Under the pieces are notes generated by a model. The model did no database searches and was not told where the DNA came from. It worked only from the letters and a program-made list of their open reading frames with translations. DNA of 64,000 nucleotides from the NCBI RefSeq assembly GCF_041647995.1, contig NZ_JARRIB010000001.1, positions 1-64,000 on the forward strand, given 5' to 3'. Of this stretch, positions 1-64,000 are shown one piece after another (the stretch's first letter is position 1; each line of letters starts with the position of its first letter). The translations under genes were made by a program, and so were the position numbers. Source of the stretch: Pyrococcus kukulkanii. GTDB taxonomy: Archaea; Methanobacteriota_B; Thermococci; Thermococcales; Thermococcaceae.

Positions 1-710
1 TTCTTCACCCTGTTCCTCGAACCGTAAAGCCTATCCCACTTTTCCTGAACCCTCTTTCTCCTGTAATAATAACCCAGAGTAATCTTCTTTTGCCCTGTCT
101 CAAAGATTACTGGCTTGTAATCAATTAGAGCGGTGACATTATCCTCATTCACGTCAATTGGAATCCAATTTTTGGGTTCATACTCCTCTACATCCCTTTT
201 GAACACGAGGTAAACGATAAGCCTCCTCTCCCTCTTGTCAAGCTTTATCCTCGCGTGATACCTTGCAACCTCCCAAGAATTCCTATACCTCCAATAGTGC
301 TTGTGCGGTTCGAGTGGAACCTCAACCCACCCCTTGTGCGTTGCAATCCTAATAAAAGCATAGCCAAGCTTGAACAATTTTTCATCAAGCCAGATTGAAA
401 TGTTCCTGACTTCTGGGTAATCCTTCCTTACCAGCCCCCTCCTCCTTTTTCTGAGGAAGCCCTTCACCCTCTCAACAACATCCTGACAAACCGTGTAAGA
501 GTAATGGCTCGGGAGTTGGGGGTACAAGCTCCGGAGAAAGTCGTAATTCCTCACCCTCAGCATTACGTAAGATGTCACCTCATTCTCGAGTGCGTAAGGC
601 AGGAGTTGAATTAGCATTTCCCGATACATTCCCTCCAACTCGACAAATATTTTGAAAACCTTTTTCGGAAGTCTTTCAGACTTCAACACTACAGTCCTCT
701 TGACGGTCAT
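1..710 (-). CDS. tnpB: TnpB endonuclease of an IS607-type element, N-terminal part (cut by window edge)
   Basis: Reading the minus strand from the ATG at 710 gives about 236 codons open to the window edge. The segment is rich in basic and aromatic residues, typical of the TnpB wedge/REC region. Near its end is the motif IPIDVNEDNVT, which fits the first RuvC catalytic block (the Asp of the DxNxxN motif). The zinc ribbon and the other RuvC acidic residues would lie left of the window. The ATG overlaps the recombinase stop codon (ATGA), so the two are translationally coupled. TnpB proteins are RNA-guided nucleases that favour retention of the transposon. The guide RNA normally lies at the tnpB 3' end, outside this window, so activity cannot be judged. 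Confidence 0.85.
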   Translation of the reverse strand, partial: MTVKRTVVLKSERLPKKVFKIFVELEGMYREMLIQLLPYALENEVTSYVMLRVRNYDFLRSLYPQLPSHYSYTVCQDVVERVKGFLRKRRRGLVRKDYPEVRNISIWLDEKLFKLGYAFIRIATHKGWVEVPLEPHKHYWRYRNSWEVARYHARIKLDKRERRLIVYLVFKRDVEEYEPKNWIPIDVNEDNVTALIDYKPVIFETGQKKITLGYYYRRKRVQEKWDRLYGSRNRVK

Positions 711-1333
711 TCACCCTCAACCTCTTTCAACAATTGCTTGAAGCCTTGGACGAGTTTTTTCTTCTTTCGAGAACGAGCTCCATAGAGCTTTCCGGCGAAG
801 GAGGTTACAATGGTTAACAAGTCTTCGACGAGTTCCTTTTCTGGCGTCTTCTCCTCCTCAAATATTACCTCAATCTCGACGCCGTGAGAGTTGAAGTACT
901 GTTCGAGGTACTTGAATCCAAAGCGTGTAAGCCTGTCCCTGCAAGTTATGACGACTTTCGTAACTTCTCCGCTTTCGACAAGTTTGAAGAGCTGTTTTAG
1001 GCCCTTCCTGTTCTCGTTCAAGCCTGATGAAACGTCAGTAAGAATTTTCACGACTTTATAACCCTTAGAAGAACAGTAATTCGTGAGGTATTCGACTTGC
1101 CTCTCAAGGTCTTTCCTCTGATCTCTGCTTGAGACTCTAGCGTAAATTACAGCCCTCACTTCCTCTGGCTGCCTCTCGCCGAGAATCCTCTTCACCTCAC
1201 TCTCAGGAATCCTCCACTTGCCCGTAGGAAGCTTTACCGCCTTTATCTTTCCAGAATAAATCCACCTCTTGATCGTGATAAAGCTCACACCAAGAATTTC
1301 AGCAACCTGCCTCGGCGAGAGCAACCTCTCCAC
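707..1333 (-). CDS. tnpA: IS607-family serine recombinase (TnpA)
   Basis: This transposase catalyses strand exchange through a covalent phosphoserine. The N-terminal ~50 residues form a MerR-like winged helix (SPRQVAEILGVSFITIKRW). A small serine-resolvase domain follows, with the YARVSSRDQ motif carrying the nucleophilic serine and the RDRLTRFG motif that holds active-site arginines. The length (about 208 aa) and domain order are those of IS607 TnpA. The longest frame starts at a GTG at 1342. The GTG at 1333 is preceded at good distance by AGGTG and is preferred. A TATA-like TTTATAAA at 1368-1375 would start transcription near 1345. tnpB follows with a 4-base overlap. The frame looks intact. 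Confidence 0.9.
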   Translation of the reverse strand: MERLLSPRQVAEILGVSFITIKRWIYSGKIKAVKLPTGKWRIPESEVKRILGERQPEEVRAVIYARVSSRDQRKDLERQVEYLTNYCSSKGYKVVKILTDVSSGLNENRKGLKQLFKLVESGEVTKVVITCRDRLTRFGFKYLEQYFNSHGVEIEVIFEEEKTPEKELVEDLLTIVTSFAGKLYGARSRKKKKLVQGFKQLLKEVEGE

Positions 1334-1367
1334 GACACACACCTATACACAATGAAACACAATGAAA

Positions 1368-1375
1368 TTTATAAA
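1368..1375 (-). promoter_or_regulatory. TATA box for tnpA-tnpB
   Basis: TTTATAAA on the minus strand lies about 25 bases before the predicted transcript start of the recombinase gene. Next to it is a short direct repeat, ACACAATGAA twice at 1346-1365. The transposon left end should be nearby, but no second copy is available to define it. Apart from tRNA promoter signals I see no gene in 1376-1615. Confidence 0.45.
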
Positions 1376-1575
1376 GGTTTCTGCCTCTCTACTCTCCTGT
1401 TCTTCTGATGAAGTCACTGTGGCAGTTGTGGTAGTGCTGATACATCCAGCAATGGCTATAATTACTATCAAAAGGTAGACTATATATATATCCTCTTCTA
1501 GTGTTCATTTTTTCATCCCATGACGGATTTGCGGTATTCTGATACTTAAAATTTATTCTTGATTAAAGAGCAAAG

Positions 1576-1584
1576 TTTATAAAA
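1576..1584 (+). promoter_or_regulatory. TATA box of tRNA-Thr
   Basis: TTTATAAAA is centred about 36 bases before the first base of the mature tRNA. This spacing suits a short 5' leader removed by RNase P. Confidence 0.5.
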
Positions 1585-1615
1585 TGCCCACCTTGTTAAA
1601 GGAAAATGGGCACGA

Positions 1616-1692
1616 GCCGGGATAGCCTAGCCTGGTGGGGCGGGGGACTCGTAATCCCCAGGTCCCGGGTTCAAATCCCGGTCCCGGCTCCA
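1616..1692 (+). tRNA. tRNA-Thr (anticodon CGT)
   Basis: The acceptor stem GCCGGGA pairs with TCCCGGC and CCA is encoded. The anticodon stem GGGGA/TCCCC encloses the loop CTCGTAA, giving CGT. The T arm is CCGGG-TTCAAAT-CCCGG. The discriminator base is T, as in archaeal tRNA-Thr. No intron is seen. Confidence 0.95.
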
Positions 1693-1732
1693 CACCTAAT
1701 TTTATTCAAATATCCATGACCTCATCCAAAAA

Positions 1733-1741
1733 CTTTAAATA
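1733..1741 (+). promoter_or_regulatory. TATA box of the tRNA-Ser/tRNA-Cys pair
   Basis: CTTTAAATA lies about 35 bases before tRNA-Ser. tRNA-Cys follows only 15 bases after tRNA-Ser with no TATA box of its own, so the two are probably one transcript. Confidence 0.45.
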
Positions 1742-1771
1742 TCCACCTCCGATTGAAAACCTATCGGGAGT

Positions 1772-1858
1772 GCCGCGGTAGCCTAGCCTGGTAGGGCGCC
1801 GGCCTGCTAAGCCGGTGGGCGTGGTCCCGCCGGGGTTCAAATCCCCGCCGCGGCGCCA
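1772..1858 (+). tRNA. tRNA-Ser (anticodon GCT)
   Basis: The acceptor stem GCCGCGG/CCGCGGC has discriminator G and encoded CCA. The anticodon stem CCGGC/GCCGG encloses CTGCTAA, giving GCT. A long variable arm (class II tRNA) makes the gene 87 bases, as expected for serine. Confidence 0.95.
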
Positions 1859-1873
1859 TTTTCCTATTGCAAT

Positions 1874-1948
1874 GCCGGGATAGCCTAGAGGCCAGGCGGG
1901 GGACTGCAGATCCCCTCTACCCGGGTTCAAATCCCGGTCCCGGCTCCA
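1874..1948 (+). tRNA. tRNA-Cys (anticodon GCA)
   Basis: The acceptor stem GCCGGGA/TCCCGGC has discriminator T and encoded CCA. The stem GGGGA/TCCCC encloses CTGCAGA, giving GCA. The last 22 bases overlap, on the opposite strand, the 3' end and stop codon of the M23-like gene. Confidence 0.95.
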
Positions 1949-2718
1949 CATATTCTTATAACTGCCCCTTCTTCAAAACGACCAAGTAGCTTCACAAATT
2001 TGTAGTTGCAGTAAATCCCAACACCCTTTATGGGAAGAACGAGATCCCTTACATTAAATACACTGACTCCATTTTTAAGGAGGGCTTCTCTAGTAAGTCG
2101 TATGCCGAAAATATCTAATTCTTTAACATTCCCAAAGGCACCAAAATAACCGTAATGGGGTATTCCTCCCTCGATTGGGAAACCCTTGGAAATTACGGGG
2201 GTTAACTGCTTTTCCTTTGGCTTTAATGGCCTTGCCAGACAGTAGTTATCTGTACGTTCTACCACCTCAAATTCTCCAGTATTAGTGGCCTTCACTGCCC
2301 TTAAAACTATAGGAGTAATTTGAATACCTCCTCTCGCTCTATAGGGATCACCACAATTCCTAATTTCATAATGTGCATGATTATCCGTCCAAGGGCAGAA
2401 AAAGTTAGAGCGAATCGGTATCCCTATAGGATCCCCCAAGACAATTGTCTCTCCTTCAGAAACGGAGGGGGCCACGTGAAGAACTTTTAAACACAGCTTC
2501 CCACTTTTTATAACTATTAAGTAGTCCCCTTTTATTGGGAGCCTCCTAACTTCTATAACTTTTCCTTCCTCTAAAGGAAATAGGGCATGGTCGGTATAAT
2601 ATACATCAACTGCAGTCCCTTCTTTGTGCCCTGGATACGGGCTATTAAAAAAGCTCCAATAGCTATCTCTGGGTACCTTTAATTCTATATAACCTACCCT
2701 ACCAATTGTGATCATCAT
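1927..2718 (-). CDS. M23/LytM-like metallopeptidase-fold protein
   Basis: The 263-residue protein has the layout of the lysostaphin-type (peptidase M23) beta-barrel. A first metal-ligand region has H31 and D38 (PGHKEGTAVD), H81 comes mid-domain, and H114/H116 form the HAHYEIR HxH motif. The N-terminal HxxxD spacing is wider than usual, so peptidase activity is uncertain. No signal peptide is visible. The gene starts 20 bases after alaT on the same strand and is probably co-transcribed with it. It has no clear Shine-Dalgarno; ATG at 2718 or 2715 is possible. Its stop codon is read out of the tRNA-Cys T arm on the other strand. The C-terminal half (from about residue 135) is unassigned. Confidence 0.7.
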   Translation of the reverse strand: MMITIGRVGYIELKVPRDSYWSFFNSPYPGHKEGTAVDVYYTDHALFPLEEGKVIEVRRLPIKGDYLIVIKSGKLCLKVLHVAPSVSEGETIVLGDPIGIPIRSNFFCPWTDNHAHYEIRNCGDPYRARGGIQITPIVLRAVKATNTGEFEVVERTDNYCLARPLKPKEKQLTPVISKGFPIEGGIPHYGYFGAFGNVKELDIFGIRLTREALLKNGVSVFNVRDLVLPIKGVGIYCNYKFVKLLGRFEEGAVIRICGAGTGI

Positions 2719-2738
2719 GGTGAAAAATAAGAGAAAAG

Positions 2739-3932
2739 TTAGCTAAGCCTTTTTCTCATGAAGTCTTCAAGTCTATTCATGGCTTCCTCAAGTACATCAA
2801 CTGGAGGCAAGAATACTGCCCTGAAGTGGCCCTTTCCGTACTCTCCGAAGCCAGAACCATGGACGAAGAGAACATGGGCGTTGTGCAGGACATCGAGAAC
2901 AAACTCCTTGTCGCTCTTCCACGGGCCCCCCTCTATCTTGGGGAAGATGTAGAATGCTCCCTGGGGCTTTGTAGTGGAGATTCCTGGGATCTCGTTGAGC
3001 CTCTTGTAGATGTAATCCCTCCTCTCCTTTAATTTCTTCATGTGCTCTTCAAGGTAATCCATTGGCCCTGTTAGGCCAGCGATTGCCGCAAATTGAGCGG
3101 GAGTATTTGGACATAGCCTTATCCTTGCAAGTTTATCGACAGCTTCCCTTACTTCAGACAGCTTACCCTCAGGGTCAACGAAGTACATGTAGCCCAGTCT
3201 CCACCCCGTTGCAAAGTAAACCTTTGATAGCCCGTTCATGACTATGACGGGAACATCCTTAGTTAGCGATCCTGGAGAGACGTGCTTGCCCTCATAAGTC
3301 ATCATATCATAGATTTCATCGCTTATAATGGGCAACTCATATTCACCAGCAACGTCAAGTATCTCTTTCAAAGTCTTCTTCTCATAGAGGGCTCCGGTTG
3401 GGTTGTTCGGATTTATTACTGCTATTGCCTTTGTTCTTTCCGTTATCTTTTTCCTTAGATCATCAATATCAGGTTGCCACCCGTTTTCTTCAACTGTCCT
3501 GTATTCAACTGGAACTCCACCAAGGAACTTAACTAAACCCGTATATGGAGGATAACTTGGCCCTGGGATCAGAACCTCATCCCCAGGATCTAACAGGGCC
3601 CCGAAGAGTAGCTGCAACGCTTCGGTCACAGCTGCCGTAACTCTTACGTCGTCAGGAGTTATATTAACCCCATTCTTCTTTTTCTCCCTCTCAACGATGG
3701 CCTCCCTAAGTTCAAGAATACCTTCGCTATCCCCATAATAGTTATGACCCTCTCTTATCGCCTTGCAGTACGCTTCTTTCATATGTTCGGGCGGTTGAAA
3801 ATCAAATTTCACTGGATCACCAATGTTAAGCCTTATGACTTTTATACCCTGCTTTTCTAGCTCCCTAGCGGGCAAAACAACGTCTCTAATTGCATATTCA
3901 ACAGAGAGTGCTCTCTTAGATGCCTTAATCAT
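2739..3932 (-). CDS. alaT: Alanine aminotransferase (class I/II, PLP-dependent)
   Basis: The enzyme exchanges amino groups between alanine and 2-oxoglutarate. In Pyrococcus it disposes of pyruvate and reductant as alanine during fermentation. The 397-residue sequence is collinear with Pyrococcus AlaAT as I remember it. It shows NPNNPTG (174-180), SDEIYD (204-209), the PLP lysine K237 in GLSKVYFATGWR, and a C-terminal arginine in HFRAVFLPP for the substrate carboxylate. The start ATG is preceded by GGTGAT with correct spacing. The M23-like gene follows. Cytoplasmic. Confidence 0.93.
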   Translation of the reverse strand: MIKASKRALSVEYAIRDVVLPARELEKQGIKVIRLNIGDPVKFDFQPPEHMKEAYCKAIREGHNYYGDSEGILELREAIVEREKKKNGVNITPDDVRVTAAVTEALQLLFGALLDPGDEVLIPGPSYPPYTGLVKFLGGVPVEYRTVEENGWQPDIDDLRKKITERTKAIAVINPNNPTGALYEKKTLKEILDVAGEYELPIISDEIYDMMTYEGKHVSPGSLTKDVPVIVMNGLSKVYFATGWRLGYMYFVDPEGKLSEVREAVDKLARIRLCPNTPAQFAAIAGLTGPMDYLEEHMKKLKERRDYIYKRLNEIPGISTTKPQGAFYIFPKIEGGPWKSDKEFVLDVLHNAHVLFVHGSGFGEYGKGHFRAVFLPPVDVLEEAMNRLEDFMRKRLS

Positions 3933-3953
3933 ACAATATCACCGTAAAATATT

Positions 3954-5021
3954 ATGCATAAATCAGTTAAATCATTTGTTCCAAAAATTTTCAAGGTAAT
4001 GCCGGTGAAAAAATATCAAGAGGTGTTAAAAGAGTGTGCGAATGAAATTCAGAGACTGGACGAAGATATTGCCAAAGAGATTGAGAAGCTAATCAACCTT
4101 CCCCAGGAGGATGCATATCTTGGATATTTAAAAATCATTGACAAAGTTTCTATGGGAACAAAGAAAAAGAAGCACCGTAACCTCTTGATGTTAACGTTAT
4201 GGAAACATGGAGAGAGGCTTGAGGACATAATCAATCCAAGCCCTTCGTACTTTAAGAAGTCTTCTGTATTAAGGAAGATAAGGTTTATTGATGAAAAGAT
4301 AATCTCCCTCCTTTTTATAGTGTTCATTTTATTCCCTGCAACCACTTCGTCACTTTGGAACTTCACAAAAAGTTACACCCTTATCCCCGTCAATAAAGAG
4401 GTGACTTTTAATGGAAACCTCTGTCAATACAGAACCGCATGGCTTTACGACTTCCGCGCTAGTATGGTATGTATAATAAGATATAGGTACGGGAACGTGA
4501 ATATAAAATTAAACCCAAATAATACTCCCATAGAAACCGCAGTAGAAGTTGAGAAGCTAATTTCAAATATCTCTTACGACTATGGAAGATTAAAAAGCGT
4601 TATAGCATACATTCAGACACCTCAAGAAACCCTTGGTCGAAAAATTGGCGTCTGCAGTGATTTTGCTATTTTAGCAGCTCAAATCTTGCTAGATAATAAT
4701 GTATCTCCGGTCTACATAATCCACACAATTTTTAAGGGTGATGAGTCTGGAGGTCACGCTGCCGCCGCTATTGACTACAATGGAACCCTTTGGGTAATAG
4801 ATTGGGGATCATCCCCAACTCCCTTCCAAAAATTTATAGAAAAAATTAGTAAACTTTGGGAAATTCAGGAGATCCGAGTTTATAAAATAACGAGGGATCA
4901 AATACTCCTAGATAGAGTTTATAAGGGCAAATCCGAGTACGACGGGTGGAGATTTATATACTTCCTCACGATCATGTTGGGAGTGCTCCTCATTAAAAGG
5001 AGAGAGTGGATATGGCTTTAG
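3954..5021 (+). CDS. Transglutaminase-like cysteine protease-fold membrane protein
   Basis: About 110 hydrophilic residues, predicted helical, come first. A membrane segment follows (about 115-134), then a transglutaminase-like domain with the triad C234 (GVCSDFA), H268 (GGHAAAAI) and D283 (VIDWGS). A C-terminal hydrophobic helix (about 333-350) comes last. The catalytic domain is likely extracellular, between the two membrane helices. The substrate is unknown. The ATG at 3954 lies inside the promoter region of the divergent alaT and has no ribosome binding site; an internal ATG at 3999 is an alternative. nog1 follows 20 bases after its stop. Confidence 0.7.
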   Translation: MHKSVKSFVPKIFKVMPVKKYQEVLKECANEIQRLDEDIAKEIEKLINLPQEDAYLGYLKIIDKVSMGTKKKKHRNLLMLTLWKHGERLEDIINPSPSYFKKSSVLRKIRFIDEKIISLLFIVFILFPATTSSLWNFTKSYTLIPVNKEVTFNGNLCQYRTAWLYDFRASMVCIIRYRYGNVNIKLNPNNTPIETAVEVEKLISNISYDYGRLKSVIAYIQTPQETLGRKIGVCSDFAILAAQILLDNNVSPVYIIHTIFKGDESGGHAAAAIDYNGTLWVIDWGSSPTPFQKFIEKISKLWEIQEIRVYKITRDQILLDRVYKGKSEYDGWRFIYFLTIMLGVLLIKRREWIWL

Positions 5022-5041
5022 GGCTTTGAGAGGTGATGAAA

Positions 5042-6115
5042 ATGAGGAATCCCTTCGAGAGGATGCCTACGGTACTTACCGCTGATGAATTAATAGATAA
5101 AGCCTTCAGGCGAGCTGAAAGAGCAGCATCTGCTTTTAAGCCAAGGGGAGATAGAATCAAAAAGGCCAGGCAAAGAGAAGAGCTTAGGATAAGGACGGTT
5201 AGCAACGTAATTAGGGATAACCTGAGAAAGGTGTTAGAAAGGACTCCAGGGTTATCTACACTTCCAAAATTTTATCAAGAGCTTGTAGATGTCCTTGTTG
5301 ATAGAGATACATTCCACAAAGCTATGGCCGGTATAGACTGGGCTATCAGAATGGTTAGAGAGCTTGAGGAGAGGTACGTGGAAAGGATAAGATACTCCAG
5401 AGATCCTGATGAAATGGCTCAACTAAGGAGACAATTCTACGGGAGGGTTGCAAGTATCTTAAGGGATATAGACGACAGGCTAAGGTACTTAAATAAAGCC
5501 AGGGAAGTCCTAAAAGACCTTCCAGTAGTTGACTTGGAGGTGCCCACTGTTGTCATTGCCGGACATCCAAATGTGGGGAAATCAACACTACTTAGAGCCC
5601 TAACAACGGCAAAACCAGAGATTGCAAGTTACCCCTTCACAACTAAGGGGATAAACGTCGGCCAGTTTGAGGATGGATACTTCAAGTACCAAGTTATAGA
5701 TACCCCAGGACTCCTGGATAGGCCAATAAGCGAGAGAAATGAAATTGAGAAGCAAGCTATACTTGCCCTAAAGTACTTAGGGAAGTTAATAATCTATATC
5801 TTTGATCCTAGCGAATACTGCGGTTTCCCTATTGAGGAGCAGGTACATTTGTTTGATGAGATATATAGGGAGTTCGAGGGATTTCCGTTCATAGTCGTTC
5901 TCAACAAGGTAGATGTTGCCAATGAAGAGCAAATTAGTAAGGTGGAGGAATTCGTAAGGTCAAAAGGATTGGAACCAATAAAGATCTCAGCTCTGAAAGG
6001 TACTGGAATAGAAAAGGTCAGAGATGAAATTATTAAAAGACTTCGACCCCTAGCTCAAGAACTTGCAAAAAGAAAAATTGAGGAAGAATTAAGGAAGTAC
6101 AGGAGTAGCTTCTAA
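5042..6115 (+). CDS. Nog1-family GTPase (large-subunit biogenesis)
   Basis: Archaeal Nog1 relatives assist assembly of the large ribosomal subunit. The N-terminal ~165 residues are the helical Nog1 domain. The G domain carries G1 GHPNVGKS, a G2 threonine in PFTTKG, G3 DTPG, G4 NKVD and G5 SAL. The C-terminal extension of eukaryotic Nog1 is absent, as is usual in archaea. The frame opens at 5033, but GAGGTGATG places the start at the ATG at 5042. Its last 27 bases overlap the convergent DUF996 gene. Confidence 0.93.
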   Translation: MRNPFERMPTVLTADELIDKAFRRAERAASAFKPRGDRIKKARQREELRIRTVSNVIRDNLRKVLERTPGLSTLPKFYQELVDVLVDRDTFHKAMAGIDWAIRMVRELEERYVERIRYSRDPDEMAQLRRQFYGRVASILRDIDDRLRYLNKAREVLKDLPVVDLEVPTVVIAGHPNVGKSTLLRALTTAKPEIASYPFTTKGINVGQFEDGYFKYQVIDTPGLLDRPISERNEIEKQAILALKYLGKLIIYIFDPSEYCGFPIEEQVHLFDEIYREFEGFPFIVVLNKVDVANEEQISKVEEFVRSKGLEPIKISALKGTGIEKVRDEIIKRLRPLAQELAKRKIEEELRKYRSSF

Positions 6116-6649
6116 TCCTTCTATCTCCTCTGGAAGGGAGAAGAATGCTACTATCTCTAATATTGCGGCCACAAGCATTATCAAAGCGCCAATTCCAAAT
6201 ACTATTATCAGAATTGCTCCAATGAAGTACAACAAGCCGGAAGTTTTGAACATGTCAACCCCGGTATATTGAGCTATCAGCTCATAGCTCTTCTTCCTAA
6301 AGTAAGATCCTATTATCAGGGCAATCCATAAGATTATGAACCCTGCAATTATTGACCCAATAACCGTCATGAGATTTTGAGGCATGAATTCTTTTGGATT
6401 TAGGAATGCTGTACCTACGGTAGCAAGCACTATGGCCACAAACACTATCATTCCACCTACTGTGGCAATGAAAGCTTTTAAGAAATCGCTGAATATCCTT
6501 TCATCCCCGGTTTCATCACTAATAATTTTCACGGCCAAGAACACAAGTACCAGTCCAGCAATCTCAACAGCAAAGCCAATTTTAGGGATAAGGGGGCCTA
6601 CTAATCCAAGGATTGATCCTATTCCCCCATACATCCTTGCGTTACTCAT
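6089..6649 (-). CDS. DUF996-family membrane protein
   Basis: About 186 residues with four or five hydrophobic helices separated by short charged loops (DETGDERIFSDF, FRKKSYELIAQ). The arrangement fits the archaeal DUF996 family, whose function is unknown. The start is placed at MSNARMYGG. Convergent with nog1, overlapping it by 27 bases. Confidence 0.7.
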   Translation of the reverse strand: MSNARMYGGIGSILGLVGPLIPKIGFAVEIAGLVLVFLAVKIISDETGDERIFSDFLKAFIATVGGMIVFVAIVLATVGTAFLNPKEFMPQNLMTVIGSIIAGFIILWIALIIGSYFRKKSYELIAQYTGVDMFKTSGLLYFIGAILIIVFGIGALIMLVAAILEIVAFFSLPEEIEGLEATPVLP

Positions 6650-6713
6650 TAATATCACCAGGTTAGGTAGATAAAATACTTTTTATAAGCTTTATTACAT
6701 TTCATCATAAATG

Positions 6714-7175
6714 TCAGTCTATTAATATTAGCCCATATAAAACGGGTTCATCAAAGTTTAGTGTTACAATTGACGATAGTTCTATACCAACTGCATCAAT
6801 GCTTGGTCTTACCTTATCAGGCATACTACAAACTCCCATAGCTTCAAAACTGCACTCATCGCACAAGTTGCAATTACCTGGGAACAGAGCTAAGGCATAG
6901 TAAAATCCTTTCCTGAAATACTCATGTTCCTTCCCTAGCAACCACAGTAAGACGCTTCGCTTCTCTTCCTCAAACTTTTCTATATTTATCTTGAACTTGA
7001 TAAGTAACCCTTTCCTATAATGTTTTAATAGCTCCTTTGTTTCCCTCCAAGATGGGGAATGAGGAGGACAACTTGGTCTCTTTCCATACATGGGGCAACT
7101 CCTACACTTCCACACGGGTCTTGGAGATACAACAATTTTTTCTACATTTATCTCCCTCTCCCAAACAACCTCCAT
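6714..7175 (-). CDS. DUF2284-type cysteine-rich metal-binding protein
   Basis: A first cysteine group, CRSCPMYGKRPSCPP, and a second, CNLCDECSFEAMGVC, fit DUF2284, a family thought to bind a metal or an Fe-S cluster. The function is unknown. The open frame runs up to 7313, but that would overlap the divergent gcvH. A GGGAG ribosome binding site and a TATA-like TTTAAA at 7207-7213 point to the ATG at 7175 (MEVVWEREI). The ATG at 7190 is the main alternative. Confidence 0.7.
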   Translation of the reverse strand: MEVVWEREINVEKIVVSPRPVWKCRSCPMYGKRPSCPPHSPSWRETKELLKHYRKGLLIKFKINIEKFEEEKRSVLLWLLGKEHEYFRKGFYYALALFPGNCNLCDECSFEAMGVCSMPDKVRPSIDAVGIELSSIVTLNFDEPVLYGLILID

Positions 7176-7246
7176 TTGACACTCTCCCATGAACATTATG
7201 CAAGACTTTAAAAGCAATATTTTTGTATCATTAAATGGTGGTTCCC

Positions 7247-7651
7247 ATGATTGAAGTTGGAGAATATAAAGTAAAGGAGGGTCTATACTACACCAGAGAC
7301 CACGAATGGGCAAAAGTTCTTGAAGATGGAACTGTCTTAGTCGGAATTACTGACTATGCTCAGAAGGAACTTGGGGATCTAGCTTACGTTGAACTTCCAG
7401 AAGTGGGAAAAGAAGTGAACCAAGGCGATGTTCTGTGTGAAGTTGAGAGTGTAAAGGCAGTTAGCGAAGTTTATGCGCCAGTAAGCGGTGAGGTTATCGA
7501 GGTAAACGAAGAGCTCAGTGATAGCCCAGAGAAGATTAATGAAAGCCCCTATGAAGCTTGGATAGCCAAGATAAAGCCAAAGAACTTAGAAGAGGAGTTG
7601 AAGGAGCTGATGGATGCAAATGCTTATGCAGAGTACCTAAAAACGCTTTAA
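7247..7651 (+). CDS. gcvH: Glycine cleavage system H protein
   Basis: GcvH is the lipoyl carrier that shuttles the aminomethyl group between the P, T and L proteins. The 134-residue length and the lipoylation motif [11 protein letters not shown] (K70) are typical. The frame opens at 7235, but GGTGGT is correctly spaced before the ATG at 7247. No other gcv genes are present in the window. The 3' end overlaps convergent rps17e by four bases. Confidence 0.95.
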
Positions 7652-7851
7652 AGTATCTTCCCTTCCTTCTTCATTCTCATAAGCTTAGTCACGTAACCGG
7701 CAATCCTGTTCCTTATCTTCTTGCTAGTCACGTTAGTAAGCTCCTGGACTTTCTTCTTGTTGTGCTCGAAGTCCGTGGTAAATTCATTTGGATACCTGTC
7801 AACTAACTCCCTCGCGACCCTCTTAATGAAACCCTGCCTGATCTTTCCCAT
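7648..7851 (-). CDS. rps17e: Ribosomal protein eS17
   Basis: Small basic protein of 67 residues starting [11 protein letters not shown]. It contains the eS17 signature region around [16 protein letters not shown] and a C-terminal [11 protein letters not shown]. It is part of the small ribosomal subunit in archaea and eukaryotes and has no bacterial counterpart. The length matches other archaeal eS17 proteins. Confidence 0.95.
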
Positions 7852-7927
7852 TCTCACCACCCCTCCTTATTTATCCACTCTCCGCTAAACCGTAGCAGTT
7901 TTAAACTTTTACCTGCATCCACCGAGC

Positions 7928-8578
7928 ATGATGGACTTGCATACGCACACAAGGTATTCGGATGGTATAGGTTTAATAAGGGACAATGTATCCTGGGCAG
8001 AAAAAAGAGGGCTTAAGATAGTAGGGATCAGCGATCACATCCACTTCTTTACCCCAGGAATGTTTTCTAGATACGTTGGAGAGATAAGGGTTGTAAAGGA
8101 GGAGAGTGAGGTAGTAGTGCTAGCCGGAATAGAGACGAACATAACCGAGAATGGGCCGGACCTCACGGAGGATTTTGCGAGAGAGCTTGACTATGTTATA
8201 GCGAGCGTGCACGAGTGGTTTAGAGAGGGGGAATGGTACAGGTACCTCGAGTACGTTAAGAAGGCTATAATTGATGAGAACGTGGACATAATTGGCCACT
8301 TCGGCAACATCTTCCCATGGATCGGATATCCGCCGTGGGAGGAGGTTCTTGAGGTTATAAAGCTCGCAGAAGAGTACGGCAAGGCCTTCGAAATAAGTGC
8401 TAGGTATAAGGTTCCTGACTTAGATTTCATTAAAGAGTGCATAAAGAGAGGAGTGAAGCTTTCATTAGCGACCGATGCTCACAGACCAGAAGACGTTGGA
8501 AAAATAAACTGGAGCTTGAAAATGCTAAAAAAGGCGGGAGGAAGTGAAGAAGATTTAGTGTTCTCAGAGCTCCTTTAG
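7928..8578 (+). CDS. PHP-domain phosphoesterase
   Basis: The PHP metal-binding pattern is complete: HTH at residues 5-7, SDH at 35-37, the glutamate of AGIETNI, the histidine of ASVHEW, GHFG, and the final TDAH. The nearest relatives are histidinol-phosphatase-like PHP proteins of about 215 aa. The natural substrate cannot be told from sequence, and no histidine biosynthesis genes are nearby. A TTTTAAA box about 25-30 bases upstream suggests a leaderless mRNA starting at or next to the ATG at 7928. Convergent with the next gene, overlapping by 15 bases. Confidence 0.8.
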   Translation: MMDLHTHTRYSDGIGLIRDNVSWAEKRGLKIVGISDHIHFFTPGMFSRYVGEIRVVKEESEVVVLAGIETNITENGPDLTEDFARELDYVIASVHEWFREGEWYRYLEYVKKAIIDENVDIIGHFGNIFPWIGYPPWEEVLEVIKLAEEYGKAFEISARYKVPDLDFIKECIKRGVKLSLATDAHRPEDVGKINWSLKMLKKAGGSEEDLVFSELL

Positions 8579-9112
8579 AACATCCCTAGCTATATCGCCA
8601 AGCTTAACCCACTTCATACCCTCAAACGGCAGTATTATCTTGTCCTCAACTTCCGTAAGCTTCTCTACCTCGTCCTTGTACTTGCTTAGATTAAGTTCCT
8701 TTATCAAAAGCAGGGCAAAGGCAACAGTATTTTTATCTCCCTCCGAGAGAAGCCTCGGAACGTGCTTGTCTATCGTATCTTTAAACCTAGAGCCGTGAAC
8801 TTTAATTATCTCCATTGTAAGAACCATAGCTCCTTCTTTAACATAGGAGTTCTTCGAAAGAACTAATGACAATACCTTATCAACGAGATCCCAGGAAACA
8901 TCTATCGAATTTGGGCTCTCCCTAAGGATTGTCGTTAGGACGAAGAGCGCATCACCAACAGTTCCAGAATTCGAATCTGAGAGCAGTTCTATGAGGTCTC
9001 TTACCGTTTTCTTGTCTTTTAGTGCCTTCTCAATAACTTCATCCATTTTATTCTCTTCCATTAGTCTCTTTATTTTATCCTTCCCTTTTTTACCAAAGGA
9101 GAATAGGCCCAT
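8564..9112 (-). CDS. HEAT-repeat-like helical protein
   Basis: 182 residues, predicted almost all-helical. Repeating helix pairs of about 35-40 residues (for example DLIELLSDSNSGTVGDALFV and KVLSLVLSKNSYVKEGAMVL) resemble HEAT/armadillo repeats. The first 20 residues are strongly basic. AAGGTGG before the ATG at 9112 decides the start. Function unknown; possibly a protein-interaction scaffold. Confidence 0.55.
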   Translation of the reverse strand: MGLFSFGKKGKDKIKRLMEENKMDEVIEKALKDKKTVRDLIELLSDSNSGTVGDALFVLTTILRESPNSIDVSWDLVDKVLSLVLSKNSYVKEGAMVLTMEIIKVHGSRFKDTIDKHVPRLLSEGDKNTVAFALLLIKELNLSKYKDEVEKLTEVEDKIILPFEGMKWVKLGDIARDVLKEL

Positions 9113-9182
9113 CTTGCCCACCTTAATTCAAGAAATCGAAAAATTAGGATTTAAAACTTATCCCCCTAAAATGTTGAGACTA

Positions 9183-9851
9183 TCAATCAAGCATGCCTAA
9201 GACCTTGTCGACCTCATTGGCAACCTCAACATCAAACAGATGAATCGTCGGAATAGTCCAGAAAACCCTGTAATTGTAAGTCTTGTCTTCCTCTCCGAAG
9301 TACTGGAACACGAACCTCCCAAATCCTGTTAAATCTCTGTGTATGTCTTTGACCTCCCTAAGCACCCTCCTAACTTTCGGAGGATACTCTTCATATGGCA
9401 AGGGAATTGATTTTATGAAAACATTGTCCTTATAGAAGTCCGTCGTTAATCCAACGGCCCTAACCGTTTTCAACAACTGGATAAACTTCTCTTTCTCCCA
9501 GAACCTCTTCAGTATTATCCTTGGGTCTTCTTTAGCCAGAGGGAACCTTGTATCTTCTTCCTCAAGCCAGAACTCCAGGTAAGGTTGACCTCTCTCGATC
9601 ACTATCCTCGCCAGCAACCTTGCGTTCTCAGGAATCTCCTTCTGAGTTTCTTCGATGTGATACTCCTTTCCATGAACCGTATACGTTTCCCCTTCTTTCC
9701 TCTCACCAACCTTTGATACGAAGTATGCCCTCTCTCCTTCAATTGTTCCCAAGTGCAGATCGTATCCCCATGCTTTAAGATCCCTCATCCTGAACCTTCT
9801 CTCCGCAGGGACAACTCCTGGGTTCTCAATTATGTAATAGCTTTCTAGCAC
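9183..9851 (-). CDS. Conserved hypothetical protein
   Basis: I do not recognise a family. The protein is soluble, about 222 residues, rich in charged and aromatic residues. It has an N-terminal beta-rich half and a C-terminal half with conserved-looking tryptophans and a VRRVLREVKDIHRDL helix. The frame opens at a TTG at 9884, but a TATA-like CTTTTAAAG at 9886-9894 would start transcription downstream of that codon. GGTGAGG precedes the GTG at 9851, which is the preferred start. Confidence 0.6.
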   Translation of the reverse strand: MLESYYIIENPGVVPAERRFRMRDLKAWGYDLHLGTIEGERAYFVSKVGERKEGETYTVHGKEYHIEETQKEIPENARLLARIVIERGQPYLEFWLEEEDTRFPLAKEDPRIILKRFWEKEKFIQLLKTVRAVGLTTDFYKDNVFIKSIPLPYEEYPPKVRRVLREVKDIHRDLTGFGRFVFQYFGEEDKTYNYRVFWTIPTIHLFDVEVANEVDKVLGMLD

Positions 9852-9966
9852 TTTTTCCTCACCAATAGTTATTAAAACATGCAAGCTTTTAAAGCTTTGG
9901 CTTGGAGGTCAAGGTACTGGTAGGGTGAGTAGTGAAACAAGTTTAAGTTTCTGGCATATTGCGCGC

Positions 9967-10401
9967 TTATTCTCTGATCTCGATTATTTCGGCTTTTTGG
10001 TGTTCGACTATTTTTCTTGGGTCGAGTTTGCAGAGTTTGTCTATCCTCCCTCCCCCACCAATCACGAACTCATTTTCGAGGACTCTAGGATCCACAATCG
10101 TCTTAATGTTGATTCCCACTGGTGGAACTCCCCCAACTTCAAAACCAGTTATCTCCCTAACTTCTTCTGGAGTGGCTAGCCTGACCTCCCCAAAGTGCTG
10201 CTTAACCTTTTCAAGACTAACTCTTGACTCACCATCCACTATTGCCAGTATTGGACCCTTTTCAGATATAAGCACGAGGGATTTTATTACCTGCCTTGGG
10301 GAGACTCCCATAGCCTTCACAGCCTGGGCCACAGTCCTCACAGGCCTCCCCACGTTAATAATCACACCCCCCAAAGACTCCACAACTTCCTCAACCCTCA
10401 T
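9967..10401 (-). CDS. YbaK/ProX-type aminoacyl-tRNA deacylase
   Basis: 144 residues with YbaK-fold landmarks: the lysine in QVIKSLVL, the loop GFEVGGVPPVG, and FVIGGGGR near the end. Such stand-alone domains hydrolyse mischarged tRNA, typically Ala- or Cys-tRNA(Pro). The exact specificity cannot be assigned. The start ATG has a G-rich region just upstream (GGGGGTTGGT). Confidence 0.85.
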   Translation of the reverse strand: MRVEEVVESLGGVIINVGRPVRTVAQAVKAMGVSPRQVIKSLVLISEKGPILAIVDGESRVSLEKVKQHFGEVRLATPEEVREITGFEVGGVPPVGINIKTIVDPRVLENEFVIGGGGRIDKLCKLDPRKIVEHQKAEIIEIRE

Positions 10402-10510
10402 ACCAACCCCCTACAAACAAACACTCCAAACCCTTTAAAAGCTACGACAGTTCCAAATCATATCAGAAACCTTATCCTAACGGTATCGGAATCAAATCTA
10501 ATTGAAAACT

Positions 10511-10556
10511 GACATCCTCCTCGCCTTTTAGGGCGAGGCTTCCAGCCCGCAAATGA
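10511..10556 (-). repeat. Right-end-like relic of an IS200/IS605-type element (hairpin)
   Basis: On the minus strand this reads CTGGAAGCCTCGCC, a short loop, GGCGAGG, then AGGATGTCAG. The 7-bp stem CCTCGCC/GGCGAGG (10519-10525 with 10532-10538) is perfect. The pattern resembles the hairpin right ends of IS200/IS605-type elements and their tnpB-associated RNAs. No transposase is attached. It ends right against the ribosome binding site of the ThiI-like gene. Two further relics with a similar pattern occur near 13.0 and 16.2 kb. Confidence 0.45.
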
Positions 10557-10566
10557 GGTGAAGTCC

Positions 10567-11469
10567 ATGAACACCGTAGTTGTGAGGTACGGTGAGATAG
10601 GAACGAAATCTAGGCAGACGCGAAGGTGGTTTGAAAGAATCTTAATAAACAACATAAGAGAGGCGCTTGTCAGCGAAGATATTGAGTACAAGGAAGTGTT
10701 TTCAAAGCATGGAAGGATAATAGTTAGAACCAATAAGGCAGTTGAAGCAAGCAATGTTCTCGTGAGGGTTTTTGGAATAGTCTCTCTATCACCAGCAATG
10801 GAAGTTGAAGCGTCCCTTGAAAAGGTAAATAAAACCGCCCTCAAGCTACTCCGAAAAAAAGCGAGAGAACTCGGCATTAAAAATCCAAAATTCAGGGTTA
10901 CCGCAAGGAGAATAACCAAAGAATTCCCACTTAACAGTCTCGAACTGCAGGCAAAAGTTGGAGAGTACATACTGGAGAATGAGGAGTGCGAAGTTGACCT
11001 TCACAATTACGATATTGAAGTAGGGATAGAAATAATGGAAGGAAGAGCTTACATATTCACCGAGAAAATTAGAGGATGGGGCGGACTTCCCATAGGAACC
11101 CAAGGAAAGATGGTAGGAATTCTCGAAGATAGAAAATCTGCCTTGGCAATATTCCTTATGATGAAGAGAGGAGTTGAAGTAATACCAGTCTATATGGGAG
11201 GCGAAGATGTTAAAGAGTTGTGGTTGAGAATAAAGAAGTTCGCTTACGGATCGAAAGGAGACCTCATAAGGGTAGAATCCCTAGAGAAAGTTAACAAAAT
11301 TATCAAAGACTTTGGGGCGAAGGGTGTTATAAGAGGACTACAGCTTGACCATAAAGTTGAAGAAGAAATAAAGAAAGACAGGAAGACGTTCATAGTGCCA
11401 GTTTATTATCCCTTAATAGCCTTACCCCAGGAGTACATAGAAGAAGTTGCTAAGCGAATTCCTCTTTAG
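10567..11469 (+). CDS. ThiI-like THUMP-domain protein with degenerate PP-loop
   Basis: The first ~165 residues are the ferredoxin-like plus THUMP domains of ThiI (KSRQTRRWFERIL, FRVTARRITKEFPLNS), which bind tRNA. The second domain keeps the ThiI frame GLPIGTQGKMVGILxxxxSALAIFLMMKRG, but the ATP-binding SGGxDS signature is replaced by EDRKSA. There is no rhodanese domain. At 300 residues it matches the short Pyrococcus ThiI-like form (P. horikoshii PH1313 type). It likely binds tRNA but should not adenylate it. GAGGTG six bases before the ATG at 10567 decides the start over the GTG at 10558. Confidence 0.85.
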   Translation: MNTVVVRYGEIGTKSRQTRRWFERILINNIREALVSEDIEYKEVFSKHGRIIVRTNKAVEASNVLVRVFGIVSLSPAMEVEASLEKVNKTALKLLRKKARELGIKNPKFRVTARRITKEFPLNSLELQAKVGEYILENEECEVDLHNYDIEVGIEIMEGRAYIFTEKIRGWGGLPIGTQGKMVGILEDRKSALAIFLMMKRGVEVIPVYMGGEDVKELWLRIKKFAYGSKGDLIRVESLEKVNKIIKDFGAKGVIRGLQLDHKVEEEIKKDRKTFIVPVYYPLIALPQEYIEEVAKRIPL

Positions 11470-11851
11470 CCTCCTCACCCGCAACAACTCCCTTATTCTC
11501 CCCTCCATTGTTCAGCTCATGAATCTCATATAGCTTCAAGGGGACTTTTTTCAGGGCTTTCCCCACTACGGCTTTAGCTATCCTCTCAGCGTGCTCAAGG
11601 CTTTGGGCGTTGAAGACCTTTAGGGTCAGGTATATTCCCACAAGTCCCACGTTTCCAACCACAAACGCGCTCTCAAATTCAGCCCCACATACGGGACATT
11701 TTGAATAGCCTATCTCAACCTTCACAAAGTCGAGCTTTTCCTTTTCCAACGCACTTATCACCTTATTTGCAGCAACCTCAATTGCCTCTTCAACGTCTCT
11801 CACGTCCTTAACTATAATTGGGGCCTCTAAAACAACTATGTAATCTCCCAT
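11450..11851 (-). CDS. DUF555 (UPF0212) family protein
   Basis: About 133 residues with a CPVCGAEF knuckle and a duplicated beta-alpha pattern, fitting archaeal DUF555. The function is unknown. GGTGAG before MGDYIVVLEA sets the start; the open frame upstream to 11905 has no ribosome binding site. The C-terminal tail (EENKGVVAGEEAKEEFA-like) is acidic. It overlaps the convergent ThiI-like gene by 20 bases and follows the DUF357 gene by 10 bases on the same strand. Confidence 0.75.
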   Translation of the reverse strand: MGDYIVVLEAPIIVKDVRDVEEAIEVAANKVISALEKEKLDFVKVEIGYSKCPVCGAEFESAFVVGNVGLVGIYLTLKVFNAQSLEHAERIAKAVVGKALKKVPLKLYEIHELNNGGENKGVVAGEEAKEEFA

Positions 11852-11861
11852 GGCTCTCACC

Positions 11862-12155
11862 TCACCCAAAGGCAAACAGTCTGTTGTCATCTCCCTTAAA
11901 AACACCCAACCTCACTCCTGCATCTATAAAGCCGTAGGCATAGTTTAAAGCAGCAAACGCCGTCACGTAATCCCCCTTTTTGAAGTAGTACTCAGCGTCT
12001 TGAAAGTAACTTTTAGCCATTGTTAAAAAGTCTTTCGCGACTATATAAAGGTGGCTCCTCTCATCTACTACAATCTCAAGCTTTTCTAGAGCTTCCCTAG
12101 CAATACTGAAGTACTTTTCAAGCTTTTCCTTGGTTATTACATTGTTCACCTGCAT
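11862..12155 (-). CDS. DUF357-family helical protein
   Basis: A 97-residue, all-helical small protein whose helices ([40 protein letters not shown]) resemble TPR-like or HEPN-like hairpins of DUF357. The function is unknown. It is probably co-transcribed with the DUF555 gene. The start at [10 protein letters not shown] is tentative. Confidence 0.65.
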
Positions 12156-12214
12156 GGACAAACACACAAAGTCAGTAACGGTTAATAACTGTTTTGCCTA
12201 TTGTCACTGTAGGC

Positions 12215-12616
12215 ATGGTAAAACTAATATCACGGGAAGAAGCTATAAAGAGAGCCGAGAGAATAAGAAGGGAAAACGAACTGGTTTATGGAGTTGATTT
12301 TGAGATAATTCACAATATAGTCGATATAAGGGAGTTGATACCAACGCAAAAAGAGTTAAGCAGAAGAAAGCTTGAAGCAGTCATTCAACGCATTCTGCAT
12401 GGATATGACGCCCCAATAATATGCCTTCACTACGGAGAGAAACTATACATACTGGATGGACATCACAGGGTATATGCGTGCAAAATCCTTGGGATAGATA
12501 AAGTAGAGGCCCTAATTCTAAGGCCCAAAGAAGCAATAAAGAGCAACATCGAAGAGTCCGTGAGAAAGCAGGGGCTAAAAAGCATTGAGGACATGGTCAT
12601 AGTCCAAGATATATAA
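12215..12616 (+). CDS. ParB/sulfiredoxin-fold protein
   Basis: About 133 residues containing the ParB N-terminal core: LxxxILHGYDAPIICLHYGEKLYILDGHHRVYACKILG, here broken into its DGHHR motif and the helix after it. The same fold binds nucleotides in ParB (CTP), sulfiredoxin and archaeal free-serine kinase SerK. This protein is shorter than SerK, has no DNA-binding HTH domain and no parA neighbour. A role in partition is therefore unlikely; a small nucleotide-dependent kinase or NTPase is possible. ATG at 12215 is preferred to the TTG at 12194. Confidence 0.6.
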   Translation: MVKLISREEAIKRAERIRRENELVYGVDFEIIHNIVDIRELIPTQKELSRRKLEAVIQRILHGYDAPIICLHYGEKLYILDGHHRVYACKILGIDKVEALILRPKEAIKSNIEESVRKQGLKSIEDMVIVQDI

Positions 12617-12662
12617 CCGAAAAACTTATAAAATATCTCTTATCCATGAGAGATCGGGCCGC

Positions 12663-12740
12663 GGGCCGGTAGCTTAGCCTGGTTAGAGCGGCGGACTCTT
12701 AATCCGCAGGTCGGGGGTTCAAATCCCCCCCGGCCCGCCA
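12663..12740 (+). tRNA. tRNA-Lys (anticodon CTT)
   Basis: The acceptor stem GGGCCGG/CCGGCCC has discriminator G and encoded CCA. The anticodon stem GCGGA/TCCGC encloses CTCTTAA, giving CTT. The T arm GGGGG-TTCAAAT-CCCCC is intact. A TATA-like CTTATAAAA lies about 30 bases upstream. Confidence 0.95.
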
Positions 12741-12984
12741 ATTCTCTGCAAGTTGCTTTAAGTTGTTAGCACTTCCGGAGGGGTTCTGCTTTGCCATGTT
12801 AAACGTCATGATCTCATGCTGAAAATTTAAAACAAATTACCTCTAGTGGATAAAGTTTTGCCAGCGTTTTCATTTCTATTTTAGCCTTTTTAGCCCTTGA
12901 AAGTTTATTGACTCCAAGTTTGACTATTTCTCTAGCGCAGAACTTCAGGAAGAGCATGTTGTTAGTGTACTGACTTCCTTCCCT

Positions 12985-13015
12985 TAGTGAGGGTTTCAAC
13001 GGTCTAACTTCTCGC
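12985..13015 (-). repeat. Short right-end-like relic, related to the one at 16.2 kb
   Basis: On the minus strand, GGCGAGAAGTTAGACCGTTG and the following AAACCCTCACTAAGGGAAGG align with GGCAAGAGGTTAAACCGTTG and its continuation at 16.2 kb, and both end in TCAG. It lies over the 3' end of the adjacent ORF and supplies that ORF's last codons and stop. Nothing else gene-like is seen in 12741-12984. Confidence 0.45.
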
Positions 13016-13580
13016 CATTAATGGGAACATCATTGCTCTCATCCCTCCATGGGACTATCAAAATTCCCTCTTTACTTCCTGTTATATAGATAACGAGATT
13101 TTCCAGCTTGACCTTGGGATGGACGAAGAATGTTGGAGCCCATTTGTCCATCAGACACGTTTCGGTGGCGTTATGCAACCTGTTGTATGTGGGGCAGTCC
13201 TCGTACTCCACCCTAAGGAATAATGTCCCGTTCTCGTAGGCGCATCCCGTCAACACGAAGTGATGGGGCCTGCTTCCCCAGAACTCTGTGTCTGTTATCG
13301 AGATCAAAGCTCCCCCATTGTAAAGTGCAATATTAACACCCCTTAGGGGTGTCCAGTTTGGCTTTTTGTCTGGAAAGCCTGGCCATAGCGGGTACCTCCC
13401 AGATATTTCCACCACTTCAGAGCAGTTTGTTTCCCATTGTTCTGGAACCTTCAAGAGGCCGCAGCATAATTGGAGGTAACTGGTTTCAGACGTTGTGGTG
13501 GGTATTGCCCTCTCGGAAGATTCATTCTCGTACTCAATAAACAGTTTGTCCTTTTCAGATCTTTCACGATCGTAAAGCAC
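12996..13580 (-). CDS. Hypothetical protein, probably truncated at both ends
   Basis: 194 codons with no family I recognise. It has several cysteines and predicted beta-strands with aromatic residues (WTPLRGVNIALYNGG, WGSRPHHFVLTGC), suggesting an extracytoplasmic domain, but it lacks a signal peptide. The only start in range is GTG at 13580 with no ribosome binding site. The same frame is open for about 17 more codons upstream to a TGA, without ATG. The final codons (VPINGEKLDR) come from the transposon-end relic. This suggests a gene fragment whose ends were lost or replaced. Confidence 0.4.
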   Translation of the reverse strand: MLYDRERSEKDKLFIEYENESSERAIPTTTSETSYLQLCCGLLKVPEQWETNCSEVVEISGRYPLWPGFPDKKPNWTPLRGVNIALYNGGALISITDTEFWGSRPHHFVLTGCAYENGTLFLRVEYEDCPTYNRLHNATETCLMDKWAPTFFVHPKVKLENLVIYITGSKEGILIVPWRDESNDVPINGEKLDR

Positions 13581-13904
13581 GATCTTTAATTGGCGTAAAA
13601 TAAATTTGGAAAAAGAAGTAAACCATAAAACGCTTCATTATTTGAAATGGGAAGATATTAAGACAGAAAACTCCAGAGAAGTTACCAAAAACTAAAAATT
13701 TATGTGAACTCTGGGATTATATTCAGAAACATGATAGCAGGTGCTCCTTAAAGCGTTATGTGGTACCCTACAGAGTTTTTATGCACTAATCCTCTTAAGG
13801 AGAATTGAAGTGAAAACGTTGCCAAGAACTCCAGCACCCTGGCTATACCTGCGGCGAAAAACTTTTAACCCACCTCCATTTAGCCAGACAAAGGTCAGCT
13901 AGGA

Positions 13905-14207
13905 GAGCAGTATAACCAGCGTCGCCAGGGTATCAAATACTCCCCTGAAAGTCTCCCCAGTCTCTCAAGCGGAACTTTCTGGAAGAGGTTGTCGAAAGAG
14001 ATGTTGAGGAAAGCACCGCCGAAGCCAAGAACAAAGAGACCAACGAGAACGACTATCAACCTCCCTACCCTCGTCCGTAACTGAAGTAAGTTGCATGTCA
14101 TCTCTCCCTTTTCTAGAGCCCTGGGCGATGAGAAAATGAATTTCCTAAAGGAGTCAAAGATAAAGTTGAAGAGCAGGAGAGTTAGTATGAAGTCACTACC
14201 GAAAATT
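13905..14207 (-). pseudogene. Remnant of a membrane-protein gene, cut by the 5S rRNA region and frameshifted
   Basis: A single minus-strand frame from about 14207 encodes two hydrophobic stretches (FILTLLLFNFIFDSF and LIVVLVGLFVLGFGGAFL) without any initiation codon at its head. Near 13937 a one-base shift lets the frame continue as GVFDTLATLVILLS and stop, giving a more natural hydrophobic end. Both features suggest decay. The family is not recognisable. The rest of 13581-13904 holds no gene I can see. Confidence 0.4.
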
Positions 14208-14236
14208 TTTTAAAGCGAATGGATTGATGAGAAATC

Positions 14237-14361
14237 GGCACGGCGGCCATAGCGGGGGGGCTACACCCGGTCTCATTTCGAACCCGGAAGTTAAGCCCCC
14301 CAGCGATCCCGGTTGTACTGCCCTCCGAGAGGGGGCGGGAAGCCGGGGACGCCGCCGGCCG
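14237..14361 (+). rRNA. 5S ribosomal RNA
   Basis: The terminal helix CGGCGGC (14241-14247) pairs with GCCGCCG (14351-14357). In between are the diagnostic CCCGG...CATTTCGAACCCGGAAGTTAAGC loop (written here in parts) and a GC-rich helix CCCTCCGAGAGGGGGCGGG. The ends are approximate. The TATA-like TTTTTTAAA about 25 bases upstream gives it its own promoter. No 16S or 23S gene is in the window, so this is a detached 5S gene, as is common in Thermococcales. Confidence 0.92.
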
Positions 14362-14489
14362 CTAGATTCTTCGTTTCTTAAACAAATTCAAGTTCTAGGT
14401 ATTCATCCAACTGGACAAAATATCCATAAAATCTTTAGGTTTGTAAAGTTTTTTATAGGTAAAATACCCATACATGAACAGGTGGCCAA

Positions 14490-16181
14490 ATGATGACGTT
14501 TGATAAGGATGCTTTGAAGAAAATTAGGGAGGAGGAAAAGAGGTGGGAGGAAACTACTGTTAAGCAGTTCTTGCAAAAGGCTCCAGAGAGAAAGGAAAAA
14601 TTCATGACAGATGATGGCTTTGAAATCAAGAGAATTTACACTCCCGCGGATTTAGGAGAAAACTGGGACTACATGGAGAAGCTTGGCTTCCCAGGAGAAT
14701 ACCCATTCACGAGGGGAGTCTACGCAACGATGTATAGAGGAAGGATCTGGACCATGAGACAGTATGCAGGCTATGCTACAGCGGAGGAGTCAAATAAAAG
14801 GTATAAGTACTTACTGAGCCAAGGGCAGACCGGATTGAGCGTTGCCTTCGACCTGCCAACTCAGCTCGGTTATGATTCTGATCACCCACTGGCAGAAGGA
14901 GAAGTTGGGAAAGTTGGAGTAGCAATTGATTCGCTTTGGGACATGAGAATACTCTTTGATGGTATTCCACTGGATAAAGTCTCAACGTCAATGACGATAA
15001 ACTCAACCGCGGCAAACCTCCTGGCAATGTACATTCTCGTTGCAGAGGAGCAAGGAGTTCCCCAAGAGAAGCTCAGAGGGACTGTCCAGAACGACATCCT
15101 CAAGGAGTACATTGCAAGGGGAACTTACATATTCCCGCCACAGCCTTCAATGAGGCTGACTACTGACATAATTATGTACTGTGCGGAGAACATTCCAAAG
15201 TGGAACCCAATAAGTATCAGTGGTTATCATATTAGAGAGGCTGGGGCTAATGCCGTTCAGGAGGTAGCATTCACATTGGCCGATGGTATTGAATATGTTA
15301 AGGCAGTGATAGAGAGAGGGATGGATGTAGACAAGTTTGCACCAAGGCTGAGCTTCTTCTTTGCGGCACACAACAACTTCCTTGAGGAAATTGCAAAGTT
15401 CAGGGCAGCAAGAAGGCTCTGGGCGTACATAATGAAGGAGTGGTTTAACGCAAAGAACCCAAGGTCGATGATGCTTAGATTCCACACTCAAACGGCGGGT
15501 TCAACTCTCACGGCCCAGCAACCCGAGAACAACATAATAAGAGTCGCGATTCAGGCATTAGCTGCAGTTCTAGGCGGAACCCAGTCACTGCACACGAACT
15601 CCTACGATGAGGCCTTATCATTGCCAACTGAGAAGAGCGTCAGGATTGCATTAAGAACCCAGCAGATCATAGCTTACGAGAGTGGAGTAGTTGATACAGT
15701 TGATCCACTTGGCGGGGCATACTACATCGAGTGGCTTACCGATCATATCTTCGAGGAGGCCCTTAAGTACATTGAGAAGATCCAGAAAATGGGAGGAATG
15801 ATGAGGGCTATTGAAAGGGGTTACATCCAAAAGGAGATCGCTGAAGCCGCATACAAGTACCAGAAGGAGATAGAAGAAGGTAAGAGAATAATTGTGGGGG
15901 TCAATAAGTTCGTCACTGATGAGCCAATAGAGGTGGAAATACTAAAGGTTGATCCAAGCATAAGGGAGAAGCAGATCGAGAGGCTGAAGAAGCTGAGGAG
16001 TGAGAGGAACAACAAAAAGGTAGAAGAGGCATTGGATAAGCTCAGGAACGCTGCAGAAAAAGAAGATGAAAACTTAATGCCATACATAATTGAAGCTCAC
16101 AGGCACCTTGCAACGCTCCAAGAGGTAACTGACGTGCTAAGGGAAGTCTGGGGTGAATACAGGGCACCTTTAATATTCTGA
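14490..16181 (+). CDS. mcmA1: Methylmalonyl-CoA mutase, large (catalytic) subunit
   Basis: It interconverts methylmalonyl-CoA and succinyl-CoA by a cobalamin-dependent radical rearrangement. The 563 residues cover the TIM barrel only ([74 protein letters not shown]). The B12-binding domain (DxHxxG) is missing, so it must pair with a separate small subunit, as in other archaea; that gene is not in the window. GGTGG lies upstream of ATGATG; starts at 14490 or 14493 are both possible. A TTTTTTATA box lies at about 14449-14457. Confidence 0.93.
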
Positions 16182-16204
16182 CTTCTTTTTGCTTTCTGAT
16201 CTCC

Positions 16205-16412
16205 TTCTCTTGGCGAGGGTTCCAACGGTTTAACCTCTTGCCAGTGACGGAAAGGTTTGAGGGGTTTCATCTAGGGCTTTTCGGCCCTCTGGCAGTGTCT
16301 TCGGCCAATTACCCCTATCTTCCGCTAAAGTGGGGAGGTTCGGGGTTATCCTCTCCACATTTCCCCGTTTAAAAGCTAGTTGGGTGGTAAATTCATTTCT
16401 TAAGAATTTCAA
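16205..16412 (-). mobile_element. Remnant of a tnpB 3' end and transposon right end
   Basis: A 60-codon frame (16230-16412) starts MKFLRNEFTTQLAFKRGN and ends TFPSLARG. Its composition and repeats (LPTLAEDRGNW, LPEGRKALDETPQ) resemble the low-complexity C-terminal tails of Thermococcales TnpB, the stretch that overlaps the transposon guide RNA. It is closed upstream by stop codons. The end at 16205-16245 shares the right-end pattern seen at 13.0 and 10.5 kb. No function is likely. It occupies most of the 306-base gap between the mutase and the ABC transporter. Confidence 0.45.
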
Positions 16413-16428
16413 ATTTTCTTATCAGAAC

Positions 16429-16438
16429 ATTTTTAAAA
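16429..16438 (+). promoter_or_regulatory. TATA box of the ABC transporter operon
   Basis: TTTTTAAAAC lies about 55 bases before the ATG at 16488. A start site near 16460 would leave a leader with the ribosome binding site AAGGTG. Confidence 0.4.
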
Positions 16439-16487
16439 CTTTCAAATTATAGTATTCACGAACAGAGCATAATCAAGGTGTTTACGT

Positions 16488-17420
16488 ATGGAGATTATCA
16501 AAACTAAGAAACTTACCAAATTCTTCGGGAAACGTAACGTTGTATATAACCTCAATTTAAAGGTTCCCAAAGGAGTTGTTTACGGCTTTCTTGGACCGAA
16601 TGGAGCAGGTAAAACGACCACGATTAAGATGCTTACGGGAGCGCTTAGACCTACCTACGGCGAAATCAAAATTTTTGAAATGGATATGCCAAGAGAAAGG
16701 GTAGAGATAATGAAAAAGGTTGGATATATGCCTGAATCACCGATAGCATATGATAATATGACTATTTTCGAGTTCTTAACTTATATGGGCCGTCTTTCTG
16801 GCATGAAAAGGGAGGAGGCAAAGGAAAAGGCAAAGGAACTAATGACTTACGTTGGTGTGGGGAAGATAGCACTCAACAAAATGAAAGAGCTCTCAAGCGG
16901 TCAGAAGCAGAGAGTCATGTTTGCCATGGCACTCATGCATGACCCAGAGCTTCTCATCCTGGACGAGCCCACGGCAAACCTCGACCCCCTCGGCAGAATA
17001 GAGTTCATTGGGAAAATATTAGAACTCTCTAAGAGAGACAAGACAATTTTTGTGAGCTCCCACATAGTCAGTGAGATAGAGAAGATGTGTAACTACGTAG
17101 GAATAATAAATCAAGGACAAATGATAGCCCAGGGAAAGATAACCGATTTAATGAAGATAGAGGAGAAGGAGTACGACATAGTAACCTCTGACAACGGTAG
17201 TGTAATGAAATTTCTGCGTGAAAAACCTTATATCCAGGAAATCTGGGAAGAAGATAATGTTATCAGAGTCATTGTCGAACCAAAGTTCCTAGACGAATTC
17301 TTCCTAATATTCCCAAAGTACCTTAGCTCGAACGGAATAAGGCTCAAGCTTTTCAAACCCCACACAAGCCCTCTCGAGAGAATTCTCATGGAGAAGTTTA
17401 GTTTGGAGGTGGGAGAGTGA
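16488..17420 (+). CDS. ABC transporter ATP-binding protein
   Basis: A full ATPase domain: Walker A GPNGAGKTTT (about 37-46), Q-loop in the GYMPESP region, signature LSSGQKQR, Walker B LLILDEPTANLDP and the switch histidine in SSHIVSE. About 90 residues follow, typical of the C-terminal regulatory part of ABC-2 (export or drug-resistance-like) ATPases. AAGGTG precedes the ATG. The permease gene begins inside its last codons. The substrate is unknown. Confidence 0.9.
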   Translation: MEIIKTKKLTKFFGKRNVVYNLNLKVPKGVVYGFLGPNGAGKTTTIKMLTGALRPTYGEIKIFEMDMPRERVEIMKKVGYMPESPIAYDNMTIFEFLTYMGRLSGMKREEAKEKAKELMTYVGVGKIALNKMKELSSGQKQRVMFAMALMHDPELLILDEPTANLDPLGRIEFIGKILELSKRDKTIFVSSHIVSEIEKMCNYVGIINQGQMIAQGKITDLMKIEEKEYDIVTSDNGSVMKFLREKPYIQEIWEEDNVIRVIVEPKFLDEFFLIFPKYLSSNGIRLKLFKPHTSPLERILMEKFSLEVGE

Positions 17421-18202
17421 TAAGCGTCCTTTACCTTAACGAGGTTTCAAGGATACTTAAGACGCGACGCTTCAAGGTCATGCTCGCCACAATGCTCTTG
17501 CCTGTAGTAGTCCACTTCTTTACTCACGAAGAAGTAATGGAATATGGAGCGAAGATTCTTGAGCGATCCTTTCAGATAGTTACCTCCGAGTTCATGGTGA
17601 ACTTCTGGCTTGGTATTATCGGTCAACTCGTAGCCATAATCCTCATGAGCGACCTCCTTGCAAGTGAAATTGATAAAGGCACAATAAGACTTCTCCTGAC
17701 AAAGCCTATAAGAAAGAGCGAAATTGTCCTTGGCAAGTTTTTAGCTGGAATCACAAGTATAGCGATTCTATTTGGGGTTCCATACCTCATTCTCCAAATT
17801 TATGAAGTTCTCCTCTACAAAGCAGGTTTTGAAGGTTTTAAAGCTACTTTCGACGATGTACTTTACGCCACAGGGGTTACGCTTCTGCTTCTTGGAGCAT
17901 TAGGCAGTCTAGCAATGCTACTCTCTGTTATTGTCTCACGTCCCCTTTATGCTTCTCTCTCAGCCTTTGCCCTTGTTTTTGTTGCCCAGTTTATACTGCC
18001 TCAGCTACCATTCTTTGACAATCCAGAACGCTTCACTCTCAATTACCAAGTGGGAGTTCTTCTTAAAAGACACTTTACTCTCCACACTGGTCTAGACGCC
18101 TATAAAGGTGATCCTAACACAACAATACTGTTTTTCATTGATACTATACTCCTCACATTACTCCTCACATTGCTGGGGATCTACCGGAGAGAGTATCCTT
18201 AA
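17417..18202 (+). CDS. ABC-2 type transporter permease
   Basis: 261 residues with about six membrane helices and the ABC-2 permease landmark DLLASEIDKGTIRLLLTKPIRKSEIVLGK (quoted across its length only in part). It starts with GTG overlapping the ATPase stop (GTGA), so the two are coupled. The surface-protein gene follows 14 bases later. Together they make an exporter whose cargo is undefined. Confidence 0.88.
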   Translation: MISVLYLNEVSRILKTRRFKVMLATMLLPVVVHFFTHEEVMEYGAKILERSFQIVTSEFMVNFWLGIIGQLVAIILMSDLLASEIDKGTIRLLLTKPIRKSEIVLGKFLAGITSIAILFGVPYLILQIYEVLLYKAGFEGFKATFDDVLYATGVTLLLLGALGSLAMLLSVIVSRPLYASLSAFALVFVAQFILPQLPFFDNPERFTLNYQVGVLLKRHFTLHTGLDAYKGDPNTTILFFIDTILLTLLLTLLGIYRREYP

Positions 18203-18216
18203 CGGGGTGATGAGGG

Positions 18217-20358
18217 ATGAAAAAAGTTCTGATACCTATAATCCTCCTTATTTTTGCGGAAAACGTTTTTGCATATTCTATTGAGCTTGGACTGGATGAA
18301 GTCCTATTAGTGGATAATAGTACAGTTACCTTCGATCCCTCTCCAACAGGAGACCTAATATATCTGCGTGTTGAAGGTCCTAACGGCATAACCTCAAGTG
18401 TACTTAGCTTCGGAGAGAGTATCTTCTCTAATGGGGTTAATTATACCCTAGGACACTTTGATCCGACTACTCAAAAACTTGTCCTTCACCTCAGCGGGAA
18501 CTATTCCCAGGTAAAAGTGATGAAGAAAAAGGATTTCTCAGTGAACATCGTTGAAGCCTTTGACACCTACACAAAGTTCCGCATAAGGTGGGAGGGCTAC
18601 TATGACATAAACGACACGTTGAAAGTATATTCAAATGGTCTTCTCATAAAAGAAGTTCCTATAAGTCTGAAAAACGGGGATGAAATAACATTTAAGGTCA
18701 AAACCCCTCCATCAGGTATTTTCACGCTCTCTCTTGGAGAATTAAGTAAAAACGTAATTGTGGGGGAAATGACAAAGCAAGTAGAGATAAAATCACTATG
18801 GAGAGATGACAAACTCCATATTGTACTCTTTAACCATGGAGACGGAGTTAATGTAACCGTTGCACTAACAAGTGGAGGGTTTACACTAGAGAAGGAAGAG
18901 GTATATTTAGGAAGAAAGGAAGAGAGAGAAGTTACCTTCAGGAGAAATCCCCTCCAAGGTGTAGTTGTTGTGAACTATGGTAGTGTTCTTCAAGAGAGCT
19001 TTTACTTTGAGCCTCCCTCCATTTCTGTGATTTCATACTCCTTTAACGGAAAGACCCTAAGACTAAAGATAAAAAATGAAGGAGGTTACTTTCATGGAAG
19101 AGTCAGCATTACAAGCAATTCACTCATTATTAGCTCCCCTCTTTACCTCGATCTTACCCTCCACAAGGGGGAAATGAAAGAGGTTACCTTTAATCTAAAC
19201 AAGGATGTTGAGTACGTTACAATTCGTGTATCTTCTAGAGACTTCACGACAACTATACCCCTCATGCTTGAAAAGAACTTTAGTGTCCGGTTCGTTAATG
19301 ATTATGCAAGGGCTCCTTTAGGAGGTGCGGCGGCTTACAGTTTAGTGATTACTGGAAAAGGAAGAGTGGAGCTTGATGTTACAGGATTACCTGCTTCAAT
19401 TAGGTACGCCTTCTATTATAACCAGAATGAAGTTAAGACTCTCAATATTGAAGGGGGTGCTCAATTAACCCTCGTAGTTTCGCTTCCAAGCTTCCCCTCT
19501 GGCTTTAGCGTAGAGTCTCCACTAAGGTTCAACGTCACAATAAATGGCAAGAATTATCCGCTTACGTTAGAAGTGAGTGGAGCAGGGAAACTTCCAGTCT
19601 ATGGCGACAATTGGCTCGCCAAGAGCAACTTCAGCTCAGAGATTCACTACCTCGGACTCCCTTACCATGTGGTGTGGCGTGATATCACACCCCCCTACAT
19701 CTTCGAAAACATCGCAGGAGAGAAGATAGCTTTTCTATATGGGCGCTATGTCCGTCAAGGAAAAGATCTAAAACTCCATGTTCTTGATCCCTCTGGATTA
19801 ATACTCCACACGTCAGAAGCTCCAAAGGGAAGACCAGACTTTGTGATTTTTAATGAGAGCAAATTTATGCTCATGGTAGAGGGAAAAGGGATTTTTGATG
19901 CAGTCCTTCTCGTTGCACATTATATCAAGGATCCACAGAATATTACCCTCAACCTAAAAAGGAAACCTTTCGGTGAAGGGCTCGAAGTCATTATACTCAA
20001 TGCCACCCAACTTCGTGGGAAGAAACTACACATAATAACTACTAGCGGGAAGAGTATAGAGCTAAAAGCTTACCATTTTACACTAAACAGCGAAAAAGAA
20101 GACTTTGATCCTTTTGGAACTGGAAAAGCAATCTTTACAGCAAGAGGAAACAACATCTCAAGAACGATAGCAATGAGAAACGATGAAGACTTCATAGCAA
20201 TAGTGATAATAGGAGAAGGGCAAGTTAACCTGTCATTTAAGGTTAGTGGTACAAGTATGAGCACAGCAGAAATCACGACCCGGTGGTCTTATATAGTTGT
20301 TATGGTGCTGGGAGTTCTCCTTGTACTAAGTATCTTCCTCGAAAAGCGACTTGCTTGA
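18217..20358 (+). CDS. Large surface-anchored protein of the ABC operon
   Basis: 713 residues. An N-terminal signal peptide (MKKVLIPIILLIFAENVFA) comes first. A long extracellular part follows, built of beta-sandwich-like repeats (KLVLHLSG..., TVALTSGGFTLEKEE, LRLKIKNEGGYFHGRVSI) resembling CARDB/NEW3-type domains. A single C-terminal membrane helix (about 690-708) ends in EKRLA. NxT/S glycosylation-like sites are frequent. GGGGTGATGAGGG precedes the ATG. It is probably an accessory or target of the ABC-2 exporter rather than a classical solute-binding protein, for which no fold is visible. Confidence 0.7.
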   Translation: MKKVLIPIILLIFAENVFAYSIELGLDEVLLVDNSTVTFDPSPTGDLIYLRVEGPNGITSSVLSFGESIFSNGVNYTLGHFDPTTQKLVLHLSGNYSQVKVMKKKDFSVNIVEAFDTYTKFRIRWEGYYDINDTLKVYSNGLLIKEVPISLKNGDEITFKVKTPPSGIFTLSLGELSKNVIVGEMTKQVEIKSLWRDDKLHIVLFNHGDGVNVTVALTSGGFTLEKEEVYLGRKEEREVTFRRNPLQGVVVVNYGSVLQESFYFEPPSISVISYSFNGKTLRLKIKNEGGYFHGRVSITSNSLIISSPLYLDLTLHKGEMKEVTFNLNKDVEYVTIRVSSRDFTTTIPLMLEKNFSVRFVNDYARAPLGGAAAYSLVITGKGRVELDVTGLPASIRYAFYYNQNEVKTLNIEGGAQLTLVVSLPSFPSGFSVESPLRFNVTINGKNYPLTLEVSGAGKLPVYGDNWLAKSNFSSEIHYLGLPYHVVWRDITPPYIFENIAGEKIAFLYGRYVRQGKDLKLHVLDPSGLILHTSEAPKGRPDFVIFNESKFMLMVEGKGIFDAVLLVAHYIKDPQNITLNLKRKPFGEGLEVIILNATQLRGKKLHIITTSGKSIELKAYHFTLNSEKEDFDPFGTGKAIFTARGNNISRTIAMRNDEDFIAIVIIGEGQVNLSFKVSGTSMSTAEITTRWSYIVVMVLGVLLVLSIFLEKRLA

Positions 20359-20491
20359 AGTTTTCAATTTTCATAATATGCGACAATAGAAGTGATGATC
20401 CATTTGCTCCTATTTAATTATATTATAACCGAAAAATATTTTAGTAGTTACATTTTATAGCGAAAGAATTACCCCCCTAAGGGTGATGTAA

Positions 20492-20824
20492 ATGGAAATG
20501 GATGAGATATTATTAAGGCTTAAGGATAAGCTCACGAAAGAAATACTTTGGATGTACATCTTAAAGCTACTCAAAGAGAGGCCAATGTACGCGTATGAAA
20601 TCAGAGGGCAGTTAAAACGAAGATTTGGATTTGAACCGGCAACTGTTAGTTCTTATGTCGTCTTATACAAGCTTGAAGAAGCGGGCTACGTCACCTCGGA
20701 GTGGCATGAAGGAGAGAGTGGCAGACCATCAAGAAAATACTACCAACTTACAGAAAAAGGAGAAAAATTGCTTGAAAATGGAGTAAAGACAATAGAAAAC
20801 GTCCTTGAAATGCTAAAGGAATAG
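20492..20824 (+). CDS. PadR-family transcription regulator
   Basis: 110 residues with the PadR winged helix: KEILWMYILKLLKERPMYAYEI for the first helices, ATVSSYVVLYKLEEAGYV for the recognition helix, and the wing SGRPSRKYYQLTEKG. A short C-terminal dimerisation helix follows. PadR repressors usually control adjacent membrane or transport genes, so the ABC operon upstream is a plausible target. GGTGA precedes the ATG at 20492. An AT-rich promoter stretch lies at 20410-20460. Confidence 0.88.
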   Translation: MEMDEILLRLKDKLTKEILWMYILKLLKERPMYAYEIRGQLKRRFGFEPATVSSYVVLYKLEEAGYVTSEWHEGESGRPSRKYYQLTEKGEKLLENGVKTIENVLEMLKE

Positions 20825-20827
20825 AGA

Positions 20828-21328
<501 letters not shown>

Positions 21329-21339
<11 letters not shown>

Positions 21340-21982
21340 ATAAAACCTCCATGACTTTCTTGATATCCTTAGAAATCTTATACTCTCTGAGCGCTGATCT
21401 CAATATTTTTCTGAAATCTTCCATAATCCTATATTCATCAGAAATTCTACGAGAAATCACGTTATTAGAGAGGAACAACATTGCCATTGCTGATGTTAAG
21501 TTCCTTGGCTTTCTTTCAGTACTAGCCTTTTCAAAGTCAATTATCCAGACATCGTCCCCTATTATTATGTGTTTGCCCCCCTGAATCTGCCCATGATCAA
21601 TCCCTAAGATATCAAGAGTATAAGCCTTCCCAGCTATTTTTAGGATGTCTCTCTTCTTAGGAAGTGCTTTTATTAGGGGTTCCCCATCAACGTACTTCCT
21701 TATAAGTAATTCTCTTCCTCCAAGCTGCATATAGGAAACTAAGTCCCCAGTTATGTTCCTACCTTTAAGGATCTCTAGTATACGAGCCTCTCTTTTCAAT
21801 GTTTTCCGAGGGGTATCAGGTCTTTGATACTTTATTATAACCCTCTCATTATTAAAGGTACCAAGGAATATATAGCTTGTTGTTCCCTTCGCTAAGAACC
21901 TTTCCAACTCTATACCATACTCACTTAGGATAGGTTTCAATTTCCTTATTTCATCCTTGATTATTTCTTGAAGCATGTACAT
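21329..21982 (-). CDS. Archaeal RIO/Bud32-like protein kinase
   Basis: About 217 residues with a minimal eukaryotic-type kinase lobe: glycine-loop equivalent LAKGTTSYIFLG, the ATP lysine in VIIKYQRP, the catalytic loop GIDHGQIQGGKHIII and the metal-binding DFE in WIIDFEKAS. The DFE (not DFG) and the short C-lobe fit the archaeal kinase group COG2112, related to Bud32/RIO. Targets are unknown. The start at MYMLQEIIK is tentative; the frame continues to 22018. Confidence 0.75.
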
Positions 21983-22038
21983 CCCCAAGTCCAAATCATT
22001 TTTATAGCTATAAAACAATATTGAAGTTGGTGAGGGGT

Positions 22039-23190
22039 ATGGAATATGAGGAGGCCTTTAGAGAAGTTTATGAAATGGTGAAGCCAAAATACAAGCTCTT
22101 TACAGCAGGACCAGTTGCATGCTTCCCGGAAGTACTTGAGATAATGAAAGTTCAGATGTTCAGCCACAGATCCAAAGAGTACAGAAAGGTGCACGTTGAT
22201 ACTGTCGAAAGGCTCAGGGACTTCCTCGAGGTTAAGAAGGGAGAAGTTCTACTAGTCCCAAGCTCCGGAACCGGAATCATGGAAGCAAGTATTAGAAATG
22301 GAGTAACAAAGGGTGGAAAAGTTTTAGTCACTATAATTGGAGCATTCGGGAAGAGGTACAAGGAGGTTGTGGAAACCAACGGAAGAAAGGCAGTAGTTTT
22401 AGAATACGAGCCCGGAAAAGCTGTAAAGCCCGAAGATCTAGATGACGCCCTAAAGAAGAACCCTGACGTTGAGGCCGTAACGATAACCTACAATGAAACA
22501 TCAACTGGCGTTTTGAATCCCCTCCCAGAGCTCGCCAAAGTGGCAAAAGAACACGATAAGCTAGTGTTCGTCGATGCCGTTTCAGCGATGGGAGGGGCAG
22601 ACATAAAGTTCGATAAATGGGAGCTTGACGTTGTATTCTCAAGCTCCCAAAAGGCATTCGGTGTTCCTCCAGGACTTGCGATTGGAGTCTTCAGCGAGAG
22701 ATTCCTAGAGATTGCTGAAAAAATGCCAGAGAGGGGATGGTACTTTGACATTCCACTGTACGTTAAGTACCTCAAGGAAAAGGAGTCAACACCATCAACA
22801 CCTCCGATGCCACAGGTTTTTGGCCTAAACGTCGTCCTTAGGATAATAGAGAAGATGGGCGGGAAGGAGAAGTGGCTTGAGATGTACCAGAAGAGGGCTG
22901 AGATGATCAGGGAGGGAGTTAAAGAGATAGGCCTCAGCATCCTAGCTGAAGAGGGCTACGAGAGCCCAACGATTACCGCCGTCTTAACTCCAAAGGGAAT
23001 AAAGGGAGATGAGGTCTACGAGGCCATGAGGAAGAGAGGATTCGAGCTAGCTAAGGGGTATGGTAGTGTCAAGGAGATAACATTCAGGATTGGTCACATG
23101 GGTTACATACCGTTCGATGACATAAGGGAGATGCTCGATAACCTCAGGGAAGTAATAAACGAATTGAAGAAGCAGAAGGGTTTAGCATAG
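22039..23190 (+). CDS. Class V aminotransferase (serine-pyruvate / alanine-glyoxylate type)
   Basis: 383 residues with the class V pattern: N-terminal KYKLFTAGPVACFPEVLE, VPSSGTGIMEAS (phosphate binding), FVDAVSAMGG (the Asp that contacts the PLP ring) and the PLP lysine in SSSQKAFGVPPG. Serine, alanine or aspartate with glyoxylate or pyruvate are likely substrates; which one is undecided. GGTGAGGGG before the ATG at 22039 overrides the TTG at 22021. Convergent with the next gene, overlapping by nine bases. Confidence 0.85.
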   Translation: MEYEEAFREVYEMVKPKYKLFTAGPVACFPEVLEIMKVQMFSHRSKEYRKVHVDTVERLRDFLEVKKGEVLLVPSSGTGIMEASIRNGVTKGGKVLVTIIGAFGKRYKEVVETNGRKAVVLEYEPGKAVKPEDLDDALKKNPDVEAVTITYNETSTGVLNPLPELAKVAKEHDKLVFVDAVSAMGGADIKFDKWELDVVFSSSQKAFGVPPGLAIGVFSERFLEIAEKMPERGWYFDIPLYVKYLKEKESTPSTPPMPQVFGLNVVLRIIEKMGGKEKWLEMYQKRAEMIREGVKEIGLSILAEEGYESPTITAVLTPKGIKGDEVYEAMRKRGFELAKGYGSVKEITFRIGHMGYIPFDDIREMLDNLREVINELKKQKGLA

Positions 23191-23763
23191 CTTCTCCAAC
23201 TCTTTTTCTTTTATCCTGTATATCGCATTAACCTTTCTATGCCCCGTTTTTATGTCTCTGTAGAGCTCCACAACGAGCTCAAACTTTTTTAACATCTTAT
23301 CATCTATCTTTAGCCAATGCTTAATCTCGTCCCAGAGATTCCTCGAGAGGACTAAAGAGGTTATTATGAAGCCATATTTATCTGTCAACTTTTCGAGAAT
23401 CCTGGGGACGCTAACGGTGTGAATGGTATCTATTATAACGTAGTCCGGATTTATCGAGTTTATCTTCTCAATTACCTCTTCGGTTCTTGCGTCAACGCTC
23501 CTGCCGTCAAACTCCGTGTTTATAACGAAGATGTTATCCTTAAAGGGCTTGAACTCATTGTACGCGGTAACAACGGCTATCTTCCAGTTTTCAGGAATTA
23601 AGAAAGTCATTGCTTCAACTAATTTAGTCTTTCCTGCCCTTGTTCCTCCAACTACCAGAATGTCTTCTCTTCTTTCCAAGGCCTCCTTTAAAATATTGAG
23701 GCAATCCTGAGTTATAACCTCATACCTGAGCAGATCTTCAGGAGTAAAGATGTACACACCCAT
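23182..23763 (-). CDS. Secretion-ATPase-like P-loop protein
   Basis: About 193 residues. Walker A is GGTRAGKTK (near residue 35), a hydrophobic Walker B-like strand is DYVIIDTIHT, and the segment VDARTEEVIEKINSINP resembles the Asp/His-box region of VirB11/PilT secretion ATPases. It is much shorter than those and lacks their N-terminal domain and any pilin or secretion neighbour. The function is unknown. GGGGATAGGA before ATGGGTGTG at 23763 decides the start; the frame remains open to 23835. Confidence 0.6.
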   Translation of the reverse strand: MGVYIFTPEDLLRYEVITQDCLNILKEALERREDILVVGGTRAGKTKLVEAMTFLIPENWKIAVVTAYNEFKPFKDNIFVINTEFDGRSVDARTEEVIEKINSINPDYVIIDTIHTVSVPRILEKLTDKYGFIITSLVLSRNLWDEIKHWLKIDDKMLKKFELVVELYRDIKTGHRKVNAIYRIKEKELEKLC

Positions 23764-23812
23764 TCCTATCCCCAAGGGATAGTATATTTTTAGGGAGAAT
23801 AAAAAGGCTTGC

Positions 23813-26225
<2,413 letters not shown>

Positions 26226-26273
26226 CTATGCACACCTCCGCACAAATGTATATCGAAGCCTGATATCGAGCGG

Positions 26274-26284
26274 AAGAGTTATAT
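26274..26284 (-). promoter_or_regulatory. TATA box of the aspartate transporter gene
   Basis: ACTTATATAAC on the minus strand lies about 50 bases before the start codon, leaving a leader that contains GGAGGTG. Confidence 0.45.
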
Positions 26285-26387
26285 AAGTTGTTAAACATGT
26301 ACATTTAAATATTTGTCCTTTGTCATGAGCAATTTCGACAAAAATCGTGCAAAATTAACGCAAATTAAAAATCAAGAATCTTAGGAA

Positions 26388-26446
26388 ATTGTCAGGCAGC
26401 TCACCCAATCATCACTGCTCAGCGAGGTAGGCCTCATCATCCGTCA
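26388..26446 (-). ncRNA. C/D box guide sRNA (first of a tandem pair)
   Basis: The minus strand reads C box ATGATGA (26440-26434), 11-base guide GGCCTACCTCG, D' box CTGA (26422-26419), spacer GCA, C' box GTGATGA (26415-26409), 13-base guide TTGGGTGAGCTGC, D box CTGA (26395-26392). All four boxes are consensus and the D'-C' spacer is the usual short one. Such RNAs direct 2'-O-methylation by fibrillarin-Nop5-L7Ae five bases upstream of D or D'. The targets would contain CGAGGTAGGCC and GCAGCTCACCCAA; I could not assign them. The ends are approximate. Confidence 0.85.
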
Positions 26447-26477
26447 AAAAGAGAGAAAGAAGGGTTAAAAAAGATAG

Positions 26478-26534
26478 AGGTCAGATACCCTAGGGTTCAT
26501 CACGCTTCAGGTCTAGCGAACCTCATCATCCCTG
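26478..26534 (-). ncRNA. C/D box guide sRNA overlapping the gatE stop codon
   Basis: The minus strand reads C box ATGATGA (26529-26523), 12-base guide GGTTCGCTAGAC, D' CTGA (26510-26507), spacer AGC, C' GTGATGA (26503-26497), 12-base guide ACCCTAGGGTAT, D CTGA (26484-26481). The gatE stop TGA (26528-26526) is part of the C box. The RNA is therefore probably cut from the gatE mRNA tail, with the sister sRNA about 40 bases further on. The targets would contain GTCTAGCGAACC and ATACCCTAGGGT; they are unassigned. Confidence 0.87.
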
Positions 26535-28415
26535 GGAGAGTTCCTGGATCTTCTTCCTCACGATCTGGCTTACCAATTTACCGTCTGCCTTGCCCCTCAC
26601 CCTTGCCATGACCCTACCCATGATTAAACCCATGGCCCCCATACCCTTGGCCTTCACAACATCAACGTTCTGCTGTATTACTTCCTCAACGATTTTCACG
26701 ACTTCCTCCTCGCTCAATAGTGTTAATCCTCTCTCTTGAGCTACTTGCTCAGCTGTCTTCTCCGGGTGCAGAGCGAGCTCCTTGAATATCTCCTCAAAGG
26801 CCTCCTTCGCTATCTTCCCTTCGAGATAAAGTTTGAAGGCCTCCCTTATGTGATCCTCAGTAATGTTCTCAATTGGAACATCCTTCCTTAATCCCTTAAG
26901 AACGACTACTAGAACCGAAGCCGCAAGCGATGGCTTAACGCCCATCTCAATTAGCTCTTCGAATAGCTCATCCCTTTCATCGTCAACCAACGTTTGTGCT
27001 AAGCTTCTATCAATCTTGTACTCCTTAACGTACTTCTCAACCTTAGCCTGGGGTAGCTCTGGGAGGTTCTCCTTTATTCTTCTCTTCAGATCATCCGGAA
27101 TTCTCAGTGGAGGTACATCCGTCTCGGGATACATTCTAGCCTTTCCTGGGAGCGGTCTCATGTACTGCGTATTACCATCTGGAAGGGCCCTCCTCGTCTC
27201 TTCGGGAACACCTTCAATTGCCTCCCTTGCACGTTTAATCACTTCACGCAGAGCATTCTTCGCTGTTTCTTCCTCGGCGGCAACCAAAACGAAGGCATCC
27301 TCATTTCCAAGGCTGAGCCGTTCGACGACCTTCTCGACTTCCTCCTGGGTTATGCCGTAGTTTGGCAACTCATCACTATGGAATATCCCAGGAACGTACT
27401 TCTTTGCCCTGTCCGCAAATTCAGTTCCCAGCCTCCTTCCAGGCTGAATTTCCATCCCTATTAGACCCCTAAACTTAGGAAGCTTTATCGCCAAAACTTT
27501 GCCGCCCTTCTTTATTGTCCTCCCAATAATCTTTGACTTGGTGTTTTGGAAGATATCGGTTACATCGTAGAATTCTTCCTTTATATCCTCGGGTTTAACT
27601 CCCCTCTTCCTCAGCTCATCCCTTATTTTCAGCAGATTCAGTTGCCTCTGTACCTCCCTCTCTATTATTAGAGGGATCATGTCCAGTTCTTGAACTCCCT
27701 TTATCTCTATCCTTGCCCCGCCCTTTATAGAAACGTTTAAATCCTGCCTTATAGTTCCAAGACCACGCTTGACCTTCCTTGTCGCCCTTAAGGCATCACC
27801 AATGAACTTTGCAACAACTTTAGCCTGCTCTGGATGGTGTATATCTGGAGTGGTGCTTATCTCAATTAGGGGTATGCCAAGCCTATCTACCCTATAAATT
27901 ACCTCCCTGTCCTTCCTCTCTATTATCCTCGCAGCATCTTCCTCAAGGCATATAGTTGGGATTCCAACTGTTCCCCAGGGCGTCTCAACTTTTCCATCGG
28001 TAGCTATTATAGCGGTTCTCTGGAATCCAGAAACATTTGAACCGTCAATAACGATCTTCCTCATGTAGTAAATCTCATCTACGGGCTTTGCGTTTAGAAG
28101 GTAAGCAATTTGAAGGGCAACCTCCAAAGCCTCCCTGTCGGGACCCCTTGGAGGTTCCTCATCCATATAGACGAGATCGCTTAGCTCATTGTTTCCCTCA
28201 TAAATATAAATTCTCCCCTTCTTGAACTCCTCAAGCGCCGCCGGATCAACTTCACCTAGTTCACTCATTGTGGGTCTTAGCCTTCTTTGAAACGTGAAAT
28301 CAACTTTGTCCGTTAGCTCGCTTGGAACTGGAGAGAAGAGCTTTTTTGTATCAAGTTGACGGTGAATCTCCAATCCAACTTTAAGGCCAATTTGTTCATA
28401 GTCGATGTTAGCCAT
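26526..28415 (-). CDS. gatE: Glu-tRNA(Gln) amidotransferase subunit E
   Basis: GatE activates and transamidates Glu-tRNA(Gln) to Gln-tRNA(Gln) using ammonia from GatD, the archaeal route to glutaminyl-tRNA. 629 residues with the GatB/E cradle ([53 protein letters not shown]), the GatE-specific insertion related to AspRS, and the C-terminal YqeY-like tail ending QELSQG. GGTGGTGGAG before the ATG at 28415 sets the start (frame open to 28424). It follows gatD with a 12-base gap. Its stop codon lies in a C/D sRNA. Confidence 0.96.
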
Positions 28416-28427
28416 CTCCACCACCCC

Positions 28428-29744
28428 TTAAATTAGATAAGTATTGGGCTTCGTGTAGGGAGTTATTTCTCCCGCATAGTTAGTCAGCATCATGTTTCTC
28501 ACTTCATTGAGATCTTGAGTGTGGCCTAAAACCCACATCAGCTTTACATAGGCCGTCTCCGGTAACATGTCCTCACAGGGGATAACTCCTGCTTTTAACA
28601 ATCTTCTTCCCGTTGCGTAAACGTTCATGTGAACCCTTCCGTAGAGGCACTGGCTAGTCATGCAAACTGCAACCCCCTCTTCTACTGCCCTTCTTATTGA
28701 AGGTATCATATCGTTTGGTGTATGACCTAACCCAGTTCCCTCTATAACTATTCCCTTGTACCCTCTGTCGACAAAGAAGTCTATTATCTCAGGGCTTATA
28801 CCAGGGTACATCTTCACCAAGGCAACTTTTTCCTCAATTTTATCATCAACCCAAACCTCCCCCTCGTTCCTCCTCCGGTAGTCATCCCTTAGGAACTCTA
28901 TTTTACCGTCGCTCCATATCTTAGCTATGGGAATATCGTTTATGCTTCTAAAGGCGTCTCTCCTGCTTGTATGCATCTTCCTTACTTTGGTTCCCCTATG
29001 GGCAAGGCAGTAAGTATCCCCGGTTTCACCGTGCATCACAACCATGACCTCCGCCACTTCGCTGACCGCCATTCTGACCGAGCATATCAGGTTCATCGCG
29101 GCATCGCTACTCGGCCTATCACTACTCCTTTGAGCACCTACCAATATTACAGGCTTATTGAGATCCCTAAGCATGAAACTTAAGGCCGCAGAAGTATACC
29201 CCATGGTATCGGTTCCATGAGCAACGACAACTCCATAAGCTCCAGAGTTCAGCTCCTTCGCCACTTCATGGGCTATTCTTACCCAGTGGGAAGGCTTCAT
29301 GTCCTCGCTGAAGATGTTGAAGAGTAACCTGGACTTAACGTTTGCTATCTCAAATATTTCCGGGACAGCTTTAGCTAGTTCTTCTGCCGTGAACGCAGGA
29401 TAAACTGCTCCAGTTTCATAATCAACTCTACTGGCTATAGTTCCTCCAGTTCCCAGAATTGTAACACTTGGAAGGTTGGGCTTAGGCTCAAGCTCTGCCT
29501 TAAAATGAACCTCAGGCCTTGCCTTTGCCCTTTCAATGACTTCTATAGAGGTAATCTTATCTACGGCAATCCCAATGTTGTAGCCATTGTCGAGCTTTAT
29601 AACTAAAGTGTCTCCTTCAGAAAGTTCGTACGGTGGCATTACAAGACCCTTATACTCAATTTTCTCTCCATCCTCCAGCTTAACGAGCTTAACGTAATCA
29701 CCAATCCCAATTCCATGCCTCTTCATGAACTCTTCAACTTTCAT
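28428..29744 (-). CDS. gatD: Glu-tRNA(Gln) amidotransferase subunit D (asparaginase-like)
   Basis: GatD releases ammonia from an amide donor for GatE. About 438 residues: an N-terminal small beta-barrel domain (to about residue 75), then the L-asparaginase fold with its two threonine sites TGGTIAS and VAHGTDTMGYT, and the downstream lysine/aspartate region. GGGGGAG precedes the ATG at 29744; the open frame to 29774 is not needed. Operon with gatE. Confidence 0.96.
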   Translation of the reverse strand: MKVEEFMKRHGIGIGDYVKLVKLEDGEKIEYKGLVMPPYELSEGDTLVIKLDNGYNIGIAVDKITSIEVIERAKARPEVHFKAELEPKPNLPSVTILGTGGTIASRVDYETGAVYPAFTAEELAKAVPEIFEIANVKSRLLFNIFSEDMKPSHWVRIAHEVAKELNSGAYGVVVAHGTDTMGYTSAALSFMLRDLNKPVILVGAQRSSDRPSSDAAMNLICSVRMAVSEVAEVMVVMHGETGDTYCLAHRGTKVRKMHTSRRDAFRSINDIPIAKIWSDGKIEFLRDDYRRRNEGEVWVDDKIEEKVALVKMYPGISPEIIDFFVDRGYKGIVIEGTGLGHTPNDMIPSIRRAVEEGVAVCMTSQCLYGRVHMNVYATGRRLLKAGVIPCEDMLPETAYVKLMWVLGHTQDLNEVRNMMLTNYAGEITPYTKPNTYLI

Positions 29745-29804
29745 TTCGCTCCCCCATCTTGAAAGGGGGGACAAGTTTAAAGTATTTTATCCAAAAATTA
29801 ATGC

Positions 29805-31445
29805 ATGCTGGCGAGTGGGCCCGCATTTATAAAGGCTAAAGGAAATGAGATAGCATTATTCTCATATGATACTGAACTCTGCGAACTTGAAGTTGAGGTG
29901 GATCTCCCAAATAAGAGAATCAGACAGCTCAATAGTGATGAATACGTTGAGGAGATAATAATAGCCAACCCAAAGGGTAAAAATGTGAAGCCAAATGTCA
30001 ATGTGAAACTAAAGCCAAAGTTTAGAGACATCTTTGAAGTGCGGGGAATAGTTCATCCTATTGAAAGAGAGATAAAAAGGGAAGGAAATAGGTACTCATA
30101 TAGGGGAATTGATGGAGTTGAGAGATGGTTTAAGGTCTCCATATCTAGTATTCCAAGTATAAGGGGAAAGTCTTTTGGGAAGATTAGAGTGGGAATAAAG
30201 TTTGGGGCTGCTCTACCCCCAATTAAAAAGTATAATCCCAGGATAAGAGGAAAAGGACTAAATGGGTTACTAGAGAAGGCTATCTATCATATAAATCTTC
30301 TAAGTGTTATTATTGACGGTAATACAATCTTATTTGCCGGAATTCCAGATTACTACTGTATCTTCGGGAGAGATTCAATAATAGCCTCACTCTTCCTGCT
30401 ACCGTACGCTCCAGAGTACGCGAGAGGAACACTTAAAATATTGGCAAAGCTCCAAGGAAAGAAGTTTGATAAAAGAACACTTGAAGAGCCAGGAAAAATT
30501 CCGCATGAATTCAGATTTGGAGAGTTATCCTTATCTAAGAAGATGCCTTTCTCTCCTTATTACGGATCAATAGATTCAACTCCCCTATATGCCCTTCTTG
30601 CCTGGGAGTACCTCAAAACTACGGGAGATGAAAAGTTAATCCAAGAGATAAGAGAACCCCTGCTCAAAGCGTACGAATGGATTATTGTGAAACTTGAAGA
30701 GGAAGGATTTATTAAGTACGACTTTGCAAATCCATTTAGGCCAATGAATCAAGGATGGAAAGATTCAAAAGAAGGAGTTCCCGGGGCTAAACCCCCTATA
30801 GCTTTGGTTGAGGTACAAGGTTACGCTTACGCCGCACTCATGGGATTTTACGAGTTTCTAGGAATTAAAGAAGCAAAGGAAAAAGCAAGGAAATTAAGGA
30901 GAAGGTTTAACAGATTATTCAAAGGAAAGAGAGGGTACAAACTAACCCCAGATTCAGATGTTTTAGCATCGAATCAGGGGCATCTTCTTTTTACAGGTAT
31001 CGCAGATGATCCAGAGAAAATAATTGAAGCACTTTTCTCCCAACAGCTAATGACAAGGTGGGGGATAAGAACCCTGGGAGAGAATGAGGAGGCTTATGAC
31101 CCCTTCAGCTATCATAATGGTAGCATATGGCCACACGACAATGCAATAATAGCCTTGGGTCTTTGCAGGGTGGGAGAACAGGAGAAGGCCGACGAGATCG
31201 GGAAGAGGGTTGTGGATGCACTTTACAGCCTCAACAAGATTCCAGAGCTGTACGCGGGCCTCGATTCACCAGTTCCCTTTGAAGTTGAAAGGGCAAATGA
31301 GCCACAAGCTTGGTCTGCAGCAGCAATCTTCGCCTTCATAACGGTGGCCATTGAAAATGGTAAGACTCTACTCCCAGACCTCAAGCTGAAGTCTAGAATA
31401 AACGTTGAAGTTAAAGATGGAAAGGTTAAAGCAGAAACTCCCTGA
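29805..31445 (+). CDS. Amylo-alpha-1,6-glucosidase / glycogen-debranching-like enzyme
   Basis: 546 residues. An N-terminal beta-sandwich (about 1-140) is followed by an (alpha/alpha)6 barrel with motifs of the debranching-enzyme family COG3408: IFGRDSIIAS, YYGSIDSTPLYA, SYHNGSIWPHDNAIIA and PELYAGLD. The acids in FGRDS, SIDS and the C-terminal WPHDN region are candidates for the active site. No signal peptide, so intracellular glycogen or maltodextrin processing is inferred. ATG at 29805 without a clear ribosome binding site. It overlaps the convergent isomerase gene by 20 bases. Confidence 0.82.
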   Translation: MLASGPAFIKAKGNEIALFSYDTELCELEVEVDLPNKRIRQLNSDEYVEEIIIANPKGKNVKPNVNVKLKPKFRDIFEVRGIVHPIEREIKREGNRYSYRGIDGVERWFKVSISSIPSIRGKSFGKIRVGIKFGAALPPIKKYNPRIRGKGLNGLLEKAIYHINLLSVIIDGNTILFAGIPDYYCIFGRDSIIASLFLLPYAPEYARGTLKILAKLQGKKFDKRTLEEPGKIPHEFRFGELSLSKKMPFSPYYGSIDSTPLYALLAWEYLKTTGDEKLIQEIREPLLKAYEWIIVKLEEEGFIKYDFANPFRPMNQGWKDSKEGVPGAKPPIALVEVQGYAYAALMGFYEFLGIKEAKEKARKLRRRFNRLFKGKRGYKLTPDSDVLASNQGHLLFTGIADDPEKIIEALFSQQLMTRWGIRTLGENEEAYDPFSYHNGSIWPHDNAIIALGLCRVGEQEKADEIGKRVVDALYSLNKIPELYAGLDSPVPFEVERANEPQAWSAAAIFAFITVAIENGKTLLPDLKLKSRINVEVKDGKVKAETP

Positions 31446-32868
31446 CGTCAAGAGGATCGCTAAGATCAACAGCTTTAATCCCCCAAATCTTTGCGACGAA
31501 CTTCAACTCTTCAGTGTAGTCCCCAGGAACAAGGCTTAAGTGGTTTGCGCCCATAACGCTTATGAAGTCCTGGGCATCGAGGGGGTTCTTTATTGCTGTG
31601 TGGGGCCACTGTTTGCCCCACTTGAGCTTTTTCTCAATCTCCTCCGTTATCTCAACGCCTTCAGTGAGGAAGTACAGCAGATAATATTCCCCGTTCCTCC
31701 TTATAAGTCTCGTAACCGTGAACTCGGCAGGGGGAGTTCTGTAGGTTAGGGCTCCTCCACTCTTTCCCTGACACTGGCCCTGTACAGTTACGGCTCTGAG
31801 GTTTTCTTCCGGATCATCGCTAAGCCTAGCATAATATAGAGAGGAGGCACCGCAGTTTGCTATTATCACTATTTCATCATCCACGTACTTTATATCGCCA
31901 AACAAAGGAGGCTTTCCGCTCAAGTAGTACAGAAGAGAGGAACTTATAGTCCCCTTGATATCTCCCTCACAGGTTGCCGGAACTATCGGCTTCTCCCCAA
32001 ATGCGTCAACATTGAACGGGAAGAAGGCCGGAATTAGGCAAGCCGTTGTTCCATAAATCTCACTTAGCTCGGGCTGGCACTTTATCGAAACACCCCCAAC
32101 TTCATCCTTATATCTCTCCCAGACTTTTTTAGCACCTAGATAAATCCTTATCTGCCTCTTTAGCGAATCTGGGGTTAGCATTTTTTCGTCGAACTTAACC
32201 TTCATCTTCTCAAGCAACCACTCATAAAACCTCTCAATCTCCTCTTCACTTATATCTTCGTGGAGGATTACGTACTGATCCAGCATTATAAAGTCCCCAA
32301 TAAACCTCTTGAGCCTTGGAAGGTCGTCCATGAGATGCTCCATTCCAAGAGTGTAGGGACTTCCAAAGAGCAACAGCTTCTTCCTTGAAAGTTCACTTAC
32401 CGCTTCAACGGCTCTGGCCCAGGATTTAACCAGTTCTACGTCCCCGATAATCCTAGAGTGCCTTAGGGCGTGCTCATTAACACTGCTCTCCCACAGAGAG
32501 GCTCCAACTGATGTAACGCAAGTTGCCCCAGCCCAAGCAGGATCTCCATCTGAGTAGAGGAGAATAGGCAAATTGGCTTCCTTAAGGAAGTACGTAACTA
32601 AGTTACTCTCCGTCCAGTGCCACAGTCCAAGGATTACTCCAGAAAGACCTTTGGATTTGGCAATCCTTCCGGCCTTTATCGACTCTTCAACACTATTTAT
32701 TCCAAAGATCTCGCCCTCGTATTTCCCAAGCTCGGCGTTTAAATCAAGGACTTCAAATTCATTAGACAATTCTTTAATTAAATAATTATGCTTTTGTTTA
32801 ATTGCTTCCTCTCTTTCTTTGGATAAAGCTGTTGGCCTAGGGTCAGTAAATGATACTACCCCAATCAT
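31426..32868 (-). CDS. L-fucose/arabinose isomerase-fold sugar isomerase
   Basis: 480 residues with the layout of the FucI/AraA superfamily: an N-terminal Rossmann-like domain (GVILGLWHWTESN, LPILLYSDGDPAWAGATC), a middle domain with the metal-ligand candidates VSIKCQPELSEIYG and PATCEGDIKGTI, and a C-terminal barrel with GANHLSLVPGDY. No close family member is recognised, so the sugar is unknown. It faces a divergent PfkB kinase across about 50 bases, suggesting a shared sugar-catabolic step. The start ATG (MIGVVSFTDPRP) is the family's usual N-terminus. Confidence 0.72.
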   Translation of the reverse strand: MIGVVSFTDPRPTALSKEREEAIKQKHNYLIKELSNEFEVLDLNAELGKYEGEIFGINSVEESIKAGRIAKSKGLSGVILGLWHWTESNLVTYFLKEANLPILLYSDGDPAWAGATCVTSVGASLWESSVNEHALRHSRIIGDVELVKSWARAVEAVSELSRKKLLLFGSPYTLGMEHLMDDLPRLKRFIGDFIMLDQYVILHEDISEEEIERFYEWLLEKMKVKFDEKMLTPDSLKRQIRIYLGAKKVWERYKDEVGGVSIKCQPELSEIYGTTACLIPAFFPFNVDAFGEKPIVPATCEGDIKGTISSSLLYYLSGKPPLFGDIKYVDDEIVIIANCGASSLYYARLSDDPEENLRAVTVQGQCQGKSGGALTYRTPPAEFTVTRLIRRNGEYYLLYFLTEGVEITEEIEKKLKWGKQWPHTAIKNPLDAQDFISVMGANHLSLVPGDYTEELKFVAKIWGIKAVDLSDPLDVREFLL

Positions 32869-32918
32869 GGCTAATCCCTTTAATAGTTTGGAGGAGAGAA
32901 TAAATAAATGGTGGTGGC

Positions 32919-33848
32919 ATGATAACCTCAGTCGGGGAAGTTCTCATAGACATGATAGCTGCTGAAGAAGGGAATTTAAAGGACGTTAAGAGGTTTGAAA
33001 AGCATCCTGGGGGTGCACCAGCCAATGTTGCCGTCGGAGTCTCCAGATTAGGCGTAAAGGCTTCGCTAATAAGTAAAGTGGGGAATGACCCCTTTGGAAA
33101 GTTCCTACTTGAAAGGCTGAGAAGTGAAGGGGTAAACACAGAGGGCGTTGCAGTTGACATGGAGAAGCACACAGGGGTAGTGTTCGTCCAACTCAAAGGA
33201 GCTAAGCCATCATTCGTACTCTATGACGGAGTTGCATACTTCAACCTAAGGAAGGAGGACATTAATCTAAGCATCCTTGAAAATTCAAAGATAGTTCACT
33301 TTGGTTCCGTTCTACTAGCAAGAAGTCCAAGTAAGGAAACGATTCTCTGGATTATGAAGGAGCTTAGGGATAGGGTAGCTATCAGCTTTGACGTTAATAT
33401 AAGGAGAGATCTCTGGAAGAACAGGGAAGAAGATATGTTTAAAGTCATTGAAGAGGCAATAAGATTCACCGATATCCTAAAGGTTAGTGATGAGGAGCTA
33501 AAACTGCTGGAAGAAAAAGGAATAAAAACAGAGGGGAGGCTACTGACAGCAATAACACTCGGAAAAGAAGGGTGCATTTTAAGAACCTGGGAACATGAAG
33601 TCAAAATCCCAGGATATCCAGTAAAGCCCATCGACACAACAGGGGCGGGAGACGCCTTCACAGCAGCGCTCCTTGTGGGCCTCATCGCGTTTAGAGAGTA
33701 CTTCACCGAGAGCACCCTAATGAAAATTGGGAGGTTCGCAAACCTAGTTGCTGGACTCTCAACAACAAAAAGGGGAGCATGGAGCATCCCAAAAAGGGAA
33801 GAACTAATGAAATATAGCGAGGCAAGAGAAATATTCACTAAGCTTTGA
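32919..33848 (+). CDS. PfkB-family sugar kinase (fructokinase-like)
   Basis: 309 residues. The PfkB signatures are complete: GEVLIDM at the N-terminus, HPGGAPANVAVGVSRLG, and the C-terminal DTTGAGDAFTAALL with the catalytic aspartate. The sequence resembles the P. horikoshii sugar kinase PH1459, annotated as fructokinase; the true substrate is not settled. The divergent isomerase gene suggests they act on the same sugar. Overlaps the convergent small gene by 11 bases. Confidence 0.85.
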   Translation: MITSVGEVLIDMIAAEEGNLKDVKRFEKHPGGAPANVAVGVSRLGVKASLISKVGNDPFGKFLLERLRSEGVNTEGVAVDMEKHTGVVFVQLKGAKPSFVLYDGVAYFNLRKEDINLSILENSKIVHFGSVLLARSPSKETILWIMKELRDRVAISFDVNIRRDLWKNREEDMFKVIEEAIRFTDILKVSDEELKLLEEKGIKTEGRLLTAITLGKEGCILRTWEHEVKIPGYPVKPIDTTGAGDAFTAALLVGLIAFREYFTESTLMKIGRFANLVAGLSTTKRGAWSIPKREELMKYSEAREIFTKL

Positions 33849-34110
33849 GCTTATGGTTCCAACTCATGCTTTCCTCTATAACCTTTTCCAAGCTAACTTC
33901 TTCCATACCACTAACATTCGGCTGGAAGTCTTTAAGCTTTTCAAGTATCTCCTCAACCTTTATCCTCGAGTCGTCGAAGATTATCTTAGCCTCCTTAAGG
34001 TATGGATTTATGAACACCCTATAAATGGAGTCATTAACTGAAAGCTCGTACTGAAGCCTCTTAGCTTTCTCTTCACTTATCTTGCCCAGCTTTATGGTTA
34101 TTTTTTTCAT
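33838..34110 (-). CDS. Small protein coupled to the tetraether synthase homologue
   Basis: 90 residues, MKKITIKLGKISEEKA onward. Alternating beta-alpha-beta-beta-alpha pattern (KITIKLG, EKAKRLQYELS, YRVFINPYLKEAKIIFD, VEEILEKLKDF) looks like a ferredoxin-like/HMA fold without the CxxC metal motif. The ribosome binding site GGTGAGGG lies across the stop codon of the radical SAM gene upstream, so translation is coupled. I do not recognise a family. A partner or regulator of that enzyme is an inference from the coupling only. Confidence 0.65.
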   Translation of the reverse strand: MKKITIKLGKISEEKAKRLQYELSVNDSIYRVFINPYLKEAKIIFDDSRIKVEEILEKLKDFQPNVSGMEEVSLEKVIEESMSWNHKLKA

Positions 34111-34115
34111 TTCCC

Positions 34116-35879
34116 TCACCTCTCGAAGTAGTTTTCGATGTCGATGTACGTCTTCCTGTAGAGCTCGCTCTTCTTCATCTTCTCAACGAACTCCTTAGTT
34201 CTCACGTACTTGTCCTTCATGTAATCCCAGTCAGGATGCAACTTCTTCCACTCTTCCCAGGAATAGCTGAATTGCCTCTGAACCTTGTCTCTGTATATCT
34301 CCGGGATAACATTGAAGGTACAGAATGGAACTATCCTCCCGTCGGGCATCGCGTAGTGGATGACACACCTTTCAACCCTCTCAACATCATAGTTGTATTC
34401 GTCCATGAAGTGCATCATTCCAAGGAACAGTGTCCTGAGGTGGAACTTACCAAGGGCATCATAGTTTCCATACATGAACGCGTTCTTAATTAACCCTAAG
34501 ACGTCAAGACCCTTCGGCGCATTCTTTTCATCATAGAATTGCTTGAATTTTAGGAATACCGTCTCACCTATTGCCTTAAGCTTTGCAAGTCCCTTAAACC
34601 TAGCCTTTTCGATTTCATCAGCCTTCTCAAGTAGGAACTCCACAAAACCTTCCACATCTATGAACCTTGGAAGGGGTATAGCTTTCTTTTCTTCTTTGTC
34701 TAGGAACACATAAGTGGCAGCACCGCAGGCGAAGTGGCTCGTCATGTAGTACTTCTTTCCCGTGAATACCTCAAAGAACCTAGCTATGTGACCGGCAATT
34801 GGTATTGGATACCAATCTTCCCTCGCTATTACGCCATTGGTTTGCTCCTCTATCTTCTTTATTGCCCCCGCAATCGTGATCCTAAATCTCTGCCTCTCCT
34901 TCTTTGGAACCCTACCAACGAGAGATATTGGCTGGAAGTTAACTCCTCTAACTATATCAAGATGATTAAGGCCGAAGTTAATTATCGCCCCTGCCTCGTG
35001 GTCATTTACATTCCTTATGAGAGTTGGGACGAGAACTATTCCGGGCCCTCCTGCCTTCCTCACGTTCTCAAATATTAGTGGTATCTCCCAGTGGTTCTTC
35101 CAGTTGGTTTGTGGCGTCATTCCATCATAGCTAAGGTAAAGCGTGTTCACGCCAGCCTCCCTAATCTTCTTCACAAGCTCTGGCTCAAATGCAAGCCTTA
35201 TTCCATCAGTATTCAGCTGAACGTGATCGTAGCCTTCCTCCTTTGCTATCTTGATTATCTCGATTAAGTCGTCCCTAAGGGTTGGTTCCCCACCGGTGAA
35301 CTGAACGGCATTGGCCCCAATTGGGTGCTCCTTCTTTGCATTTCTAAGCATCATTCTAATTTGTTCTAATGTTGGCTCGTAAATTGGTTCTCCTTCACGG
35401 GCATAAAAGAAACAGTACCAGCAGTTTAAATTACATCTGTTCGTTAAGACGATGTTCAAAAGGCTCGTATGGGAGCGATGCCTTGCACAGAGGCCACAAT
35501 CGAAGGGGCAGTTAACACCTGTATTTTCAACGTTCGCTGAAAACAGCTTCTTCTCTTCAAACTTCCATTTTGAGAACCTATAATATATATCAACATCCTC
35601 GTAGTATAGGTCAGTTATCATGCCCTCGGGGCACTTTTTGGTTATCCAAACCATACCGCCCTTTTCCCATACAACGGCGGGAACAACTCTCCTACTCTCT
35701 GGACATAATGAGTACGTCCTATGAGGTAGAGAACCACCATAACCTCTGCTTGCACGTTTTAGCATTTTTTCAAATTCTTCCTCAGTTATCTCTGGAAACT
35801 CAATTATTTCACGCATTCTCTTAGTAAGTGTCTCAAATTCCTTTTCACCGCTAGGAACCTCACCTATATTTTCAGCCAT
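34116..35879 (-). CDS. tes: Radical SAM tetraether lipid synthase (Tes/MJ0619-like)
   Basis: 587 residues. The radical SAM motif is CNLNCWYC (C149, C153, C156). It is preceded by the extra cysteine group CPFDCGLC (C124, C128, C131) and by C59 and C83, which is the multi-cluster layout of MJ0619-type tetraether synthases. QFTGGEPTLRDDL is the SAM-binding GGE motif. These enzymes join two archaeol chains tail to tail to make GDGT membrane lipids, which Thermococcales produce. GGTGGTGGT precedes the ATG at 35879 and a TTTTTATAC box lies about 30 bases earlier. It is divergent from mbx. Confidence 0.82.
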   Translation of the reverse strand: MAENIGEVPSGEKEFETLTKRMREIIEFPEITEEEFEKMLKRASRGYGGSLPHRTYSLCPESRRVVPAVVWEKGGMVWITKKCPEGMITDLYYEDVDIYYRFSKWKFEEKKLFSANVENTGVNCPFDCGLCARHRSHTSLLNIVLTNRCNLNCWYCFFYAREGEPIYEPTLEQIRMMLRNAKKEHPIGANAVQFTGGEPTLRDDLIEIIKIAKEEGYDHVQLNTDGIRLAFEPELVKKIREAGVNTLYLSYDGMTPQTNWKNHWEIPLIFENVRKAGGPGIVLVPTLIRNVNDHEAGAIINFGLNHLDIVRGVNFQPISLVGRVPKKERQRFRITIAGAIKKIEEQTNGVIAREDWYPIPIAGHIARFFEVFTGKKYYMTSHFACGAATYVFLDKEEKKAIPLPRFIDVEGFVEFLLEKADEIEKARFKGLAKLKAIGETVFLKFKQFYDEKNAPKGLDVLGLIKNAFMYGNYDALGKFHLRTLFLGMMHFMDEYNYDVERVERCVIHYAMPDGRIVPFCTFNVIPEIYRDKVQRQFSYSWEEWKKLHPDWDYMKDKYVRTKEFVEKMKKSELYRKTYIDIENYFER

Positions 35880-35911
35880 ACCACCACCTGCCGAGTTTTC
35901 TAGCCTAAAGT

Positions 35912-35920
35912 ATAAAAACT
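35912..35920 (-). promoter_or_regulatory. TATA box of the tetraether synthase gene
   Basis: TTTTTATAC on the minus strand lies roughly 35 bases before the ATG. The predicted start leaves a short leader with GGTGGTGGT. Confidence 0.5.
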
Positions 35921-35967
35921 TTTGCGCATATATGAAAAGTTAGCTTCATAGGTCTGCATAGGTGTAT

Positions 35968-35984
35968 AACCTAAGGTTTTAAAC
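35968..35984 (-). promoter_or_regulatory. SurR binding site (exact) upstream of mbx
   Basis: The minus strand reads GTTTAAAACCTTAGGTT, an exact match to GTTn3AACn5GTT, the SurR motif known from P. furiosus. It lies about 20 bases upstream of the mbx TATA box, in the divergent region shared with the tetraether synthase gene. SurR is the redox-responsive regulator of hydrogen versus sulfur metabolism. Confidence 0.75.
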
Positions 35985-36004
35985 TTTACTATTTGGGGCA
36001 AACA

Positions 36005-36012
36005 TTTATAAA
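36005..36012 (+). promoter_or_regulatory. TATA box of the mbx operon
   Basis: TTTATAAA sits about 70 bases before the mbxA ATG. The predicted start is near 36035, giving a leader of about 45 bases with GGAGGG. Confidence 0.6.
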
Positions 36013-36017
36013 AGTTT

Positions 36018-36034
36018 GTTCTAAACCAATGGTG
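36018..36034 (+). promoter_or_regulatory. Second, near-match SurR site at the mbx start region
   Basis: GTTCTAAACCAATGGTG matches the core GTTn3AAC exactly and the distal GTT at two of three bases. It begins five bases after the TATA box and covers the predicted transcription start, a position expected for repression. Confidence 0.6.
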
Positions 36035-36080
36035 TATCCAATGGAGAAAATTTCATACAATACATTTTGGAGGGTCAAAA

Positions 36081-36587
36081 ATGGCAGAAGCAAGCCGAAT
36101 TAGCAAGTACTTGTACACATTCATCGTTTTATTCATAATATGGCTTTTCTTAACGGCAAGCCTTGACCCCCAAGAACTCGTCATTGGGGCGATATTCTCC
36201 GCAATTGTGGCATCGCTCACGTACGATACCTTTACAACTAGAGGATTGAGAAATCTTCATCCCAAAAGAGTCGCCTATTTCGTGGCATACCTCCCCTACT
36301 TCCTCTGGGCCATGATCATGGCCAATCTCGATGTGGCATACAGGGTTCTTCATCCTAAGAGACCTATAAACCCAGGAATCGTTGAGTGCAGAACGGAACT
36401 TAGAAACAATGTTGGGAGGCTGGCCTTGGCAAACTCAATTACTTTAACTCCAGGAACGATAACCTTAGATGTTGATGGGGACAAGTACTTCATACATTGG
36501 ATAGATGTGAAGGATGCCTCCGTTGAAGGAGCATCAAGGAATATTACGAAGCCTTTTGAAAAGTTTCTGAAGGTGATCTTCGAATGA
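36081..36587 (+). CDS. mbxA: MBX subunit A (MrpE homologue)
   Basis: 168 residues, two to three N-terminal membrane helices and a soluble tail. The MrpE pattern is clear (ANLDVAYRVLHPKRPINPGIV, NSITLTPGTITLDVDGD, YFIHWIDV). It is the first gene of the 13-gene MBX operon, encoding the membrane complex that accepts electrons from reduced ferredoxin during sulfur respiration and is linked to ion pumping by Mrp-type subunits. GGAGGG seven bases before the ATG. It overlaps mbxB by four bases. Confidence 0.93.
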   Translation: MAEASRISKYLYTFIVLFIIWLFLTASLDPQELVIGAIFSAIVASLTYDTFTTRGLRNLHPKRVAYFVAYLPYFLWAMIMANLDVAYRVLHPKRPINPGIVECRTELRNNVGRLALANSITLTPGTITLDVDGDKYFIHWIDVKDASVEGASRNITKPFEKFLKVIFE

Positions 36588-36838
36588 TAGGAATTAATAT
36601 CTACCTCCTCCTAATAGCAATAGCAACCCTCCTAAGCATGTACAGAGTATTCAGGGGGCCAACCACAGTAGATAGGCTTGTTGCCGTTGATATAATGACT
36701 ACGATAACCGTTGGCCTCATGGTACTATTCTCCCTGTACTACAGAAGGGCGATATTCCTCGATGTGGCGTTGGTTTATGCGATCTTATCGTTCGCTGGAG
36801 TCATAGCGTTCGCAAGGTACCTGGAGGGGGGACTATGA
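36584..36838 (+). CDS. mbxB: MBX subunit B (MrpF homologue)
   Basis: 84 residues, three membrane helices. The MrpF core RVFRGPTTVDRLVAVDIM is present. Part of the small membrane module that, with A, C, D and the B/C-type subunits, forms the sodium-translocation unit in MBH and MBX structures. Start and stop overlap neighbours by ATGA-type junctions. Confidence 0.93.
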   Translation: MIGINIYLLLIAIATLLSMYRVFRGPTTVDRLVAVDIMTTITVGLMVLFSLYYRRAIFLDVALVYAILSFAGVIAFARYLEGGL

Positions 36839-37212
36839 GCGTTTTAGCTTGGATTGGAGAGTTCTTAGTGCTGTTCGGAACGATATTCTACTTCCTCTCA
36901 ACCCTAGGTCTCATCAGGATGCCAGATGTTTACAATAGGATGCAGACAGCTACGAAGAGTGCAACCCTGGGTTCTCTAGGGGTTATAGTGGGAACTGGCC
37001 TCTGGGCCGTGGGAGAAGGACTAAGCATTGCGTGGCTTACCAAGGCAATAGTAATTGCAACATTCCTTCTCCTCACGAATCCAATAAGTGCACACGCCCT
37101 AATCAGAGGAGCGTACAAGTCAGGAATACCCCTCTGGGAGGGCAGTGTAGTTGATAAGTACAGGGAGCACCTCGAGAAGAAGGTCTCCAATGGGAATGTA
37201 AGTGAGGAGTGA
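36835..37212 (+). CDS. mbxC: MBX subunit C (MrpG homologue)
   Basis: 125 residues, three membrane helices, with the MrpG signature GLIRMPDVYNRMQTATKSATLG and LTNPISAHALIRGAY. The final 25 residues are charged and cytoplasmic. It starts inside the last codons of mbxB. Confidence 0.93.
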   Translation: MSVLAWIGEFLVLFGTIFYFLSTLGLIRMPDVYNRMQTATKSATLGSLGVIVGTGLWAVGEGLSIAWLTKAIVIATFLLLTNPISAHALIRGAYKSGIPLWEGSVVDKYREHLEKKVSNGNVSEE

Positions 37213-37224
37213 GGAGGGAGAAGG

Positions 37225-37509
37225 ATGAACTGTGTAGCGTGTATTGAATACGTTATAATGGGCCTCATGATTGTCTCCGCAATTCTTGCTGTCGAATGGA
37301 GGGACTTACTAGCTGCAGTAGTCGGAATGACTGCCGTGAGTCTATTTGCATCGATATTATTCTTCTTCCTGCAAGCCCCTGACGTCGCCATGACCGAGGC
37401 GGCAATAGGAGCGGCCCTTAGCGGAGCGGTGTTCATCTTTGCAATCAAGAGAACGTACAGGTATGAGACAGAGGAAGAGGAGAAACCCGGCTGGTGGATG
37501 AGGTGGTGA
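37225..37509 (+). CDS. mbxD: MBX subunit D (MrpA C-terminal-like)
   Basis: 94 residues, three membrane helices, with the conserved element LQAPDVAMTEAAIGAALSGAVF found also in MbhD and in the C-terminal part of MrpA. The acidic residues in this helix are thought to line the ion path. GGAGGGAGAAGG precedes the ATG. Confidence 0.92.
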   Translation: MNCVACIEYVIMGLMIVSAILAVEWRDLLAAVVGMTAVSLFASILFFFLQAPDVAMTEAAIGAALSGAVFIFAIKRTYRYETEEEEKPGWWMRW

Positions 37510-37512
37510 GCC

Positions 37513-38220
37513 ATGCTAAAAAGGGCACTTGCGATAGTTGCTATCCTAATCATAGGATACTGGCTTGCCCAAGGCTTATCCCAGGTTCCCTTCGGTCAAG
37601 ATAAGATGCTTGTTAGTAAATACTACTTAGATCACGTTAAGGAGCAGACTGGAGCGGTAAACGCGGTAACGGCCGTTGTAGTTAACTACAGAGGTTTCGA
37701 TACCCTGGGTGAGGTCACAGTTTTATTCATAGCTTCCACAGGTGTTGGAGCCCTTCTGTGGAGAAAGAAAAGGAAGAGAACCGCAAAGACTAAGGGATCC
37801 GTTGTGCTTACCACTGGCTCGAAGCTACTGTTCCCGTTTATAATGCTGTTTGGGATGTACATATTCATCCACGGTCACCTTACCCCAGGAGGAGGTTTCC
37901 CAGGAGGAGCAACGATAGCTACAGCCTTCCTCCTGATGTACATGGCATTCACAATCTACGAGATCCCACACAAAGGCTTCGAGGTCACGGAAGGGTTCGC
38001 AGGGATGGGCTACGTTCTCGTTGGCCTTATAGGATTGGCAATTGGTGGTTACTTTCTCTTCGACTGGATATGGCAGACGTGGCACCTTGGAACTAGCAAC
38101 ATAGGAAGGCTGGTCAGTGGAGGCTTCATCCCAGTAATCTACACGATCATTGGAATCAAGGTCGGAACAGAGCTCAGCGGAATTATAGACAACATGCTCA
38201 AGGAGGAGGTGAAAGAATGA
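37513..38220 (+). CDS. mbxF: MBX subunit combining MbhE- and MbhF-like parts (MrpB homologue)
   Basis: 235 residues. The first ~90 residues match MbhE (VVNYRGFDTLGEVTVLF, two membrane helices). After a basic linker, the rest matches MbhF/MrpB (FGMYIFIHGHLTPGGGFPGGA). In the mbh operon of this window these are two separate genes of 99 and about 147 codons, so here they are fused. It ends in an ATGA overlap with mbxG. Confidence 0.92.
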   Translation: MLKRALAIVAILIIGYWLAQGLSQVPFGQDKMLVSKYYLDHVKEQTGAVNAVTAVVVNYRGFDTLGEVTVLFIASTGVGALLWRKKRKRTAKTKGSVVLTTGSKLLFPFIMLFGMYIFIHGHLTPGGGFPGGATIATAFLLMYMAFTIYEIPHKGFEVTEGFAGMGYVLVGLIGLAIGGYFLFDWIWQTWHLGTSNIGRLVSGGFIPVIYTIIGIKVGTELSGIIDNMLKEEVKE

Positions 38221-38561
38221 TCTCAGCCTATTACTTCGGGGCAATCGCTCTAATCCTCATAGGCCTCTACACTGTCCTAGTAAAGAAGAACCTCCTAAAG
38301 ATACTCGTTGGGCTCAGCATAATGGAGACCGGTGTAAACTTGCTCCTGATAAGTATAGGATATGTATCTGGAAAGTCAGCTCCAATTCTTAGCGAAGGCA
38401 TAACTCCTTCTCAAGCCGTAGATCCAATTCCACAGGCTCTAGTTCTTACCGCGATAGTTATAGGAGTTGCCACAACTGCAATGGCACTTAGCGTTGCTAT
38501 AATCCTGTATGAGAAGTATGGAACCCTAAACATAGAAGAGATAAGGAGGTTGAGAGGATGA
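38217..38561 (+). CDS. mbxG: MBX subunit G (MrpC/NuoK homologue)
   Basis: 114 residues, three membrane helices, with the MrpC/NuoK motifs LVGLSIMETGVNLLLIS and DPIPQALVLTAIVIGVA. The TM2 glutamate (IMETGVN) is the conserved proton-relay residue of the family. Four-base overlaps on both sides. Confidence 0.94.
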   Translation: MISAYYFGAIALILIGLYTVLVKKNLLKILVGLSIMETGVNLLLISIGYVSGKSAPILSEGITPSQAVDPIPQALVLTAIVIGVATTAMALSVAIILYEKYGTLNIEEIRRLRG

Positions 38562-40039
38562 ATCAGGTTGCATCCCTGTTAATAGCCCTTCCTCTCATCA
38601 GCGCATTCTTCGTTCCCGTGCTAAAACAGATAAACAAGTCACTGATAAAACCATACCTCGTCCTCATCACGTTAATCCAGACGGGAATAGCCGGATGGGT
38701 ATTCAAAGAGGTGTACACAACTGGCAAGCCTATAATAATCTACGCCGGTGGCTGGAGGCCCCCAATAGGAATTAACCTCTACATAGGGCACTTTGCAGCG
38801 CTGTTCGTCCTGATAATAGCGGTCGTTAGCTTCATCATGGCCATCTTCAGCCTTAAAGCTGTAACAACTGAGCCAATAGACAAATATGCAATGCTCTTCC
38901 TCCTACTGATGCTTGGAGCTACCGGAATGATTGCCACGGGAGATATATTCAACCTATTCGTCTTCATGGAGATAACCGCGATCACAGCCTATGCCTTAAC
39001 TGCATATAACAAGACCGGGGAGGCGGCAGAGGCCTCAATGAAGTACATAGTTTTGGGAGGAATAGGATCAAGCTTCTTCCTCGTAGGTGTTGCCCTCCTC
39101 TACGGGGCCACTGGAACGCTCAACATGGCCCAGCTGGCTGAGCTTGCAAACTCAATAAATCCAATAGTGGCCCAAGTGGGGCTAGCCCTCATAATGTTCG
39201 GGCTCGCGGTTGAAGCTGAACTGTTTCCCCTAAACGCTTGGGCACCTGATGCCTACCAAGCAGCCCCACATCCAGTAACGGCAATGTTCTCCGCCTTCGT
39301 TGTTAAGGCCGGAATATACGCCCTGGCAAGGCTACTCTACCTCCTACAAAAGGCCAGCGGCTGGAGCTCACTTCTTAGACTGCTCGTAATAATGGCAACT
39401 CTAACGGTCGTATTCGCCGAGCTTTCAGCATTAAGGCAGAAAGATGTCAAAAGGATGATAGCGTACTCGAGTATAGGTCAAGTAGGTCTAATAGCCTTAG
39501 CGTTCTCCCTGGGAACACAAGCTGGAGTCGATGCTGGGGTCTTCCACATGGTTAACCATGCAATAGTGAAAACCCTGCTCTTCCTCGCCATAGGGTACGT
39601 TGGAATTGCAATGGGCGGAACAACCATGGAGAACTTCGAGGGGCTGGGCAAGAAGATGCCGCTTACAGCACTAGCCATAACCGTAGCAGGGGCTGCAACG
39701 GTTGGAGTCCCCCTCTTCAACGTGTTCTGGAGCAAGCTTAGAATTATTCTAGCAACACTCCAAGCGGGGTTCTTTTGGGCCGCAGTGCTAGTGCTATTCG
39801 CGAGTGTAGTTGAGGCTGTCTATTACTTCAGGCTCATCCACAGGATGTGGTTCATGGGTGGAGGAATTAGGATCAAAGAAGGAGTCATAGCTGGTATTCT
39901 AGTCATATTAGCAGCAATTATAATCCTCATAGGTGTTGATCCAGCACCCGTGTGGAATATTGTCGTTAAGGCGGGAAGCGACATATTCAACGTGGCCAAC
40001 TACGTTAAGAACGTTCCTCTCGTGGGGGTGGGATCATGA
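38558..40039 (+). CDS. mbxH: MBX subunit H (MrpD/NuoN-type antiporter)
   Basis: 493 residues, about 14 membrane helices. Key antiporter residues are visible: the TM5 glutamate in FVFMEITAITAYALTAY, the lysines in VVKAGIYALARLL and in KDVKRMIAYSSIGQVG, and the MVNHAIVKTLLFLAIG helix. Proton or sodium translocating subunit of MBX. It overlaps mbxH' by four bases. Confidence 0.95.
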   Translation: MNQVASLLIALPLISAFFVPVLKQINKSLIKPYLVLITLIQTGIAGWVFKEVYTTGKPIIIYAGGWRPPIGINLYIGHFAALFVLIIAVVSFIMAIFSLKAVTTEPIDKYAMLFLLLMLGATGMIATGDIFNLFVFMEITAITAYALTAYNKTGEAAEASMKYIVLGGIGSSFFLVGVALLYGATGTLNMAQLAELANSINPIVAQVGLALIMFGLAVEAELFPLNAWAPDAYQAAPHPVTAMFSAFVVKAGIYALARLLYLLQKASGWSSLLRLLVIMATLTVVFAELSALRQKDVKRMIAYSSIGQVGLIALAFSLGTQAGVDAGVFHMVNHAIVKTLLFLAIGYVGIAMGGTTMENFEGLGKKMPLTALAITVAGAATVGVPLFNVFWSKLRIILATLQAGFFWAAVLVLFASVVEAVYYFRLIHRMWFMGGGIRIKEGVIAGILVILAAIIILIGVDPAPVWNIVVKAGSDIFNVANYVKNVPLVGVGS

Positions 40040-41889
40040 ACGAGTTGCCAATCATCGTAATTTCCCCTCTAGTTGCAGGATTCCTAGCTTGGCTTCTAAG
40101 GATTAGGGGAGTAAGGGAGATCATTGGAGTTGCAGGCTCACTGATTCCCTTAGCCTTACTAATCAAGCTGTACCCCTCACTTGGGGAGAGGCTTGAGTTC
40201 ACAATAAACATTGCAGGGTTTAAGCTTGGTCTAATGCTCTCCCACTTAACATGGGTATTTTCAATGATAGCTGCCGTTGTTGGCTTCACCGCTATCCTGG
40301 GGATGATATCAACTGCGAGGGACAACTGGGAGTGGCTCTTTGCTCTGATGAGCCTTACTGGAGTTCTTGGGGTATTCATGGCTTACGATCTAATAACGTT
40401 CTTCATAGCTTGGGAGATCATGACGTTTGCGAGTTTCATGATGGTTTTAAAATATAACAGGCATGCTTCACTGAAGTACTTCATCCTCAGCATAGTCGGG
40501 GCTTATGCAATGCTAATTGCGATAGGCCTCATATACGCCAAGACCGGAACGCTAACATTCCCGGAAGTTTCAGTAGCATTCACCCAAGATGCCATGACGA
40601 AGATGATGGGAGGCCCCGGACTATTCACGAAGACCGAGACAATGCTAATCTACGGCCTATTCCTCCTGGCCTTTGGTGTTAAAGCGGGAATGTTCCCACT
40701 TCACGTCTGGGCACCGGATGCTTACAGCGAAACCAATCAGAGCTATACTGCTATGTTCAGCGGAGTTTTGAGCAAAGCTGGTGTTTACGGGTTCATACTC
40801 CTCTACATCCTCATGTACGGGAAGCTCATAGTTGAGTTTGGCCACTTCAGGAGCGCGCCAACGTTTGGTTATATAATAGCGTTCCTGGGTGGTCTAACCA
40901 TCATCGTAGGAGGAATTCTAGCGGCACTACAGGAGGACATAAGAAAGCTCTTTGCCTACTCAAGTATAAGCCAGATAGGATACATTCTAGTTGGCTTAGG
41001 TGTTGGAACCGCTCTAAGTATTGAGGCTGCAATATACCACGCGATAAGCCATGCTCTCTTCAAGGGATTGTTCTTCCTGATAGTGGCAACCCTAATCTAC
41101 AGAACCGGAAAGACGGAATTCAAGGACTTTGGTGGACTAGCGGAGAAGATGCCTTATACCTTTGCCATGGCGTTCATAGCAATCCTCAGCCTAGCCGGAA
41201 TTCCACCACTGGTAGGATTCGCAAGCAAATGGCTTATATTTGAAGCCGTAATTCATGAAAATCTCCCAATACTCGGTGGAATGATATTCTTTGGTAGTGC
41301 AATAGGTTTCGTCTACCTGATTAGGTTCACCTACGCAGTGTGGTTCGGCCAGAGACCAAGCGACCTTGAAGGTACAAAGGACGCACCCCTTCCACTAGCA
41401 ATCGCTATGGGGATTCTTGGAGCTCTCAATGTAGTATTCGGAGTAGCCCCGGGAATAGTGGCTCAAGAACTCAACAAGATATTTGACAAACCAGTAATCG
41501 CCGGCAACATATGGGAGCTTGACCTTGGCTTCGGTAGGTACAACGGATTACTGCTAACGATATGGATGGTCATTGGAGTGCTCATTGCTGCAATAGTCTA
41601 CTTCCTGGGTGCTAATGTTAGAAGGGTTCCGATTACCGACACGTACCAGTCAGGTAACCCGATAACGATGGAGTACAATCTCACGATAAGGAGGAACTTC
41701 TTCCTCCCGCTTAGGGAAGTGATGGCATTTTGGCTGAAAATAAGCTTTGACAGGCTTTATCATGATATTTGGAAGAGCATTGAGGACTTCGCCGAGACTG
41801 CAAGGAATTATGTTTACAATGGAAATGTTCAGGCTTATGCATGGTACCTCGCTATAATATTGGTAATACTCGCCGCGATGGGGGTGTGA
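40036..41889 (+). CDS. mbxH': MBX subunit H' (second antiporter subunit with MbhI-like tail)
   Basis: 617 residues. An antiporter domain of about 14 helices carries WEIMTFASFMMVL (TM5 glutamate), VLSKAGVYGFILL and EDIRKLFAYSSISQIGY. The last ~110 residues hold an amphipathic stretch and a final membrane helix (ISFDRLYHDIW, NVQAYAWYLAIILVI), resembling the separate subunit MbhI of the mbh operon. A second antiporter-like subunit is a hallmark of MBX as opposed to MBH. Confidence 0.93.
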   Translation: MNELPIIVISPLVAGFLAWLLRIRGVREIIGVAGSLIPLALLIKLYPSLGERLEFTINIAGFKLGLMLSHLTWVFSMIAAVVGFTAILGMISTARDNWEWLFALMSLTGVLGVFMAYDLITFFIAWEIMTFASFMMVLKYNRHASLKYFILSIVGAYAMLIAIGLIYAKTGTLTFPEVSVAFTQDAMTKMMGGPGLFTKTETMLIYGLFLLAFGVKAGMFPLHVWAPDAYSETNQSYTAMFSGVLSKAGVYGFILLYILMYGKLIVEFGHFRSAPTFGYIIAFLGGLTIIVGGILAALQEDIRKLFAYSSISQIGYILVGLGVGTALSIEAAIYHAISHALFKGLFFLIVATLIYRTGKTEFKDFGGLAEKMPYTFAMAFIAILSLAGIPPLVGFASKWLIFEAVIHENLPILGGMIFFGSAIGFVYLIRFTYAVWFGQRPSDLEGTKDAPLPLAIAMGILGALNVVFGVAPGIVAQELNKIFDKPVIAGNIWELDLGFGRYNGLLLTIWMVIGVLIAAIVYFLGANVRRVPITDTYQSGNPITMEYNLTIRRNFFLPLREVMAFWLKISFDRLYHDIWKSIEDFAETARNYVYNGNVQAYAWYLAIILVILAAMGV

Positions 41890-41892
41890 AAA

Positions 41893-42822
41893 ATGCTAGG
41901 GGTATTTCTTAAGGCCCTCCTAATAATTTTATACGCAACCCTTGTAGGATTCATGTTCATGGGGATAATTAGAAAGGTCACCGCAAGGATACAGAGGAGA
42001 ATTGGACCTCCGATATATCAGCCTATAATTGACACCATTAAGTTCTTGAGCAAGAAGGAGAACATTACACATGGCGTCATTTACGACTTCGGAATCATCT
42101 TCGCACTAGGAGCTACGATACTCGCACTTATGTTTATTCCCCTTGGCGGAGTTAGCATACTCAGAGCCTATGGTGATTTGATCTTAATCACGTTCCTCCT
42201 CGAGATACCGATGCTCGGAATAATGTTTGCGGCAATGAGTTCAGGAAATCCATACGCAGGAATTGGCGCTCAGAGAGCTTTATTAACAATGCTTGCAATT
42301 CAGGTCCCCCTAGGATTTGCAATAGTTGCATTGGCTGAGTACTATGGAACATTCAGCACGTACGAGATTGTAATGGCTCAGCAAGCCCATGGGTGGAGCA
42401 TATTTCACTTACCATTACTGCTCGCTGCCATAGCCTATGACATAGTCCTCCAAGCTATGTTTGGAAAAGAACCTTTTGATATTATGACAGCCCCAGGTGA
42501 AATATCCTTGGGCCCAATGGTCGAGTTCGGAGGAAAGCACATGGGTATCCTCCAGATACAGCACGCCATTGGCTTATTTGCAGAAACACTGTTCTTCTCG
42601 AACATATTCCTCGGAGGAGCCGTGGTAACGACATTCGCCAATTCAATACTCAACACGCTCGCAACGCTAGGCATTCTACTAATTAAGCAACTTGCAGTCC
42701 TCCTGCTAGCGATATTCATAAGCACGATATTCCCCAGGTTCACCATCGATCAGGCCGCGAGGTTCTACTGGAAGTGGCCAACGATAATTGCAGCTTTGGG
42801 TGCAATACTAGCGAGCTTATGA
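41893..42822 (+). CDS. mbxM: MBX subunit M (NuoH-like membrane anchor)
   Basis: 309 residues, about eight membrane helices. The family motif RIQRRIGPPIYQPIIDTIKF is at the N-terminus and the EPFDIMTAPGEI loop, equivalent to the quinone-site loop of NuoH, is in the middle. It connects the Fe-S/catalytic arm to the antiporter arm. One base separates it from the next frame's open region, and mbxJ follows. Confidence 0.94.
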   Translation: MLGVFLKALLIILYATLVGFMFMGIIRKVTARIQRRIGPPIYQPIIDTIKFLSKKENITHGVIYDFGIIFALGATILALMFIPLGGVSILRAYGDLILITFLLEIPMLGIMFAAMSSGNPYAGIGAQRALLTMLAIQVPLGFAIVALAEYYGTFSTYEIVMAQQAHGWSIFHLPLLLAAIAYDIVLQAMFGKEPFDIMTAPGEISLGPMVEFGGKHMGILQIQHAIGLFAETLFFSNIFLGGAVVTTFANSILNTLATLGILLIKQLAVLLLAIFISTIFPRFTIDQAARFYWKWPTIIAALGAILASL

Positions 42823-42832
42823 GGTGAGGAGG

Positions 42833-43411
42833 ATGGTAGACTGGAGGTTGTTTGAGCCACTGTTCAACTGGGCGAGAAAGAAGAGTCTTTGGATTGTGTC
42901 CTTCTGTACAGGATGCGGTGGAATAGAGATGCCTCCGCTTATGACGTCAAGGTACGACATTGAGAGGTTCGGAATGTTGGCGGACCCAAGCCCAAGGCAG
43001 TACGACCTATTCCTTATAACAGGTTACGTGACCCCAAAGACTCTCAAAAGGATAATAATCACATATGAGATGGCGCCAGATCCCAAGTGGGTCTTAGCTC
43101 ATGGTTCCTGCCCATTAAATGGTGGAGTGTACTGGGATTCTTACAACGCGATAAAGCATCTTGACAAGTATATCCCAGTTGATGTTTTTATAGCTGGATG
43201 CATGCCTAGGCCAGAAGCAGTTCTCGATGGGATACACAAGCTGATGGAGATGATAGAGAGTGGAGAAGCTGATGGATGGAAGAGGTACAGGGAGAACTAC
43301 GAATGGTACAGGAAGAATCAAGATGAACTCTTGGGTGAAGGATGGAGGGAGAAAGAGGCGAGGAAGTGGATACCATGGCTCATTGACAAGAAAAAGGAGG
43401 TCAAAGAATGA
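42833..43411 (+). CDS. mbxJ: MBX subunit J (hydrogenase-small-subunit/NuoB-like)
   Basis: 192 residues. The four ligands of the proximal [4Fe-4S] cluster are C25 and C28 (FCTGCGG), C93 (GSCPLNGG) and C123 (AGCMPRPEA). GGTGAGGAGG before the ATG at 42833 sets the start. It ends in an ATGA overlap with mbxK. Confidence 0.94.
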   Translation: MVDWRLFEPLFNWARKKSLWIVSFCTGCGGIEMPPLMTSRYDIERFGMLADPSPRQYDLFLITGYVTPKTLKRIIITYEMAPDPKWVLAHGSCPLNGGVYWDSYNAIKHLDKYIPVDVFIAGCMPRPEAVLDGIHKLMEMIESGEADGWKRYRENYEWYRKNQDELLGEGWREKEARKWIPWLIDKKKEVKE

Positions 43412-43932
43412 CTTGGGAAGTCGGGGAAGAGATCGTGAAGAAAATCCTAGAGAAAGCACCGTACGCAGAGGGCAGGGTTAGAAGAGAGAGGAGGCTTGAG
43501 TTCAAGATCCCAGCCGAGAGGATACGGGACTTCCTGATGCTCATGAAGGAGAACAACTTTCCACTAATGTTGCAGATATCGGCAGTGGATTGGGTCAAGG
43601 ATGGAGAGATAGAGCTTGTGTATCACTTAATGAACGTTGAACTCAGAACTCATGCAATGGTTAAAGTTAGAATTCCCAGGGATCTTGACAAGGCAAAAAT
43701 GCCAACGGTTAGGGACATTTATCCGGCAGCGGAAACCTACGAGAGAGATGTCCATGATTTCTTCGGCGTTTACTTTGAAGGTAACGAGAAGATGGAGATG
43801 CCATGGATTCTTGATGATCCGGAGAGAGGACTATACCCCCACAGAAAGGACTTTGACATGCTTGGTTACGTGAAGAAGAAGTATAAGATCCTGGATAGAT
43901 TTGACGAAAATAAAGACAAGTACGTCATCTGA
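43408..43932 (+). CDS. mbxK: MBX subunit K (NuoC-like)
   Basis: 174 residues, soluble, with the 30-kDa complex I subunit pattern TYERDVHDFFGVYFEG and GLYPHRKDFDMLGY. It supports assembly of the catalytic J-L pair. The following gene's ribosome binding site GAGGTGG lies just after its stop. Confidence 0.93.
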   Translation: MTWEVGEEIVKKILEKAPYAEGRVRRERRLEFKIPAERIRDFLMLMKENNFPLMLQISAVDWVKDGEIELVYHLMNVELRTHAMVKVRIPRDLDKAKMPTVRDIYPAAETYERDVHDFFGVYFEGNEKMEMPWILDDPERGLYPHRKDFDMLGYVKKKYKILDRFDENKDKYVI

Positions 43933-43942
43933 GGTGGTATTA

Positions 43943-45118
43943 ATGGTCACCCAAGAGGAGTTAATTAAGGAAGCGAGAGAGAACGGGATGGAGCTCTATC
44001 CAATAGAGAAGGACACTTATGAGTTGTTCTTTGGTCCACAACACATGGCCACTGAGAACTTCAGCATAATCTTAAAGATGGATGGTAACAGGGTCGTAAA
44101 AGCCATAGCAAACCCAGGATTTCTCCACAGAGGCTTCGAAAAACTAGCAGAATTTAGGCCCTGGTACACGAACATAGCACTACTTCTTAGGATCTGTGTC
44201 CCAGAGTCCGATGTTCCCGAGGCGATATACTCAATGGCCGTCGATGAAATCATTGGCTGGGAAGTTCCAGAAAGGGCTCAGTGGATAAGGACTGTAGTTT
44301 TAGAAATGGCGAGGGTCTCAGCTTACCTCTTCTGGATAATGGGGCTAAGTTTTAAGTTAGGTGTTTACACCGCAGGACAGTGGGCCGCTGCATATAGGGA
44401 GAGACTCATGAGGCTCTTCGAAGAGTTGACGGGAGCCAGAGTCTACCATATTTACACGATTCCGGGAGGAGTTAGAAGGGATATCCCTGGGGATAAGTGG
44501 CTAAGACAACTAAAAGACACCGTTGAGTACATAAGGTCAAAGTTACCGGACTTTGACAACCTCGTATTCGAGAACTACATAACCTATAAGAGAATGGAAG
44601 GAATAGGAGTCATGGACAAGAAGTTCGCATTAGCAGAGGGAGTTACCGGGCCAAATTTGAGAGCAACTGGAGTTGCTTACGACGTGAGAAAGGATGATCC
44701 CTACCTCTTCTACCCAGAGCTCGACTTTGAAGTTCCAACGCTCAAGGAAGGGGATGCGCTAGCCAGAGCACTCGTAAGAAGGTACGAGCTTGAGCAGGAT
44801 CTCTACATCCTGGAGCAACTGCTTGAAATGGGCCCGCCAAGTGGTTCATATAAGGTTGAAGACCCCAGGTTGAAGAATCTGCCAAGGTTCAAGGTTCCGG
44901 CAGGAGATGCCTTCGCTCACGTGGAATCAACAAAGGGGGATTTCGGAGCCTACATTGTCAGCGATGGGGGGAATAAACCCTACAGAGTTCACGTGAGGGG
45001 ACCGAGCATTGCTCATGGAATAAGGGTGTTGGAACAGCTGTTAGTTGGAGCGAGAATAGCCGACGTCCCCATTATATTAATGAGCCTTGACAACTGTCCA
45101 CCTGATATAGACAGGTGA
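43943..45118 (+). CDS. mbxL: MBX subunit L (hydrogenase-large-subunit-like, NiFe site lost)
   Basis: 391 residues, homologous to MbhL throughout. Where MbhL has the two CxxC nickel-iron motifs, MbxL keeps only one cysteine each: C85 in RICVPESD and C385 in DNCPPDIDR. It therefore cannot hold a NiFe centre, as established for P. furiosus MBX, which reduces polysulfide instead of protons. GAGGTGG five bases before the ATG at 43943 sets the start; the upstream open frame to 43901 overlaps mbxK. Confidence 0.96.
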   Translation: MVTQEELIKEARENGMELYPIEKDTYELFFGPQHMATENFSIILKMDGNRVVKAIANPGFLHRGFEKLAEFRPWYTNIALLLRICVPESDVPEAIYSMAVDEIIGWEVPERAQWIRTVVLEMARVSAYLFWIMGLSFKLGVYTAGQWAAAYRERLMRLFEELTGARVYHIYTIPGGVRRDIPGDKWLRQLKDTVEYIRSKLPDFDNLVFENYITYKRMEGIGVMDKKFALAEGVTGPNLRATGVAYDVRKDDPYLFYPELDFEVPTLKEGDALARALVRRYELEQDLYILEQLLEMGPPSGSYKVEDPRLKNLPRFKVPAGDAFAHVESTKGDFGAYIVSDGGNKPYRVHVRGPSIAHGIRVLEQLLVGARIADVPIILMSLDNCPPDIDR

Positions 45119-45123
45119 TGCTC

Positions 45124-45744
45124 ATGCCCGCGAAAGTTGTTGGAGAAGATAAGGTCAAAAAGAGCCCCTCATTCATTAAACCCTGGCTTGGCCTTAAATA
45201 CATCTTCAAAAAACCGGTTACGATAAAGATACCTTACGAAAAAATTGAACCCGCTCCAAAGTACAGGGGATTCCACACTTTAGACTGGAAAAAGTGCGTT
45301 GGGTGTAACTTCTGCGGTCAGATATGTCCAGCTAGGGCAATAGAGATGACGTGGATAGAGGTTGATGGTAAGATGGAGAAGAGACCACATCCAAAGATAG
45401 ACTATGGGAGGTGCACCTTCTGCCAGTTCTGTGTTGATGTGTGTCCAACTGGGGCGCTGGGATTCATAGAGAGCTACATATTAACGACCACTGGAGAAGA
45501 GGAGGAGCTAGTCCTTTACGATTGGGTTCCAATACATCCGGACAAGTTCAAGGAAATACAAGAAGAATTCAAGGATTGGAGATTTCCAGTGGAAAAAATA
45601 TACTTCAATGAAGAGACCGGCGAAGTAACTTACTACCTCAGGAACGGTGAAACGTTCAAGTTCAAGATCGTTGGATATGGAATAAGGCCACCAAAGCCAA
45701 AGACACAAACTCCACCAAAGAAAGAAGAAAAGAATTCAGAGTAA
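45124..45744 (+). CDS. mbxN: MBX subunit N (8Fe ferredoxin-type, NuoI-like)
   Basis: About 206 residues. Two [4Fe-4S] motifs, CVGCNFCGQICP and CTFCQFCVDVCP, take electrons from reduced ferredoxin. A longer C-terminal domain than in MbhN follows, ending in a proline-lysine-rich tail. AGGTGATG supports the ATG at 45124; ATG at 45118 overlaps the mbxL stop. Last gene of mbx; it overlaps convergent coaBC by nine bases. Confidence 0.94.
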   Translation: MPAKVVGEDKVKKSPSFIKPWLGLKYIFKKPVTIKIPYEKIEPAPKYRGFHTLDWKKCVGCNFCGQICPARAIEMTWIEVDGKMEKRPHPKIDYGRCTFCQFCVDVCPTGALGFIESYILTTTGEEEELVLYDWVPIHPDKFKEIQEEFKDWRFPVEKIYFNEETGEVTYYLRNGETFKFKIVGYGIRPPKPKTQTPPKKEEKNSE

Positions 45745-46941
45745 CCTCTCTATTTCGTCCCATATTTTTTCCGCAAGCTCCCTCTTCTTCATCTTTGGCA
45801 GGTTTTTAATTTCATCTTTTGTTACAATAACGACCTTGTTTTCTTCGCTCCCGAAAGCTTCTAGCGTATTCCCAATGACCATGTCACTCTTAGCCCTCTC
45901 TATCTGTCTCTTTGCCTCGTTCACTAACCTATCCATGGATGTTTCAGCCTTAAAGCCAACTAGAAACACATCTGGCTGAATTTCTTTTATCCTATCTATT
46001 ATTTTTGGAGTGGGCTCAAGTTCAAGTACAATCCTCTGACCGCTCTTTATCTTTTCCTGGGCCTTTACCTTAGGTCTGAAATCGCTTACAGCTGCAGCCA
46101 TTATCACGACATCATACTTCTTCTTTGATAGCTCTCCTTCTATTACGTTAAGCATTTCCTCAACCGTTTCAACTTCTATCTGATTCTCCACGAAGCTGGG
46201 AACACTACCCTTTGTTTTTATTAGCGTGACCTCCGCCCCTCTAAAGTCCGCCTCCTCCGCTAAAGCAACTCCCATCTTTCCACTACTAGCATTAGTTATG
46301 AACCTTATTGGATCTAAGTATTCGCGAGTAGCCCCAGCAGTAACGAGAACACGCTTCCCTTTCAGGGTTTTCGGATGCAACTTCCTTATCACTCTATATA
46401 CTATTTCATCAACTGTCGCAACTTTTGCCTTCCCTTCTTCTATCCTGGGGCCTATGAACTCCACGCCAAGCCTTTTCAGCTTTTCAATGTTTTCCCTAAC
46501 TATTGGATGCCTGTACATGCTCTCGTGCATTGCAGGAGCTATCATTATTGGGATATGTGGGAATGCAGTTGTAACAACTGTAGTCACGGGAGTATCGTCT
46601 ATTCCGCAGGCGATCTTACTAATGGTGTTGGCCGTTGCAGGGCACACTAAAATTAGGTCGGCCTTATTCTCATGCTCTCCTGCCAACTCAACATGCTCTA
46701 TAAACCCCGTAATTTCAGTTACAACTGGATTTCCTGTTGCAAATTCCATAGCATAGGGGTGGATTATTTTTGTGGCACTCTCGCTCATTACCGCATGAAC
46801 CTCAGCTCCATGTCTTATCAACTCCCTGGCAAGTTTCACACATTCAACTGCAGCTATGCTCCCAGGAATTGCGAGGACTATTTTCTTTCCAACTAGCTTT
46901 CTGCTTTTCGTTGCGTAGATAAGCTTAACATGATGGAGCAT
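45736..46941 (-). CDS. coaBC: Phosphopantothenoylcysteine synthetase/decarboxylase
   Basis: Bifunctional enzyme of coenzyme A synthesis. The N-terminal flavoprotein CoaC domain has AIPGSIAAVECVKL, the TANTISKIACGI loop and the APAMHESMY motif. The C-terminal CoaB domain has VTAGATREYLDPIRFITNASSGKMG and the AAAVSDFRP motif. GGTGG five bases before MLHHVKLIYATKSR places the start at 46941; the frame is open to 46998. Confidence 0.94.
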   Translation of the reverse strand: MLHHVKLIYATKSRKLVGKKIVLAIPGSIAAVECVKLARELIRHGAEVHAVMSESATKIIHPYAMEFATGNPVVTEITGFIEHVELAGEHENKADLILVCPATANTISKIACGIDDTPVTTVVTTAFPHIPIMIAPAMHESMYRHPIVRENIEKLKRLGVEFIGPRIEEGKAKVATVDEIVYRVIRKLHPKTLKGKRVLVTAGATREYLDPIRFITNASSGKMGVALAEEADFRGAEVTLIKTKGSVPSFVENQIEVETVEEMLNVIEGELSKKKYDVVIMAAAVSDFRPKVKAQEKIKSGQRIVLELEPTPKIIDRIKEIQPDVFLVGFKAETSMDRLVNEAKRQIERAKSDMVIGNTLEAFGSEENKVVIVTKDEIKNLPKMKKRELAEKIWDEIERLL

Positions 46942-47013
46942 TTTTACCACCATGAAAATTTCTGTAAAAGCATTTTTAAGTAAATCTAAAACTCTCATAA
47001 GGAGGGAATAACC

Positions 47014-47355
47014 ATGAGCAGCAAAACATCATTGGATCTAGAAGAGAACGTTGAGGCAGCCCTGAGTTACGTTGGGATCTTCATCACGGGTATAATAATC
47101 CTAGCCCTAGAAAAAGAGAGCGAGTTTGTGAGATTTCACGCCCTCCAATCAACGATAACGTTCCTGGGCTTGATACTTTTAGGAGCCGTCTTCAGAGTAA
47201 TCCCAATTATTGGGTGGGTTTTTAATACGGTAGTAACAGTAGTTGCTTTAATAGCTTGGATACTCGGAATAATAAAGGCGTATCAAGGAGAGAAGTTCAA
47301 GTTCCCTATAGCTGGAGACTTGGCAGAATCTTGGCTTCCAAAAGTTAATATTTAA
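47014..47355 (+). CDS. DUF4870-family small membrane protein
   Basis: 113 residues, three to four membrane helices, with the family pattern SYVGIFITGIIILALEKES, FVRFHALQSTI and a C-terminal IIKAYQGEKFKFPI. The function is unknown. AAGGAGGG precedes the ATG. The upstream AT-rich gap carries promoters for this gene and the divergent coaBC. Confidence 0.78.
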   Translation: MSSKTSLDLEENVEAALSYVGIFITGIIILALEKESEFVRFHALQSTITFLGLILLGAVFRVIPIIGWVFNTVVTVVALIAWILGIIKAYQGEKFKFPIAGDLAESWLPKVNI

Positions 47356-47405
47356 GCGAAACTCGTATATATCCCACTTTATTCCTATTTTTTCGGTGGC
47401 TGAAA

Positions 47406-49319
47406 ATGAAGAAAAAGGTTGTAATGCTCCTTTTCGTTATGTTGGTTCTTCTTTCCAAATTAACTCTTGCCCAGTGTCCTTTGGAAGGGCGAACTGTAGT
47501 TTTAAAAGCTCCTGCAGTTTCAATGACCTCTACTGGAGAAATGATAGGAGTGCCAACTGAATTTGTAATTACGGTGGCTCCAGGGAGTGGGCATGTGTAC
47601 GTTGAGACATGGCCCTTAACGGAAGTTGACATGCAGGCATCAGCAAGGCTCGCAGCTGAAGTAGCAGGCAGAATCCTAGGAATAGATATGAGCAAGTACG
47701 ATGTTTTCATCCAAGTAAAGGCAGACTCTCCCATAATTGGAGGCCCATCGGCCGGAGGTACCATGACAGTAGGGATCATTGCAGCCCTTATGGGATGGGA
47801 ACTTAAAAGCGACGTCATGATGACAGGAATGATAAATCCGGATGGAAGTATTGGTCCAGTAGGAGGAATATTAGAAAAAGCATCAGCAGCACACCAAGCA
47901 GGAGCAAGAATATTTTTAATTCCAGAAGGCCAAAGAATCCAAGTTGTAATGGAGACCCAGAGGAAACAAATTGGACCTATTACTCAGATAACTACAACCC
48001 AAAAGAAGGTAGATGTAGCAAAATATGCAGAAGAAAGATGGGGATTGAAGGTAATAGAAGTGAGGGATATTTACGATGCAATCTACTACTTCACAGGTCA
48101 CAAGCTTGAAAGGCCCAAGCCTAAGGGGCAGATTCTAATAAGTACTAGTTTCCTGGAAAGAGATGCAAAGCAGGATTATGAAGATACCCTTAAGTACTAC
48201 GAGAATATAAGTGAGAAGCTGAAGAATAGTGAAGTTAGTTATTCAACATACAATTACCTTAAAACAGCTCTTGACAGTGCATATAGAACCCTTCAAAGTG
48301 CGAAAGATGCTTTAAATAATGGAAAATACTACACAGCAATGAGTCTTGACTTCCAAGCGAGGATAATTATAAGACATGTTGATTGGTATATAGATGTTTA
48401 TGAAGGAAGGGATCTTGAGGATATATTCCTTGAGGCAAAGAAGGAAATTGATGGGATTGAAACTTACGTTTCTAATCTCACAATAAGAGGAGTTACAATG
48501 TTACAAGCAGTGGCAGCCAGTGAAACAAGAATTGAGGATGCTAAAGAGTATCTAAAGGAAGCGCAAGCAGCATATTACAAACAAGACTATTGGGATGCAA
48601 TTGGCAATGTAGCTTACGCTTATGAAAGAGCTAAAACTGCCAAATTGTGGGCCCAATTAGGGGAAAGATACGCAAAAGGAGAAACCATCTCAAGAGAAGC
48701 AATAAAGAAAGCCGCTAGAAATCAGCTTGACAATGCAAGGCTTATAGTTACATATATAACCTCTATGTTTGGCCAACAAAACCTTCAGGATCTTGTGGAT
48801 ACTTTAAACAAGGGAGAACAGTACTATGAAGATGGGAAATACTCAGCAGCACTGTTTTCGGCAATGGAGGCAAGGATAAGAGGAGAAGTTATACTTGACA
48901 CGATAGGAATTGAGAACATTAGTGTTCTAAGGGATAAGCTTAAAATGATGAAAGAAGATGCAAAAATCGCAATAGGATTAGCTGAGGAGGGAGGAACGGT
49001 ACCACTCTTATCAATGGCATACTATGAGTTCGCGGAGAGCTATGAAGCCAAAGGAGACCTACAGGACATCATAACAGCAATGATATTTTACCAGTATGCA
49101 AAGGAAACTGCAATGGTCTTCTTGGGTTGGAAATCCAGTGGTGAAAGTTCAAGTACCCCAACGATATCCTCACCAATAGGCCAAAATAGCACGGAGGTAA
49201 CTACAACAATAACAATAACAAAAACGGAAACTATTACACAACCTACCTCTACAAGAATATGCGGACCCGCAATAATGGTGCTGATAGGAGTGCTAGTAGC
49301 AATCTTTAGGCGTCGTTGA
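47406..49319 (+). CDS. Secreted, membrane-anchored Lon-like (S16) protease
   Basis: 637 residues. A signal peptide (MKKKVVMLLFVMLVLLSKLTLA) is followed by an ATPase-free Lon-type proteolytic domain with the Ser-Lys dyad S115 (GGPSAGGTMT) and K158 (GGILEKASAA). A long helical region follows with repeated (D/E)AxxYYxxxxY-like helix pairs, TPR-like. A serine/threonine-rich stretch and a C-terminal membrane helix ending FRRR come last. The archaeal family is COG1750. It acts outside the cell, so ATP-independent proteolysis is inferred. It lies between MBX and MBH as in P. furiosus. Confidence 0.85.
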   Translation: MKKKVVMLLFVMLVLLSKLTLAQCPLEGRTVVLKAPAVSMTSTGEMIGVPTEFVITVAPGSGHVYVETWPLTEVDMQASARLAAEVAGRILGIDMSKYDVFIQVKADSPIIGGPSAGGTMTVGIIAALMGWELKSDVMMTGMINPDGSIGPVGGILEKASAAHQAGARIFLIPEGQRIQVVMETQRKQIGPITQITTTQKKVDVAKYAEERWGLKVIEVRDIYDAIYYFTGHKLERPKPKGQILISTSFLERDAKQDYEDTLKYYENISEKLKNSEVSYSTYNYLKTALDSAYRTLQSAKDALNNGKYYTAMSLDFQARIIIRHVDWYIDVYEGRDLEDIFLEAKKEIDGIETYVSNLTIRGVTMLQAVAASETRIEDAKEYLKEAQAAYYKQDYWDAIGNVAYAYERAKTAKLWAQLGERYAKGETISREAIKKAARNQLDNARLIVTYITSMFGQQNLQDLVDTLNKGEQYYEDGKYSAALFSAMEARIRGEVILDTIGIENISVLRDKLKMMKEDAKIAIGLAEEGGTVPLLSMAYYEFAESYEAKGDLQDIITAMIFYQYAKETAMVFLGWKSSGESSSTPTISSPIGQNSTEVTTTITITKTETITQPTSTRICGPAIMVLIGVLVAIFRRR

Positions 49320-50592
49320 TTTTCCCTTCTTTCATAAATTTTGGAAGGTATCCAAGCTTACTAAGCAGATCTATCTCCCACTGGGCCAAACTTGGACATA
49401 TCGTACAACCCAACCTGTAGAACCCCTGGTAATATAAGGGATGTAACTCAAACCCATTCATAAGGATGTATAGCTGAACCATTGCTCCGCTCCAGAACTT
49501 AATTGGCATTACCTCTGTTATCTCCCCTAAGGGGGTTTTCCTAGTTACAACAGGAGGTTTAAGCCTTCTCTTGGCACTCTCAGCATCCCTGTCTCCTACG
49601 ATAAGTATTGGATTCTCAATTTCCCTTACAGCATTATAGAGAGCCTCGACCTTCATCTTTGTGCACCATCTATTGGTGTGGGTTGGTAAGCCATACTTAT
49701 GAATGGGCATGGGAACGTTGACTTTCACAAGATTTATTCCAAGCTTTTTGGCTACTTCCTCAACGTATTCATCTGTTAAGGGCATTTCATATTCCATTCT
49801 CACATAGATAGCGGTGACTTCATCGAACACTTTACTGGCCAATATTAAAGTCGCAGTGGAATCTTTTCCACCGCTCCATGGCACTACTGCAGTTCTGTCG
49901 GCAAAGTTCCTGAGAAAAGATATGCTTGCTTTTTCAAAAGCATTAATATAATTTTCATTTGCTTTGATAGTTTCCTTAAGGGAAACTTCTTCAAGTGCAG
50001 GTGCTCTCCACTTAATCTCAGTGGGTTGGCCAAGAACCTTGCTTATTTCCGCTATTTTATTTGGACCCGAATAGTACTCCTCAATGTTCATAGTTTTTCT
50101 CAGAACCAAAGATACATCTCCGGGATCAAGACCCAGCAGATCAACCATATTCTTTCGGAAATCCTCTCCCATTGCAAAGTAGAGGTCATAATCTGGATTT
50201 ATTTCCAAGCCAAGCGGATTATTAGGGGTAAAAATATAGTGATCAGCATCCCAAGCAACACCCAGCCTAAATCTAGCCTTTATCTCCTCAATATGAGAGT
50301 ACAGCTCATCAACCCTCATGTTTCTAACTCTCTTCGTTCTGAGAACTCTGATGAAATAGGGCCCTTCTAGCTCATTTGCGATATCTTTCGCTAACTCCTT
50401 TTCCTTCTCTCCAAAAAGTAGTATCGGGATGTATGGATCGCTTAATGCATCGTGGAGGTTATCCTCTACTTCTTCAAACCTCCTCCCTCCACCTAAGCTC
50501 GAAACTCTCAAGTACCCTCCATAGTTTCTCTCATTGATGTACTGAATTGCCTTTGCATCTTTTCTTGCCCTGACTATTATATTAAACATCAA
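49306..50592 (-). CDS. PAPS-reductase-like PP-loop protein
   Basis: 428 residues. The N-terminal ~200 residues contain an unassigned, possibly RNA-binding domain. The C-terminal PP-loop ATP-pyrophosphatase domain has VVPWSGGKDSTATLIL, and a GCTICPSLAQWEI cysteine pair lies near the end. No ATP sulfurylase or sulfite reductase is nearby, so sulfate assimilation is unlikely; tRNA or nucleotide thiolation is possible. A TATA-like ATTATAAAC at 50609-50618 suggests a leaderless mRNA. It overlaps the convergent protease by 14 bases. Confidence 0.72.
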   Translation of the reverse strand: MMFNIIVRARKDAKAIQYINERNYGGYLRVSSLGGGRRFEEVEDNLHDALSDPYIPILLFGEKEKELAKDIANELEGPYFIRVLRTKRVRNMRVDELYSHIEEIKARFRLGVAWDADHYIFTPNNPLGLEINPDYDLYFAMGEDFRKNMVDLLGLDPGDVSLVLRKTMNIEEYYSGPNKIAEISKVLGQPTEIKWRAPALEEVSLKETIKANENYINAFEKASISFLRNFADRTAVVPWSGGKDSTATLILASKVFDEVTAIYVRMEYEMPLTDEYVEEVAKKLGINLVKVNVPMPIHKYGLPTHTNRWCTKMKVEALYNAVREIENPILIVGDRDAESAKRRLKPPVVTRKTPLGEITEVMPIKFWSGAMVQLYILMNGFELHPLYYQGFYRLGCTICPSLAQWEIDLLSKLGYLPKFMKEGKINDA

Positions 50593-50623
50593 GAATTAAA
50601 AGAGGGGAGGGGTTTATAATATT

Positions 50624-50679
50624 TTGAATGATGAAAACTCCCTGACCTGAACGGTGATGAAGACCGGTTCACTGACCCT
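50624..50679 (+). ncRNA. C/D box guide sRNA opposite the mbhN 3' end
   Basis: The plus strand reads C box ATGATGA (50628-50634), 12-base guide AAACTCCCTGAC, D' CTGA (50647-50650), spacer ACG, C' GTGATGA (50654-50660), 11-base guide AGACCGGTTCA, D CTGA (50672-50675). All boxes are consensus with the same three-base D'-C' spacer as the two sRNAs at 26 kb. The targets would contain GTCAGGGAGTTT and TGAACCGGTCT. The D box overlaps the last codons of mbhN in antisense. No dedicated promoter is certain. Confidence 0.85.
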
Positions 50680-51094
50680 TCTTACCCTTAGCTTGTTCCT
50701 TAGCCTTCTTCAATTCCGCCTGCTTCTTCTTGATTTCTTCAGCTTCTTCCGGAGTTACATAGATGAATTTTGAATCATACTTGTCGTAGCTCGCAAGGAG
50801 GAACTCGTCACTCATTTGGAGCGCATTTGTCGGACAGACATCAACGCACTGCTTGCAGAACACACACCTCCCTGTCCATAGGGTTACTTTCCTTATCTCT
50901 GGAAGGTACACGAAGACTCCTGCGGGACATACAGTGACGCACATCCTACAGCCAACGCACTTGTCGACATTGTATATTATTTTCCCCCTAAAGTTCTCAG
51001 GAACTGGCACGGGCTCCGTCTTAGGGAAAGGGTTTGTCGCTGGTTTCTTGAAGAGGTTCTTAATGACAGTAGATAAGAGAGGAAGTCTAATCAT
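50669..51094 (-). CDS. mbhN: MBH subunit N (8Fe ferredoxin-type, NuoI-like)
   Basis: 141 residues. [4Fe-4S] motifs CVGCRMCVTVCP and CVFCKQCVDVCP receive electrons from reduced ferredoxin. It has a lysine-rich tail and is shorter than MbxN. Last gene of the 14-gene mbh operon. It overlaps mbhM by four bases; its 3' end faces a C/D sRNA. Confidence 0.95.
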   Translation of the reverse strand: MIRLPLLSTVIKNLFKKPATNPFPKTEPVPVPENFRGKIIYNVDKCVGCRMCVTVCPAGVFVYLPEIRKVTLWTGRCVFCKQCVDVCPTNALQMSDEFLLASYDKYDSKFIYVTPEEAEEIKKKQAELKKAKEQAKGKKGQ

Positions 51095-52056
51095 AGGCTC
51101 ACCCCCATTGCAAGGATTAGGGCTCCGATAACACTAGCGGCAAACACTCTAGTCCATAGCAAGTTCACTGCTTGGCTAATCTTCAGCCTACCAGTAACGG
51201 TTCTAAAGATAGTTTTTGCAACGAAGAGGACTATGAATACCTTTAGGGTGTGGATGAGTAGGTTGGCTATGTAACCCTGAATCCCAGGCATGTCAAGTTG
51301 CCATGGGAACAATACTGCAACTACGAGTGAGGCTGCTATAAACTCCTTCATTGATTCGGCAAGCTTTATTATCGCCAAGTACCTACCACTGTACTCAACA
51401 AGGGTTCCCTCGGCAATTTCCTGCTCAGCTTCTGGAATGTTGAAGAATCCTGCCTCTATCTCACTTGCCAGCCATGCCATAAAGACGTAAATTAGTATTG
51501 CCCCAGCCACCCAAGCCATTGGACCTAATTCCCAGATATTATGCTCATATAAGCTTGAAAGGCTGAAGGGCTTCTGAACTCCAAGCTTTGAGATTCCCCA
51601 CATCACGGTGAAAACTCCAAGCATCATTGCTGGCTCCCTTGAAACAAGCATTGCCACTTCTCTAGATGCACCTATCCTACCGTAGGGGCTTCCAGAGCTC
51701 ATAACACCAACTATAAGGAAGAAGTCGGCGAGAGTTAGTAAGTAAATAAACACGATGATATCACCCTTGGTTGCAAAGATGGGGGCAAAGCCCAAGGGAG
51801 TGTAGGCTAACAAGGCTATCGTCGTTGCAAGCATAAGCAATGGAGCAGCTCTAAACATGAAATTTGCAGTATTTGGAATTATGGTTTCCTTGCTAACGAG
51901 CTTTAGGAAGTCATAGAAAGGCTGCAGTATTGGTGGTCCTATTCTCCTCTGCATTCTCGCAACTAGCTTTCTATCAATTCCCGCGAACAGTAAGGACATT
52001 ATGGAGACGTAAATGTAAAGGGCAACTAAGCCTAGGATAGCATAAATTAACTTCAT
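51091..52056 (-). CDS. mbhM: MBH subunit M (NuoH-like membrane anchor)
   Basis: 321 residues, about eight membrane helices, with RMQRRIGPPILQPFYDFLKL at the N-terminus and the loop AGFFNIPEAEQEIAEGTLVEYSG. It bridges the hydrogenase module and the Mrp-like module. Four-base overlaps with mbhL and mbhN. Confidence 0.95.
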   Translation of the reverse strand: MKLIYAILGLVALYIYVSIMSLLFAGIDRKLVARMQRRIGPPILQPFYDFLKLVSKETIIPNTANFMFRAAPLLMLATTIALLAYTPLGFAPIFATKGDIIVFIYLLTLADFFLIVGVMSSGSPYGRIGASREVAMLVSREPAMMLGVFTVMWGISKLGVQKPFSLSSLYEHNIWELGPMAWVAGAILIYVFMAWLASEIEAGFFNIPEAEQEIAEGTLVEYSGRYLAIIKLAESMKEFIAASLVVAVLFPWQLDMPGIQGYIANLLIHTLKVFIVLFVAKTIFRTVTGRLKISQAVNLLWTRVFAASVIGALILAMGVSL

Positions 52057-53345
52057 AGCAGCACCCCCCTAGAGCATCCAACTCCCGCGGGAGTTGGATC
52101 TCCCTTAATATCGGGATTTATTTCTCTTGTCTTCTTTATAGAAAGCCTTAGAAGATCTTTCTCTGTCAGTATGAACTTCTTCCCATCCTTTATCACAGCA
52201 ACTCTATCGGTACAGCTAAGGCAGGGATCTATCGATGCAATTGCAACGACGGCATCAGCTAGCTGGTTACCTTCTAATCCTTTAGCTATAGCGAAGATAT
52301 TCGGAAACGTTGGCTCTCTCATCTTCCACCTTACTGGACCGTCCCTTCCCTTCTTGCCCTTAACGTAGTGGACAAGCTCACCTCTCGGGGCCTCATATCT
52401 TCCTATGCCCTCCCCATCTCCAAGGATCTTTAACTTCGCCACTAGGACATTGTCCTTTGGGAAAGTCTTTATCTTACCCTCAGGCATCTGATCGAGAGCA
52501 TGCTCTATCAGCTCGAGGCTCTGCCACAATTCGCCTATTCTAACGGCCATCCTATCATATATATCTCCCCTGGCCTTTTCCCCTGTGACATCTTCAGGCA
52601 TTACTGGCTTGATTCCAAGATCAGGATAAACTCCCAATCTCTCGCTCCATCTTGCATCATCCTTAACTCCCGAACCTCTACCAGTGGGGCCGACTGCTCC
52701 CATCTCAATTGCGAGTTTCCTAGGAATTATAGCCGAGTCCCTCAATCTAGCCTCAATGGTTGAGTCATGCAAGAACACATCTTCAATTTGGGGAAGTACT
52801 TCTCGGTAGTACTTGATCATCTCCAGCAACAATCTCTTATGCTTCTCCTCTATGTCCCTTCTAACGCCACCAATGGTCATCATCGAATAGTTAACCCTGT
52901 TTCCCGTTATCGCCTCGAGCACGTCCATGACCTTTTCTCTAGCCAGCCAAGTTAAGTGAAGGACGGTATCGTAGCCTATGTCATGCCCAACGACACCTAG
53001 ATTAAGAAGATGAGAGTGTATTCTCTCAAGTTCACCTATAATAACCCTTATGTACTCCGCCCTCTCTGGAACTTCTATTCCGGCCATCTCCTCAACTGCT
53101 CTAACGTACGTGTGATTATGTGAAAATGAGCATATTCCACAAATCCTTTCAGCCAGGTACATAATCTGAACGTAGTTCCTTCTCATTGCTATCCATTGAA
53201 TGCCTCTAAGGTTATAGCCGAGCTTAACGTCAACGCTAACTATCCTCTCACCGTCGAGCGTTAGAATGAACTTCTCAGGCTCCTCAAGTCCAGGATGAAT
53301 TGGGCCGAATGGAATCTTAACCCAGTATTCAACTTTCTTCGTCAT
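52053..53345 (-). CDS. mbhL: MBH subunit L (NiFe hydrogenase large subunit)
   Basis: 430 residues. Both nickel-iron motifs are complete: C69 and C72 in ERICGICSFSH, and C375 and C378 in DPCLSCTDR, so this is the proton-reducing, H2-evolving subunit. The C-terminal extension after the second motif, ending SRGVLL, is longer than in MbxL. GGAGGGGTGAGTG precedes the ATG at 53345. Confidence 0.97.
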   Translation of the reverse strand: MTKKVEYWVKIPFGPIHPGLEEPEKFILTLDGERIVSVDVKLGYNLRGIQWIAMRRNYVQIMYLAERICGICSFSHNHTYVRAVEEMAGIEVPERAEYIRVIIGELERIHSHLLNLGVVGHDIGYDTVLHLTWLAREKVMDVLEAITGNRVNYSMMTIGGVRRDIEEKHKRLLLEMIKYYREVLPQIEDVFLHDSTIEARLRDSAIIPRKLAIEMGAVGPTGRGSGVKDDARWSERLGVYPDLGIKPVMPEDVTGEKARGDIYDRMAVRIGELWQSLELIEHALDQMPEGKIKTFPKDNVLVAKLKILGDGEGIGRYEAPRGELVHYVKGKKGRDGPVRWKMREPTFPNIFAIAKGLEGNQLADAVVAIASIDPCLSCTDRVAVIKDGKKFILTEKDLLRLSIKKTREINPDIKGDPTPAGVGCSRGVLL

Positions 53346-53863
53346 CACTCACCCCTCCTCAATAGGTAAGGATGACCAGCGTTCTTCACCATCTCCTCTG
53401 GAATTCCCTTGTCGTCAAGCCTTAGAGGATAGATACCCTCTGGGAAGTCGTCGGGGAGGAATAACCTTCTCTTGTCAGGAGCATTTTCAAAGTCTATTCC
53501 TATCATCTCCATGACTTCCCTCTCGAACTGGAGGGAGATTGGGAATATGTCACTTATGTCGGGAAGCACCGGATCATCTTTGGGAACGCTTGTCTTAACT
53601 ATCAATGAAATGGCCGGAGCATCTTCGTACTTTAGTAGGAAGTGAATGCTGAAATCTATCGCCTCGCCAACGTCTTCCCCTATAGCTATAGAATAGTGGG
53701 CATCCTCATCATACTCCCTCAGGAACTTCATGAAGTCCCTAAAACTCTCCCTAGGTACATTTATCCACACTCTCTTTCTACCCCACTTATTCTCCTTGAT
53801 TACAACACTAACATCAGGAAACTTCTGTTTGACTATTTCAACGAACTCTTCCTCCTTGCTCAT
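53345..53863 (-). CDS. mbhK: MBH subunit K (NuoC-like)
   Basis: 172 residues, soluble, with QFEREVMEMIGIDFENAPD and FLPDDFPEGIYPLR, the NuoC signature region. Four-base overlap with mbhJ. Confidence 0.94.
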   Translation of the reverse strand: MSKEEEFVEIVKQKFPDVSVVIKENKWGRKRVWINVPRESFRDFMKFLREYDEDAHYSIAIGEDVGEAIDFSIHFLLKYEDAPAISLIVKTSVPKDDPVLPDISDIFPISLQFEREVMEMIGIDFENAPDKRRLFLPDDFPEGIYPLRLDDKGIPEEMVKNAGHPYLLRRGE

Positions 53864-54381
53864 CCTCCTCCCTCCTCAGGAGGTACCTCTCCCTTAACCA
53901 TCTTCGCAAGCTTTTCCAGAGCCAAAACAACGCCATAAAGTATTGCTTCTGGCCTAGGTGGACATCCTGGAACGAAGACGTCTACTGGAATGACGTTATC
54001 AAGGGGGGCATTTGTAAATGGACTCTCGTAGAAAACACTCCCACCCGTTGGGCAAGCTCCTACTGCAATTACCACCTTTGGGTCAGGAGTTTGCTCGTAC
54101 ACGAGCTTTACCCTTTCCAAACTCTGATTTGTGACTGGTCCGGTGACTATCAAAATATCTGCATGCCTGGGGCTCCCTACGAGCTTTACTCCAAACCTCT
54201 CAGCATCGTATCGCGGAGTTAAAGCGGCAATTATCTCGATATCACACCCGTTACAGCTTCCGCTGTTTACGTGGAATACCCAGGGGGATTTCCCAATGAA
54301 CCTGCAGAGTTGTGCAATTCTCTTTTCAAGCCTCTTCCTTTCCTGCGAATTACCTTGATCGGCGGGAACCTTAATCGTCAT
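53860..54381 (-). CDS. mbhJ: MBH subunit J (NiFe hydrogenase small subunit)
   Basis: 173 residues. The proximal [4Fe-4S] cluster ligands are C43 and C46 (GSCNGCDIE), C110 (GACPTGG) and C140 (PGCPPRPEA). It forms the catalytic core with MbhL and passes electrons from MbhN to the NiFe site. Confidence 0.96.
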   Translation of the reverse strand: MTIKVPADQGNSQERKRLEKRIAQLCRFIGKSPWVFHVNSGSCNGCDIEIIAALTPRYDAERFGVKLVGSPRHADILIVTGPVTNQSLERVKLVYEQTPDPKVVIAVGACPTGGSVFYESPFTNAPLDNVIPVDVFVPGCPPRPEAILYGVVLALEKLAKMVKGEVPPEEGGG

Positions 54382-54385
54382 TTCC

Positions 54386-54742
54386 TCACCCCCTAAGCAG
54401 TATCACGACAAGTATGAATGCCGTGGTCATTAGGAGGTAACTAACGTAGTCCGTTAGCAATCCAGTATGGTCGGCCCTAAGGGTAGCAAAGAACCTCTTT
54501 GCTCCATTTATTAGACCCCACATGGTGTTCTTTCCTGTATGGAAGCCTTCAAGGTGCTCAAATCCTGGAATTGTCTTCTCCGGATCTTCACCGCTTATGA
54601 ATATCTTTGTACCATCCCCAACTTCCCTTGTGCCCATTCCAGCACTTTTTGCCCATCTCTCAAGGAGGTAGGCAAGGATTAGACCGATGATAAAGACGAG
54701 GACGAAGTAAAGGGCATCCCAATAACCAAACACTTTAACCAC
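54386..54742 (-). CDS. mbhI: MBH subunit I
   Basis: 118 residues: an N-terminal membrane helix, a soluble stretch and a C-terminal membrane helix (YVSYLLMTTAFILVVILL). It matches in layout the tail of MbxH', so what is one gene in mbx is two here. It begins with GTG within the last codons of mbhH. Confidence 0.88.
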   Translation of the reverse strand: MVKVFGYWDALYFVLVFIIGLILAYLLERWAKSAGMGTREVGDGTKIFISGEDPEKTIPGFEHLEGFHTGKNTMWGLINGAKRFFATLRADHTGLLTDYVSYLLMTTAFILVVILLRG

Positions 54743-56267
54743 CTCCCATCAGGGTTGCAACATAACCGAGAACATCCCAAAGACCTCTCGCTGCAGGAAT
54801 CATAAACTTGTCACTTATCTGCCATGGGAAAAGTCCCATAACTATTATTGCCAATACTAGGATGAGCATGGGAAGCAACATTGAAATTCCAGGATCCTTG
54901 GCGTTGAGTACCTTCTCGCTTGGCCTTCCAAAGAACGTGAAGAGGACTCTTACGTAAGCCGCGGTACAGAATGCAGTTCCTATTATTGCTATAGCACCAA
55001 GTATTGGATTGAACAATGCTGAGCTCTCGTAGATCAACCACTTACTCGCGAAGCCGTTTAGTGGTGGCATACCAACTATTGCTGCAGCACCAATTAGGAA
55101 TGCAAATGAGGTTTTCGGCATTGTCTTTGCCAGTCCGCTCAGTTCGTTGAGGTTCCTTGTTCCAATTTCATGGATTATTGCTCCAGCAACAAGGAAGAGA
55201 AGGGCTTTCATTATCGCATGGTTAACCACGTGATAAATTGCTCCAGCCAGGGCAATCTCTCCAATTTTTGTCCCATAAGCGACTATTCCTATACCCAAAC
55301 CGAGGAGGATGTAACCTATCTGACCCACCGATGAATATGCAAGTAACCTTTTCATGTCTTCCTGCACAACTGCCATGGCGTTTCCTACTATGAGCGTTAT
55401 GCAAGCAAAGAATATTATTATCCATCCAACGGTTACCGGATTGAGGGCTGGCCAGAATACGCTGAAGATTATCCTTGCCATTGCATATACTCCACCGGCC
55501 TTAATCACGAGACCTGAAAGCATTGCTGAGATCGAGCTCGGAGCAGCTGGGTGGGCATCTGCAAGCCACATGTGAACTGGGGAGGCACCACTCTTGAACA
55601 ACAGCCCCCCAAGGAATAAAGCTAAGGCTACCTTGGCAACTATTGTTGGATTCTCAGCCATCTTGACGGCCAAGTAGCCCATGGTTAGCGTTCCATACTG
55701 ACCATAGAGAAGTGCTACACCAAGCAGAATGAAGGAGCTGGCGAGGGAACCTACGAACATATACTTTATGCCTGCTTCAATGGCCTCCCAAGTGTCGTTC
55801 CTGAAGGCGACTAAGGCATAACTGGCTATGCTCATTATTTCAAGGAATACGTAGAAATTAAATATATCTCCTGTTATCACTATGCCAAGCATCCCAAGTT
55901 CAAGTATTAGGATTAAGGTGTAAAACTTCTCAAGACCCGTGTCATGCTTCATGTATTCTATTGAGTATAGAACCGCGAGAAAGCTCACAAACGTTATTAT
56001 GAGAACCATTATCGCCCCGAACTTATCAACCTCCCAAACGATCCTAATCGGGAAATCTGCCTTGCCGAAGGGGTTCCTAGCCCCTAGTGTATAGAGAAGC
56101 GTCCCCTTGCTCCATACCTCCCTAAACACTTGAATGCCAACCATAAGGGTGGCAAAGCTCACTATTGTGGCCCATACCTCCTTAGCCTTTCCCTTTAGCA
56201 AGCTCACGATTGGCATTGAAAATGCTCCAAATAACGGAATGATTATTAGGAACGGTAACCACGTCAT
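54735..56267 (-). CDS. mbhH: MBH subunit H (MrpD/NuoN-type antiporter)
   Basis: 510 residues, about 14 membrane helices. The TM5 glutamate is in VFLEIMSIASYALVAF. Conserved lysines are in FKSGASPVHMW, VIKAGGVYAMARI and EDMKRLLAYSSVGQIGY. It is the proton-pumping arm of MBH. Four-base overlaps with mbhG and mbhI. Confidence 0.96.
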   Translation of the reverse strand: MTWLPFLIIIPLFGAFSMPIVSLLKGKAKEVWATIVSFATLMVGIQVFREVWSKGTLLYTLGARNPFGKADFPIRIVWEVDKFGAIMVLIITFVSFLAVLYSIEYMKHDTGLEKFYTLILILELGMLGIVITGDIFNFYVFLEIMSIASYALVAFRNDTWEAIEAGIKYMFVGSLASSFILLGVALLYGQYGTLTMGYLAVKMAENPTIVAKVALALFLGGLLFKSGASPVHMWLADAHPAAPSSISAMLSGLVIKAGGVYAMARIIFSVFWPALNPVTVGWIIIFFACITLIVGNAMAVVQEDMKRLLAYSSVGQIGYILLGLGIGIVAYGTKIGEIALAGAIYHVVNHAIMKALLFLVAGAIIHEIGTRNLNELSGLAKTMPKTSFAFLIGAAAIVGMPPLNGFASKWLIYESSALFNPILGAIAIIGTAFCTAAYVRVLFTFFGRPSEKVLNAKDPGISMLLPMLILVLAIIVMGLFPWQISDKFMIPAARGLWDVLGYVATLMGGG

Positions 56268-56626
56268 CCCCTCAACCTCCTGAGCTTTGTTACATCAAGC
56301 GTTCCGTAGTGTCTATAAGCGTTAATAGCCAATGCAACAGCCAAGGAAAGGACACAAACTCCAATGACTATGCTCGTCAGAACTAATGCCTGAGGAATCG
56401 GCGCAACCATTGCCCCGCCTTCATATCCAGTATAGACTGGGGCGGTTGGTGGGAGGCCATTTTCCATCCTGTATCCTTCGCTGATGAGAAGGAGGTGAAT
56501 TCCCGAGTCAATGAGATCCAGAGCAAGTATCAGCTTGATAAGGTTGCGCTTGTATAGGAAGGCATATATTCCGAGGGCTATCATTATTAAGGCTGTGAGA
56601 TATTGAAGGGCTATCACTTCTGCCAC
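56264..56626 (-). CDS. mbhG: MBH subunit G (MrpC/NuoK homologue)
   Basis: 120 residues, three membrane helices, with LALDLIDSGIHLLLIS and PIPQALVLTSIVIGVC. The TM2 acidic position is aspartate (LDLIDSG) where MbxG has glutamate. It overlaps mbhF by 13 bases. Confidence 0.94.
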   Translation of the reverse strand: MAEVIALQYLTALIMIALGIYAFLYKRNLIKLILALDLIDSGIHLLLISEGYRMENGLPPTAPVYTGYEGGAMVAPIPQALVLTSIVIGVCVLSLAVALAINAYRHYGTLDVTKLRRLRG

Positions 56627-57057
56627 CTCCTGTAGAGGGCTATTGCCATGAGTGCTGAAACAAGGCCTGTGAACACCTTTAGACCAACGGCAAGGTTCAT
56701 TATCGGGAGGTAACCTGCCGAGAGGAGAGATCCAGGATGACCGTTGAGGATAGGTCCTTTATGCCAGAGGAGGTTGTAGAAGAAGGCTACACTCAGACCA
56801 AGCATTGCCGCCCCAAGGAACACAAGCCCACCGATTCCCTCGAGGGCAGAATACAGGTTCTTATTTATCCTCTTCTTAGCCTCCTCAAGACCAAAGGCGA
56901 TAAGGAAGAGTATTCCAGCTCCAGCTATTGTAGCTCCCCCCTGGAAACCACCACCAGGTGTAAGATGGCCGTGTGAAACAATGTAAGCTCCGAATATCCC
57001 TATAAGAGGTATTGTAGCCCTCGCAAGCGTCCTTACAATGAGTCCCATGTCATTCAT
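56614..57057 (-). CDS. mbhF: MBH subunit F (MrpB homologue)
   Basis: 147 residues, four membrane helices, with GAYIVSHGHLTPGGGFQGGATIAG. GGAGGG six bases before the ATG at 57057 is preferred over the ATG at 57063. It corresponds to the C-terminal part of the fused mbx gene. Confidence 0.94.
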   Translation of the reverse strand: MNDMGLIVRTLARATIPLIGIFGAYIVSHGHLTPGGGFQGGATIAGAGILFLIAFGLEEAKKRINKNLYSALEGIGGLVFLGAAMLGLSVAFFYNLLWHKGPILNGHPGSLLSAGYLPIMNLAVGLKVFTGLVSALMAIALYRRWQK

Positions 57058-57349
57058 TCTCATCCCTCCTCCAGGGTCTTAACAGTGCTATGGCACCAGC
57101 TATGGCCGTGAACAGAACCGTGGCTTCACCAAGCGTATCATAGCCACGATAGTCAAATACTATGTCAGTTACGATGTTTGTTCCTCCAACCTCTTCAATA
57201 CCGTGCTCTATGTAGTATTGATCAGTGTAGCGATACTTGAGCCAGTCCTTGCCACTAAGGCCAAACTTTATCCCATAATCAGGATGTGTCGCAAGAAGAA
57301 GAGCCGCAAAGATCACGAGTAACGAGAGAAATGCCAGTGCCTTCTTCAT
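57050..57349 (-). CDS. mbhE: MBH subunit E
   Basis: 99 residues, two membrane helices, with FDYRGYDTLGEATVLFTAIAG. Equivalent to the N-terminal part of the fused mbx gene and to a segment of MrpA. Overlaps mbhD by four bases and mbhF by eight. Confidence 0.92.
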   Translation of the reverse strand: MKKALAFLSLLVIFAALLLATHPDYGIKFGLSGKDWLKYRYTDQYYIEHGIEEVGGTNIVTDIVFDYRGYDTLGEATVLFTAIAGAIALLRPWRRDENE

Positions 57350-57612
57350 GGGGCCTCACGCTCCCATCTTTCCGTCTTGGCTATCGCATAAACCACAACA
57401 GCCGTAACGACACCCGCACCAACAGCAGCCTCAGCTATAGCTACGTCAGGAGCGTGAAGCATATAGAACTCAAGACTGAGGAGTAAGCTCATGGCAGCTG
57501 AGGCGAGAGCAGCCGAGAGGAGATCGCGAAGGGTTATGATGAGGACAGAGGTCACTATAATACTTACCAATATTATCACCTGGATTATCATGTCAAGAGT
57601 TGCAGGGTTCAT
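57346..57612 (-). CDS. mbhD: MBH subunit D (MrpA C-terminal-like)
   Basis: 88 residues, three membrane helices, with LHAPDVAIAEAAVGAGVVTAVV, the ion-path helix shared with MbxD. It overlaps mbhC by 20 bases. Confidence 0.92.
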   Translation of the reverse strand: MNPATLDMIIQVIILVSIIVTSVLIITLRDLLSAALASAAMSLLLSLEFYMLHAPDVAIAEAAVGAGVVTAVVVYAIAKTERWEREAP

Positions 57613-57976
57613 TTTTCTCCCCCTCCTTCCTCTTCAAGAGGTATGCATCAACAACAGCCCTCTTCGGCAAATATCCACTCAAGTGGGCCGCCTTAGCGAT
57701 GGCGTGAGCACCTGTTGGATTCGTTAGTAGGAGAGCTATAAGGGCAACGACACTGTGAAAGGCCATCTGAAGGTACTTAGGATTCCCCGTTCTATGAAGC
57801 ATGTCAAGAGCATGGACAACGACGGCCAGAACAGCAAATATCGTGCCAAAGGTGGTGCACTTCGTCGCTCCATGAAGCCTTGTGTAGACGTCAGGAAAGC
57901 GGTGAAGTGCTATGCTCCCTAGGAAATTAAAGACAATGCTAATTGTGAGGAAACTATAGATCACGTACTCTATCAC
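57593..57976 (-). CDS. mbhC: MBH subunit C (MrpG homologue)
   Basis: 127 residues, three membrane helices, with HRFPDVYTRLHGATKCTTFG and LTNPTGAHAIAKAAH. The GTG start overlaps the mbhB stop (ATGTGA). Confidence 0.93.
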   Translation of the reverse strand: MIEYVIYSFLTISIVFNFLGSIALHRFPDVYTRLHGATKCTTFGTIFAVLAVVVHALDMLHRTGNPKYLQMAFHSVVALIALLLTNPTGAHAIAKAAHLSGYLPKRAVVDAYLLKRKEGEKNEPCNS

Positions 57977-58227
57977 ATTAATCCCCCCTGGAGGTATCTA
58001 GCTATAACTAGCGTTCCAATATAACTTAGCAAGGCATAAACAATAGCTATGTCGATGTAAATGGTTCTGCTGTAAGCAGCTCCTAAGAGAACCATCGCAG
58101 CAACTACTAAGGTGTTGAGCGTGTCAAGGGCCACGACCCTGTCTGGAACGCTAGGGCCAAGGATGAGTCTAGCCACAGCCAAGAGAGCCGCTACTCCCAC
58201 TAGGAGTGCAGCGTAAAAGAATATCAT
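57973..58227 (-). CDS. mbhB: MBH subunit B (MrpF homologue)
   Basis: 84 residues, three membrane helices, with ILGPSVPDRVVALDTLNTL. The frame is open to 58290, but GGAGGTTGGGAG before the ATG at 58227 decides the start, giving the same length as MbxB. Overlaps mbhA by four bases. Confidence 0.93.
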   Translation of the reverse strand: MIFFYAALLVGVAALLAVARLILGPSVPDRVVALDTLNTLVVAAMVLLGAAYSRTIYIDIAIVYALLSYIGTLVIARYLQGGLM

Positions 58228-58727
58228 TCTCCCAACCTCCTTGCCCATTTTTCGAATGGGCCTGAAACAGGTTCTGAGTTCTCGGGCCACTCAAGACCTT
58301 TAGGAATATTTATCCAGTGAACGTAGAGAACCTTCTCTTCGGGACAGGCATCCACCGTTAGGGTTCCCGGCGTTAGGGTTATTGAATTGCTAAGAATTGC
58401 ATACTGAGCGTCGTTTTCAAGGTTGACTGGAACTCTGACTATGCCCGGCCTTATCTTTCCTGTTATCACCCTATAGGCAACGTCAAAGTTTGCTTTGACC
58501 ATGCCCCAGAAAAGCACAGGAGTATAGGCTACCGCAAGGATCCACTTCATAGGATTTAGGAATCTTATCGCCCTATCTCCTATTATTCCCCTCGTCGCGT
58601 AGCCCACGATAGTCGAGAATATTAGACCAGCTATAAGTTCCTGCGTACTCCACAGTAATCCTTTACTGCCCACGGTGAGGACAAGCCAGAAGATATAAGA
58701 CCAAACAAAGGCTGCGATAAACGACAA
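58224..58727 (-). CDS. mbhA: MBH subunit A (MrpE homologue), TTG start
   Basis: 167 residues: two N-terminal membrane helices and a soluble tail with the MrpE pattern VKANFDVAYRVITGKIRPGIV and NSITLTPGTLTVDACPE. The first in-frame start, GTG at 58736, lies inside the ribosome binding site AGGAGGTG. The TTG at 58727, seven bases after AGGAGGT, is the likelier start. First gene of the mbh operon. Confidence 0.92.
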   Translation of the reverse strand: MSFIAAFVWSYIFWLVLTVGSKGLLWSTQELIAGLIFSTIVGYATRGIIGDRAIRFLNPMKWILAVAYTPVLFWGMVKANFDVAYRVITGKIRPGIVRVPVNLENDAQYAILSNSITLTPGTLTVDACPEEKVLYVHWINIPKGLEWPENSEPVSGPFEKWARRLGE

Positions 58728-58841
58728 CCTCGACACCTCCTGGGCTTGAGTGTTATATTGTTTTGTTTATCTTTAACTTTGAGGGTTGATTCTCGCAAGC
58801 TTTTAAAATGCTTTTCTGAAGCTTAGAATTGTAAATTGAAG

Positions 58842-58849
58842 TATAAAAC
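58842..58849 (-). promoter_or_regulatory. Probable TATA box of the mbh operon
   Basis: The minus strand reads TTTTATAC, six bases after the SurR site. A second candidate, ATTTTAAAA at about 58800-58808, would give a shorter leader of about 45 bases. Confidence 0.5.
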
Positions 58850-58854
58850 CGGCT

Positions 58855-58871
58855 GTTTTCAACCAAAGGTT
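58855..58871 (+). promoter_or_regulatory. SurR binding site (exact) upstream of mbh
   Basis: GTTTTCAACCAAAGGTT is an exact match to GTTn3AACn5GTT. It lies immediately upstream of the proposed mbh TATA box, where activators bind in archaea. This agrees with SurR activation of mbh in P. furiosus. Confidence 0.8.
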
Positions 58872-58876
58872 GAAAA
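58856..58876. terminator. Inverted repeat after the ferredoxin gene
   Basis: TTTTCAACC-AAA-GGTTGAAAA is a perfect 9-bp inverted repeat that begins eight bases after the stop codon of the gene at 58885, followed by the mbh promoter. It overlaps the SurR site. It could be only the symmetry of a regulator site; a termination role is tentative. Confidence 0.3.
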
Positions 58877-58884
58877 AAGAGAGG

Positions 58885-59391
58885 CTAAAGAAGCCGTCCT
58901 ACACTTTCCATGCTCCCAATAGAAATTCTTTCGCGAGCTATCTTCTCGGCCGTTCTTCTCCTTATTTCGTCCTCGATCTCCTCAGGCTTTCCAAAGAATA
59001 TAGCCTCTGCTGGGCACATCTCAGCACATGCAGGTTCCATTCCAAGCATTCTCCTGTTGGCGCACATGTCGCACTTGGTAACAGCCCTGATTCTCACATC
59101 ATAGCTCGGCGCGCCAAAAGGACAGACGGCAAGGCACATGAGACAACCAATGCACTTCTTGGGGTCAATTATGACGGCCCCATCAGTATCGCGATGAATT
59201 GCCCCTGCAGGGCAAACATCCATACACGGAGCTTTATCGCAGTGTTTACAACTTATTGGAACTGGCAGACCCGAGACGGTATAATATATCCTTATGTTAG
59301 GCCTCCCGTTATGGATGAACTCACAAACGGACTGGCAGGTCTCACATCCTATGCAGAGGCTATAATCAACGTGGAGAATCCTTCTTCTCAT
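58885..59391 (-). CDS. HycB-type electron-transfer protein with four [4Fe-4S] clusters
   Basis: About 168 residues with four cysteine groups: CIGCETCQSVC, CKHCDKAPCMDVCP, CIGCLMCLAVCP and CDMCANRRMLGMEPACAEMCP. This is the HycB/FdhB/DmsB fold that wires formate dehydrogenases or similar enzymes to their partners. GGGAGGTGA supports the ATG at 59391. It overlaps or abuts the flavoprotein gene, whose electrons it may carry. Confidence 0.88.
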   Translation of the reverse strand: MRRRILHVDYSLCIGCETCQSVCEFIHNGRPNIRIYYTVSGLPVPISCKHCDKAPCMDVCPAGAIHRDTDGAVIIDPKKCIGCLMCLAVCPFGAPSYDVRIRAVTKCDMCANRRMLGMEPACAEMCPAEAIFFGKPEEIEDEIRRRTAEKIARERISIGSMESVGRLL

Positions 59392-59396
59392 TTTCA

Positions 59397-60452
59397 TCAC
59401 CTCCCACTCAGCCAGTTATGAATGCTTTCAGCTGCATAAAGCCCATCCTTAACGGCCCTTCCAACCTTTGAGGGGCCCAAAACGACATCTCCAGCCGCGA
59501 AAACTCCCTCTCTACTTGTCATATGTCTTGAATCAACAACTATCCTACCCTTCTTGTCAACTGCTATACCCACATCCTCGGCGAAGGGAGGCGTTGGCGT
59601 CTGACCTATTGCACACACAACATAATCAACCTCCACTTGGAAATTAGATCCTTCGATTGGAATTGGCTTTCTCCTTCCCGTCTCATCGGGTTCGCCAAGC
59701 TTACACTTCTGGAGCTCTATTGCTCTTACTCTCCCGTTCTCCCCTACTATCCTTACTGGGATTGTAAGTTCAAGCCATTTAACGCCCTTGCTCCTCAGAA
59801 GGTTTATCTCATATGCTCCTGCTGGAGCTTCTTTAATCGTCCTGCGATAGCTCATATATACAGTGTCAGCCCCAAGAAGGAGACTCTCCATTGCGGCATC
59901 GACAGCTGTGTGCCCAGCCCCTATAACCATGACCCTCTTCCCTTCTATCGGAGGAATTTCGGTCCAGTTCATATATCCGAGTTTGGCAGATTTTATCTTA
60001 AATAGATACTCAAGCGCCGGATAAACCCCCTCCAGGTTTATACCCTCGATGTTTGCCACCCAGGACTTCCAAGTTCCTGTAGCTATGAGCACGGCATCAT
60101 AATCCCTGACAAGATCCTCAAAATTCACGGTTCTTTCGACGTACTCATCCCCTTCATCCTTTCTTTCGCCGAAGATGACCTTCGTTCTAGTGAAGAACTT
60201 CACGCCAAAGACTTCTTCGAGCTCTTTGTAACCTAGTCTGACCCTATAAATGGGAATCCTGAACTCCGGTATTCCAAAAAGCATTAGACCGCCAGGTTCG
60301 GGAAGCTTGTCATAAACATGAACCTCGTGTCCGTGGCAAACGAGGTAGCCAGTAGCTGCAAGGCCAGCTGGACCGGCACCAATAACAGCCACCTTCTTTC
60401 CAGTAGGTTCAGGTTTCTCCCTACATAGGAAGGCAAATCTTATACCCTTCAC
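59397..60452 (-). CDS. GltD/NfnL-like NAD(P)H-dependent flavoprotein
   Basis: 351 residues. The FAD-binding motif VAVIGAGPAGLAATGYL, the linker DKLPEPGGLMLFGIPEFRIP, the NAD(P)-binding VMVIGAGHTAVDAA with the arginines YRRT, and the final GVFAAGDVVLGPSKVGRAV are those of the glutamate synthase small-subunit family. The N-terminal Fe-S domain of that family is missing; the ferredoxin-like gene just upstream could replace it. It has no glutamate synthase large subunit nearby, so it is more likely a ferredoxin/NAD(P)H oxidoreductase. Confidence 0.87.
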   Translation of the reverse strand: MKGIRFAFLCREKPEPTGKKVAVIGAGPAGLAATGYLVCHGHEVHVYDKLPEPGGLMLFGIPEFRIPIYRVRLGYKELEEVFGVKFFTRTKVIFGERKDEGDEYVERTVNFEDLVRDYDAVLIATGTWKSWVANIEGINLEGVYPALEYLFKIKSAKLGYMNWTEIPPIEGKRVMVIGAGHTAVDAAMESLLLGADTVYMSYRRTIKEAPAGAYEINLLRSKGVKWLELTIPVRIVGENGRVRAIELQKCKLGEPDETGRRKPIPIEGSNFQVEVDYVVCAIGQTPTPPFAEDVGIAVDKKGRIVVDSRHMTSREGVFAAGDVVLGPSKVGRAVKDGLYAAESIHNWLSGR

Positions 60453-60465
60453 GGCGGATCACCTC

Positions 60466-60843
60466 TCAGATCATATATCCATAATAGGCTTTTGATGCAC
60501 GTGACTGGAGTTTTATCTTACATTCATCACACAAATACGCGAATTCGGGTCTTTCACCAGATTTTATGAGTATTTGGGCAAGATATTCTGCCTCTTTCCT
60601 TGTGAGTGGAAGCCTCTGTCCGCACATAGCACAGGTGGCATATTCGAACTCCAATATTTGGAAAGAGGGCCTTCCTTCAATTGCCCTCGTGGGACAAGAG
60701 GTGTTACATTCAAATGCGCAGTCTTTGCAGAGTTCAGGGTGGAACTCCAAGATCCTTATTTGTCCCTCGCGAACAATTATGGCTCCATGAGGGCATGCCT
60801 TTGAACATGCACCACAACCAATGCATCTATCTTCGTTAAGCAT
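60466..60843 (-). CDS. Two-cluster ferredoxin with zinc-ribbon-like C-terminus
   Basis: 125 residues. One [4Fe-4S] motif is CIGCGACSKACP; a second, unusually spaced group is CKDCAFECNTSCP. CAMC and CDEC pairs near the end could bind zinc. First gene of a three-gene unit; a TATA-like TTTTATAGG at about 60912-60920 suggests its own promoter. It resembles the HycF/HydN-like ferredoxins of formate-hydrogenlyase clusters. Confidence 0.8.
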   Translation of the reverse strand: MLNEDRCIGCGACSKACPHGAIIVREGQIRILEFHPELCKDCAFECNTSCPTRAIEGRPSFQILEFEYATCAMCGQRLPLTRKEAEYLAQILIKSGERPEFAYLCDECKIKLQSRASKAYYGYMI

Positions 60844-60911
60844 ACCCTACTCCCTCTCTTCTGATTTGGCTTGAATTTTCCCTTCTTTCAATTTTAGCTT
60901 TCTCCCAGCCT

Positions 60912-60920
60912 ATAAAAGAC
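60912..60920 (-). promoter_or_regulatory. Probable TATA box of the ferredoxin-flavoprotein unit, with partial SurR motif
   Basis: The minus strand reads CTTTTATAGG around 60912-60921. About 30 bases upstream is AACCCTTGGTT (AACn5GTT), which is the distal two-thirds of a SurR site; the first GTT is missing (CTA instead). SurR control is therefore only a possibility. Confidence 0.4.
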
Positions 60921-60964
60921 TTTTTTGAACCTTCTCTTCCTAACCAAGGGTTAAATAGGAAGGG

Positions 60965-62530
60965 TTAGGGGAGTTTTAGCTTTGTTGCACTCTCGAGCGC
61001 CGCCTTTATATAGAGTTCGTAATCCATAGTTTGATTCACGGCTAGGTTGATATAGTGCTCAATTATGTACGGGGCCAGCAAACCGAGAGCTATGGAGACT
61101 ATAGCTAGCAACAGACAGATTATGCTCATGCTCATAGGCTCTTTGACGTTCACTTCTTCCGTGCGCTTTCCGAGCCATATCTCGTAGAGCACCTTGACGT
61201 AGGCAACGAGTGCTATGATCGAGCTCAGTACAAGGATCAATGCCAGAACAAAGCTCTTCTCCATGAAGGCGTTGAACAGTAGCAGTTTGCTGAAGAAGAT
61301 GTTAAGTGGTGGTATTCCGACGAGACCCAGGGAAGCTATGGCCAAACTAAAGGTTGCAAGAGGCATTTTCCTTCCTAGGCCAGCCAGGTCGTTAATGTTT
61401 CTAGAGCCGGCCGCGTGAACGAAGACTCCCACGGCAAGGAAGAGCAACGCCTTAGTAACTGCATGGTTTACCATGTGAAAGACCGCCGCCTGGAGGGCTA
61501 ACTGTGTTCCAATTCCCACGGCCATGGCCAAGTAGCCCATGTGCATTATAGTTGAGTATGCTATGAGCTTCTTCACATCCCTCTGGACGTTCATCATCAG
61601 AGCTCCGAAGAGCGCCGAAACCGCGCCGAGGGTAATGATGATCGTGCCTATGAGATGAACAACATCACCAAGCTGGCCACTTAACTGGCCGCCATAGATT
61701 GTGTAGAGGAACCTTGCCAGGGAGTAAATTCCGACGTTTACGACCAGTCCTGAAAGGATCGCTGATACAGGACTCGGAGCTGCAGGGTGAGCTTCAGGAA
61801 GCCAGAAGTGGTTGGGAACTATTGCTGCCTTAATTAAAAACGCCCAAGAGGCCAAGGCTAAGGCGATTCCGGAGGCAACGGCTATGTTATAGTAGGTCTC
61901 AGTGGCAATCGGAAAGTTTATTCCGTGGATTATCGCGCTTAGGTTAGCCATATTTAGGGTTCCAAAGGCATAATATATGACACCTAGGGCCAAGAAATAT
62001 ATAGTGGTTCCAACGGCACCTATGAAGGCATATTTCAGACCAGCGCAGATTGAATCGCCTCTGTCCTTGTAGTACATAACAAGAGCGTATGCTGCGATGC
62101 TGGTGACTTCTATCATGACGAAGAGGTTGAAGGCGTCACCTGTTAGTAAAACCCCCAATAGGCCGGCTTCAAGGCCGAGATAAAGTGTGTAGTACCATTC
62201 AAGGCTACCTTCCCTTTCAAGGTACCGGTAACTGTAAATGGCAATGAGAAACATGAGCACGGCTGTGACCAGAGCAAGGAGGGCGCTCATCTTGTCGACT
62301 TCGTAGATTATGCCCACTGGTGCATTCCAGCCACCGAAGGTATAGATTAGCGGCTTTTCTGTGGCATAAGTCATCCTGAAAAGCTTGCAGGTAGCGAGCA
62401 ATGTCAAACCCGTGCCGAGCAGAGCATACGCCTGGATGATCTTTTTATTCCCCTTCACGAGTATTGATGTTAGCGGGAGTGCAAAGGCGAAGACGATTGG
62501 GATTATGGGTGTGAGCCCAATGACATTCAT
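60965..62530 (-). CDS. MrpD-like antiporter subunit of a third Mrp module
   Basis: 521 residues, about 14 membrane helices. The TM5 glutamate is in VMIEVTSIAAYALVMY. Conserved lysines are in FLIKAAIVPNHFW and RDVKKLIAYSTIMHMGY, and the helix MVNHAVTKALLFLAVG is present. GAGGTGATGGAA before the ATG at 62530 sets the start; the open frame to 62614 overlaps the preceding gene. It closes the Mrp-like gene set; 121 bases separate it from the ferredoxin unit. Confidence 0.9.
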   Translation of the reverse strand: MNVIGLTPIIPIVFAFALPLTSILVKGNKKIIQAYALLGTGLTLLATCKLFRMTYATEKPLIYTFGGWNAPVGIIYEVDKMSALLALVTAVLMFLIAIYSYRYLEREGSLEWYYTLYLGLEAGLLGVLLTGDAFNLFVMIEVTSIAAYALVMYYKDRGDSICAGLKYAFIGAVGTTIYFLALGVIYYAFGTLNMANLSAIIHGINFPIATETYYNIAVASGIALALASWAFLIKAAIVPNHFWLPEAHPAAPSPVSAILSGLVVNVGIYSLARFLYTIYGGQLSGQLGDVVHLIGTIIITLGAVSALFGALMMNVQRDVKKLIAYSTIMHMGYLAMAVGIGTQLALQAAVFHMVNHAVTKALLFLAVGVFVHAAGSRNINDLAGLGRKMPLATFSLAIASLGLVGIPPLNIFFSKLLLFNAFMEKSFVLALILVLSSIIALVAYVKVLYEIWLGKRTEEVNVKEPMSMSIICLLLAIVSIALGLLAPYIIEHYINLAVNQTMDYELYIKAALESATKLKLP

Positions 62531-62540
62531 TTCCATCACC

Positions 62541-63026
62541 TCACTCGAACATTCTCTTCGCGAACTTCTCAAAGTCAGCCGAGATTTTTTCCCTAGCTTT
62601 CTCCGGGTCTTCACTCGTTACGTTAATCCAGTTCACATAGAGATAGTTCTCATCCATGTCCACAACAACAGTTCCCGGCGTGTTTGTAATAGAATTGGCA
62701 ACTAGAGTCTTCGCGTAATCAGTTTTCACCCTGATGGGAACCCTCACTATGCCCGGATTAACATTTCCAGTGATTATCCTAACCATGACATCTAGATGAG
62801 CCTTCGTTTCAGCCACCAGCATATACCAGACGAAATAGATGGCCCCCCAAAGCCATCTAATCGGATTGAGGGCCTTGACATCGCTCCTGATGAGGAACTT
62901 CCCCATTAAGGCCCCGGTAACTAGGGCAACGATCGCACCGGTAGCTAAGTCATAAGGAGTCGCTGAACCTGTGAAGATGATGTAAGTCACGAATGCCAGG
63001 AGGGCCGTAGGTAGGAAGCCTCTCAT
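62541..63026 (-). CDS. MrpE-like subunit of the third module
   Basis: 161 residues with the MrpE pattern (AHLDVMVRIITGNVNPGIV, NSITNTPGTVVVDMDEN, LYVNWINV). It lies between the C- and D-type genes, whereas E-type genes are first in the mbx and mbh operons, so the order of this cluster differs. Confidence 0.9.
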   Translation of the reverse strand: MRGFLPTALLAFVTYIIFTGSATPYDLATGAIVALVTGALMGKFLIRSDVKALNPIRWLWGAIYFVWYMLVAETKAHLDVMVRIITGNVNPGIVRVPIRVKTDYAKTLVANSITNTPGTVVVDMDENYLYVNWINVTSEDPEKAREKISADFEKFAKRMFE

Positions 63027-63428
63027 TCACAATCCCTCCCTTAGTATTTCAGGTAACTTCCTTCTGAGATTCCTAACGTCAGTGCTCCCATAGATGCGAT
63101 ACATCTGGATTATCGCAAAGGCTATAAGGACGTTGACGGCCATTCCAATGACAACCGCAGTAATCACCAACGCTTGAGGGAGCGGGTCAACTGAGTGAGC
63201 AATAAAGTTGCTCAGCGCCCCCTTTTCCCACTCAGGAAGGATCGGAGGCTCGACCGGGTATATCAGGCGATAGCCGAGGGCGACCACGAAGAGGTTGACC
63301 GCATCACCGAAGATCGTTAATGCTATGAGCTTTTTGACGAGGCTTGGCCTCCTTGCTATCCCATAAAGGCCGATGAGCATGGTGGCTATTATCGAGAGTA
63401 GCGTTAGAGTCCAGAGAAACGCAATCAT
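63027..63428 (-). CDS. MrpC-like (NuoK-type) subunit of the third module
   Basis: 133 residues, three membrane helices, with TIFGDAVNLFVVALG and DPLPQALVITAVVIGMA. The TM2 acidic residue is aspartate as in MbhG. It overlaps the preceding MrpB-like gene by four bases and abuts the MrpE-like gene. Confidence 0.9.
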   Translation of the reverse strand: MIAFLWTLTLLSIIATMLIGLYGIARRPSLVKKLIALTIFGDAVNLFVVALGYRLIYPVEPPILPEWEKGALSNFIAHSVDPLPQALVITAVVIGMAVNVLIAFAIIQMYRIYGSTDVRNLRRKLPEILREGL

Positions 63429-64000
63429 TCATAAGCACCCCCTTTCCTCTTGAACTCTTCCTCAGGAATAGCAAGCAGGAGGAACACCGCCGTGAAACCC
63501 GCTCCCACAGCAAGGAACTCAAAGATGTTGTAGTAGACCAGCGAGCCTCCGAGGGGGACGCCTAAAGCTTCGGCCGGAAAAATCGGCTGGTTCTGCATTG
63601 CGTAGCCTCCACTGAGGAGGGGGGCTAAGGCGATAAGGACTATACCTAGGAGGCCTATTGAACGGAGGACTATCGCCTTCGTCTTGTCTAGGCCGTTGTT
63701 TTCGAGTGCATACTTAGAGTATGCGGCAATTATGAGGAGCGGCGCAACCGCTAAGGCCGCACCACCTTGGAAACCACCACCTGGGGTAACCTGACCGTGG
63801 AGTGCTATTGATGCCGAGATAGCTAGGAGGAGGGTGGCGATAAACTTGGTAACTACTGGAACCGGCAGAGGCAGGGAACTCTTGGCTTCGCCTCTCTCCT
63901 TCTTCTTCATCTCCACCCTGAAGATTGTGAGGCTCCCTATTATCGCGAGGAAGAACACTGAAGTCTCGAAGAGCGTGTCAACACCACGATAGTCCCAGAG
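63425..64000 (-). CDS. MrpB-like subunit with MbhE-like N-terminus (cut by window edge)
   Basis: The frame is open to the window edge; an internal GTG at 63958 is not the true start. The part at the edge, WDYRGVDTLFETSVFFLAI, matches the YRGxDTLxExxVLF element of MbhE and of the fused mbx protein. After a basic linker (MKKKERGEAKSS) comes the MrpB part with IALHGQVTPGGGFQGGAALAV. This is the same E-F fusion as in mbx. Upstream genes of the module lie beyond the window. Confidence 0.88.
   Translation of the reverse strand, partial: LWDYRGVDTLFETSVFFLAIIGSLTIFRVEMKKKERGEAKSSLPLPVPVVTKFIATLLLAISASIALHGQVTPGGGFQGGAALAVAPLLIIAAYSKYALENNGLDKTKAIVLRSIGLLGIVLIALAPLLSGGYAMQNQPIFPAEALGVPLGGSLVYYNIFEFLAVGAGFTAVFLLLAIPEEEFKRKGGAYE

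Follow-up and report, generated by a model that had tools for sequence, protein, structure and literature searches.

Two C/D box sets at the 3′ end of gatE

The window analyzed here, a stretch of 64,000 nucleotides from Pyrococcus kukulkanii, carries two complete C-D′-C′-D box sets on the minus strand, at and just beyond the 3′ end of the gatE gene. This gene (26526..28424, minus strand) codes for the full-length subunit E of Glu-tRNA(Gln) amidotransferase, as judged by NCBIfam models NF003107 and TIGR00134 (927.8 bits). Before it lies gatD (28428-29774), and after it a gene of the sodium:dicarboxylate symporter family (24948-26225; Pfam SDF). An earlier note on this DNA had reported the two sets as lying on the minus strand about 40 bases apart, and the sequence and an exact pattern search agree with its coordinates.

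The first set to be read, s1, occupies 26478..26534 (minus strand) with its short flanks and 26529-26481 when the boxes alone are considered. It consists of a C box ATGATGA (26523..26529), the D′ guide GGTTCGCTAGAC (26511..26522), the D′ box CTGA, the loop AGCG, the C′ box TGATGA, the D guide ACCCTAGGGTAT (26485..26496) and a D box CTGA that ends at 26481. The C box includes the gatE stop codon TGA (26528-26526), an overlap that had been pointed out previously and is confirmed by the sequence and by the end of the gatE ORF. The second set, s2, follows after a spacing of 40 nucleotides and occupies 26389..26445 (minus strand) with short flanks, or 26440-26392 for the boxes alone. Its parts are a C box ATGATGA (26440-26434), the D′ guide GGCCTACCTCG (26423..26433), the D′ box CTGA, the loop GCAG, the C′ box TGATGA, the D guide TTGGGTGAGCTGC (26396..26408) and a D box CTGA that ends at 26392.

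Both sets reproduce exactly the box order of archaeal C/D sRNAs (RUGAUGA, CUGA, UGAUGA, CUGA, within about 50-60 nucleotides), and in both, guides of about 10-13 nucleotides stand directly before the D′ and D boxes and the C′/D′ loop is short. The guides measure 12 and 12 nucleotides in s1 and 11 and 13 in s2, as the 11-13 bases given earlier imply, and each loop is 4 nucleotides long. Nearest-neighbor folding yielded z-scores of 0.40 and -1.05, values from a method that is uninformative for k-turn RNAs.

That TGATGA and CTGA motifs follow one another by chance in the gatE 3′ region, without giving rise to any RNA, is a practically negligible alternative. A strict pattern (C box, 9-14 nucleotides, CTGA, 1-8 nucleotides, TGATGA, 9-14 nucleotides, CTGA) occurs three times in the 64-kb window, namely in s1, in s2 and at 50628-50675 on the plus strand, versus none in 300 windows simulated with an order-1 Markov model. 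Moreover, conservation in other genomes extends to places where no coding sequence is involved. The box sets of s1 and s2 are not due to chance.

The s1 sequence matches the Rfam family RF00095 (snoPyro_CD) with 52.8 bits, above the gathering score of 45, whereas s2 reaches 35.0 bits (E 1.2e-5), below that score, and s2 falls under the cut-off in every genome tested. Both RNAs resemble the family in box order, spacing, length and k-loop, but their guide sequences are their own. Together with conservation and plausible rRNA targets, the Rfam matches support the proposal of the earlier note that both sets are C/D box guide sRNAs. The genome yields 53 RF00095 matches at E <= 1, and a large C/D sRNA set is expected for a hyperthermophilic archaeon. 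One of these lies elsewhere in the window (50624-50678, plus strand; 51.3 bits, above the cut-off) and is a third C/D box sRNA, the 3′ part of which extends over the end of a 141-codon frame read from the other strand.

Predicted targets in 23S rRNA

Each guide was slid along the 16S and 23S rRNAs of the same genome, and the sites were converted to E. coli numbering by aligning the 23S rRNA with that of E. coli in MAFFT. The s1 D′ guide GGTTCGCTAGAC is predicted to pair with GCCTAGCGAACC in 23S rRNA through 10 contiguous base pairs, and this would place methylation at A2504. The corresponding E. coli position, about A2388, is only approximate because the site lies in a poorly alignable stretch. 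The s1 D guide ACCCTAGGGTAT is matched with CTACCCTGGGGA, for a predicted methylation of C2555 (E. coli 2441). For s2, the D′ guide GGCCTACCTCG would select G1198 (E. coli G1059) within GGAGGTAGGCTT, and the D guide TTGGGTGAGCTGC would select C1239 (E. coli C1100) within ACAGCTCACCCG, again with 10 contiguous pairs. All four guides form a Watson-Crick pair at position 5 before the D or D′ box. The paired targets are 51 nucleotides apart for s1 and 41 for s2, and we take the two s2 targets to flank the GTPase-associated center on both sides. None of the predicted target sites varies among the 8 genomes in which a 23S rRNA was found.

Permutation tests, in which the guides of all orthologues were averaged and permuted as columns, gave single-guide p values of 0.08 (s1 D′), 0.52 (s1 D), 0.014 (s2 D′) and 0.14 (s2 D). 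When both targets were required to lie within 100 nucleotides, the joint p was 0.019 for s1 and 0.001 for s2. G1198 is the top 23S site for the s2 D′ guide in every genome tested. For some s1 guides of three relatives (G011, G004 and G006), a different place in 23S rRNA scores at least as high as the predicted one. We nevertheless favor the s1 sites named above because a T:G wobble of the D guide becomes C-G in four relatives and because the D′ guide of a related sRNA in two neighboring genera (g5 and g6) pairs with the same A2504 site better than that of s1 does. Thus, s1 and s2 are probably double guides for 23S rRNA, and the predicted target assignment has good support for s2 and moderate support for s1.

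Double guides, whose two targets lie within 100 nucleotides, are the usual type and make up about half of 489 sRNAs in Dennis et al. 2015 (PMC4644070), and the s1 and s2 target pairs are similarly close. None of A2504, C2555, G1198 and C1239 is among the sites given in the main text of that paper. Our literature search found no open table of Pyrococcus 2′-O-methyl sites; PMC7758197 states that its P. furiosus RiboMeth-seq methylation data have been deposited and are presented in another place.

The full complements of the four guides, which the earlier note had listed for a search, have no exact match in 16S or 23S rRNA, but exact matches there exist for cores of 9-10 bases from three of the guides. 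The note's expectation of up to four rRNA or tRNA sites stands for rRNA, where each guide has a plausible target, but not for tRNA, where none stood out. A scan of the tRNAs with the guides gave no sense-strand match that came close. The top tRNA score, for the s1 D′ guide against L142, was rejected since it involves the antisense strand of that tRNA.

For general features of archaeal C/D sRNA genes we also draw on the review by Breuer and colleagues (PMC7994747). It is conceivable, if rather unlikely, that at least one guide is an orphan or acts on targets other than rRNA, and that the rRNA matches arise partly by chance. The s1 D guide, which taken alone pairs no better than permuted guides, would fit such a scenario, as would the 28% of Pyrobaculum guides that lack a target (PMC7994747). 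The short distance between the two targets of each sRNA, the conserved guide cores and the lack of a near sense-strand match among the tRNAs argue instead for 23S rRNA.

Conservation and changing gene order

We searched 94 genomes of the family with models of s1 and s2 that used sequence alone. Each of the nine genomes of the genus has an s1 orthologue (E values no worse than 9e-13). For s2, eight of the nine show a strong match, one of which is disrupted. Conservation in other Pyrococcus genomes was a point on which the earlier note had made its proposal depend. In the remaining genome, G006, the s2 model found nothing convincing: its single weak match belongs to another sRNA. The guide cores are kept among orthologues (GTTCGCTAG and AGGGTAT in s1, GCCT-CC and GGGTGAGCT in s2), and the bases adjoining the D and D′ boxes vary. 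Matches beyond the genus were partial: the related sRNAs of g5 and g6 match only the D′ half of s1 and were not counted as orthologues.

The disrupted s2 belongs to G007, where an IS607-family element of about 1.95 kb (transposase match of 184.9 bits) splits the D guide into TTGGGT on the left and GGTGAGCTGCCTGA on the right. The left junction is at about G007:C1 1829416 (L197/L170) and the right junction is near G007:C1:1831371 (L153). This insertion represents a natural knock-out of that guide. In G011, the s1 and s2 orthologues are back to back, with 2 bases from the s1 D box to the s2 C box (L173; G011:C1:1018841-1018944), and the D′ and C′ boxes of this s1 are degenerate, reading CGGA and GTGAAGA, respectively.

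The position of s1 relative to gatE differs among the genomes. Only G000, G010 and G007, which represent this species and one close relative, have the gatE stop codon inside the s1 C box. The gatE gene of G009 ends with TAA and s1 starts about 30 nucleotides later, and in G005 the two are separated by about 0.9 kb. The G005 copy of s1 corresponds by its coordinates to a 48.8-bit RF00095 match (L196), and the gap before it (L174/L196) contains frames that by eye resemble an AbrB-type antitoxin and a PIN-type toxin. In G011, the s1/s2 pair is downstream of gatE on the opposite strand. In G004, G006 and G008, s1 is not located at gatE, and in the first two of these a stretch downstream of s1 looks tRNA-like by eye, although Rfam reports no tRNA there at its cut-off. 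Most of these genomes carry s1 near the symporter gene and not near gatE.

These nine related genomes offer a small case of C/D sRNA gene movement, in which s1 is fused to the gatE stop, separate, inverted or beside a tRNA-like gene. The changes fit the view in the literature that a transcribed context of any kind is enough. Our literature search found no paper naming s1 or s2 together with gatE. New here are the assignment of targets and the documented shifts in gene neighborhood, and the gain is two guide RNAs with predicted, testable 23S targets. Otherwise s1 and s2 are ordinary sRNAs of a known kind, and the picture of archaeal rRNA modification is unchanged.

The shared stop codon and the origin of the sRNAs

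Among the 30 best RF00095 matches in this genome, at least six have an ORF stop within the C box (L003, L004, L005, L008, L027 and L028; in each case the ORF has 186 codons or more). According to PMC7994747, which reports Tripp et al. 2017, in 25% of archaeal C/D sRNA genes there is an overlap with the 3′ end of an ORF that takes in its stop codon, almost half of these stop codons fall in the C box, and clusters of two or three C/D sRNA genes are known. The overlaps outlined there likewise place the UGA stop of an upstream gene inside the C box, and two-sRNA clusters are also described, so that our case shows no difference in principle from that account and is set apart only by having gatE as the upstream gene. 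The sharing of the gatE stop with a C box is a common archaeal arrangement that has already been described, and the fusion is neither special nor conserved. The emphasis of the earlier note on this overlap, as a remarkable feature tied to the essentiality of gatE, does not hold up given its frequency in archaea and in this genome and its restriction to few genomes. Because the C box contains UGA, the shared stop is probably a neutral, lineage-specific consequence.

In the last 80 nucleotides of gatE we saw no TATA-like element; the top site there has 6 of 8 consensus bases. The gatDE transcript is therefore the most likely origin of s1, which would be taken from its 3′ end. For s2 the source is less certain, because T-rich runs between s1 and s2 could end transcription. 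TATA-like sequences (CTTATAAAAGG and TTTATAAGG) are found some 30-40 nucleotides before s1 in G011 and G006.

We infer the following course from transcription through processing and protein binding to methylation. The s1 RNA would be cut out of the gatDE transcript at its 3′ end, a step that would cut the tail of the gatE mRNA, and would mature by box-dependent protection and trimming. Mutational work as summarized in PMC7994747 indicates that maturation needs the internal boxes and not the flanks, and we assume the same for s1 and s2. Each RNA probably binds L7Ae, Nop5 and fibrillarin through a C/D k-turn and a C′/D′ k-loop. The s1 guides would then direct 2′-O-methylation in domain V of 23S rRNA, at A2504 and C2555, and the s2 guides would do so around the GTPase-associated center, at G1198 and C1239. 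A given transcript would serve as a complete gatE mRNA or as an s1 precursor, not both, and GatE levels need not change as a result. Overall, we assign a probability of about 0.93 to the reading that s1 and s2 are two conventional archaeal C/D methylation guides for 23S rRNA, with s1 derived from the gatDE transcript and the stop sharing probably neutral.

One molecule would be unable to yield both a complete mRNA and s1, since the stop codon and the C box share bases. In principle, this exclusion could make the fusion a regulatory coupling, in which each transcript that becomes a guide precursor is lost as gatE mRNA, and the reverse, such that Gln-tRNA synthesis and ribosome methylation would control each other. 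The gatE tail, which shows no promoter-like element, also speaks for the coupling. In a further version, s1 would have lost its own promoter in this lineage and become dependent on gatE transcription, and such a dependence would link glutaminyl-tRNA supply to 23S methylation. However, we consider both the coupling and this dependence very improbable. The fusion is present in G000, G010 and G007 only; G009 has a TAA before s1, G005 keeps the two about 0.9 kb apart, G011 has them inverted, and s1 of G004, G006 and G008 is not at gatE. In addition, reporter experiments described in PMC7994747 found the influence of 3′ overlaps to be neutral or slightly negative.

Several genomes contain another sRNA, whose guides include TTTGCTAC and CCCTGCCGTTAC. 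Its copies L178 and L185-L188 match s1 weakly and were not counted as s1 orthologues, as they represent a different sRNA with other guides. This genome carries a copy as L003, whose C box also holds an ORF stop.
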